DNA of 38,611 nt from Bacteroidaceae bacterium. Lineage in GTDB: Bacteria; Bacteroidota; Bacteroidia; Bacteroidales; Bacteroidaceae. The translations under genes and the position numbers were made by a program. The stretch is from positions 1 through 38,611 of the forward strand of contig JAFYWH010000140.1 of the NCBI GenBank assembly GCA_017558175.1, written 5' to 3'. This document shows positions 1 through 38,611 of this stretch, piece after piece. The notes below the pieces were generated by a model. That model worked only from the letters and a program-made list of their open reading frames with translations. It was not told the DNA's origin and made no database searches. Position 1 is the first letter of the stretch; every line of letters starts with the position of its first letter.

Positions 1-1603
1 GCTCCTTGTCGTGCTGTTCCTTGGCTTCCTTCCAATCGCGATAGTCGGAGTAGTTGCCCGGGAAATCGCGGATATCGCCCTGGCCCTTGAAGACCAAGAG
101 GTGATCGACCACCTTGTCCATGAAGTAACGGTCGTGGCTCACCACGATGACGCATCCCTTGAAGTTCTGCAGGTATTCTTCGAGCACTTGGAGGGTAACG
201 ATATCCAAGTCGTTGGTAGGTTCGTCGAGCACCAGGAAGTTAGGGTTGCGCATGAGCACGGTACAGAGGTACAGACGGCGTTTCTCGCCACCGCTGAGCT
301 TGTACACATAGTTGTGCTGCTGCTCCGGTGTGAACAAGAAATGCTGGAGGAACTGCGATGCGGTGAGCTTGCGTCCGCCACCGAGTTCGATGACTTCGGC
401 AATGTCCTGAATCACATCGATGACCTTCATCTGCTCATCGAACTGCAGGCCTTCTTGCGAATAGTAACCAAAACGGACGGTTTCGCCAATGTCCAGCGTA
501 CCGCTATCCGGTTTCTGCTGTCCCATCAGGATCTTGATGAACGTAGACTTTCCGGTACCGTTATTGCCTACAATACCCATCTTTTCGTAGCGGGCGAAGA
601 TGTAGGAGAAGTCTTCGAGAATCTTCAAATCGCCGAAGCTCTTGTAGAGATGGTCGGCCTCGAATATCTTTGAACCGATGTAGGAAGCTTTTACATCGAG
701 CTTCACCTGTCGGTTATCGAATCGTTGCTTGGCTACCTTTTCGAGTTCGTAGAAGGCTTCTTCGCGATAGCGTGCCTTGTGTCCACGAGCCTGCGGCATG
801 CGGCGCATCCACTCCAATTCGGTGCGATAGAGGTTATTGGCACGTTCTATCTCCACATTGGTGGCATCGATGCGTTCCTGACGCTTCTCCAGGTAGTAGC
901 TATAGTTACCCTTGTAGGAGTAAATCTGCTTGTTGTCTATTTCGTAAATCTCGGAGCACACACGGTCCAGGAAGTATCGGTCGTGCGTTACCATGAGCAG
1001 ACTCAAGGTTCCACGGCTGAGGTATCCTTCCAGCCATTCGGTCATTTCGAGGTCGAGGTGGTTGGTAGGCTCGTCGAGAATCAGGAAGTCCGGTTCGGTG
1101 ATGAGCACATTGGCCAAGGCCACTCGCTTGAGCTGACCACCCGAGAGGTGCTTGATCTGCTGGTCGAAGTTACGGATCTTGAGCTGCGAAAGAATCTGCT
1201 TGGCCTTGCGTTCGTAGTCCCAAGCCTTTTCCTGCTCCATGCGGGCGAGGAGGTCTTCCAAACCCGGATTGCCTTCGGTCTCCATGCACTTCTCGTATTC
1301 CTTGATGAGCTGCACCACAGGGGTACCGTGATAGAAACAGGCTTCGAGCACGGTGAGTTCTTCGGGGTAGTGAGGGTCTTGTTCCAGATAGCCCACACGC
1401 AAGTCGCGACGATAGACAATGCTACCTTCGTCGTAACCTTCCTTACCGCTGAGGATGCTCAGCAGGGTGGTCTTTCCGGTACCGTTCTTGGCAATCAAAC
1501 CGATGCGCTGACCTTCGGCCACACCGAAACTTATTTTCTCGAACAACACCAAATCGCCAAACGACTTGGTGAGTCCGTCTACTTGCAAATAGGGATTTGC
1601 CAT
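1..1603 (-). CDS. ABC-F family ATP-binding protein (Uup-like), 3' end cut by window edge
   Basis: The minus frame opens at ATG 1601-1603 and stays open to the left edge, so the C-terminus is missing; about 534 residues are visible. It carries two ABC ATPase modules in one chain and no membrane segments, the ABC-F layout. Module 1 has Walker A NGTGKTT, signature LSGGQ and Walker B LILDEPTNHLD. Module 2 has Walker A GNNGTGKST, signature LSGGE and Walker B LVLDEPTNDLD. The charged linker between them contains ARGHKARYREEAF. ABC-F proteins act in the cytoplasm on ribosomes; the Uup group is linked to ribosome assembly or rescue and to DNA stability. Spot checks near 400, 660 and 1100 stay in one frame. 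engB lies 94 bases upstream on the same strand, with a palindromic repeat between them. Substrate and exact subfamily are inferred. Confidence 0.93.
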   Translation of the reverse strand, partial: MANPYLQVDGLTKSFGDLVLFEKISFGVAEGQRIGLIAKNGTGKTTLLSILSGKEGYDEGSIVYRRDLRVGYLEQDPHYPEELTVLEACFYHGTPVVQLIKEYEKCMETEGNPGLEDLLARMEQEKAWDYERKAKQILSQLKIRNFDQQIKHLSGGQLKRVALANVLITEPDFLILDEPTNHLDLEMTEWLEGYLSRGTLSLLMVTHDRYFLDRVCSEIYEIDNKQIYSYKGNYSYYLEKRQERIDATNVEIERANNLYRTELEWMRRMPQARGHKARYREEAFYELEKVAKQRFDNRQVKLDVKASYIGSKIFEADHLYKSFGDLKILEDFSYIFARYEKMGIVGNNGTGKSTFIKILMGQQKPDSGTLDIGETVRFGYYSQEGLQFDEQMKVIDVIQDIAEVIELGGGRKLTASQFLQHFLFTPEQQHNYVYKLSGGEKRRLYLCTVLMRNPNFLVLDEPTNDLDIVTLQVLEEYLQNFKGCVIVVSHDRYFMDKVVDHLLVFKGQGDIRDFPGNYSDYRDWKEAKEQHDKE

Positions 1604-1633
1604 ATGCTAATTTAGTATTTGAAGTTTCACAAG

Positions 1634-1664
1634 TAATTATCCCCCTTGCGAAGGGGGCAGGGGG
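1634..1664. repeat. Small palindromic intergenic repeat (CCCCCTT-GCG-AAGGGGG)
   Basis: A 7-base-pair stem CCCCCTT/AAGGGGG with a GCG loop is followed by CAGGGGGAT. Imperfect outer arms (TTTCACAAGTA near 1623 and TACTTGCGAAA near 1680) enclose it. It lies in the 94-base gap between engB and the ABC-F gene. Neither strand shows a T-run after the stem, so it looks more like a REP-type dispersed element than an intrinsic terminator. The C-rich palindrome resembles the element at 38191-38275. Confidence 0.5.
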
Positions 1665-1697
1665 ATGAAGATAGATTCTACTTGCGAAATTTGAGTC

Positions 1698-2294
1698 TTA
1701 TAGATTCTTATTTATGCTATCAATATAATCCAAAATCTCATTACGACCTGTCTTCTTTTCCGATGAAGAAATGAATACCGGTGGAAGTTCAGCCCATTGC
1801 TCGCTAAGCTTCTTCATATAGGCATTGACATTGGCTTTTGCCTTACCTACACTGAGCTTATCGGCCTTGGTAAAGATGATGGAGAAAGGAACACCGTTTT
1901 CGCCCAACCATTCGAAGAACTCGAGGTCGATAACCTGCGGTTCGAGACGGATGTCGATGAGCACGAACAGATTGGTCATCTGCTCACGTTCCAATACATA
2001 GTCTTCGATGATTTTCTGGATTTTGTCCACCTGCTTCTTGCCACGGGCTGCATAGCCATAACCCGGCAAGTCCACCAAGTACCATTCCTTGTTCACGAGG
2101 AAGTGATTGATGAGCAACGTCTTACCAGGAGTAGCCGAAGTCATGGCGAGTTTCGGCTTCTTGGTGAGCATATTAATCAAACTCGACTTGCCCACATTGG
2201 AGCGGCCGATGAATGCATATTCCGGCAGATTTCCTTTCGGACAGAGGTCTACCTTCGTATTACTGATAACGAATTCAGCACTTTTAATTTCCAT
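1698..2294 (-). CDS. engB: Ribosome biogenesis GTPase EngB/YsxC/YihA
   Basis: This 198-residue protein is of normal length for the EngB (YihA/YsxC) family, a small cytoplasmic TRAFAC-class GTPase needed for large ribosomal subunit assembly. Visible motifs are G1 GRSNVGKS at residues 30-37, a G2 region around TPGKT (55-59), G3 DLPG followed by YGYA (75-82), G4 TKAD (142-145) and G5-like ISSSEKKTG near the C-terminus. The start at 2292-2294 lies about 20 bases below a minus-strand -7 box and gives the canonical N-terminus. It is divergent from recR, and the ABC-F gene follows on the same strand. Identification is secure from the G motifs and length. Confidence 0.97.
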
Positions 2295-2313
2295 AATTTT
2301 CTAATTTCTTGTG

Positions 2314-2321
2314 CAAATGTA
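2314..2321 (-). promoter_or_regulatory. Likely engB promoter, -7 box TACATTTG
   Basis: Read on the minus strand this is TACATTTG, fitting the Bacteroidota -7 consensus TAnnTTTG. It lies about 20 bases upstream of the engB ATG. No convincing -33 TTTG at 19-20 bases is seen. The recR -7 box on the other strand begins 23 bases away, so the two divergent promoters must overlap. Confidence 0.55.
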
Positions 2322-2343
2322 CGGAAAAACCCTCAAAAACGTG

Positions 2344-2351
2344 TAAATTTG
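2344..2351 (+). promoter_or_regulatory. Likely recR promoter, -7 box TAAATTTG
   Basis: TAAATTTG matches the Bacteroidota -7 consensus and lies 27 bases upstream of the recR ATG. No clear -33 element is seen at the usual distance. It would drive the recR / membrane protein / acetyltransferase cluster, whose genes are 5 and 8 bases apart. Confidence 0.55.
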
Positions 2352-2378
2352 CGGCCATTATCACAGAAGAAAATCAGA

Positions 2379-2996
2379 ATGAGCCAACAATATCCTTCCC
2401 AACTGCTGGAAAAAGCGGTTGGAGAATTTGCAAAACTACCTGGAATCGGACGAAAAACAGCCATGCGACTGGTGCTTCACCTGCTTCGTCAGGAACGTTC
2501 GGCGGTCGATTCGTTCGGCAATGCCATCATGACCCTAAAGCGTGAAGTGAAGTATTGCAAGGTGTGCCACAACATATCCGATACGGAGACTTGCCTGATA
2601 TGTGCCAACCCGGGACGCGATGCATCGACCATCTGTGTGGTGGAGAATGTGCGCGATGTGATGGCCGTAGAAGCCACCCAGCAGTTCCGTGGATTGTATC
2701 ATGTACTGGGGGGAGTAATCTCGCCCATGGACGGCATAGGCCCATCGGACTTGCAGATAGAGAGCCTGGTAGAGCGTGTAAAGAGCGGTACGGTAAAGGA
2801 AGTGATCTTGGCACTCAGTTCCACCATGGAAGGGGATACCACGAACTTCTTCATCTTCCGCAAGCTGGCTCCTTATGATGTGAAAATGAGCGTGATTGCC
2901 AGAGGTATATCCATCGGCGACGAATTGCAATATACCGATGAGGTTACCCTCGGTCGCTCTATCGTAAACAGAACATTATTTACTGGAAATATGTAA
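2379..2996 (+). CDS. recR: Recombination mediator protein RecR
   Basis: This 205-residue protein is a normal-length RecR, the ring-forming DNA-binding partner of RecO/RecF that loads RecA at gaps. It shows the N-terminal helix-hairpin-helix [11 protein letters not shown] (about 20-30), a C4 zinc finger C60-x2-C63 and C72-x2-C75, then a Toprim domain (from about 83) ending with the conserved [15 protein letters not shown] stretch and the C-terminal [15 protein letters not shown]. The frame is open far upstream, but that part overlaps engB on the other strand. ATG 2379 is chosen because it gives the family N-terminus and lies just below the -7 box. The next gene starts 5 bases after the stop. 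Confidence 0.97.
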
Positions 2997-3001
2997 AGAT
3001 T

Positions 3002-3460
3002 ATGAAAGAACAAATCAAACAAATCCTGAACATTCAGAAGTGTGCACTTCTATCCGTATGGGCTGCACCTATATTATTGGCCGTTCTCTATGAAACCGGC
3101 ACATTCCAAAAGGGAGTATACGAAGGAAACGCTCAGATGGAATACATCTTCCAGAGCGTAAGCATCTTGCTGACTATCAGCTTGATTCCTTTCGCTCTAC
3201 GCATGTTCAACCTGAGCTTGGTGAAGCGCATCAAGGAACTTCCTTTGCAACAGGCGTTGAAGAGCTACCGCATTTGGAGCGATGTACGTTTGGCATTGCT
3301 TTTCGTTCCGGCTATTCTCGGCGTATCGTTCTATTATTTGACCATGAACACCACTAACTTGTTCTGTGCTTGCATGGCGCTTATCGCTACCTTGTTCTGC
3401 ATTCCATCGGAAAGCCGTATCAAGAACGAACTCGATTTGCAAGAAGACATTAACGAATAA
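3002..3460 (+). CDS. Small integral membrane protein, unknown function
   Basis: The protein has 152 residues with about four predicted membrane spans: roughly residues 16-32, 50-70, 98-115 and 120-135. A charged linker (VKRIKELPLQQALKSYRIW) lies between spans 2 and 3 and the tail is acidic. I recognise no catalytic motif. It starts 5 bases after recR and ends 8 bases before the acetyltransferase gene, so co-transcription is very likely. The start ATG is the first in frame after the recR stop. Its role cannot be inferred from the context, which mixes DNA repair and acetyl transfer. Confidence 0.85.
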   Translation: MKEQIKQILNIQKCALLSVWAAPILLAVLYETGTFQKGVYEGNAQMEYIFQSVSILLTISLIPFALRMFNLSLVKRIKELPLQQALKSYRIWSDVRLALLFVPAILGVSFYYLTMNTTNLFCACMALIATLFCIPSESRIKNELDLQEDINE

Positions 3461-3468
3461 ACAAGACC

Positions 3469-3990
3469 ATGGATTTGCTTCAGAAAGACGGATATATACT
3501 ACGTGCACCCGAGCCGGAAGATTTGGCTTGCATGATGCAGTTCGAGAACACTCCCTCGCTATGGGAAGTGGGCAACGTAACCGGCCCTTATTCTCGTTTC
3601 TTCCTGAAGCAATACATCGAATCCACCCGAAACGATATCTTTGCCGACAATCAGCTGAGACTGATGATTGAATCGCCCGATAAGCAGGTGGTAGGCATCA
3701 TCGACTTGTTCAATTTCGAGCCTTTCCATAACCGGGCAGAGGTAGGGATTGTGGTAGCCAAGGAATGTAGACAGAAAGGAGTAGGAGAGCTCGCCTTGCG
3801 CCTCCTGATAGCACATAGCTTCGATTTCCTGGGACTTCATCAGCTCTATGCTCATATAGACGTTACGAATGAAGCATGCCGTAGACTCTTCCAGAAATGC
3901 GGTTTCGAGGAGTGTGGTTACCTAAAGGACTGGATGCGTACCGGAAAGACTTTCCGCGATGTGGTGGTGATGCAACTGATGAATTTATAG
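3469..3990 (+). CDS. GNAT family N-acetyltransferase (RimJ/RimL or SpeG type)
   Basis: The protein has 173 residues, typical for a single GNAT fold using acetyl-CoA. The N-terminal YILRAPEPEDLACMMQFEN is the usual beta1-alpha1 opening of the RimJ/RimL/SpeG branch. The pyrophosphate-binding loop RQKGVG is at 101-106 after EVGIVVAKE. The HQLYAHIDVTNEACRRLFQKCGFEECG segment is the conserved motif B region, in which the Asn and the Lys-Cys-Gly-Phe run are typical. The end of the protein (WMRTGKTFRDVVVMQL) also fits. The substrate (protein N-terminus, polyamine or small amine) is not determined. It is the last gene of the recR cluster, followed by an inverted repeat and a shared terminator. Confidence 0.92.
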   Translation: MDLLQKDGYILRAPEPEDLACMMQFENTPSLWEVGNVTGPYSRFFLKQYIESTRNDIFADNQLRLMIESPDKQVVGIIDLFNFEPFHNRAEVGIVVAKECRQKGVGELALRLLIAHSFDFLGLHQLYAHIDVTNEACRRLFQKCGFEECGYLKDWMRTGKTFRDVVVMQLMNL

Positions 3991-4009
3991 GAAATACCTC
4001 ATAATATTA

Positions 4010-4099
4010 TTTTAGGCACGGATTACACGGATGGCACGGATATATTTAATGTAAACATATACTTAAAACCGTGTTAATCCGTGTAATCCGTGCCTAAAA
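4010..4099. repeat. 23-bp inverted repeat, CACGGATTACACGGAT type
   Basis: Arms at 4010-4032 and 4077-4099 are perfect reverse complements over 23 bases, starting TTTTAGGCACGGATTACACG. Beyond that they diverge: a third partial CACGGA unit continues the left arm and ACACGG the right. The core is itself a direct repeat of roughly CACGGATTA. It lies between the convergent acetyltransferase and Fe-S membrane protein genes. It would fold in RNA from either strand and is most likely a dispersed REP-like element. Confidence 0.75.
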
Positions 4100-4102
4100 A
4101 AT

Positions 4103-4132
4103 AAGTGGATGTGCATTTCTACACATCCACTT
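4103..4132. terminator. Bidirectional intrinsic terminator between convergent genes
   Basis: An 11-base-pair stem AAGTGGATGTG (4103-4113) / CACATCCACTT (4122-4132) has an 8-base loop. On the minus strand it is followed by ATTTTTTAGG, a good U-tract, just after the stop of the Fe-S membrane protein gene. On the plus strand the tail TATATTTAAATTT is weaker but could serve the acetyltransferase transcript. Confidence 0.8.
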
Positions 4133-4137
4133 TATAT

Positions 4138-5622
4138 TTAAATTTCACGATGAACTTCGTGACCTTCTACATAGATAGCGCTGAACGGACGCGACGGACA
4201 GAGGTTTTCGCAAGCACCGCAACCGATACAACGTTCGGTATTGATAACCGGAATCTGCAATGACTTCTTGTCGTTGGCATCCTTCGGAACCATTTGGATA
4301 GCACCTGTCGGACAATGGCGAGCACAGTTACCGCACTTCTGACCATCGGCATTCACGATACAGTTTTCAGCAACCCATACAGCATGACCAATCTGAATAG
4401 CTGTCTTTTCTTCCTTGGTAATCGGCTTGATAGCACCGGTAGGACATACTTCCGAACACTTGGTACATTCCGGACGGCAATAGCCACGTTCGTAAGAAGT
4501 TTCCGGTTGCATGAAGTTGTTCAAGCCACCCGATGGACGAAGCACCTGGTTAGGACATGCCGAAATACACAACTGACAAGCTGTACAATGCTGAGCCAAG
4601 TTCTTTGCACTCAACGAGCCCGGAGGGGTAATAGGAGTTTCACGATTTGGAATCTTCTTGTCTTCGATAGTAGCAAAACCACCATCCATCTTCAGCTTTT
4701 GAGCCTTAGCTACGCTTGCGCCAGCTACAATGACTGATGAAGCGATGAAAGCACGACGACCCTTGTCGGCACTTGCTCCCGATGGTGCAGCCTGTTGAGC
4801 AGCCTTCGCACGAGGAACATACTTGATAGCTCCCTGACGGCACTTGTCGATACAATCCAAACATACTACACAACGGCTATAGTCGATGGCATGGTTCTTC
4901 GAGTCGATACAAGATGCCTTGCAATTGCGAGCACAAAGACCGCAACCATTACACTTGTCAGTATCGATTACCGGCTTCAAGAAAGAGTAGCGAGAAAGGA
5001 AACCGAGCACAGTTCCCACCGGACAGATAGTGTTGCAATAAGTACGGCCATTCTTGAACGCCAATACGAAAAGAGCCACCAATGTAACGATAGCTACCAC
5101 AAGGGTAATGCCACCCTTCAACCATACGTCTACACTATAGAAAGCATAGCTGTTTGCACTTTCTGCCCATGTAGCCAACAAGTTGTTGCCCCACAAGTAA
5201 ACCGGTGCAAAGAGGTTGGATGCAATGCGACCGAATGCGCTATACGGAGCAATGAGCGCAGCTACCGAAGTAAAGCCAGCTACCAATGCTACGACCAACA
5301 CACCCAACATAACGTAACGCAACACGCTCAAAGGTTTTGAGTATGTGTAACGGTTCTTCTTGACCTTCTTGCCGAACCATCCAAAGATGTCCTGCAATAC
5401 GCCCAACGGACAAATCACCGAGCAATAGATGCGTCCCATAAGGAGAGTGAGCAATACCAAAGCAATCACCACTCCGAAATTCAATGCAAGCACTGCCGGA
5501 AGGAACTGAATCTTCGCCATCCAGCCGAACCATGCATGAATGGTTCCCGTAAAATCGAGGAAGAGCAGGGTAATCAGCACGAAGAATACCGCTGCCAATG
5601 CTTTTCTTATCTTACTATTCAT
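4138..5622 (-). CDS. Membrane Fe-S electron-transfer protein, NapH-NapG-like fusion with internal Tat-like motif
   Basis: The protein has 494 residues. Residues 1-215 hold about four to five membrane spans and the NapH/NosR-type cysteine motifs CSVICP (67-72) and CNTICP (196-201). A first ferredoxin domain follows, with clusters C224-C227-C230-C234 and C251-C254-C257-C261. A linker leads to KGRRAFIASSVIVAGASVA (288-306), which looks like a twin-arginine signal in mid-protein. The C-terminal part has four more cysteine groups, at about C346-C356, C382-C393, C421-C437 and C465-C475. Their layout, including the PPG before the first group, resembles NapG as I recall it. The inferred role is carrying electrons from quinol to periplasmic Fe-S centres. 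It starts 12 bases after the reductase gene, so the two are co-transcribed. Family assignment is good; the physiological partner is inferred. Confidence 0.85.
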   Translation of the reverse strand: MNSKIRKALAAVFFVLITLLFLDFTGTIHAWFGWMAKIQFLPAVLALNFGVVIALVLLTLLMGRIYCSVICPLGVLQDIFGWFGKKVKKNRYTYSKPLSVLRYVMLGVLVVALVAGFTSVAALIAPYSAFGRIASNLFAPVYLWGNNLLATWAESANSYAFYSVDVWLKGGITLVVAIVTLVALFVLAFKNGRTYCNTICPVGTVLGFLSRYSFLKPVIDTDKCNGCGLCARNCKASCIDSKNHAIDYSRCVVCLDCIDKCRQGAIKYVPRAKAAQQAAPSGASADKGRRAFIASSVIVAGASVAKAQKLKMDGGFATIEDKKIPNRETPITPPGSLSAKNLAQHCTACQLCISACPNQVLRPSGGLNNFMQPETSYERGYCRPECTKCSEVCPTGAIKPITKEEKTAIQIGHAVWVAENCIVNADGQKCGNCARHCPTGAIQMVPKDANDKKSLQIPVINTERCIGCGACENLCPSRPFSAIYVEGHEVHREI

Positions 5623-5634
5623 AATTTCTATGTA

Positions 5635-7011
5635 TTATAAAGTTTCCTGTTTCAATTGTTCGATGAACTTGTCGATGCGATGGATTTCCTTCGGAATATC
5701 AATCTTCTGAGGACAATGTTCGTTACACTGACCGCATCCGGTACAATGGTCGGCACGACGGAGCTTGGCTACCGTACGGTCGTAGCTTAGCAGATACTTG
5801 CGTCTTGCTTCGCGATAGTTCGGATCCTGACTGCTCTTGGCTACATTACCTTCGTTCACACATTTATTATAATGTAAGAGGATGCCCGGAATATCGATAC
5901 CATACGGACAAGGCATACAGTACTTACAGTCGTTGCAATCTACGATAGGGTATTGCTTGTAGAGCTGAGCGGTTTCTTCCAAGAATTCCAATTCCTCATC
6001 GGTAAGCGGTTCGTGTGGAGAGAAAGTCTTGAGATTGTCCACGAGGTGCTCCTTGTAGGTCATACCACTGAGTACGGTGAGTACGCCCGGATAATGTCCT
6101 GCAAAACGGAATGCCCACGATGCCACGCTATCTTGCGGACGACGTTGCTTGAGGCGTGCCACCAAGTGGTCGCTCATCTTTGCCAATCGGCCACCCAACA
6201 ACGGTTCCATGATGTTTACCGGAATGTTGCGCTTAGCCAATTCGTTGTACAAGTATTCGGCATGGTTGTTGCGTGAAGCATGCTTCCAGTCCACGTAGTT
6301 GAGCTGGATCATGGCGAAATCCCACTTCACATCCATAGCCAACACGTAATCGAATGTCTTCACATCGCCATGGAATGACCATCCGAGGTTGCGGATGCGT
6401 CCGGCTTCGCGTTCCTTCAAGAGGAAGTCGAGCAAACCATTGTCGATGAAGCGTTCCTTGAATGTTTCGATGCCCTTACCGCCACCGATGGAGTGGAGGA
6501 GGTAGTAGTCGATATAATCCACCTGAAGGTTCTTCAGAGAGTTGCGGTACATTTCTACCGATTGCTTGAAGTCTGGGATGCGAGGATTCGACATCTTGGT
6601 AGCGATGAAGAACTTCTCACGCGGATGGCGCTTGAGGGCGATACCCATAGCCGTTTCCGATTGCCCCTGGAGGTATACCGGAGCCGTATCGAAGAAGTTT
6701 ACTCCATGCTCGATGGCATAGTCTACCAATTCGTTCACCTTTTCCTGATCGACAATATCTTTTCCTTCTTCGTTCTTCTTCATCGGCCAACGCATACATC
6801 CGTAGCCAAGCAGAGAAACCTTGTCGCCTGTATTCGGATTGATACGGTATGTCATTTCACCTGTAGGCTCACCACCCGTACCTTCTACAGACCATTTCTT
6901 ATTGGACTCGTTGTTCGATGAACAACCAGCCAGAGAAGCTCCCGAAACTACCGCACCTGCCATGCCCAGTTTCTTAAGAAACCCTCTTCGTCCTAATTCT
7001 TTATTAGCCAT
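5635..7011 (-). CDS. Tat-signal lipoprotein aldo/keto reductase with C-terminal Fe-S domain
   Basis: The protein has 458 residues. The N-terminus ELGRRGFLKKLGMAGAVVSG has a twin-arginine motif (RR 8-9), and SLAGC gives a lipobox with Cys30, so an exported lipoprotein is predicted. The TIM-barrel reductase spans about 52-340 and keeps the catalytic tetrad D108, Y113, K139 and H173. The C-terminal part has two cysteine clusters, CNDCKYCMPCP (359-369) and CTGCGQCNEHCP (423-434), the layout of Fe-S aldo/keto reductases. NADPH is not expected in the periplasm, so electrons may come from the Fe-S membrane protein encoded 12 bases downstream; that is inference. Substrate unknown. A promoter with both elements lies upstream. 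Confidence 0.92.
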   Translation of the reverse strand: MANKELGRRGFLKKLGMAGAVVSGASLAGCSSNNESNKKWSVEGTGGEPTGEMTYRINPNTGDKVSLLGYGCMRWPMKKNEEGKDIVDQEKVNELVDYAIEHGVNFFDTAPVYLQGQSETAMGIALKRHPREKFFIATKMSNPRIPDFKQSVEMYRNSLKNLQVDYIDYYLLHSIGGGKGIETFKERFIDNGLLDFLLKEREAGRIRNLGWSFHGDVKTFDYVLAMDVKWDFAMIQLNYVDWKHASRNNHAEYLYNELAKRNIPVNIMEPLLGGRLAKMSDHLVARLKQRRPQDSVASWAFRFAGHYPGVLTVLSGMTYKEHLVDNLKTFSPHEPLTDEELEFLEETAQLYKQYPIVDCNDCKYCMPCPYGIDIPGILLHYNKCVNEGNVAKSSQDPNYREARRKYLLSYDRTVAKLRRADHCTGCGQCNEHCPQKIDIPKEIHRIDKFIEQLKQETL

Positions 7012-7036
7012 ATATTAAATTTTTGTAAACCTTTTG

Positions 7037-7067
7037 CAAATATATTATAAATATAATGTACTTCCAA
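7037..7067 (-). promoter_or_regulatory. Promoter of the reductase / Fe-S protein operon
   Basis: On the minus strand, TTGG (TTG at 7065-7067) is followed after 20 bases by the -7 box TATATTTG (7037-7044). Both elements fit the Bacteroidota pattern. The reductase ATG is about 25 bases further on. Confidence 0.65.
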
Positions 7068-7080
7068 TTCTTTTTACGAA

Positions 7081-7168
7081 AAAACGCTTAGGCATTCCAA
7101 TCAAAACGTCAAGGCGTTTAAGTGAAAACGTCAAGGCGTTTGAGGCAAAACGCTTGGACATTCATTTC
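7081..7168. repeat. 22-bp periodic repeat array, locus A (4 units)
   Basis: Four units begin at 7081, 7103, 7125 and 7147, an exact 22-base period. Each starts AAAACG, and units 2 and 3 share the 17-base string AAAACGTCAAGGCGTTT. Units 1 and 4 are degenerate (AAAACGCTTAGGCATT, AAAACGCTTGGACATT). The unit core is nearly palindromic (AAACG...CGTTT) and only about 5 bases vary between cores. The array lies between the divergent reductase and M28 peptidase promoters. A related array in the opposite orientation is at 17730-17817. Confidence 0.85.
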
Positions 7169-7200
7169 AGGCACCGAAAGATTATTTTAAGGATGAAGTA

Positions 7201-7248
7201 TAAATTTGTTAGTAAAATGCTTGTTTTAAAAAATAAACATTATCTTTG
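7201..7248 (+). promoter_or_regulatory. Likely M28 peptidase promoter, -7 box TATCTTTG
   Basis: TATCTTTG at 7241-7248 matches TAnnTTTG and lies 31 bases before the ATG. A TTG at 7221-7223 is 17 bases upstream, slightly short of the usual spacing. A second candidate -7 box, TAAATTTG, lies at 7201-7208. Which one is used cannot be decided by eye. Confidence 0.5.
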
Positions 7249-7279
7249 CGCCCACTTTAAACGTTAAATTTAGCATTAC

Positions 7280-8830
7280 ATGAAAAAATTCTTTATGGCA
7301 GCTTTCGTAGCTGCGACTTTATTTGCCGGTAATGCCTATGCTCAACCGGCGGCCGTAAAGAAGATTATCGAAACGGCCAAGACTGACAATCAGACCATGC
7401 ATCACCTCGATATCTTGAGTAACCGCTTTGGTGGTCGTCTCATCGGATCGGATGCATACGAAAATGCAGCAGAATGGATGTTGCGCGAGTTCAAGAAGTG
7501 GGGCATCGAAGCTCACTTGGAAGAAGCAGGCGAAGTGCCTGTAGGTTTCAACCGCGGTCCTTGGTTCGGTCGTATGATTGGTGGTGACCAACCGATGAAC
7601 CTTCACTTCTGTACACCTTCTTATACATCGGGTACAAAGGGTTTGCAGAGAGGTCACGTACTCATCGAACCGCAATCGCAAGCTGAGTTCGACCGCATGA
7701 AGCATCAGTTGAAGGGTGCATGGGTATTGGTAGGCGGTACTAACGCAGGCTGGCCTTTCCCACACGCAGCAAAGGATGACTCTATCCGTGCCGAACAGAA
7801 GCTTCAGAATGCAGAAATCGCCAAGAAGAACAACGAAATCCGCATGAAGAACCGCATGAACAACACCAACGAGCCTCTCTTGGAATTGAAGGAAATCCCA
7901 GGTTTGTTCTATCGCGAAATGGTAGAAGCAGGTGTATTGGGCTTCATCCAGTCATCGCAAGTGCCTATCCGTGCGCTTTACGACCGTCCGATGGTGAACG
8001 ACAAGAGCACTACATTCGACAACTTGCCTGAAATCTGCGAAATCAAGTTGGACGAAAACCAGTTTGCCGTTATCAAGAAGATGGCTCAGGAACGTCGCGA
8101 ATTCTGGTTGGAATTCGATATCCGCAACCACTTCAAGCTCGGTCCTATCAAGTATCACAACGTGGTAGCATCGATCAAGGGTACACAATATCCGGATGAA
8201 TACGTAATTATCAGCGGTCACCTCGATGCATACGACGTTTCAACAGGTGGTGTAGACTGTGGTACAGGTATCGCTCCGATGATGGAAGCAGCCCGCTTGA
8301 TTGCCCTCTCGGGTGCTAAGCCAAAGCGTACCATCCTCTTCGTAGGCTTCGCTGGCGAAGAATTCGGTTTGCTCGGTGCAAAGGCATTCTGCGAAACTCA
8401 CAAGAAGGAATTGGGCAAGATTGCAAACCTCTTCAACCGCGATGGTGGTCCGACTCCTCCGGTAGGTATCTCTGTTCCTAAGGCCATGTACGATGACTTC
8501 GTGGAAATCTGCAAGCCTATCAAGGACATCAATCCGGAATATCCGTTCGAAGTAACCGTAGCTCAACCACGTCCGAAACCGACAAGCATGGGTGGTACCG
8601 ACGCTACTGTATTTGCCGTACAGGGCGTTCCTACATACGGTTTCCGCGAACAGGATTTCAAGGGTTACAACTTCAACTATGGCGAAATCTGGCATACAGA
8701 ACGCGACATCTACACCAAGAGTATTCCTGAATACATGGAACATACATCGGTAGTAACAGCGGTAGTAGCCTTGGGTGTAGCTAACTTGAAGCACCAACTC
8801 TCAAGAGAAGGTATGTATAGCGACCAATAA
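7280..8830 (+). CDS. Secreted M28 family zinc metallopeptidase
   Basis: The protein has 516 residues with an N-terminal signal peptide, MKKFFMAAFVAATLFAGNAYA, cleaved before Gln. An inserted PA-like region is expected at about 110-260, followed by the M28 catalytic domain. The binuclear zinc ligands can be read: H314 (SGHLDAYD, with D316), D326 (VDCGTG), E361 with base E360 (AGEEFG), D388 (RDGG) and H472 (WHTERD). M28 enzymes are aminopeptidases or carboxypeptidases acting outside the cytoplasm. The C-terminus is short and ends YSDQ. It is a single gene with its own promoter, and the stem-loop at 8896-8932 ends the transcript. Substrate preference is unknown. Confidence 0.93.
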   Translation: MKKFFMAAFVAATLFAGNAYAQPAAVKKIIETAKTDNQTMHHLDILSNRFGGRLIGSDAYENAAEWMLREFKKWGIEAHLEEAGEVPVGFNRGPWFGRMIGGDQPMNLHFCTPSYTSGTKGLQRGHVLIEPQSQAEFDRMKHQLKGAWVLVGGTNAGWPFPHAAKDDSIRAEQKLQNAEIAKKNNEIRMKNRMNNTNEPLLELKEIPGLFYREMVEAGVLGFIQSSQVPIRALYDRPMVNDKSTTFDNLPEICEIKLDENQFAVIKKMAQERREFWLEFDIRNHFKLGPIKYHNVVASIKGTQYPDEYVIISGHLDAYDVSTGGVDCGTGIAPMMEAARLIALSGAKPKRTILFVGFAGEEFGLLGAKAFCETHKKELGKIANLFNRDGGPTPPVGISVPKAMYDDFVEICKPIKDINPEYPFEVTVAQPRPKPTSMGGTDATVFAVQGVPTYGFREQDFKGYNFNYGEIWHTERDIYTKSIPEYMEHTSVVTAVVALGVANLKHQLSREGMYSDQ

Positions 8831-8865
8831 AACCAAAAACAGATTATAAAACATATCCGTTAGGA

Positions 8866-8896
8866 TTTGGTAAAATAAAAATATTTCCTAAATTTG
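8866..8896 (+). promoter_or_regulatory. ATP synthase operon promoter (TTTG-N19-TAAATTTG)
   Basis: TTTG at 8866-8869 and TAAATTTG at 8889-8896 are separated by 19 bases, a full match to the Bacteroidota vegetative promoter. Transcription should start at about 8900-8903. The last base of the box is the first base of the upstream gene's terminator stem, so the predicted start site falls inside that stem. Confidence 0.75.
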
Positions 8897-8932
8897 TGCA
8901 GTGCGTCTTAAACAAGCGCACTGCACTTTTTT
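8896..8932 (+). terminator. Intrinsic terminator of the M28 peptidase gene
   Basis: A perfect 10-base-pair stem GTGCAGTGCG (8896-8905) / CGCACTGCAC (8917-8926) is followed by six T (8927-8932). It is 65 bases after the peptidase stop. Its left arm is partly upstream of the predicted atp start site, so only read-through transcripts would contain the whole hairpin. Confidence 0.85.
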
Positions 8933-8965
8933 GTTATAGCCTAAAGAGAATCTAATATCTGATAA

Positions 8966-10501
<1,536 letters not shown>

Positions 10502-10509
10502 GAAAGAGT

Positions 10510-10758
10510 ATGAACAAGAATTTGGATATGACCATTGCCACTCCCGAAGGTGTAGTGTTCCAAGGAAAAGTGGAAAGTGCCAAGTTTCCGGGTGCATCGG
10601 GTTCTTTCATGGTATTGCCCAGACACGCAGCTATCATCTCTGCACTTGTGGCCGGAAAGATTACCTATACGCATGAGGGAACCCCGACCGAATTGTCCAT
10701 CGCAGGTGGATTCGTGGAGGTAAGGAATGATGTAATATCCGCCTGTGTAGAAATGTAA
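10510..10758 (+). CDS. atpC: F1Fo ATP synthase subunit epsilon (short form)
   Basis: The protein has 82 residues and corresponds to the N-terminal beta-sandwich domain of epsilon: MTIATPEGVVFQGKVESAKFPGASGSFMVLPRHAAIISALVAGKI, then FVEVRNDVISACVEM. The C-terminal helical hairpin that inhibits the enzyme in Escherichia coli (about 50 residues more) is absent. Short epsilon is usual in this lineage. It sits directly after atpD, the normal pairing, and 4 bases before the unnamed membrane protein gene. Loss of the hairpin suggests that epsilon-mediated inhibition does not operate here; that is inference from family knowledge. Confidence 0.95.
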   Translation: MNKNLDMTIATPEGVVFQGKVESAKFPGASGSFMVLPRHAAIISALVAGKITYTHEGTPTELSIAGGFVEVRNDVISACVEM

Positions 10759-10762
10759 GCCA

Positions 10763-11197
10763 ATGAGTACCTCACCGACCCAACGACTTTTCATCACATG
10801 GCACACCTTGCTGATGCTGGTAGCCGGATGGACCATAGGACCAGCCATCGCCACCTGGTGGCCGGAACATTACTTCGGATGGTATCCGTTCATCCCGGTG
10901 TTCTTCTACATCTTCGGATGGTTTACCATCAGCATGTTCGAGGCTTGCCGACGCTTCGCACCGAAAAAGATTCAGCTGGTATACTTGGGCACGAAGGCCA
11001 TCAAGATGTTCTTCTCGCTCATTGTCCTGCTCATCTATTCGGTCAAGGTAGATGAAAAGAAGGTGGAGTTTTTCCTGGTATTCTTCGGATTCTACATTCT
11101 CACATTGGTGTTCGAAAGTTGGTTCTTCTATCGGTATGAACGAGGGAATAAAACTACCTGTCATTCAGACGACCGAAGGGAGGAAGAATCTCGATAA
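10763..11197 (+). CDS. ATP synthase operon membrane protein; C-terminus supplied by a dispersed repeat
   Basis: The protein has 144 residues with about four membrane spans, roughly residues 10-30, 40-58, 75-93 and 103-122. It holds the position between atpC and atpB where Bacteroidota operons carry an unnamed gene, and AtpI-like proteins of other bacteria are similar in size and topology. Homology to AtpI is not visible by eye. The last twelve residues, CHSDDRREEESR (133-144), are encoded by the 35-base repeat unit at 11159-11193, and the stop codon lies in the loop of the inverted repeat. The native C-terminus was therefore probably replaced or extended by the element. The start ATG is 4 bases after the atpC stop. 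Confidence 0.85.
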   Translation: MSTSPTQRLFITWHTLLMLVAGWTIGPAIATWWPEHYFGWYPFIPVFFYIFGWFTISMFEACRRFAPKKIQLVYLGTKAIKMFFSLIVLLIYSVKVDEKKVEFFLVFFGFYILTLVFESWFFYRYERGNKTTCHSDDRREEESR

Positions 11198-11243
11198 CAT
11201 AAAGTGAATGTCTCCGAGATTCTTCGCTTCGCTCTGAATGACA
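11159..11243. repeat. Inverted repeat element between orf and atpB (35-base and 29-base arms)
   Basis: The left arm 11159-11193 and right arm 11215-11243 share 11 bases at each end when one is inverted: TGTCATTCAGA and GAAGAATCTCG. The middles differ: the left has a six-base-longer CGACCGAAGGGAG-type core, the right the GCGAAGC core. The left arm is 32/35 identical to the unit inside atpG (15916-15950). The right arm is of the CATTCAGAGCGAAGCGAAG kind that I recall as a very widespread bacterial dispersed repeat. In mRNA it would form a long hairpin between orf and atpB. Confidence 0.85.
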
Positions 11244-11262
11244 AAAGAGATTAGAATATAAT

Positions 11263-12330
11263 ATGAGAATAAAAACATACATATCAGCCCTCATCTTCTG
11301 CCTGATGCTGGCATTGCCCCTGAAAGCAAGCGGACATCAGGAAGCAGGCAAGGTGGATGCGAAAGAAATTGTATTCCACCATGTACAGGATGCCTACGAG
11401 TGGCACATCACTTCGTGGGGAGACAAGCATTTCAGCATCTCACTACCTATCATCGTGCATAGTAGCGAAACGGGGTGGCATTGCTTCTCGTCCTCGCATC
11501 TGCTTCATGCGGAAGGAGAAAGCTACGAAGGGTTCAAGATAGCTACCGAAGGCGACTACGAAGGAAAAATCGTGGAAGTGAAAGCCAATGGGGAAGAGGT
11601 TCGTCCGTTCGATATCTCCATCACCAAGACCGTGCTTTCCTTGTTCATCAACTGCTTCATTGTAATTGGAATCATCCTCTATACCGCCCGTTGGTACAAG
11701 CGACAGACTCCTGAAAGCCCAGCGCCGAAGGGTTTCATCGGATTCATGGAAATGTTTATCATGATGGTAGAAGAAGATGTCATCAAGAGCTGTATCGGTA
11801 AGGACTACAAGAAGTATTCGCCTTATTTGCTCACGGCGTTCTTCTTTATCTTCATCAACAACATCATGGGGTTAATCCCTGTATTTCCGGGAGGAGGCAA
11901 TGTAACAGGTAATATCGCCATCACCTTGGTATTGGCACTCTGTACGTTCATTGCCGTGAATGTATTTGGTACCAAGGAATATTGGAAAGAAATCCTTTGG
12001 CCGGAAGTACCGGTCTTCCTGAAGTGCCCTATTCCGTTGATGCCAGCCATCGAACTGTTCGGTATCTTCACCAAGCCATTTGCCTTGATGATCCGTCTGT
12101 TTGCCAACATCATGGCCGGACACTCCATTATTTTGGCATTGACCAGTATCGTATTCGTTACGGCCAGTATGGGAGTGGCTATCAGTACATCCATGAGCAT
12201 TGTATCCGTATTGTTCAGCATCTTCATGAACTGTGTGGAAGTTCTTGTGGCCTTTATCCAAGCCTACGTGTTCACCATGCTTTCTTCGGTGTTCATCGGC
12301 ATGTCAAGGGTAGAACCTCATCATCATTAA
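11263..12330 (+). CDS. atpB: F1Fo ATP synthase subunit a, with N-terminal exported domain
   Basis: The protein has 355 residues, about 90 longer than the E. coli subunit. An N-terminal signal-like segment (residues 1-22, ending PLKASG) is followed by about 110 residues of soluble, probably periplasmic sequence before the first main span, near residue 125. This extension is typical of Bacteroidota. The Fo channel helices follow, with essential Arg278 in ALMIRLFANIMAGH, which faces the c-ring carboxylate. The C-terminal VAFIQAYVFTMLSSVFIGM is the conserved last helix. It precedes atpE by 42 bases and is preceded by the inverted repeat at 11159-11243. Confidence 0.96.
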   Translation: MRIKTYISALIFCLMLALPLKASGHQEAGKVDAKEIVFHHVQDAYEWHITSWGDKHFSISLPIIVHSSETGWHCFSSSHLLHAEGESYEGFKIATEGDYEGKIVEVKANGEEVRPFDISITKTVLSLFINCFIVIGIILYTARWYKRQTPESPAPKGFIGFMEMFIMMVEEDVIKSCIGKDYKKYSPYLLTAFFFIFINNIMGLIPVFPGGGNVTGNIAITLVLALCTFIAVNVFGTKEYWKEILWPEVPVFLKCPIPLMPAIELFGIFTKPFALMIRLFANIMAGHSIILALTSIVFVTASMGVAISTSMSIVSVLFSIFMNCVEVLVAFIQAYVFTMLSSVFIGMSRVEPHHH

Positions 12331-12351
12331 GAAAACAAATAAATAATATAA

Positions 12352-12624
<273 letters not shown>

Positions 12625-12636
12625 TCGTCCGAGCCT

Positions 12637-13140
12637 ATGTCATTGTTAGTGCCCGATAGCGGTTTGCTTTTCTGGATGGTGCTTTCCTTCGGCATCGTGT
12701 TCTTTGTGCTCGCCAAATTCGGCTTTCCCATCATCACCAAGATGGTGGACGAACGCAAGCAGTACATCGACCACTCGCTCATTGTGGCCAAGGAAGCCAA
12801 CGAACAGCTGGCCAACATCAAGGCAGAAGGCGAAAATATCCTGGCGAAAGCCAACGAGGAACAGATGCGCATCTTGAAGGAAGCTGCTGAGGCCCGCGAA
12901 CGCATTGTTCGTGAAGCCAAGGAACAGGCCCGCATGGAAGGCGACAAGATGTTGGCCGAAGTGCGTCGTCAGATCCAGACAGAAAAGGAAGATGCCATCC
13001 GTGATATCCGTCGGCAAGTAGCCATCCTCTCGGTAGACATTGCCGAGAAGGTACTTCGCAAGAACCTTGAAAGCGACAAGGAGCAGATGCAGATGATTGA
13101 CCGGATGCTGGACGAATTGACCAACGTTTCTAAAAACTGA
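12637..13140 (+). CDS. atpF: F1Fo ATP synthase subunit b
   Basis: The protein has 167 residues: one N-terminal membrane span (about 9-27, [19 protein letters not shown]) followed by a long charged coiled coil (30-145) rich in Lys, Glu, Ala and Arg, ending [25 protein letters not shown]. This is the peripheral stalk that links Fo to F1. The [22 protein letters not shown] region just after the span is characteristic. Length is normal. Only 5 bases separate it from atpH, with which it forms the stalk. Confidence 0.96.
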
Positions 13141-13145
13141 TTGCC

Positions 13146-13700
13146 ATGAATACAGGTGCCATTTCCATGCGATATGCCCGAGCGTTGCTTATGTTTGCTA
13201 ACGATGCCGGGGTAGCCAAGCAAGTGTATCAGGAGGCCTTGACCTTGCGGAAAAGTTTCCGCGAAGTGCCTGCCTTGAAAGCAGCCTTGGAGAAACCCGT
13301 CATGACTCGTGAAAACAAGCTCAGCGTGTTGGTGCAGGCAGCAGGAGGGAATATCTCGAAGCAGATGCAGAAGTTCTTCAGCCTGGTGATGGAAGAGAAG
13401 CGCGAGAAGTTTCTCATCAACATCAACCAGTGCTTCATCGACCTCTACCGGAAGCAGGAGAAAATCCGTGTGGGCAAGCTCACCACAGCCGTACCCATTG
13501 CTCCCGAAGAAGTGGATCGCATCCGCAAGATTGTGGTAGAGAGTGCCGGAGGTACAGCCGAGTTTGCCACCAAGGTAGACCCGAGCATCGAAGGTGGTTT
13601 CATCTTCGAAATCAACACCTATCGCCTCAATGCCAGCGTGGCCGACCAGATGCGACGCATCAAGCAGCAGTTTATAGAGAAGAACCGAAGAATCGTATGA
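13146..13700 (+). CDS. atpH: F1Fo ATP synthase subunit delta
   Basis: The protein has 184 residues. The N-terminal MNTGAISMRYARALLMFAND is the typical delta (OSCP) opening, followed by a helical bundle to about residue 105. The C-terminal part, KLTTAVPIAPEEVDRIRKIV then VDPSIEGGFIFEINTYRLNASV, carries the conserved G-G-F motif. It caps F1 and binds the b subunit stalk. The gene sits between atpF and atpA. The 40-base gap before atpA shows no secondary structure of note. Confidence 0.95.
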   Translation: MNTGAISMRYARALLMFANDAGVAKQVYQEALTLRKSFREVPALKAALEKPVMTRENKLSVLVQAAGGNISKQMQKFFSLVMEEKREKFLININQCFIDLYRKQEKIRVGKLTTAVPIAPEEVDRIRKIVVESAGGTAEFATKVDPSIEGGFIFEINTYRLNASVADQMRRIKQQFIEKNRRIV

Positions 13701-13740
13701 TTTTGATTTTGGCTCCGTGCCAAATTAAATATTTAGAACT

Positions 13741-15327
13741 ATGTCAGAAAATATAAGACCAAGTGAAGTTTCCGAAATCCTGCTTCAGCAACTCAAGGAA
13801 ATCGATACCTCCCTCCAGTTCGAGGAAGTGGGTACCGTGCTCCAGGTGAGCGACGGTGTGGTGCGCATCTACGGATTGCTAAACGCCGAAGCCAACGAAT
13901 TGCTGGAGTTCGAAAACGGCATCAAGGCCATTGTGATGAACTTGGAAGAGGACAACGTGGGTGCCGTGTTGCTCGGACCTACCGACCAAATCAAGGAAGG
14001 CATGGTGGTGAAACGCACCAAGCGCATTGCTTCCATCCAGGTGGGCGAGGGTATGCTGGGACGCGTTATCGACCCAACCGGTGCTCCGCTCGACGGACGT
14101 GGCCTGATTGGTGGCGAACTTTTTGAAATGCCGCTTGAACGCAAGGCTCCTGGGGTAATCTTCCGTCAACCGGTGAACCAGCCGTTGCAGACTGGTATCA
14201 AGTCGGTAGACGCCATGATTCCTATCGGACGTGGCCAACGCGAGTTGATTATCGGCGACCGTCAGACAGGTAAGACCGCCATTGCCATCGATACCATCAT
14301 CAACCAGAAGGCTAATTACGATGCCGGAAAGCCGGTGTATTGTATCTACGTAGCCGTGGGTCAGAAAGGCTCAACGGTAGCCAATATCGTGAATACCCTC
14401 AAGGAAAAGGGAGCCATGGACTACACCATTGTAGTAGCTGCTACAGCTGCCGATCCGGCTGCCCTCCAATACTTCGCTCCGTTTGCCGGAGCTGCCATCG
14501 GCGAGTATTTCCGCGATACCGGTCGCGATGCCCTTGTAGTATACGATGACCTTTCGAAGCAAGCTGTGGCCTATCGCGAAGTATCCCTTATCCTTCGTCG
14601 TCCTTCGGGCCGTGAAGCCTATCCGGGTGATATCTTCTATCTGCACTCACGCTTGTTGGAACGTGCTGCCAAGATCATCAAACAGCAGGAAGTGGCCGAA
14701 CAAATGAACGACCTTCCGGAAAGCCTTCGTGGACGAGTAAAGGGTGGTGGATCATTGACCGCATTGCCTATCATCGAGACTCAAGCAGGCGACGTTTCGG
14801 CTTATATCCCTACGAACGTGATTTCCATCACCGACGGACAGATATTCCTCGAAACCGACCTCTTCAACCAAGGTTTCCGCCCGGCCATCAACGTGGGTAT
14901 TTCGGTATCGCGTGTAGGGGGTAGTGCGCAAATCAAGAGTATGAAGAAGGTAGCCGGTACGTTGAAGATAGACCAGGCTCAGTATCGTGAGCTCGAAGCA
15001 TTCTCGAAATTCAGTAGCGATATGGATGCCGTGACTGCTATGGCCATCGACCGCGGACGCAAGAACAACCAGTTGCTCATCCAACCTCAGTATAGTCCGA
15101 TGCCGGTGGGCGAACAGATTGCAGTGCTCTATTGCGGTGTACATAGCTTGATGCGCGACATTGCCATCGAACAAGTACAGGAATTCCAGCAACGCTTCCT
15201 GGATGTGCTCCGTACCAAGCACCAGTCGGATGTCATCGATATATTGGCTTCGGGAGTCATCAACGACGAAGTGACCATCATCATCGAACAAGTGGCCTCA
15301 GAAACAGCCAAGACCTTTAAAAAGTAA
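13741..15327 (+). CDS. atpA: F1Fo ATP synthase subunit alpha
   Basis: The protein has 528 residues. This is the regulatory nucleotide-binding F1 subunit. Walker A is GDRQTGKT at 172-179 after [43 protein letters not shown] is the strongly conserved alpha block, ending with the SRLLERAAK stretch; the arginine-finger region lies near [14 protein letters not shown]. The N-terminus [15 protein letters not shown] is the usual delta-binding helix. The C-terminus shows normal alpha length. It is followed 6 bases later by atpG. Confidence 0.98.
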
Positions 15328-15333
15328 CGCATT

Positions 15334-16218
15334 ATGGCATCACTGAAAGAAGTCAAAGGACGCATAGCCACCGTGAACAATACGCGGAAGATTACTTCGG
15401 CCATGAAGATGGTGGCATCTGCCAAGCTACACAAGGCTCAGGGGGCTATTGCCAATATGCTTCCTTACGAACGCCGTCTGCACGGACTGCTCACCAACTT
15501 ACTGAGTGGTGGGGAGGTTCTGTTGTGGAACACCCCTCGCGAGGTAAAGCGTGTGGCTCTTGTAGTGTTCTCGTCCAACTCCAGTCTTTGTGGAGGCTTC
15601 AATGCCAATGTCATCAGGCAAGCCACAGCCTGGCTGGAAGAACACAAGGCTTTGGGTGCCGAGAATGTCTTGATATATCCGGTAGGGAAGAAGGTAGCCG
15701 ATGCCTTGCAGAAGCATGGATATATCGTGCAGGGTGACTTCCAGCAAATGGCCGACAAGCCATCGTTTGCAGAGGCTTCGTCCTTAGCTCAACAACTGAT
15801 GGACATGTTTGCTCATGGCGAAGTGGATAGGGTAGAACTGCTCTACAACCACTTCAAGAGTACTGCTTCGCAGATTCTTACGCATGAAGTGTATTTGCCT
15901 ATGTCTTCTGAGGTTTGTCATCCAGACGACCGAAAGGAGGAAGGATCTCGAGTACATCCACAAGAAACAGACTACATCCTCGAACCTTCTCGCGAAGAGT
16001 TATTGACTATGCTCTTGCCCAAGGTTCTCCGCATGAAGCTCTATACCGTGTTGCTCGACTCGAATGCATCCGAACATGCTGCCCGCACCATGGCCATGCA
16101 AATTGCCACCGACAATGCCGACGATTTGCTTCAGGAACTCACCCTGATGTACAACAAGACCCGTCAGCAAGCCATCACTAACGAATTGCTGGATATTGTA
16201 GGCGGTTCCATGGCATAA
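15334..16218 (+). CDS. atpG: F1Fo ATP synthase subunit gamma, with a repeat-derived insertion
   Basis: The protein has 294 residues. The rotor shaft is recognised from the N-terminal helix MASLKEVKGRIATVNNTRKITSAMKMVASAKL and the C-terminal helix LMYNKTRQQAITNELLDIVGG. The central Rossmann-like region includes VVFSSNSSLCGGFN. Residues 195-206, CHPDDRKEEGSR, are encoded by a 35-base copy of the dispersed repeat that also ends the unnamed gene of this operon. The insertion keeps the frame and lies in the surface region between the central domain and the last helix, a part that varies in length among gamma subunits. The protein should be functional because both helices are intact. It is the last gene of the operon. 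Confidence 0.96.
   Translation: MASLKEVKGRIATVNNTRKITSAMKMVASAKLHKAQGAIANMLPYERRLHGLLTNLLSGGEVLLWNTPREVKRVALVVFSSNSSLCGGFNANVIRQATAWLEEHKALGAENVLIYPVGKKVADALQKHGYIVQGDFQQMADKPSFAEASSLAQQLMDMFAHGEVDRVELLYNHFKSTASQILTHEVYLPMSSEVCHPDDRKEEGSRVHPQETDYILEPSREELLTMLLPKVLRMKLYTVLLDSNASEHAARTMAMQIATDNADDLLQELTLMYNKTRQQAITNELLDIVGGSMA
15916..15950 (+). repeat. 35-bp dispersed repeat unit inside atpG
   Basis: The unit starts TGTCATCCAGACGACCGA and ends GGATCTCG. It differs at 3 of 35 positions from the unit at 11159-11193. In both genes TGT CAT is read as Cys-His, so the frame is the same. Because 35 is not a multiple of three, flanking bases must have been added or lost to keep atpG open. Confidence 0.85.
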
Positions 16219-16257
16219 AAAAAGCCTTTTCTCAAGGCGTTACCATTAACAACATTC

Positions 16258-16321
16258 ACTCCTTTCACCGGAAACAAATGAATTGATTTTCTAAACGTTT
16301 CGGTGAAAGGAGTACTTTTTT
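16258..16321 (+). terminator. Terminator of the ATP synthase operon
   Basis: ACTCCTTTCACC at 16258-16269 pairs with GGTGAAAGGAGT ending at 16313. After one bulged base five further pairs (GAAAC/GTTTC) extend the stem, and a T-run at 16316-16321 follows. A smaller GCCTT/AAGGC stem lies at about 16224-16238, just after the atpG stop, and may assist. Confidence 0.75.
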
Positions 16322-16434
16322 ACCTCTTTCTACCATTCACCCTATTCGCCGACCAGCTTAAGCTAAATATTCAAAAGCATACCATTTTATACAGGAAAAT
16401 CTCAAAACGTATCGATGCATATCCAAAAATATAT

Positions 16435-16442
16435 TATTTTTG
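16435..16442 (+). promoter_or_regulatory. Likely promoter of the STAS gene, -7 box TATTTTTG
   Basis: TATTTTTG fits TAnnTTTG and lies 28 bases before the ATG. No good -33 element is visible. Confidence 0.5.
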
Positions 16443-16470
16443 TGTAGAAAAATCACTTAAATAAATATAC

Positions 16471-16764
16471 ATGGAAGATAAGACTTTTAAAACACACATG
16501 ATTTACATCGATTATCCGATGAATTCACTTAATCTGAAGGAAATGGAAGGAAATATAGAATCGCTTGAAGTGAATCTCGGTGATATGGTTATTGTAGATT
16601 GCCAAGGAATGGATTATATATGTAGTTCTGGTTTACGTGTATTCCTTAGTTTGTACAAAATGATTGCTCAAAAGGGTGGCAAACTCATTATACGTAACCT
16701 TCAGCCTTTGGTTAAGAACGTATTCGATATGTCTGGTTTCAGTCAAATATTCAATATTGAATAA
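16471..16764 (+). CDS. STAS-domain protein, anti-sigma factor antagonist type
   Basis: The protein has 97 residues, all of one STAS fold like SpoIIAA/RsbV. The core VIVDCQGMDYICSSGLRVFLS holds the expected serine pair S52-S53 before GLR, where partner kinases phosphorylate such proteins. The strand-helix pattern GGKLIIRNLQPLVKNVFDMSGFSQIFNI completes the domain. No kinase or phosphatase gene lies beside it, so its partner is encoded elsewhere. Such proteins control an anti-sigma factor or a signalling complex in the cytoplasm. It has its own promoter and shares a terminator hairpin with the convergent dipeptidase gene. Confidence 0.88.
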   Translation: MEDKTFKTHMIYIDYPMNSLNLKEMEGNIESLEVNLGDMVIVDCQGMDYICSSGLRVFLSLYKMIAQKGGKLIIRNLQPLVKNVFDMSGFSQIFNIE

Positions 16765-16775
16765 ACGAACAAAAA

Positions 16776-16809
16776 AATAATAGCGATTCTTTCCAGAGTC
16801 GCTATTATT
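16776..16809. terminator. Bidirectional terminator between STAS gene and dipeptidase gene
   Basis: An 11-base-pair stem AATAATAGCGA (16776-16786) / TCGCTATTATT (16799-16809) has a 12-base loop. On the minus strand it is followed by a run of T (the A-run at 16770-16777), a good terminator for the dipeptidase gene. On the plus strand the tail is ATATTTATTG. Confidence 0.8.
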
Positions 16810-16830
16810 ATATTTATTGCTTTGTCGAAT

Positions 16831-17517
16831 TTACTTGATAACAGGAAGTTTCTTGCTGGCCTCAGCAGTTGGCATAGCATTGAAATGCCACCATTCCGAT
16901 GGTTCTACAAGCCATCCAGCTTCTGTCATAATCTCGCGCAAAAGGCGACGATTCAACAACTCACGACGATTGATTTCGCCCTGTTCAAATAACTCAGCCT
17001 CCATATCAACACGCGACCTGTTGCCAAAATAGTCATATTCAGATCCCATCGGAATAGGATGACCCGTACAGTCTACAAGCGTAACATCAACAGCTACACC
17101 ATAATTGTGCGGTCCACCGCCACTCTTGTTCGGATTGGCCACGAAATCCTGCAAATCGGTGTTTTCCACCACCTTCCACATCTGTTCTTGGATAGAGCGA
17201 GGTCTTGCCGCATCATAAACCACCAAATGAAGGTCCATTCTTTTCTTTCTCAAAATTTCGTTTGCCTTTCTCAGCTTTTCCATGGCTTCTGGCACGAGAT
17301 ATGCCTCATCAAGACCCTCGTACAGCACCCTACCCATAAAATTATAGGGAGTAGCATACACCATATACACTTCAATGCCAGGAATTTCTTCGGCTACGTT
17401 CTGCAAGCCAATCTTTTCAAGGTGCTTCTCAATATCAGACTTCTTTTGCCCCCAAACAGGATAGGCAATAAGCATCAACGCAATGAAAATCAATGATAGT
17501 TGTTTTTTCATATCCAT
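16831..17517 (-). CDS. D-Ala-D-Ala dipeptidase, VanX/DdpX type (M15D)
   Basis: The protein has 228 residues with an N-terminal signal peptide (about 1-23, ending PVWG before Gln), so it acts in the periplasm or outside. M15 motifs are clear: YDAARP with R105, the metal motif PHNYGVAVDVT with H137 and D144, and EWWH with catalytic E208 and zinc ligand H211. The family hydrolyses D-alanyl-D-alanine. Housekeeping members (DdpX type) recycle peptidoglycan-derived dipeptide; there are no vancomycin-resistance genes nearby, so resistance is not suggested. Start ATG 17515-17517 is followed by a second Met two codons later. A promoter with both elements lies upstream. Confidence 0.92.
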   Translation of the reverse strand: MDMKKQLSLIFIALMLIAYPVWGQKKSDIEKHLEKIGLQNVAEEIPGIEVYMVYATPYNFMGRVLYEGLDEAYLVPEAMEKLRKANEILRKKRMDLHLVVYDAARPRSIQEQMWKVVENTDLQDFVANPNKSGGGPHNYGVAVDVTLVDCTGHPIPMGSEYDYFGNRSRVDMEAELFEQGEINRRELLNRRLLREIMTEAGWLVEPSEWWHFNAMPTAEASKKLPVIK

Positions 17518-17535
17518 TATTAATTTAAAGTCCTA

Positions 17536-17567
17536 CAAAAATACATGGATATTCCTAAATGGGCAAA
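17536..17567 (-). promoter_or_regulatory. Promoter of the dipeptidase gene (TTTG-N20-TATTTTTG)
   Basis: On the minus strand TTTG (17564-17567) and TATTTTTG (17536-17543) are 20 bases apart, a full Bacteroidota promoter. The gene's ATG is about 19 bases downstream of the -7 box. Confidence 0.7.
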
Positions 17568-17597
17568 TTATAGTATCGCAAAAACATTTTCACGATA

Positions 17598-17936
17598 GAA
17601 CTTCAGGAAGTTCAGACTTCTTATAAATCAACCTTTTGCAATGAACTTCCCGAATGAAGTTCCGCATTTTCTGAAAGTAGGCTTCTTTGCCAAGAAATTG
17701 AACCAACCCAAACAATATATTCCTGCAAAAGAAAGACCAAGGTCTTTTTAAAAAACGCCTTGACGTTTCACTTAAAACGCTTAGGCGTTTTGTCTCAAAT
17801 ACCAAGGCGTTTTTGATTTGCTGTTTTGGTGAAGGGGGTGAAGGGTATTTTCTTGTGTTTTTCTCTATTTATTGCATGATATTCTGAGAATCGAAAATTT
17901 ATACGAATATAGAAATTCTTCATTGCGGAACTTCAT
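17598..17936. repeat. Cluster of GAACTTC/GAAGTTC palindromes in the 664-base intergenic gap
   Basis: GAACTTC-AG-GAAGTTC lies at 17598-17613 and GAACTTC-N6-GAAGTTC at 17643-17662. A fifth GAACTTC half-site is at 17928-17934. ATGAAGTTCCGCA at 17654-17666 is the exact reverse complement of TGCGGAACTTCAT at 17924-17936, so a 13-base inverted pair encloses the 22-base array. The rest of the gap from 17940 to 18165 is AT-rich and shows no gene. Confidence 0.6.
17730..17817. repeat. 22-bp periodic repeat array, locus B (opposite orientation to locus A)
   Basis: Units begin at 17730, 17752, 17774 and 17796, an exact 22-base period. The first is an AAAGACC-AA-GGTCTTT palindrome, the second AAAACGCCTTGACGTTT, the third AAAACGCTTAGGCGTTTTG and the fourth has CCAAGGCGTTTTT. 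Read on the minus strand, AAGTGAAACGTCAAGGCG corresponds to AAGTGAAAACGTCAAGGCG of locus A. As at locus A, it lies between two divergent genes. Confidence 0.8.
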
Positions 17937-18168
17937 CGAAAATCCCTGTGTACCAATGTGAATGAAGATAATGAAGTTATGATTCAGAATTGATGCTATA
18001 CATTGATAATACGTAGACCTCTATAAAATTAATGTAATTTACTATATATAAATTCTAGCTGACATTATACAGAATTGATTTTACTATAATTTCTATGTTT
18101 TTCGTATTTGCAAGCCTTGCACAAGTCTGATTTCTGACATTTTATGACTCGTAAGTACATATTTCCAT

Positions 18169-18176
18169 TACCTTTG
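18169..18176 (+). promoter_or_regulatory. Likely promoter of the Sel1-repeat gene, -7 box TACCTTTG
   Basis: TACCTTTG fits the -7 consensus but ends only 5 bases before ATG 18182. The predicted transcription start would fall at or next to that codon. Either the mRNA is leaderless or translation starts at the in-frame ATG 18215. No good -33 element is visible. Confidence 0.5.
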
Positions 18177-18181
18177 CAAAT

Positions 18182-20230
18182 ATGAATGAAACGAAGAAAC
18201 ATATAGACGGAGTAATGGAATATCTTAAGAATCTATTTAAACTTGAAAAGCAAGACTCTTCAGAACAGACTAGTGCCGAAGAAGTACAAGTAGTATATGA
18301 AGAAGCTAAAGAGTGGCAATCCCCTTTATATACCTTCTATTCCATTGGTCCAAGTTACTTTACTTTCAGTTATCCAGTTGACACAGATTGCATCGAAAAT
18401 GAAATTCTTTCTGAAAATGGTGTAACAGATTCATCTTATTATGAACACATACCTAATGCAATCAAAAACTTGAAGGACTATGATAATTCTTGGTTTCAAG
18501 AAGAAGAGAATAAAGAGGTAAGGGAACACTTGTTGGCTGATTTGTTTTTGTTGGCAGAGAAACACCACTATGTAGGAGCCTATACTCTCATAGCTTCCTT
18601 GCATGAAAATATAAAAGAACAACGGATGTACATGCTAAAGGCAGCAGAAGGAGGTTCTCCTGCGGGTATGGTTGCTCATGGATTGTTTTTATGCATGACT
18701 CATCAAATATCAGAAGGTTTTCAATGGATACAAAAGGGTGGTGAAGCTGGTCATGAAATGGGAATGTTCATGACAGGACTTTCCTATCATTTCGGTACAT
18801 TCACGCCTATAGATTATACACAAGCGGCAATATGGTATAAGAAAGCAGTTGAAAAGCACAATAATTATTATGCAGCAATTAACTTAGGTGTTTTGTATGC
18901 AGATGCCGGATATTTTCATTCTGCTAAAAAGTATTTCCAGTTGGCTGATAGTGTTAAAGACAATGTTATGACAGAAATAGTTTATTTCGGAATGAATGAC
19001 ACTCTTAAAAATTTGAACATATGCCTTCAGGTATTAGAATTTCCTTATTCCGAACGCAGAAGACGAACTGTTATCCAATCACATGCCCCTGAATTGGAAT
19101 ACATCTTTTGTAATGAACCATCAACAGGAAATATGGTAGCGCCTCGTTCTGTCTATCAAAAGGAGTTTGAAGAAACACCGAATCCATGGAATCCTTTAAA
19201 CGATGATTTAGTAGAAGATGATATTCAGGAAAGACAAGCGAACACATCCGTTGAACTATTTAAAAAGCCAGTTGTAAAGTATCCTTTCGACAACTTTGTA
19301 TTTCCTCATTACGAAGTGGAGATTCGACATCCGCATATATTCGGAAACCAACACGAACTTGTGTTCTTGGAGAAATATGCCCATGCCGAACTCAATCAGT
19401 ATATCCAAAAGCATTTAGGCCAGCTCCGCGCTATCTTTAAGCAATATGGATATTATTTGACTTATCTGCCAGCTCATGCGATAGATATTCAAGACGAACA
19501 AGATTTACTTGGCAATTACATAAAGGATAATGCAAGTAATTTAGTCTTTCAAGCCTTGGATAACAAAAAACGAAATGAGAGCATGTACTGGAATTCCTTG
19601 TTTACGGAAGAACATTTGCCTAACGATTGCGTTGGGTTTCTTCATTTCATACCTCAACCAGATGATGTCATGAATAAGACCCGATACAATTATATATTGT
19701 TCCCGCATCGGCCAGGTACTGACTGGCAACGTGCTTTTGCAGATTTTATCCGTTATCTTTCCAATCAGCCATTTGTGGAAATGCCAAGCAGAAAGCAAAA
19801 ATTGGAATCAGGCTTCCTTTTGGTTATTGATAAGGACTATCATATTTATCTGACAGATGCAGAAGGTCATCAGATAGTAGAAATCAAGATGCCTTCGTTA
19901 CCTAAGGCTTTATATTTTGCTCTATTGAAACATCCCGAAGGAATAGCCATTAAGGAACTGAGTGATTATCGGGAAGAACTAATGGAATATTATCGGGAAG
20001 TTTCTTATAAATCGTTGAAGGAGCAGAGCATTGACGACCTTGTAGATCCAACCAAGAACTCTGCTAATGAGAAAATTTCTCGAATACGAAACATATTCGA
20101 GAAAGCTTTAGAAGGTTATCAATGTGATATTAATATGTTTATCCCTATAGGGAAGAAAGGGGAGAAGTATAAGATTCTGTTTGATCGCTCATGTATCAGA
20201 TGGGAATCTGACAAAATAAGTATATTTTAA
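18182..20230 (+). CDS. Sel1-repeat protein with possible C-terminal winged-helix domain
   Basis: The protein has 682 residues, no signal peptide and no membrane span, so it is probably cytoplasmic. Residues about 130-260 contain Sel1-like alpha-alpha repeats (AAEGGSPAGMVAHGLFL, GGEAGHEMGMFMTGLSY, YTQAAIWYKKAVEKHNNYYAAINLGVLY). The middle (about 290-560) is not recognised. The C-terminal 100 residues (LPKALYFALLKHPEGIAIKELSDY, then NEKISRIRNIFEKAL and KGEKYKILF) have the spacing of a winged-helix domain; this is inference. The gene is much more AT-rich than the ATP synthase genes. ATG 18182 abuts the -7 box, so ATG 18215 is an alternative start. No operon partner is evident. Confidence 0.75.
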   Translation: MNETKKHIDGVMEYLKNLFKLEKQDSSEQTSAEEVQVVYEEAKEWQSPLYTFYSIGPSYFTFSYPVDTDCIENEILSENGVTDSSYYEHIPNAIKNLKDYDNSWFQEEENKEVREHLLADLFLLAEKHHYVGAYTLIASLHENIKEQRMYMLKAAEGGSPAGMVAHGLFLCMTHQISEGFQWIQKGGEAGHEMGMFMTGLSYHFGTFTPIDYTQAAIWYKKAVEKHNNYYAAINLGVLYADAGYFHSAKKYFQLADSVKDNVMTEIVYFGMNDTLKNLNICLQVLEFPYSERRRRTVIQSHAPELEYIFCNEPSTGNMVAPRSVYQKEFEETPNPWNPLNDDLVEDDIQERQANTSVELFKKPVVKYPFDNFVFPHYEVEIRHPHIFGNQHELVFLEKYAHAELNQYIQKHLGQLRAIFKQYGYYLTYLPAHAIDIQDEQDLLGNYIKDNASNLVFQALDNKKRNESMYWNSLFTEEHLPNDCVGFLHFIPQPDDVMNKTRYNYILFPHRPGTDWQRAFADFIRYLSNQPFVEMPSRKQKLESGFLLVIDKDYHIYLTDAEGHQIVEIKMPSLPKALYFALLKHPEGIAIKELSDYREELMEYYREVSYKSLKEQSIDDLVDPTKNSANEKISRIRNIFEKALEGYQCDINMFIPIGKKGEKYKILFDRSCIRWESDKISIF

Positions 20231-20592
20231 ATGAAAGGTAAATGAACAAGAGAAAACCACACCTATGTTGTCTAATATGTCAAATAGGTTTTACAAAAGG
20301 CTTATTGTATGATAGAATAATACAGGAAAATCCTATCTTTGCAAAAACAATGCGAATGAAATAAAAATTGAATAAAGACATATTAGAAAAGAAATGTTTA
20401 CTTCTTGCTTGTGTAAATCTTAAAATCACCACTGTGAAGACTGACAATCACAGCAATAAGGAAGTGAATACTCATACTAACAGGTGTGGGGTTTCTTAGT
20501 TTGTGATTGTAGGTGTTGTGATGATACCTTGGACTAAACAGAAAAGTATCATACCTTTCTTTTGTAGTATGGCTACAATAGGGCATCAGATA
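20231..20592. other. Gene-poor gap with a lone -7 box and a 9-bp inverted repeat
   Basis: This 362-base AT-rich stretch has a -7-like box TATCTTTG at 20334-20341 followed only by very short frames. ACAATCACA (20443-20451) and TGTGATTGT (20502-20510) form an inverted pair. In-frame extensions of the WG-repeat gene into this stretch (to GTG 20503 or ATG 20521) look non-coding. A promoter followed by an RNA hairpin is possible; no convincing gene is seen. Confidence 0.4.
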
Positions 20593-21453
20593 ATGGACAA
20601 GGATTTAATTATTTTTCAAGAAAATGGATTATATGGAGTAAAGAACTCCAAAGACCAAGTTATTATTTCGCCTCAATATATGGAAATGTATCCATTCAGT
20701 TGTGGTTTATCATTAGTAAGAAACCATCAATACCAATATGCCTATATAGATAAAACTAATAAACAAGTAATTCCATTTGGCAAGTATTCTTGGTGTGATT
20801 CACAATTTACTTGTGGTTTTTCTCGTGTAATGGTATATCAATACTTTGAAGAAAAGAATAAATGGGGAATAATAGATACACAAGGAAATATTATTGTCCC
20901 AATAAAATATGATAAAATATGGGCTTTAAAGGAAGAATATCTTTTTACCATTAAAGCTTTTATTGGGGATATTGAAGAAAAATTAAATCTCCATCAATTA
21001 GCTAATAGGATTATTCTTGATGGATTAACTTATATTTGTACCTACTCTGTAGAAGCGTTTAAAGATTTAGTAAACTGCAAGCATCTATATGTTAAGAAAA
21101 TGCCGAATACGGGACAATTATATTTCACTTATGGAGCTAATATCGGTTTTGTTTATCTGAAAGGCATCCCCAAAGAACCTGTCATATCTATCGTAGCCAA
21201 TAGCAGCGGTAAAATGTTTCCTTTGCTAATAGAAAAATCAGATATAGGTAAGACTACATTTCCCATTGATAAGGCAACTTCTAAAGAAACTATTTCGAAA
21301 GTTACATATCACAAAATATCTTTTTGGGATTATGAGTCTGAAAAAATGAATGATGTAGATAATTGGAGTGACCCTTATGGAGATGAACAAGCTTATTATA
21401 GTGGTTGGAGTAAAGAAGATGTTGAAAATGGGTTGGCTGATGCTTATGAATGA
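20593..21453 (+). CDS. WG-repeat protein
   Basis: The protein has 286 residues from ATG 20593. The N-terminal half carries WG/KWG-type repeats: NGLYGVKNSKDQVIISPQYMEM, QYAYIDKTNKQVIPFGKY, and NKWGIIDTQGNIIVPIKYDKI, each a beta-hairpin of about 25-40 residues. The C-terminal half (about 130-286) is not recognised and ends in an acidic, aromatic tail, DPYGDEQAYYSGWSKEDVENG. No signal peptide is visible with this start. In-frame starts at 20521 and 20569 would add up to 24 residues that look unlike coding sequence. WG repeats are generally protein-binding folds of unknown role. It is AT-rich like its neighbours, and the broken retropepsin-like gene follows. Confidence 0.75.
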   Translation: MDKDLIIFQENGLYGVKNSKDQVIISPQYMEMYPFSCGLSLVRNHQYQYAYIDKTNKQVIPFGKYSWCDSQFTCGFSRVMVYQYFEEKNKWGIIDTQGNIIVPIKYDKIWALKEEYLFTIKAFIGDIEEKLNLHQLANRIILDGLTYICTYSVEAFKDLVNCKHLYVKKMPNTGQLYFTYGANIGFVYLKGIPKEPVISIVANSSGKMFPLLIEKSDIGKTTFPIDKATSKETISKVTYHKISFWDYESEKMNDVDNWSDPYGDEQAYYSGWSKEDVENGLADAYE

Positions 21454-21571
21454 GATGTAAATGCACGATAAATGAATGATTTAAATGTATAGACATATGG
21501 AATTTTCGTTGATATTAGGTTTATAAAAGGTTGGTTTACAACTGATTATAATATCTGTAAAACTAAAATAA

Positions 21572-21904
21572 TTATGTTTTCTAATAGATACAGGTGCTAC
21601 ACATAATGTTTTATTTTCTTATGTATATGAACACTTAAAAGATGAATTTATGCTTTTAGATAATATGCAAAATATAATGGGCATAGAGGGACATTACACA
21701 GAAACTTCCGTTATAAAAGCAACTTTTAACTTTGAAGGAATTGACTATACTTCCACCTTTTCAGTATTTGATGGCACAGATACCATTGAACAAGTACAAA
21801 AAGAAACTGAAGTACAAATACATGGCATTCTAGGTACTCTATTTATGTTGGAAAACAAGTGGATTATTGATTTTGAAAGACAAAAGATAATTTGTAATGA
21901 TTGA
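21572..21904 (+). pseudogene. Retropepsin-like aspartic protease, 5'-truncated remnant
   Basis: The frame reads LCFLIDTGATHNVLFSYVYEHL at its beginning, with the D-T-G-A active-site loop of retroviral-type aspartic proteases, then continues to GILGTLFMLENKWIIDFERQKI, the conserved second hydrophobic part. It is stopped by TAA at 21569-21571 immediately upstream, and there is no ATG before residue M27 (21650), which lies after the active site. The N-terminal strand and a start are therefore missing and no active protein is expected. A short frame from ATG 21574 is out of frame. The 118 bases between it and the WG-repeat gene show nothing else. Confidence 0.65.
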
Positions 21905-22557
21905 TAAAAAAGGATAGGTTTTACATTCTTTTTTGGCAAAAGCTTAAATGAATTTGCTGTTTTAATTAAGGAATCGCACAAATAATGAAGATAGATTTCA
22001 AATATTATTTCATTCATTGATAATAACTATAGTTATGTATATGACAAATTAAAATATAGATTGTATACAGGATATTATACCCAAAGAAAGAAAAGGTATT
22101 TAATGGTTTTATGAACAAAATGAATGAATATTAGTATAAGGCTTGAAAAACATATAGATAAATGACTAAAATTAGCAGCCTTTTCATTGATGCTGATACT
22201 TTTGATTTGGACAAAATAATTGAAAGAGATAATGCTGAAATAGACAATTCTGCGCAATATATTGGGTGTGTAAAATAAACTGTGTTTTATTTTGTGGATA
22301 GTTTTTCCATTCCTCTTGTTATTCATCAAAAGACCAATAAAAGATTTTTGGACTCGTTTAATGTTATGTTTTCACCTCTAATGATATATATAGTTATAGA
22401 GACTTTTGTTTAAACAAAAATAAAAAAAGGAAGGATGAATCAATAAAACATCAATTAAAGAAATGTGAAACATATCGAAACTAAAGTGCTAAAAAAATGC
22501 CTGATGAGTTTATTGAAGTAATACATAAGTTCTATTTGAAGTTTGTGGAAAAAAAAG
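21905..22557. other. AT-rich gap with gene fragments, no complete gene seen
   Basis: A 38-codon frame at 22162-22278 (MTKISSLFIDADTFDLDKII...) could be a relic of a larger gene. A 22-codon frame begins at 22499 and overlaps the next gene. A perfect 16-base palindrome, TTTTGTTTAAACAAAA, lies at 22404-22419 with A-rich flanks. Nothing else is recognisable. The stretch looks like decayed DNA between accessory genes. Confidence 0.4.
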
Positions 22558-24081
22558 ATGTCTGACGATAATTTCATAAAAAGTATTGATTGTGCATTAG
22601 GAATAGGTAAATGGTTCATTTTGCAAGTTGTCCTATATTTCCTGATGCCCTATTTATGGAACTATGAATATGGTGTAGGGACAATTGTTTCTATGCTTCT
22701 TTATACTTCTCTTTATGCGGTGTATTGGGAATATATACCAAAAGAAACAAGGATGCGTTGGGTGTTTTCTCCATATATCGTTTATGTGGGCTTAGCAACA
22801 TTTTTATTTTATGTAGTCGAAAATTGGAGTGCTTCGGTAGAGGCTTGTTGGGGATTGCCTTTCTATGGTCTTGCTTGTTTGCTTATCACTAAAGTGTTTT
22901 CAAAAATATGGAGGAGAATCCCCAATAAATATAGATTGAGAAGCATTGTCAAATATACAGCAATTGTTCTTTTCTTTATTTTGTTAAAATCGTTAAGTGT
23001 TTCATTTGTCTGTAAAGGACATGATTCCATGGAGAGTGAAAAAGCCGACATTCTCGAACGAAGAAATTATCTGGTCGATAAACTTATAACAACTCCTCGA
23101 AATGTATTAGACGAAATGCCTGGTGGTATTGGGGTTCAATTTCAAGGAGAATGGGCTTTGTATTCTTGCTCGATGCTATCGGCTTCATTAGTCAATTTGT
23201 CTCATTTGTATCCGGAAACAAAAGAAGAGAATCTACAACATATAGATAGCTTGATTCACATTGTTATGTCTCCGGAAATGCGATATTACGATTCCATGAG
23301 ATGGAATGAAGATCCTTTGAAAAGTCTTCATGGAGATAATAGTCATGTATCTTATTTAAGCCATTTGGCATGGATGATTTGTGGTTATAAAGAAATAAGT
23401 GGTGACAAAAAACATGACAAGTTGTTATCTTCTTTATGCGAAACGATGAATCACCGCATTGTAGTGAGTAAAGGGCTTAATCTGCCTACTTATCCGGATG
23501 AGGCAATTTACATTCCTGATATGCTGGTAGCCATTATTGCGCTAAACGAATATGCCGATATGAACAATGGCAAGTATCGTTCTACTGTAAAAAAGTGGGT
23601 GCAGAAAGCTAAGAAGGAATGGATAGATGAAAAGACAGGTTTACTTGTCTCGTTTGTTGATGAGAATGGGAAACGATATGAAGATGCTCCTGTTAAAGGC
23701 TCGTATGCTGCTTTGAATTGCTATTACTTGACCTTTATCGATGAGGCTTTTGCTAATGAACAATATGAGAAATTGAAATCGTTGTTTTGGAAGGATAGTT
23801 TTGTTACCGGATTAAAGGAATATTGGGACCGTACTTGTCCTGTTGGTATTGACATGGATGCTGGTCCTATTTTATTTGAGTTAAGTCCATCGGGTACGGC
23901 ATTTTTTACAGGTGCTTCAACTTTCTTCAATGATTCAGTTATAAGAAAGGATATTTTGAAAACAGCCGAAATAGCTGGACATACCATCAAATTGGGAGAA
24001 AAACGGCATTATCTATTAGCCAATGTAGCTTTGGTAGGAGAAGCAATCATGTTGGCAATGCGTACACATGTCAAGCGCTAA
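22558..24081 (+). CDS. Membrane-anchored protein resembling linalool dehydratase/isomerase
   Basis: The protein has 507 residues from ATG 22558 (a TTG start 15 bases earlier is possible). The first 155 residues hold four to five membrane spans. From about 185 on, the sequence has the look of an (alpha/alpha)6 barrel. Its order of motifs parallels linalool dehydratase/isomerase as I recall it: GEWALYSCSMLSASLVNL, DPLKSLHGDNSHVSYLSHLAWM with a conserved-looking S/G-H-L, TYPDEAIYIPDMLVAIIALNEY, KKWVQKAKKEWIDEKTGLL and the final RHYLLANVALVGEAIMLAM. The two active-site cysteines of the linalool enzyme appear absent, so the reaction is probably different. It follows an AT-rich gap and has no operon partner. 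Confidence 0.6.
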   Translation: MSDDNFIKSIDCALGIGKWFILQVVLYFLMPYLWNYEYGVGTIVSMLLYTSLYAVYWEYIPKETRMRWVFSPYIVYVGLATFLFYVVENWSASVEACWGLPFYGLACLLITKVFSKIWRRIPNKYRLRSIVKYTAIVLFFILLKSLSVSFVCKGHDSMESEKADILERRNYLVDKLITTPRNVLDEMPGGIGVQFQGEWALYSCSMLSASLVNLSHLYPETKEENLQHIDSLIHIVMSPEMRYYDSMRWNEDPLKSLHGDNSHVSYLSHLAWMICGYKEISGDKKHDKLLSSLCETMNHRIVVSKGLNLPTYPDEAIYIPDMLVAIIALNEYADMNNGKYRSTVKKWVQKAKKEWIDEKTGLLVSFVDENGKRYEDAPVKGSYAALNCYYLTFIDEAFANEQYEKLKSLFWKDSFVTGLKEYWDRTCPVGIDMDAGPILFELSPSGTAFFTGASTFFNDSVIRKDILKTAEIAGHTIKLGEKRHYLLANVALVGEAIMLAMRTHVKR

Positions 24082-24141
24082 ATGGCTACCACTTAAAGCT
24101 ACGATAAGGCTCTTCAGCGCTATCTGCAAAATTATTCGTGA

Positions 24142-24311
24142 TTATGAAATGACATAGATTCCCCTTTTATTGATTTGTTGCAATGCTTCTTCTGCAGTGC
24201 CATGAAGCTTGAACTCCATTACATAAATGTAGTTCGGTGTTTGCAATACAAGGTCGATACGGCCATTGTTGGTGTGGTATTCCACTTGGGTGTAGAAGCG
24301 TCTATAAAGGG
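24142..24311 (-). pseudogene. Remnant of an AAA-ATPase/PD-(D/E)XK nuclease family protein
   Basis: On the minus strand the frame ending at TAA 24142-24144 reads FYTQVEYHTNNGRIDLVLQT, then NYIYVMEFKLHGTAEEALQQI and ends NKRGIYVIS. This is the C-terminal nuclease-fold segment (G-R-x-D, then M-E-F-K) of the large family annotated as AAA ATPase with DUF1703/PDDEXK_9 in Bacteroidota. The other several hundred residues are gone and the homology stops at the terminator of the antitoxin gene. It is dead by truncation. Confidence 0.7.
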
Positions 24312-24317
24312 AGAAGA

Positions 24318-24336
24318 AGGGCGCATCAAGCGCCCT
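24318..24336 (-). terminator. Terminator of the toxin-antitoxin operon
   Basis: A 7-base-pair stem AGGGCGC / GCGCCCT with a 5-base loop lies 6 bases after the antitoxin stop. The minus-strand tail is TTCTTCTCCC, a weak U-tract; the plus-strand tail is ATTTTATT. Confidence 0.6.
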
Positions 24337-24342
24337 ATTTTA

Positions 24343-24666
24343 TTAACAAAGCGACACTTTACCAATACCGCCCATATCAAGAGTAAGTGGAATTTCCATA
24401 GCCTCAAACAATCTCATTAGGGAAGCAATAGTAATGTTCTTTCCTTTCTCCAATCGGGATATTTGAGCTTTCTGTACACCAATCCTTTCTCCAAGCTCTT
24501 CTTGGGTAAGATTCTTGGCTAGTCTTGCCTGCTTGATAGCCTCACCAATATGGTAGGCTTGCAATTCTTCTTTCAAAGTTTTTTCGTATTCATCTCTTTT
24601 AGATGTGCCAACTTCTCCGATGTACTTATCTTTAAGTTCATCAAAAGTATAAGTTTTCATTGCCAT
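24343..24666 (-). CDS. Xre-type helix-turn-helix antitoxin (HigA-like)
   Basis: The protein has 107 residues. A charged N-terminal arm (1-38) is followed by a Cro/C1-type helix-turn-helix, IGEAIKQARLAKNLTQEELGERIGVQKAQISRLEKGKNITIASLMRLFEAM, and a short strand-like tail IPLTLDMGGIGKVSLC. This is the usual form of the antitoxin partner of Gp49/HigB-family toxins. It would bind and neutralise the toxin and repress the operon. It starts 8 bases after the toxin gene; the toxin-first order is the HigBA arrangement. A second Met at residue 3 is an alternative start. Confidence 0.9.
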   Translation of the reverse strand: MAMKTYTFDELKDKYIGEVGTSKRDEYEKTLKEELQAYHIGEAIKQARLAKNLTQEELGERIGVQKAQISRLEKGKNITIASLMRLFEAMEIPLTLDMGGIGKVSLC

Positions 24667-24674
24667 ATCCTCAA

Positions 24675-25007
24675 CTATTTAGATTTAAAATATTCTTCTC
24701 TTAGTGTTTCAGCTTTCGCTATTTCTTTACTCGGAACTTTCCAAACTTTCTTTACAATTCCGTGGGTAGCAACAACCAATGCTTCAGCTTCTGTATCCCA
24801 GAAAGCAAATAGCCTGTATTGAATTCCGTTGTAGAGAGTTCTAAACTCCCAAATATCCGAGCCCTCCAATTTCTTGAACAAATCGTTGCTCTTGATTCCA
24901 CCTTCAACTTTATCAATATTATAGAATATCTTGTTTCTGGCTTGTTCGGAGAGGCTTCCAATAAATTCAACGGCTTCTTCAAGAAATATAGTTTTAAACT
25001 TCTTCAT
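24675..25007 (-). CDS. RelE/HigB-family toxin (phage-derived Gp49-like)
   Basis: The protein has 110 residues, normal for the family. The opening MKKFKTIFLEEAVEFIGSLSEQARNKI, the central LFKKLEGSDIWEFRTLYNGIQYRLFAFWD and the tail THGIVKKVWKVPSKEIAKAETLREEYF are characteristic of Gp49-like HigB toxins. These are ribosome-dependent mRNA endonucleases or interferases. The basic and aromatic residues expected for catalysis are present (R in WEFRTLY, R in YRLFAF, and K near the C-terminus). The gene is intact and precedes the antitoxin gene, so the module looks active. It lies in the AT-rich accessory region. Confidence 0.88.
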   Translation of the reverse strand: MKKFKTIFLEEAVEFIGSLSEQARNKIFYNIDKVEGGIKSNDLFKKLEGSDIWEFRTLYNGIQYRLFAFWDTEAEALVVATHGIVKKVWKVPSKEIAKAETLREEYFKSK

Positions 25008-25032
25008 TTGCCATTATTGTCTACAAACAATG

Positions 25033-25065
25033 CAAAGATACAAATAGTTTCTGTATAAAGAAACT
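25033..25065 (-). promoter_or_regulatory. Toxin-antitoxin promoter with palindromic operator
   Basis: On the minus strand the -7 box TATCTTTG lies at 25033-25040. A perfect inverted repeat AGTTTCT-N6-AGAAACT at 25046-25065 covers the -33 position, where an antitoxin dimer would block transcription. A weaker ATTGT-N6-ACAAT pair lies between the -7 box and the toxin gene start. Confidence 0.6.
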
Positions 25066-25139
25066 TTTCAAGAAGCTTTTCCGCCTTCTGCCAGCACTTC
25101 TATCTAAGTAACTTTAAATATAAGGGAGCTAACGAGGTT

Positions 25140-25190
25140 ATGAAAAGACAAGTACCAAAAAACAATTATCCACAAAATTTGTTAGCATAA
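25140..25190 (+). CDS. Possible 16-codon leader peptide ahead of the export operon
   Basis: ATG 25140 opens a frame MKRQVPKNNYPQNLLA that stops at TAA 25188-25190, 18 bases before the TolC-like gene. GGGAGCTAACGAGG upstream is purine-rich, like a ribosome site, and GCTAAC / GTTAGC flank the frame as a short inverted pair. It may be a translated leader that affects the operon, or chance. There is no conservation evidence. Confidence 0.25.
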   Translation: MKRQVPKNNYPQNLLA

Positions 25191-25208
25191 GAAAGCCCAA
25201 TCTTCTTT

Positions 25209-26618
25209 ATGCTAAACCGAATACAAATACTGACCATCCTATGCCTTCCGCTAACCCTCCACGCACAGACGGAGAAATATGCGCTGACCTTGCAAGAAGC
25301 TGCGGGAATAATGAACGCGAGCAATCCAACTATACAAATAGCCGAAAAGGCCGTAAGCATGATGCAAGGAGAGAAGCAAAAGCTGAATGCTTTCTGGTAT
25401 CCTATGCTCAACACATCGGGGATGTATGTGCATCTGTCGGACAAAGTAGAGGTAAAGCAACCGCTCAACACCTATACGGAGCCGGCAAAGGAGTTTGTAC
25501 AATCCATCTTGCCCGATGACAAGCTGATAACTTCCATACTCGACCAAGTAGGTAGTTATACCTTGTCCGTCCCCATTCTACAACGAAACCTTACCACGAT
25601 AGATGCCAACATTTCATGGCCGGTATTTACCGGTGGAAAGCGTATGTATGCATCACGCATTGGTAACCGGATGGTGGATATAGCCCAAGTGGGACAGGAG
25701 GAAACCAATGCCTTGTTGCAAACAGAGCTGATACAGACGTATTATGCACTCCAATTGGCCGACAAAGTGCAAGAAGTGCGTGAGCAAACCTACCGAAGTT
25801 TGCAACAACATTACAATCATGCGCTGAAACTGGAGGCCAACGGCATGATTACGAAAGCCGAACGCCTCTTTGCGGAAGTGAACCGACAAGAGGCCAAACG
25901 GGAGTGGGAAGCATCCCAAAAGGAACGTGAAGTAGCGCATCAGGCTCTCTGCTCGTTACTGAATATACAAAAGGATGCTGACATCCAACCGATATCCCAG
26001 CTATTCGTGACCGATGAACTTCCCGATAGCCTTTATTTCAAGAATATGATTCCGATGTCCAATTATACAATCAGTAAATTGAATTTGGAGGAATCTATCG
26101 CCGATAATAATCTGAGTATCAGTAAAAGTGCTTACTTTCCTACGATTGCTTTATTTGGCAAACAGACACTCTATGCTCATAATTTGCCACGCAATCTGAT
26201 GCCCAGAACTTTAATAGGTATCGGCTTTACCTGGAATTTATTCGATGGTTTGAACCGGGAAGCGGATATACGTGTTTCTCGTCTTGCCAAGGAAACCATC
26301 GGTTTGGAAAAGGAGAAGGCTAAGAACACGCTCGATGTGATGGTACAAGAAATCTATAGCCAATTGCAGAAAGCTCAAGATGAGGTAAACACCTTGCAGA
26401 CCACCATCGCCATGAGTGAAGAACTGCTTCGCATCCGCCGGAAGTCGTTCGAGGAAGGCATGGCCACTTCTACCGAGGTAGTGGATGCCGAAGTGATGCT
26501 CTCGAAAGTACGGATAGCCATGTTGCTGGCCTACTATCAGTTCGATGTATCGTTGGCTTCGCTTTGTTCCGTTTGTGGAGTACCAGAATTGTTTTGGAAA
26601 CTAATGGAAGAATCATGA
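25209..26618 (+). CDS. TolC-family outer membrane efflux protein
   Basis: The protein has 469 residues with a signal peptide (1-19, LTILCLPLTLHA before Gln). It shows the internal duplication of TolC proteins: two long coiled-coil pairs, with ALTLQEAAGIMNASNPTIQIAEKAV opening the first half and ISKSAYFPTIALFGKQTLY the second, plus WPVFTGGKR and WNLFDGLNREADI, the conserved aromatic-proline and F-D-G turns before the beta strands. It forms the outer-membrane duct. It is followed by an HlyD-like adaptor, whose ATG overlaps its stop (ATGA), so translation is coupled. No lipobox is seen. Cargo unknown. Confidence 0.93.
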   Translation: MLNRIQILTILCLPLTLHAQTEKYALTLQEAAGIMNASNPTIQIAEKAVSMMQGEKQKLNAFWYPMLNTSGMYVHLSDKVEVKQPLNTYTEPAKEFVQSILPDDKLITSILDQVGSYTLSVPILQRNLTTIDANISWPVFTGGKRMYASRIGNRMVDIAQVGQEETNALLQTELIQTYYALQLADKVQEVREQTYRSLQQHYNHALKLEANGMITKAERLFAEVNRQEAKREWEASQKEREVAHQALCSLLNIQKDADIQPISQLFVTDELPDSLYFKNMIPMSNYTISKLNLEESIADNNLSISKSAYFPTIALFGKQTLYAHNLPRNLMPRTLIGIGFTWNLFDGLNREADIRVSRLAKETIGLEKEKAKNTLDVMVQEIYSQLQKAQDEVNTLQTTIAMSEELLRIRRKSFEEGMATSTEVVDAEVMLSKVRIAMLLAYYQFDVSLASLCSVCGVPELFWKLMEES

Positions 26619-27604
26619 AGATAAATAATCAGTTTTTGTCCAAAGCATTCGTCATCAGTTTGGTGGCGATTGTTATCATCTCACTCATCGGTATCCTGGC
26701 CATGAGCCATACTCGTGTGGTGCTTCAAGGACAGATAGAAGCAACCGAAATCCGCATCTCGGGCAAATTGCCGGGACGTGTGGATACTTTTCTCGTAGCC
26801 GAAGGCCAATCGGTGAAGCGTGGTGATACCTTGGTGGGCATCAGTAGTCCGGAGGCGTATGCCAAGCTTCAGCAAGCCAATGCCATGGAAGATGTGGCGA
26901 AGTATCAGAACGAGAAGATAGACGAAGGTACTCGCCTACAAATTATCCGTACAGCTGAGGAGTTATGGAACAAGAGCAAGACCGACTTGCAACTGGCGGA
27001 GACCACTTACCGACGCATTCAAGCCTTGTACAAGGATAGTGTGGTAAGTGCCCAACGCTACGATGAAGCGGAAGCCTTGTATAAAGTAGCCATATCAGCC
27101 GAACGTGCTTCGCATCAGCAATATATCCTGGCCAAGGCGGGCGCACAGAAACAGGACAAGGAGAGTGCCCGTTCGTTGGTAGATGCCGCACAAGGTACCG
27201 TGAATGAGGTGCAATCCGTGCTTCAGGATGCTTGGCTCACGGCACCTATGAATGGAGAAATAGCTACCATCTATGCCCAATGTGGGGAGTTGGTAGGCAC
27301 AGGAACGCCTATCATGAACTTAGTGGTGCTGGAAGATTGTCACGTAGTATTGAATGTACGGGAGGATTATTTATCGAACTTCGCTACGGGTGAGATATTT
27401 AAAGGGAAAGTACCTGCCCTAAAAGATAAGAAAATAGAATTCAAGGTGAATTACATCAGTCCTTTAGGAAGTTTTGCCACCTGGAAAAGTACTGGCAAAG
27501 GGAATAGTTATGATATGCGGACTTTTGAAATTCATGCTTTACCCATAGAAAAGGTAGATGGATTAAGACCGGGTATGAGTGTATTGGTGGAAATGAATGA
27601 ATGA
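26615..27604 (+). CDS. HlyD/MFP-family periplasmic adaptor
   Basis: The protein has 329 residues from ATG 26615, which overlaps the TolC-like stop by 4 bases; the longer in-frame start at 26564 lies inside that gene. One N-terminal membrane anchor (about 12-30) is followed by the split lipoyl/biotinyl domain ATEIRISGKLPGRVDTFLVAEGQ SVKRGD, a coiled-coil hairpin (about 85-190) and the returning lipoyl strand WLTAPMNGEIATIYAQCGE. A beta-barrel domain and LRPGMSVLVEM close it. It bridges inner-membrane permeases to the TolC-like duct. Its stop overlaps the start of the first permease gene. Confidence 0.93.
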   Translation: MKINNQFLSKAFVISLVAIVIISLIGILAMSHTRVVLQGQIEATEIRISGKLPGRVDTFLVAEGQSVKRGDTLVGISSPEAYAKLQQANAMEDVAKYQNEKIDEGTRLQIIRTAEELWNKSKTDLQLAETTYRRIQALYKDSVVSAQRYDEAEALYKVAISAERASHQQYILAKAGAQKQDKESARSLVDAAQGTVNEVQSVLQDAWLTAPMNGEIATIYAQCGELVGTGTPIMNLVVLEDCHVVLNVREDYLSNFATGEIFKGKVPALKDKKIEFKVNYISPLGSFATWKSTGKGNSYDMRTFEIHALPIEKVDGLRPGMSVLVEMNE

Positions 27605-28746
27605 TTATGAATGATCTTTTCAATGTATTCTGTCGAGAACTCCAAAGAATGAATTCCCGTCGCATCTATTGGGTGGCATGTTTGGTGCTACCCTTGTTCT
27701 CGCTTGTATTCATGGCTACGATTTTCGGGGACGGACAAATGAAAGATCTTCCCATAGGAGTAGTGGATGAAGACAATACTTCCGCCTCTCGGCACATTGT
27801 ACGCATGGTGGATGCAACTCCCGAACTTCATGTAACCCAACACTTTGCCAACGAAACGGGAGCAAGAAAGGCGATGCAAAAGAAAGAGATTTATGGATAT
27901 CTGCTTATCCCTTCGAAGATAACCTCGCTCTGCTATTATTATCACAATGCGATGCTGAGTGTAGGAGGGGAGCTACGTTCCACATTCGAGACGATTTTGC
28001 AGGAAGTATCCGTTACGCCTATTGTTACGGAAGCTATCGGATTGGGAGAGAACGAATCGACCCTCACTTCCTTCCTGATGCCGGTATCAGAAACGGAATA
28101 CCCAACCTACAACGATACCCGTAACTATGCGGTGTACCTTAGTCAACCATTCTTTTTTGTATTCCTACAAATATTGTTGTTGCTTGTCACCACTTATGCG
28201 TTAGGAAGCGAAAGCAAGTTCGGCACATCCGATGAATGGTTGGAATCGGCAAAAGGAAACATGGGCATTGCGGTAATGGGGAAACTTTTGCCTTACACGC
28301 TTATTTTCATCACGATAAGTATATTTGCCAATGTAGTATTCTTCAAGTGGATGCAGATTCCCCTTCCTTGTAGCCTTTGGACAATCAACGGAGTGACCAT
28401 CTTATTCATTTGTGCTACACAAGCATTAGCTTTGTTCCTTTATGCCATTTTCCCGGCATTGAGTTTGATTATCAGTGTAGCATCCATGGTCGGTTCCTTA
28501 GGAGCAACCTTATCGGGAGTTACTTTTCCGGTACTCTTTATGGATACACCTGTCTATGGGGCCTCGTTTCTTTTCCCTATCCGGCATTTCGTGGAAGTGG
28601 TGCAATCGCTTCTTTACCTCGATGGCACCTTTGCCGATTATTGGCCAAACATAACCATCCTTTTAATTGTTTGCATATTGCCCATCGTGTTACTTCCTCG
28701 TTTGAAGCATGCGCTTATCACCCACAAATATGATTCGATTGAATGA
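27601..28746 (+). CDS. ABC-2 type permease, first of a pair
   Basis: The protein has 381 residues. One N-terminal membrane span (about 22-42) is followed by a long extracytoplasmic loop beginning with LPIGVVDEDNTSASRHIVRMVDATPEL, and about five C-terminal spans end with PIRHFVEVVQSLLYLDG. This is the ABC2_membrane_3 (YhgE/YbhS-like) layout. It starts in overlap with the adaptor stop (ATGA). It is paralogous to the following gene: the VVDE...SR...DATP pattern recurs in both. No ATP-binding gene is present in the operon, so a separately encoded ATPase must be assumed if this is an ABC exporter. Confidence 0.9.
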   Translation: MIMNDLFNVFCRELQRMNSRRIYWVACLVLPLFSLVFMATIFGDGQMKDLPIGVVDEDNTSASRHIVRMVDATPELHVTQHFANETGARKAMQKKEIYGYLLIPSKITSLCYYYHNAMLSVGGELRSTFETILQEVSVTPIVTEAIGLGENESTLTSFLMPVSETEYPTYNDTRNYAVYLSQPFFFVFLQILLLLVTTYALGSESKFGTSDEWLESAKGNMGIAVMGKLLPYTLIFITISIFANVVFFKWMQIPLPCSLWTINGVTILFICATQALALFLYAIFPALSLIISVASMVGSLGATLSGVTFPVLFMDTPVYGASFLFPIRHFVEVVQSLLYLDGTFADYWPNITILLIVCILPIVLLPRLKHALITHKYDSIE

Positions 28747-29899
28747 CATAATCCGGATTGCGAGATACGAATGCCGAAGCATTCTCCGTAGCCTTCCCAT
28801 CCTTTTGGTTATGGGAGGAGGTATATTTTTATACGGTATGCTGTATAATTATATGTACAGCCCCAATGTGCTACGAGAAGTTCCTATGGTTGTGGTTGAT
28901 GAAAGCCATACGCCATTGAGCAGACAATATATTCGATTGCTTGATGCCACTCCTCAAGTTCATGTACAAGGGGTGATTGCCGATATGCCCCAAGCTCATG
29001 AGCGCATGAAAGAAGGGAAAGCAACAGGCATCGTATTCCTTCCCGAAGACTTTGAAACCAAAGTAAGCAGGGGAGAGGAATCTGTTTTTGTTTCCTATAA
29101 CACCACCATGGCGTTTCTATCGTATGCCACCATAAAGGAGGCTACAAGTGGTGCCATGCTTGCATTGGATACTTCCGTTCGCCCCAATCAAGTGGTATTC
29201 TTGGATGCTGATGTGGTACAACCGGTTGTGAATACCCCAAGCATCCCCGTGCAAGGGATTGCCTTGTACAACGAGAATGGTGGTTATGCAACGTATCTGA
29301 TTCCTTCGGTACTGATGGTAATTATCTTCCAGACCATGCTGATGGTCATAAGTATGCAATGCGGAAAGGAATATGAACTACAGATACGTCCTTTTTGGAG
29401 TGCCACTAATTACAATTCATCGTGGGGATGGGCAATAAGCATGGTGATAGGCAAATCGGTGGTATATGTGGGGTTCTACGCCTTGTTTTCCGTATTCTTG
29501 TTGGGCTTGCTTCCTTTAGTATTTGATTTGCCACACTTAGCAAGTCCGTTACTACTCGTACAATTGCTTACGCCTTATTTATTTGGTACCGCTTTCTTTG
29601 GATTGGCATGTTCGCCATTCTTCAAGGATAGCGATGCACCTTTGTTGCTCATTGCTTTCTTCTCGGTAGGTTTGTTGTTCCTTTCCGGTATCTCATGGCC
29701 TTTGGAGTTGATGCCCTGGCCATGGCGTTTGCTCCATTGCTTGATTCCTGCACCCGTAGGCGTACTTGCCTTTGTAAAAGCCAATTCCATGGGAGCAGAT
29801 TTATCAGACATCAGCAGGGAAATGATGTTGCTATGGGGACAATGCGTAGGATATTTTGTTTTAGCTTGTTGGGGGTATAAAAGAAAATGTCATCCTTAG
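28730..29899 (+). CDS. ABC-2 type permease, second of a pair; C-terminus ends in a dispersed repeat
   Basis: The protein has 389 residues from ATG 28730, overlapping the previous gene by 17 bases (28709 is a possible longer start). It has the same layout as its neighbour: an N-terminal span (29-50), an extracytoplasmic loop opening VPMVVVDESHTPLSRQYIRLLDATPQ, then five to six spans with SGISWPLELMPWPWRLLHCLIPAPVGV, the conserved pre-final helix. The last three residues, CHP, and the stop codon lie within a copy of the 35-base repeat (29888-29922). It probably pairs with the first permease as a heterodimer. Confidence 0.9.
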   Translation: MIRLNDIIRIARYECRSILRSLPILLVMGGGIFLYGMLYNYMYSPNVLREVPMVVVDESHTPLSRQYIRLLDATPQVHVQGVIADMPQAHERMKEGKATGIVFLPEDFETKVSRGEESVFVSYNTTMAFLSYATIKEATSGAMLALDTSVRPNQVVFLDADVVQPVVNTPSIPVQGIALYNENGGYATYLIPSVLMVIIFQTMLMVISMQCGKEYELQIRPFWSATNYNSSWGWAISMVIGKSVVYVGFYALFSVFLLGLLPLVFDLPHLASPLLLVQLLTPYLFGTAFFGLACSPFFKDSDAPLLLIAFFSVGLLFLSGISWPLELMPWPWRLLHCLIPAPVGVLAFVKANSMGADLSDISREMMLLWGQCVGYFVLACWGYKRKCHP

Positions 29900-29922
29900 G
29901 CCCATCGGTCGTCTGGATGACA
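29888..29922 (-). repeat. 35-bp dispersed repeat copy at the 3' end of the export operon; probable terminator hairpin
   Basis: Read on the minus strand its first 18 bases, TGTCATCCAGACGACCGA, are identical to the unit in atpG; the inner part then diverges and the last bases are GGATGACA. TGTCATCC and GGATGACA thus form an 8-base-pair stem, followed on the plus strand by TTTATTCT. It lies between convergent genes and may act as a terminator for both. Confidence 0.7.
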
Positions 29923-29933
29923 TTTATTCTAAA

Positions 29934-31346
29934 TTATTTCAACTTAATCACTTCCTGATATACATGACCATATCGGTCGGTAACTTCCACCCGAACTTCT
30001 TTTGCCTTGGGTGATGGCTTGGCAGAGAAATAATATTCCGTTCTTACCGGAGCATAATCGGCAACCGCACGACGTCCGTTCAACCATTGCAAGTAATCGG
30101 GATTGAAGGAGTAGAACTGGTTCATGGCTCCTTGATACTTTCCGTCTTCGTACCAAACTACCTGCCAATTGGCATCCCAATTCCAGATGTTTACTACCAC
30201 TTCCTCCGGGCGATCCATGATTCTTCCTGGAGCGTAAACCTTCATCTGAAAGTCCTTGTCCTTGCCGGTTGACTTATAATATTGCTCTACGTTGCTCTTG
30301 TCGCCAACATACACTCGATATCCGTTCGGAGTACCATCTCGGCATACGTCGCTTGTCCACCAAGTTCCGCCAGCAGAAGCCACGTTATGTTCCCAAAGGC
30401 CACCACCTAAATCGGAGTTGGTGTTCAGGTGATAATGACCGGAAAGAATGGTTGCATGGAACTTGTTGATGAGCATGCTTTTCAGCTTCTCACCACCTCC
30501 AATCATAGGGCTATCCGGTGATGGTTTTACCGGTGCATGCATGGCCAAGTATACATGCTTTTCTTGCTGGAGCACACACTTCAAGAGCAACGAAAGCCAT
30601 TCCATCTGAGGGTTCATGTCCAAGGTGGTCTTGTATCGCTTGTTTCCGTAATACTCCATGTTGTTGAGCACGATGAAGTACACACCGCCCAATTGCACGG
30701 CATAATACAAAGGTCCGAACGCATCCTTGTATGGCTTGGCAAAATCAGCTCCCTCGGTAGGGGTGAGGTACTTGTCGAAATCATGATTCCCAATCACCGG
30801 ATAGAAAGGGATTCCCACTTGGCAGGCAAAGTCCTTGAAAGTGAGGTTGTATTTGTAGACATCCCAAGTCAAGTCACCCAATACCAATGCAGCCATCTGC
30901 TTGTCGGGATAGGTGGCTACTATTTGCTTCGCATCGGGCAAGAGTTCGTCCATCATACGTTTCACATCGTGATCCGTATCGAGTTGAACATCGGCCATAA
31001 CCATCATGGCAAACTGATCGGGATTTCCCTTCATGGGCAACAGGTCGAAGTGATACTCCGTCTTGCCTGCCTCGATGCGCTGATAGAATTGGGGCACACC
31101 CGAGCTATAGTCGGCCACATAACCCTTTGGAGTAACGATGTACACAAACTCGGCATCCGGATGGGTATCCATTTCGTAGCGACCATTCACATCGGTCACA
31201 CAAAACTTATAGCCATCGGTCACCAACACTTCGCCCAAAGGCTGACCGTTTCCTTGAATGATACCCTTTACTTTTTCAGCAGAAAGGTTCGTGAACAAGG
31301 AGAGGACGAGGGAGAGTAATACAAGTCTTTTCAAGGTGTTCTTCAT
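29934..31346 (-). CDS. Secreted calcineurin-like phosphoesterase with N- and C-terminal accessory domains
   Basis: The protein has 470 residues from ATG 31344-31346 (a start 39 bases earlier would overlap the methyltransferase gene and add a non-signal stretch). A signal peptide covers 1-23. An N-terminal beta domain (about 24-100) contains VTDVNGRYEMDTHPDAEFVYIVTPKGYV. The metallophosphoesterase core follows, with MADVQLD (Gln where His is more common), GDLTWD, GNHDFD, LAMHAPV and LSGHYHLN. A C-terminal domain closes the protein. The order matches MetallophosN-Metallophos-MetallophosC proteins. The substrate is probably a phosphodiester or phosphomonoester outside the cytoplasm. It is the third gene of a three-gene minus-strand cluster. 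Confidence 0.9.
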   Translation of the reverse strand: MKNTLKRLVLLSLVLSLFTNLSAEKVKGIIQGNGQPLGEVLVTDGYKFCVTDVNGRYEMDTHPDAEFVYIVTPKGYVADYSSGVPQFYQRIEAGKTEYHFDLLPMKGNPDQFAMMVMADVQLDTDHDVKRMMDELLPDAKQIVATYPDKQMAALVLGDLTWDVYKYNLTFKDFACQVGIPFYPVIGNHDFDKYLTPTEGADFAKPYKDAFGPLYYAVQLGGVYFIVLNNMEYYGNKRYKTTLDMNPQMEWLSLLLKCVLQQEKHVYLAMHAPVKPSPDSPMIGGGEKLKSMLINKFHATILSGHYHLNTNSDLGGGLWEHNVASAGGTWWTSDVCRDGTPNGYRVYVGDKSNVEQYYKSTGKDKDFQMKVYAPGRIMDRPEEVVVNIWNWDANWQVVWYEDGKYQGAMNQFYSFNPDYLQWLNGRRAVADYAPVRTEYYFSAKPSPKAKEVRVEVTDRYGHVYQEVIKLK

Positions 31347-31353
31347 TAGGAGG

Positions 31354-32085
31354 TTAAACCATCTTGAGGCAAGCCAAGTAATCATAATGCTCGCCTTCCT
31401 TCACCATCTCGACCTTGAAGCCATTTTCATTGGCATAGTAAGCGAGGGTTTGGAAATCGACATAAAGCCAATCGAACGCTTCGCCTCGCACTTGCTTGTA
31501 TTGCATACGGAAATCGATTTCACCATAATAGCCAGCCGCAAGGTCCACCAAGAAGCTTCCGTCTTCATCTTCAAACAGATAGCGTAAGTCACTTGAGTCC
31601 ATATAGATGCATCCACCCGGATTGAGGAGTTGCTTCATCTTGGTGAAGAACGCACCCATGTTTTCCAACTTGCCGATGATGCCCGAACCATTCATGAGCA
31701 TAAGAATGGTATCGAACTTCTGCAAGTAATTTTCATCGAAAAGGTTGATGCAATAGGCATTATTCACGCCACGCTTCTGCATCACCTCTACCGAACGAGG
31801 AGAGATGTCGATGGCTTCCACTTCCTTGCCCATGTCTTGCAAAGCAAGGGCATGGCATCCGCTTCCGGCACCGCAATCGAGGATTTTACCTTCGGCCAAT
31901 CGGAGCGCTTCTTGCTCCAACTCAGGCATCTCATCGAAGGTGCGGAACAATTGGGATACCGGGATTTCGTCTTCATCGAATTGCGATGAGAATACACGAA
32001 GCTTAGCAGCCTTGCCTTTTTCAAAATAATCGGCTATGGCACAACCCATCGGGTCTTTATTCGGGGTGAGGAGTGATGTTTTCAT
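31354..32085 (-). CDS. Class I SAM-dependent methyltransferase
   Basis: The protein has 243 residues. Motif I ILDCGAGSGCHALAL is at about 68-82, motif II EVEAIDISPRSVEVMQ follows, and NLFDENYLQKFDTILMLMNGSGIIGK gives motifs III/IV. There is no nucleic-acid or protein substrate domain, so a small-molecule substrate is plausible but not shown. Its start codon overlaps the stop of the small membrane protein gene upstream (ATGA, 32082-32085), and the phosphoesterase gene starts 7 bases after its stop, so all three are probably translated from one mRNA. Confidence 0.9.
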   Translation of the reverse strand: MKTSLLTPNKDPMGCAIADYFEKGKAAKLRVFSSQFDEDEIPVSQLFRTFDEMPELEQEALRLAEGKILDCGAGSGCHALALQDMGKEVEAIDISPRSVEVMQKRGVNNAYCINLFDENYLQKFDTILMLMNGSGIIGKLENMGAFFTKMKQLLNPGGCIYMDSSDLRYLFEDEDGSFLVDLAAGYYGEIDFRMQYKQVRGEAFDWLYVDFQTLAYYANENGFKVEMVKEGEHYDYLACLKMV

Positions 32086-32510
32086 TCTTTCATTTTTTTA
32101 GAAGCCTTCAATACTCTTGGGATATCAATCAACACAACCATGGCCAAGATGCCGAGGATACAATAGTCCATCGCATCCCACAAACCCTTGTGCATCAAGG
32201 TGTATGTCAATGCCATGCTGATGCAGAGCGCAGCTTTGGTAGCCGAGAAGATGACTTGTCCCTTTGGCAAGACGCGCAATTCTCGACCAAAGTAGAATAC
32301 TCCCATCAAGGAAGCAACGAGCAAGAGCATCATCAAATTGCTATTGATTACAATGCCTTGCAAGGTGACAAGCAACACAATAAAGAAGACCACGGCAGCT
32401 AAATAAAGCCCGTATTTGTTTCGATTGAAATCCTTCCGCGCTTTCTCTTCTTTCTCCTTTTGTTTTCCGAACTTGATTTCGTTTCGGAAACTGTATTTGT
32501 TATCTGACAT
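32082..32510 (-). CDS. Small membrane protein, unknown function
   Basis: The protein has 142 residues from ATG 32508-32510. The frame is open further upstream, but that part would overlap the SPFH gene and its promoter. The N-terminal 37 residues are strongly charged (FGKQKEKEEKARKDFNRNK), followed by about four membrane spans, near 38-58, 62-76, 93-110 and 115-132, and a basic tail. I recognise no motif. It is the first gene of the cluster with the methyltransferase and phosphoesterase. Confidence 0.8.
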   Translation of the reverse strand: MSDNKYSFRNEIKFGKQKEKEEKARKDFNRNKYGLYLAAVVFFIVLLVTLQGIVINSNLMMLLLVASLMGVFYFGRELRVLPKGQVIFSATKAALCISMALTYTLMHKGLWDAMDYCILGILAMVVLIDIPRVLKASKKMKE

Positions 32511-32542
32511 AAAAACTTTACATTTAAAAATATTTCGTATTG

Positions 32543-32550
32543 CAAAAGTA
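32543..32550 (-). promoter_or_regulatory. Likely promoter of the membrane protein/methyltransferase/phosphoesterase cluster
   Basis: On the minus strand this is TACTTTTG, a -7 consensus match about 33 bases upstream of the ATG. No clear -33 element is visible. It lies 13 bases from the -7 box of the divergent SPFH gene. Confidence 0.5.
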
Positions 32551-32562
32551 AAAAAATATCTG

Positions 32563-32570
32563 TAATTTTG
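32563..32570 (+). promoter_or_regulatory. Likely promoter of the SPFH gene, -7 box TAATTTTG
   Basis: TAATTTTG fits TAnnTTTG, with the ATG 38 bases downstream. The two divergent promoters here must overlap. Confidence 0.5.
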
Positions 32571-32607
32571 GCCTATAACTTTTATTAATTCATTAAAATC
32601 GAAGATT

Positions 32608-33426
32608 ATGACTACATCAAAAACTAAAAAGAGCGTGCAACTGAGCGTGGGAGGACTTGTTCTGGTCGGGATTATTGTCCTCTGCATGAGTATGTTTGCC
32701 ATCGAACGCATCGATTCGGGACAGACTGGTATCATTGTGAATTTGGCAGGTAGCGAACGTGGCGTAGACGATGCCAAGGTAGAAACCGGATGGGTGTTCT
32801 ACAACCGATTCACCAAGCAATTGTTTGAATATCCGGCCTTTGCACAAATTGTGGACTATGAGCCATTCGATATCCAGGACAAGAAGGGTACCATCTTCAA
32901 GACCGACCCTACCATTGAATATTACATCGAGCGTGAGAATGCCAAGATCGTTTTCCTCCGCTATCGTAAGACAACATTCGAATTGGAGCAATCTGTTATC
33001 CTGACCGAAGTGAAGAATGCATACAAGGACATTGCAGGTTTGTACGAAACCGATTCGCTCATCAACAATCGTCCGGCATTCGAGAAGGAAGTGGAGAATC
33101 TCTTGAAGGAACGCTTGAGCCAACGCGGATTCACGTTCAGCAATATCCAATCATCGGTTAAGCCAAACGATGTACTCCAAGCAGCGATTGATGCCAAGAA
33201 TACCGCCGTACAGAACGCCTTGAAGGTAGAGAATGAAAAGAAAGCAGCCATAGCCGAAGCCGAAAAGGTGGTAGCAGCAGCCAAGGGTAAGGCCGATGCG
33301 AACCGTATTCTTCAGGAGTCCATCACACCGGAATTGATTCAGCTCAAGGCCGTAGAGAAATGGGATGGCAAACTCCCGTTATCGACCAGCGGAAATACCC
33401 TTCCGTTCTTGGAATTGAAGAAGTAA
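32608..33426 (+). CDS. SPFH/band-7 (prohibitin-like) membrane protein
   Basis: The protein has 272 residues. An N-terminal membrane anchor (about 13-31) is followed by the band-7 domain, IDSGQTGIIVNLAGSERGVDDAKVETGWVFYN to about 190, and a coiled coil rich in Ala, Glu and Lys (about 190-240, NALKVENEKKAAIAEAEKVVAAAKGKADANRI). Prohibitin-like proteins form large ring assemblies that organise membrane proteins or proteases such as FtsH. It is a single gene with its own promoter and terminator. The target is unknown. Confidence 0.93.
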   Translation: MTTSKTKKSVQLSVGGLVLVGIIVLCMSMFAIERIDSGQTGIIVNLAGSERGVDDAKVETGWVFYNRFTKQLFEYPAFAQIVDYEPFDIQDKKGTIFKTDPTIEYYIERENAKIVFLRYRKTTFELEQSVILTEVKNAYKDIAGLYETDSLINNRPAFEKEVENLLKERLSQRGFTFSNIQSSVKPNDVLQAAIDAKNTAVQNALKVENEKKAAIAEAEKVVAAAKGKADANRILQESITPELIQLKAVEKWDGKLPLSTSGNTLPFLELKK

Positions 33427-33437
33427 ACAAACATGAA

Positions 33438-33472
33438 TGGGGTGCCCTGATGAGCATCCCATTTTCTTTTTT
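33438..33472 (+). terminator. Terminator of the SPFH gene
   Basis: TGGGGTGC (33438-33445) pairs with GCATCCCA (33454-33461) with one G-T pair, followed by TTTTCTTTTTT. The T-run reaches the stop codon of the convergent nitroreductase gene. Confidence 0.75.
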
Positions 33473-34082
33473 ATCCGAATACTTTCACCCGTTCTTCTAT
33501 CGGTTTCATTTCCTTCTTACCCGGTGACGAGAGTGGCATTCCGAAAGGCATCTGAGCTATCAAAGTCCATTCCTTGGGCAGGTGCCAGGTGTGCTTCACT
33601 TCCTCATCAATCAGCGGATTGTAGTGCTGGAGGGAAGCTCCGAAACCTAAGTCCTCGAGCATTGTCCAGATAACAAACTGGTGCATGGCCGAAGTATGTT
33701 GCGACCAAGTCTTGAAGTTGTTGCTATAAAGTGGATAAGCCTCCATAAACTTGCCTACCACCGATGTATCCTCGAAGAAAAGTACCGTGCCATGACCACT
33801 TGCAAAACTGGTGTCTATCTTCTTTTCGGAATTGGCAAACACCTCCTCTGTGAGCATATTTTTCAGGACTTTCTTCACGATGTTCCATAATTTCTTGTGC
33901 TCGTCTTTCAGGAGAAGCACGATACGGGTGGTCTGCGAATTATAGGCAGAGGGTACATGCTTTATTGCCTCGTGAATGATACGTACGATCTCTTCATCCG
34001 GTACAGGAGACTCGTTTTCAATCAGATAATAGCTCCGTCGGTTGGCTAATGCTTGTTCAAATGTCCGTTTCATAATCTTCAT
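33471..34082 (-). CDS. Nitroreductase family protein (FMN oxidoreductase)
   Basis: The protein has 203 residues, normal for the family. FEQALANRRSYYLIENESPVPDEEI carries the N-terminal R-R-S/R-Y FMN-phosphate-binding opening, HVPSAYNSQTTRIVLLL is the conserved P-S-x-x-x-x-x-R loop, and GFGASLQHYNPLIDEEVKHTW plus AQMPFGMPLSSPGKKEMKPIEERV are the C-terminal FMN-binding parts. It resembles the oxygen-insensitive group acting with NAD(P)H on nitro or quinone compounds. In-frame ATGs occur at 34082 and 34073. It is a single gene, convergent with the SPFH gene. Confidence 0.9.
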   Translation of the reverse strand: MKIMKRTFEQALANRRSYYLIENESPVPDEEIVRIIHEAIKHVPSAYNSQTTRIVLLLKDEHKKLWNIVKKVLKNMLTEEVFANSEKKIDTSFASGHGTVLFFEDTSVVGKFMEAYPLYSNNFKTWSQHTSAMHQFVIWTMLEDLGFGASLQHYNPLIDEEVKHTWHLPKEWTLIAQMPFGMPLSSPGKKEMKPIEERVKVFG

Positions 34083-34152
34083 TTCTTATCATATAAATAA
34101 GAACGCGCGGAGGCCAACATTTGTTCTATCTATGCCCGAATAGAGAAATTGA

Positions 34153-34184
34153 TTTGGTTTAATTAATTAAAATACGTACTTTTG
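34153..34184 (+). promoter_or_regulatory. fhs promoter (TTTG-N20-TACTTTTG) flanked by AATTAATTAA copies
   Basis: TTTG at 34153-34156 and TACTTTTG at 34177-34184 are 20 bases apart. The palindrome-like AATTAATTAA occurs twice, at 34161-34170 (between the elements) and 34191-34200 (just after the predicted start). The paired copies could be an operator. Confidence 0.7.
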
Positions 34185-34208
34185 CCCGCAAATTAATTAA
34201 ACTAGCGT

Positions 34209-35876
34209 ATGAAATCAGATATCGAAATTGCTCGTAGTATCGAGTTGGTAAAGATTAAAGAGCTGGCAAAATCATTCAATATGCCAGAAGATCAGGTGAC
34301 ACACTACGGACGTCACATGGCTAAAGTAGACATTTCGTTGATCGACGAAGAAAAGATAAAGCAAAGTAATTTGATTCTTGTAACTGCTATCACTCCGACC
34401 AAGGCTGGTATCGGTAAGACTACCGTGTCTGTAGGTTTGGCATTGGGTATGAACAAGATTGGCAAGAAGGCGATTGTAGCCTTGCGTGAACCTTCACTCG
34501 GCCCTTGTTTCGGTATGAAGGGTGGTGCAGCAGGTGGTGGTTATGCTCAGGTGCTCCCGATGGAAAAGATCAACCTTCACTTTACAGGTGACTTCCACGC
34601 CATCACTTCGGCCAACAACATGATCTCGGCTTTGCTCGACAACTATATCTATCAGAACCGCGACAATGGTTTCGGTTTGAAGGAAATCCTTTGGCGTCGT
34701 GTGCTCGACGTGAACGATCGCTCGCTCCGTTACATCGTGACAGGTTTGGGTCCTAAGACCAACGGTATCACTCAGGAGTCTGGCTTCGACATCACTCCGG
34801 CATCAGAAATCATGGCTATCCTCTGCTTGGCTAAGGATGAAGACGATTTGCGTCGTCGCATTGAAAACATCTTGCTTGGCTTTACATACGACAACAAGCC
34901 TTTCACCGTGAAGGATTTGGGCGTAGCAGGTGCCATCACCGTTCTCTTGAAGGATGCACTTTCTCCAAACTTGGTTCAGACTACTGAAAATACTCCGGCA
35001 TTCGTACATGGTGGTCCGTTTGCAAACATCGCTCATGGTTGTAACTCTATCTTGGCTACCAAGTTGGCCATGACATTCGGTGACTATGCCATCACAGAAG
35101 CAGGTTTCGGTGCCGACCTCGGTGCAGAAAAGTTCTACGACATCAAGTGTCGCAAGGCAGGCTTGAACCCTAAGTTGACTGTACTTGTAGTAACAGCTCG
35201 TGCCTTGAAGATGCATGGTGGTGTATCTCAAGACATCGTAGGCCAACCTAACTTGGAAGCGTTGAAGGAAGGTATTGCCAACATGGACAAGCACCTCGAC
35301 AACTTGTTGAAGTTCGGTCAGAGCGTAGTCGTGGCATTCAACCGTTATGGTGACGATGTACAGGAAGAAATCGACTTCGTACGTCAGCATTGCGAAGAAA
35401 TGGGTATCGGCTTTGCCGTGAACAATGCATTCGTAGAAGGTGGTGCAGGTGCCGTAGAATTGGCAGAATTGGTAGTGAAGACCATCGAAGAAAAGCCATC
35501 TGAAGAATTGAAGTTCGCTTATACAGACGAAGATGAAGTACAGGACAAGGTTAACAAGGTGGCATGCAACCTCTATGGTGCTAAAGTCGTAACGTTCAGC
35601 CCAACTGCAAAGAAGAAGTTGGCTATGATCAAGGAATTGGGTTACACTCACTTCCCAATCTGTATTGCCAAGACTCAATACTCGTTCTCAACCAACCAGA
35701 AGCTCATCAACGTACCGACTAACTTCGAGTTCCACGTACAGGACATCGTGATCAATGCCGGTGCAGAAATGCTCGTAGTAATCTCTGGCGAAATCATGCG
35801 TATGCCGGGCTTGCCAAAGCAACCTCAAGCATTGCACATCGATATCGTAAATGGCGAAATTGAAGGTTTGTCGTAA
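34209..35876 (+). CDS. fhs: Formate-tetrahydrofolate ligase
   Basis: The protein has 555 residues, the family's usual length. It joins formate and tetrahydrofolate at the cost of ATP to give 10-formyl-THF in the cytoplasm. The P-loop [11 protein letters not shown] is at 62-72 and is followed by [40 protein letters not shown], the hallmark of Fhs. [20 protein letters not shown] and the C-terminal [25 protein letters not shown] are also typical. Codon choice is strongly biased, as in highly expressed genes. It has its own strong promoter and terminator. The one-carbon theme is shared with gcvP at the right edge, although they are not in one operon. Confidence 0.98.
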
Positions 35877-35898
35877 AACTGAACATCCATTAAAAAGA

Positions 35899-35930
35899 AA
35901 ACTCCCCAAATCGGGGAGTTTCTTTTTTTA
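35899..35930. terminator. Terminator shared by fhs and the GH92 gene
   Basis: A 9-base-pair stem AAACTCCCC (35899-35907) / GGGGAGTTT (35913-35921) has a 5-base loop, with seven T after it on the plus strand. The A-run before it gives a T-run on the minus strand, 12 bases after the GH92 stop. Confidence 0.88.
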
Positions 35931-35932
35931 TA

Positions 35933-38155
35933 TCAATACCAGCAAGCCGGTGTAGCGCCCATTTCGTATTCCAATGTTCCACCCTTGGCAATGTCTTCGA
36001 ACTCAATCCATGCCTTGTTGTATGGCTGGCCATTGAGCTTGATGCTCTGGATGTACTTGTTTTCCTTCGAGTTGTTGTGAGCGATGATGGTGAACTTTCC
36101 GTCGCGAACGTTGAGTACCGCCTTGTCCACGTTTGGAGAACCGAATACATAGCGTCCGTCTGCCGGGTTCAACTGATAGAAACCGAGTGATGAGAGCACG
36201 TACCAAGACGACATCGCACCCACGTCTTCGTTACCCGAGAGACCATCCGGCTGGTCGCTATACATCATGCTATATACATCGCGTACACGGTCAGCAGCCT
36301 TTGAAGGTTCGCCTGCGAGGGTATAGAAATAGATGATGTGGTGGCTTGGTTCATTACCATGTGCATACTGGCCGATGAGACCGCTGATGTCCGGTGATGT
36401 GTTGGCACCATCCAACTTGGCTTCGGCTACGAACAATTCGTCCATCTTCTTCACCAATGCTTCCTTGCTACCGAAACATTCTACCAAACCTTCGAAATCG
36501 TGCGGAGTGAGGAAAGTGTATTGCCATGCATTACCTTCGCAATAGTCATCGTCACGGTGAGTAGAAGCGAACGGATTGAACGGTTCGTGGAATTCACCCT
36601 TGGTGCCACGACCACGCATGAAGCCCGATTCCTTGTCGAAGAAGTTCATGTACGAACGGCTACGCTTGAAGAAATATTCATAGTCTTCCGCCTTGCCCAA
36701 CTTCTTGGCCGCAAGAGCCACGGCACCATCGGCTACGGCATATTCCATATCGTTGGCAACCGATTCCTTCATCTTGTCGTAAGGAATGAAGCTATATTGC
36801 TTACGGATGTCCTGACCACGTTCGTCGAGCATTACCGAGTTCTTCAACGCTTCGAAAGCAGTTTCCGTATCTTCGATGTAACCCTTGTTCAAACCATCGG
36901 CCACGATGATAACACCCGGATTACCCACCATACAATCGGTTTCGCAACCCATCAAGTGCCATACCGGAAGCTTACCCTGCTGCTTGTAGATGTTCACGAA
37001 TGCCCACATCATGTCCTTCATCATTTCCGGATGGATGAGCGACATCAACGGATGAGCCGAGCGATAAGTGTCCCAGCAAGACATGGTAGTATAGCTCTTG
37101 TAACCTTCGCCCTTATGCATCTGATGGTCGGCACCATAGTAATCACCATTCACATCGCAGAATTCCGATGGAGCAATCATGGTGTGATAGAGAGCGGTAT
37201 AGAAAATCTTCTTGGTCTTTTCGCAAGACGATTCCATATCCACCTTAGCCAATGCCTGTTCCCAAGCTTGGTCGGCCTGAGCTACGGCACCTTCGAAGTC
37301 CCAACCCTGAAGCTCGGCATTCATGTTCATCTTGGCATTCTCGATGGAAGTAGGAGAGAGAGCCACCTTTACATATACCGGCTTCTTGGCATCCACATTG
37401 GCACGCGCATAGATAATCTTGCCTTCGCCCTTGTCGGCTACCGCTTCGCCTCTGTCTACCATGACGTCGAGCGATGTGATCGGTTCAGAGAACTCGGCCA
37501 CGAAGAACACGCGTTGGTCGTTCGCCCAACCAGCCGAATAGCGATAACCTTCGATGGTCTTTTCGCCAGTCTTGGCAATGTATGCCTTGGTAGGACTATC
37601 CCAGCATCCACCATTCTGAAGGTCGAACACTACGGCCGCATCCTGCGCATTGTTGAAGGTATACTTATGGAAACCTACACGCTTGGTAGCAGTCAGTTCC
37701 ACATCCACATTGTAGCGGAGGAGGTGAGTGGCATAATAACCCGGCTTCACCACTTCCTTGCTACGTGCCGAGTACGACCACAAGCCCGATTTCGGGTCAT
37801 CTTCGCGACCACGGGCATAAGTCACTTCACCTGTTACCGGCATGAGGGTGATGTCATGAAGGTCACCGATACCTGTACCGCTGAGGTGCATGTGCGGGAA
37901 ACCGATCACGGTAGAATCCGAGATGTGATAGCCCGATGTCCAGTCCCATTCCTGAGGGATGCTGGTAGGACCGAGCTGAACCAAACCATAAGGCACATTA
38001 GCACCTACGAACACGTGTCCATGACCACCCGAACCGATGTATGGATCCACATATTGGGTCAAATCCTTGCAAGCATTTTCTGCTTGTGGAGTTGAACAAC
38101 CGTAGCCTGCAAGGAGCAGGCTACAGAAGGTTGTTACAATGAGTTGTTTTTTCAT
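35933..38155 (-). CDS. GH92 family alpha-mannosidase, exported
   Basis: The protein has 740 residues. The N-terminal signal segment MKKQLIVTTFCSLLLAGYGC suggests export, possibly as a lipoprotein at Cys20, although GYG before the cysteine is not a standard lipobox. The GH92 fold is clear: YVDPYIGSGGHGHVFVGANVPYGLVQLGP opens the N-terminal beta domain, with GFPHMHLSGTGIGDL next. The (alpha/alpha)6 catalytic domain has SCWDTYRSAHPLMSL, EGNAWQYTFLTPHD and GNEDVGAMSSWYVLSSLGFY. These calcium-dependent exo-enzymes remove alpha-mannose from host or yeast glycans; linkage specificity cannot be read. It lies downstream of the palindromic element at 38191-38275. No SusC/SusD genes are in the window. 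Confidence 0.95.
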   Translation of the reverse strand: MKKQLIVTTFCSLLLAGYGCSTPQAENACKDLTQYVDPYIGSGGHGHVFVGANVPYGLVQLGPTSIPQEWDWTSGYHISDSTVIGFPHMHLSGTGIGDLHDITLMPVTGEVTYARGREDDPKSGLWSYSARSKEVVKPGYYATHLLRYNVDVELTATKRVGFHKYTFNNAQDAAVVFDLQNGGCWDSPTKAYIAKTGEKTIEGYRYSAGWANDQRVFFVAEFSEPITSLDVMVDRGEAVADKGEGKIIYARANVDAKKPVYVKVALSPTSIENAKMNMNAELQGWDFEGAVAQADQAWEQALAKVDMESSCEKTKKIFYTALYHTMIAPSEFCDVNGDYYGADHQMHKGEGYKSYTTMSCWDTYRSAHPLMSLIHPEMMKDMMWAFVNIYKQQGKLPVWHLMGCETDCMVGNPGVIIVADGLNKGYIEDTETAFEALKNSVMLDERGQDIRKQYSFIPYDKMKESVANDMEYAVADGAVALAAKKLGKAEDYEYFFKRSRSYMNFFDKESGFMRGRGTKGEFHEPFNPFASTHRDDDYCEGNAWQYTFLTPHDFEGLVECFGSKEALVKKMDELFVAEAKLDGANTSPDISGLIGQYAHGNEPSHHIIYFYTLAGEPSKAADRVRDVYSMMYSDQPDGLSGNEDVGAMSSWYVLSSLGFYQLNPADGRYVFGSPNVDKAVLNVRDGKFTIIAHNNSKENKYIQSIKLNGQPYNKAWIEFEDIAKGGTLEYEMGATPACWY

Positions 38156-38190
38156 GTAGAGTAAAATTTTCTTCTTAAGTTCTTCTTGAT

Positions 38191-38275
38191 TCCCCTCTTG
38201 AGAGGGGTTAGGGGTGTGTGAGACACATCAAGTATATGCATACTAACACACCCCCTTCCCCCTCTCAAGAGGGGA
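38191..38275. repeat. Inverted repeat with CCCCTCTTGAGAGGGG ends
   Basis: Arms at 38191-38219 and 38246-38275 are reverse complements with a few changes. Each begins TCCCCTCTTGAGAGGGG and continues through a G-rich stretch to TGTGT. The middle is AT-rich. Each arm tip is also a palindrome of its own. This resembles a REP/MITE-like dispersed element common in Bacteroidota. It separates gcvP from the GH92 gene on the same strand and shows no T-run, so it need not terminate. Confidence 0.8.
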
Positions 38276-38292
38276 GATAATTATTCTAATTC

Positions 38293-38611
38293 TTAATCAA
38301 ACTTACCATAACGGGTTGGCAACAACTTACGGTCACCGAGTGTATTGTCTACACGAGCCACGTTGATCCAGAACTTGTTTTCGCGTACGCTTTCGATTGG
38401 GTAAGCAGCCTTGGCGCGAGAATAAGAGTGGTTCCATTCATCGGCTACCACTTCGTATTCAGGGTGCGGAGCGTTAACCAATACGTTGTCTTCCTTCGAT
38501 GCGCGTCCGTCCTTCACTTCCTGAATTTCTTCCCAGATGGTCTTCATCACGAGCACGAAGTTGTCGAGTTCCCACAAGCTTTCACTTTCAGTAGGCTCGA
38601 TCATGAGTGTA
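38293..38611 (-). CDS. gcvP: Glycine dehydrogenase (glycine cleavage P protein), C-terminal part only
   Basis: About 106 residues are visible from the right edge to the stop at 38293. The sequence TLMIEPTESESLWELDNFV, the NAPHPEYEVVADEWNHSYSRAKAAYPI segment, and KFWINVARVDNTLGDRKLLP are the conserved C-terminus of GcvP. The enzyme is PLP-dependent and decarboxylates glycine, passing the aminomethyl group to GcvH. The catalytic PLP lysine lies outside the window. The frame continues upstream beyond the edge, so ATG 38602-38604 is not the start. Confidence 0.93.
   Translation of the reverse strand, partial: TLMIEPTESESLWELDNFVLVMKTIWEEIQEVKDGRASKEDNVLVNAPHPEYEVVADEWNHSYSRAKAAYPIESVRENKFWINVARVDNTLGDRKLLPTRYGKFD

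Follow-up and report, generated by a model that had tools for sequence, protein, structure and literature searches.

It is known that the unit of REPIN/RAYT systems is an inverted pair of REP hairpins, and that the cognate RAYT is a Y1 transposase. According to the accessible sections of Di Nocera et al. 2013 (PMC3733652), CGTC-tagged REPs are found in five phyla including Bacteroidetes, they occur mostly as head-to-head dimers, they seem to have no dedicated transposase, and RPE-4 and RPE-6 are counted among them. The same sections present palindromes lying in frame in genes as an already published, general phenomenon, and the main text of that paper does not mention ATP synthase. The Rickettsia palindromic elements (RPEs), as portrayed in the available parts of PMC3733652 and PMC10969869, are palindromic repeats in frame in the genes of unrelated, conserved proteins. 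A gene segment added to the ATP synthase gamma subunit is known from phototrophs: in cyanobacteria and chloroplasts the Rossmann domain of gamma carries 30 or 39 inserted residues, which govern ATP hydrolysis in cyanobacteria and hold the redox cysteines in chloroplasts (PMC8390522, in the portion available). Here we describe a familiar kind of event at an uncommon site, namely a dispersed REP-like palindrome that lies in frame within atpG, the gamma subunit gene, of a Bacteroidaceae genome. The analogy with the Rickettsia elements, drawn for a housekeeping gene in a first-pass annotation of this DNA, was supported. With this case, the in-frame palindromes that invade proteins, best known in Rickettsia, now include one in a core rotary motor subunit of a Phocaeicola-type lineage. 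The dispersed hairpin repeat seems to be tolerated in a small, floppy loop encoded by this ATP synthase shaft gene.

The window, i.e., the whole stretch of DNA analysed, is 38,611 nt long, and its features are collected in Table 1. The atpG ORF is open over 294 aa and contains the 35-nt unit in frame as residues 195–206, just as the first-pass annotation had read it. The match of this unit to the copy at 11159–11193 (32 of 35 positions identical), also reported there, was reproduced; these are the sole two places in the window with three mismatches or fewer from the 35-mer, and shuffling expects none, on which ground a chance match was rejected. The same annotation had held that a loop shared by close relatives, together with a unit unrepeated elsewhere, would speak for chance or for ancient homology of the protein loop. 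The loop is indeed variable among the relatives compared, which favours such an explanation, but an exact arm family was found genome-wide, a half-spacer extends the repeat beyond the arm, and 31 of 33 compared loops are without the insert, so that we regard it as next to impossible.

The two copies are read in the same frame, as had been stated earlier; the copy at 11159–11193, however, encodes the last 12 residues of its ORF, which we take from its position to be atpI, and is the left arm alone of an 85-bp inverted dimer (11159–11243). In addition to the two copies that had been noted in the window, there is a third one on the opposite strand, which gives the ORF that it overlaps its last codons and its stop (CHP followed by the stop codon).

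Table 1. Positions of the repeat copies and their host reading frames in the window
Feature	Position	Strand	Basis or remark
atpG, F1 ATP synthase gamma subunit, host of the insertion	15334..16218	+	top PDB hits: gamma chains of ATP synthases (2qe7_G, E 7e-50)
REP-like arm, 35 nt, in frame in atpG, peptide CHPDDRKEEGSR	15916..15950	+	class C7-G29, private A at position 20; covariance model 53.8 bits
half-spacer AGTACATCCAC, remainder of the proposed 46-nt monomer	15951..15961	+	spacer weight matrix
long (left) arm of complete dimer; also codes the C-terminal tail CHSDDRREEESR of ORF 10763-11197	11159..11193	+	
dimer spacer, 21 nt; first bases close the upstream ORF (cgaTAA)	11194..11214	+	
short (right) arm, 29 nt	11215..11243	-	
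ORF in atp operon, last 12 codons repeat-derived	10763..11197	+	G029 homologue ends in RYERGQKVKK and stop, without the repeat
third copy, 35-bp collapsed palindrome TGTCATCC...GGATGACA	29888..29922	-	overlaps the 3' end of ORF 28709-29899

The window genome (2.25 Mb in 159 contigs, 86% complete) gave 72 matches in a search with the whole element. When it was scanned with a covariance model built on the long arm, it yielded at least 112 arms in at least 71 places, arms less than 120 nt apart being joined into one place; both figures are lower bounds, with 150 of 1626 candidates scored. This count, which had been suggested as a check of the first reading, confirmed that the unit is dispersed, and the frames of the copies vary. 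The 71 places consist of 31 single, 39 double and one triple, and 38 of the 39 two-arm places are inverted with the tags outermost. The usual element is an inverted dimer of about 85 bp, composed of a 35-nt arm, a spacer of about 21 nt and a 29-nt arm in reverse complement; its outer ends read TGTC/GACA. Arm matches are present in 25 of the 61 genomes of the genus. The repeat is a REP-like palindrome family that has multiplied in part of a single genus (Phocaeicola, going by the named records). Peptides and repeats related to it are probably common in annotated Bacteroidota genomes. In open-licence papers no description of this repeat in Bacteroides or Phocaeicola, or in atpG, was found. Ten pairs of repeat places common to the window species and a sister species (G031, genome 84% complete) were compared by eye, and some of them show paired changes within the arms. 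Seven arms of the window genome are 52–62 nt long (C36:15890, C38:4496, C68:7389, C82:6909, C82:11138, C121:3009 and C159:2060) and have a nested insertion of the type ACGTGTTGTTGAG... within the hairpin, both arm ends being kept. This nested insertion is preserved in the orthologous pair L214/L259, and in the pair L049/L307 it is present only in the G031 member.

The structure of the arm was drawn from the 15 distinct 35-nt long arms of 22 dimers of the window genome (without the atpG arm and without those of 36 and 39 nt), and the count was then repeated on arms of G031. In the first set, 97.1% of the cells in the seven proposed pairs were standard pairs, and the covariation was 0.459 versus 0.167 after shuffling, a value reached in 0 of 500 shuffles. 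For the G031 set, 34 of 50 distinct arms were used, seven of 36 nt and nine with altered ends being excluded; this set includes the atpG arm of G031, and several of its members recur with the same sequence in the first set. With the same structure, 97.5% were standard pairs and the covariation was 0.495 versus 0.176 (0 of 500). One of the five covariation measures, further pair types, was not above the shuffles in either set (357 of 500 in the first, 425 of 500 in G031). Pairs changed on both sides reached a value matched by 4 of 500 shuffles in the first set and were not above the shuffles in the G031 set (277 of 500). The long arm is accordingly modelled as a hairpin, in which seven standard pairs are interrupted by conserved GA/GA mismatches and closed by a 3-nt apical loop. 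The first stem pairs are A5-T31 (15 of 15 arms in the window genome and 33 of 34 in G031) and T6-A30 (14 of 15 and 34 of 34). Two of the three differences between the window copies fall at positions 7 and 29, which pair with each other, and are therefore compensatory. In 11 of 22 dimers the left arm is of another class (T7 or C7) than the right arm, and thus the pairing unit is the arm. The DNA folding energy of a lone arm was not unusual (z +1.2 and +1.35), so that the hairpin rests on covariation, and that of the whole dimer was unusual (z -6.6). Under RNA parameters, the proposed structure was closely approached by the best fold of the atpG arm but not by that of the 11159 arm.

The repeat shares several properties with the CGTC REPs as the accessible text of PMC3733652 depicts them. 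Both are short, dispersed hairpins tagged with CGTC or TGTC at one end (CCTC being a further tag admitted for the published REPs), with A-T and T-A as the first stem pairs; inverted dimers are common, some copies are in frame in genes, and a dedicated transposase is lacking. However, the published REPs have a continuous stem of 8–9 bp, a loop of 4–5 nt and mostly a CCA tail, whereas in our case seven pairs are split by GA mismatches, the loop has 3 nt and the arm ends in CTCG followed by an 11-nt half-spacer. Unlike them, the present repeat also has two arm lengths of 35 and 29 nt, the short arm being modelled with six pairs. The tag is TGTC in nearly all of the listed arms and CGTC in one of the 92 long arms of G031, as found with search models built from TGTC arms. 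Because the stem, the loop and the tail differ, we did not file the repeat in any of the four published CGTC families.

REPIN/RAYT systems, too, are built on REP hairpins in inverted pairs, but no Y1 transposase was found with the pairs here. The Y1_Tnp domain (PF01797) was not found in the window genome, nor in any of the 10 genomes with at least 25 arm matches; these genomes are 54–92% complete, six of them below 84%, and therefore the absence is firm only jointly. The domain is present in six of the 61 genomes of the genus, and one genome with 17 arm matches (G017) has one. The search was positive in five of 14 named genomes used as a control. A RAYT-driven REPIN was rejected on the absence of Y1_Tnp from the window genome and from the 10 repeat-rich genomes.

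The outer ends TGTCATTCAGA...TCTGAATGACA are perfect inverted repeats in many dimers, as would be expected of a classical MITE whose terminal inverted repeats are acted on by a DDE transposase. A target duplication of 4 nt or more, however, flanks none of 31 dimers in the window genome and none of 71 in G031, and a DDE-type MITE making such duplications was rejected on these counts; the first-pass hint at a target-site duplication was likewise not supported by them, although one of 2–3 nt is conceivable. The covariation lies within the arms, and the arm class is mixed in half of the dimers, which also disagrees with a MITE, and we consider this origin improbable. A flank match of 2 nt occurred 19 times in G031 versus 12 expected (p 0.01), in AT-rich flanks, and four times versus five expected in the window genome. 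The repeat would thus have been moved by some agent other than a resident RAYT, one whose insertions are not flanked by target duplications of 4 nt or more. With more than 100 arms and strong covariation, the family offers a route to asking how repeats spread without a RAYT or a clear target duplication.

In atpG, the repeat-derived DNA runs on beyond the arm to about position 15961, as a half-spacer. The 11 nt on the 3' side of the arm, AGTACATCCAC, scored 12.15 on a weight matrix built from 38 dimer spacers, whose own median is 10.9; this level is reached by 3.8e-5 of the 11-mers in both strands of 30 atpG genes, AGTACATCCAC included. The corresponding half-spacer of the G031 gene, AGAACGCAAAG, scored 7.88 (4.0e-4 of the 11-mers), and a half-spacer hence adjoins the atpG arm in both genomes. 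Arms without a recognised downstream partner number 27 in the window genome and 11 in G031, both atpG copies included, and several of them have a like half-spacer and then diverge (e.g., L212, L216, L217, L260, L272 and L288). Since some other partnerless arms still show a degenerate partner, this survey is support, not proof, of the monomer boundary. By its sequence, the copy in atpG resembles a monomer of 46 nt, made of one arm and an 11-nt half-spacer. The earlier frame arithmetic, in which a 35-base unit needs extra bases to stay in frame, is consequently superseded: the monomer is apparently 46 nt, and the loop has gained 6–10 codons over five close relatives.

An alignment of AtpG from related species had been proposed as a check, and it set the insertion apart. 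Among 33 proteins of the same genus, the loop contains the insert in two, those of the window genome and of the sister species G031. Thus, a before/after comparison is available, with the insert in two sister species and its absence in 31 other loops. Of the 61 genomes of the genus, 52 gave a match of a 75-aa probe across the whole loop, 19 of these 52 being judged by score alone. Only two stood out, with 100% and 88% identity, the next being 82%. The remaining nine genomes gave no spanning match. One of these is G013, in which the variable loop coincides with a contig break that divides atpG (L321 end and L322 start; C54, C111); neither contig end has the repeat, the genome has no repeat match, and it was excluded from the counts. 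Measured from YLP up to the following EP, the loop has 32 codons in the window genome, 30 in G031 and 22–24 in G029, G010, G070, G072 and G073, and loops of 28–32 codons without the repeat occur also in 16 of 28 others compared. The net gain over the five close relatives is less than a 46-nt monomer, and so a part of the old loop was probably replaced.

The arm variant ACCGAAAGG, with its private A20, was found once among 51 long arms of the window genome and once among 92 of G031, counting the long arms found in the fetched loci, and in both cases it is the atpG copy. A private variant common to both genes favours one ancestral insertion. Two separate monomer insertions into the same loop, one in each species, should also be considered, because the half-spacers AGTACATCCAC and AGAACGCAAAG resemble two different spacer types and the codons on the 5' side of the arm differ in number, to which a single origin fits less well. 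Nevertheless, none of the remaining 50 and 91 long arms has the shared variant, the 3' junction is at the same place without a gap, and the G031 protein is the closest to the window AtpG among those searched (86%). Two insertions are therefore unlikely, if somewhat less so than a MITE origin. Very probably, a REP-like monomer was inserted once, in frame, into an ancestral atpG and has been carried since as a tolerated, near-neutral passenger. By this scheme, one 46-nt monomer would have lodged in atpG of the common ancestor of the window and G031 species, in the stretch coding for the loop that follows the last Rossmann-domain strand and precedes the C-terminal helix; the frame would have been kept while part of the old loop was replaced, and the insert would since then most likely have been near-neutral.

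The nature of this loop was examined with an AlphaFold model of AtpG (48 sequences), which had a mean pLDDT of 90.0. Residues 200–205 were the sole segment of three or more residues below pLDDT 50, and they lie between the strand 180–188 and the helix 220–293. The loop of the insert is thus probably disordered, as modelled, and variable in length, and the notion of a tolerant site, advanced earlier, was borne out by the varying loop lengths of the relatives and the low model confidence. The PDB match to chloroplast gamma, 6fkf_g, was split in two stretches, the best of which ends at query residue 196. The insert apparently occupies the same Rossmann-domain loop as the regulatory insertion of phototrophs, the match of position being approximate. 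Apart from the place, the two are unlike. The atpG insert is repeat-derived, exceeds close relatives by 6–10 codons, has low pLDDT and has no cysteine pair; a homologous insertion of 30–39 residues with a beta-hairpin was not what the atpG segment showed.

This placement raises another explanation, in which a cysteine-bearing repeat peptide was recruited at the phototroph insertion site as a functional or regulatory element of gamma. The insertion of phototrophs controls ATP hydrolysis in cyanobacteria and holds redox cysteines in chloroplasts (PMC8390522, as far as available), and the 6fkf_g match splits at query residue 196. Moreover, the two species do not differ in any of the 12 codons of the peptide or of the 38 nt around the arm, although they share only 61% of codons at same-residue positions and 58% of third codon positions. 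The 38-nt identity could reflect selection, but a run of at least 38 identical nt appeared in 652 of 20000 codon shuffles, and a 47-nt identical run between the two genes is present also at the start of atpG. Strong nucleotide-level selection on the atpG copy was dropped as a candidate, the codon shuffle being compatible with chance. The low confidence of the peptide in the model, its single unpaired cysteine, the lack of conservation in the neighbouring loop residues and the occurrence of like repeat peptides in unrelated proteins all argue against a recruited loop. Domestication is possible, on support that does not go beyond chance, and we hold such a recruitment to be as improbable as a MITE; that the monomer is kept codon for codon in two species and modulates ATP hydrolysis is slightly more improbable still. 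The passenger reading is retained, and the locus allows one to ask whether gamma-subunit loop insertions are neutral.

In the window genome, six of the 71 places lie within long ORFs that were counted as genes: atpG, a tandem ABC-ATPase and four BT4734-like ORFs. ORFs with an arm at the extreme N- or C-terminus, whose start is perhaps misassigned, were not counted, nor were ORFs without a Pfam match or a visible paralogue (e.g., L051, L059, L212 and L217; Pfam was run on 10 ORFs). In the tandem ABC-ATPase (PF00005), the repeat lies in the linker between the two domains. The linker length is hardly altered, and therefore part of the linker was replaced. The BT4734-like ORFs are on C5, C27, C38 and C132; two of them match PF08800 and two were recognised by eye. 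In these four ORFs (L209, L174, L175 and L205), repeat-derived segments are located in apparently the same linker, which suggests that the insertion is older than the duplication of these ORFs. G031 has a repeat-derived insertion in an enzyme that we presume to be RluA-like from its GRTHQLR motif; ten orthologues lack the segment or differ there, and the window genome has no match to this enzyme. The in-frame copies use differing frames (CHPDDR, SEAKNL and EILRRxAPLDD) and also the opposite strand, so that no frame is privileged, and the fixed Cys-His (CHPDDR) frame implied by the first reading did not hold. Like the Rickettsia elements, this palindromic repeat is in frame in ORFs of several kinds (atpG, ABC ATPase, BT4734-like and RluA-like), but the host is different, recognised genes account for six of the 71 places, and the copies are read in several frames.

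The window contains other inverted repeats. At 4010–4099 there is a second, distinct palindromic repeat with 23-nt perfect inverted arms, TTTTAGGCACGGATTACACGGAT, 44 nt apart, and a repeat in L055 is flanked by similar sequence, CACGGATTACAC. A third inverted repeat, TCCCCTCTTGAGAGGGGTTAGGGG, is located at 38191–38275 and is 92% complementary. CCCCCTT...AAGGGG motifs are also present downstream of several single arms.

Two dimers of G031, L293:8863–8947 and L304:2961–3045, abut the 5' ends of two genes, presumably encoding a surface-antigen-like lipoprotein and an endonuclease/phosphatase-like protein. The right arm reads MLPRSFASLWMTLL... and MFPRFFASLWMTLL..., respectively, straight into an apparent signal peptide, and the ends of the repeat (ggATGaca) may supply the start codon of these two genes.
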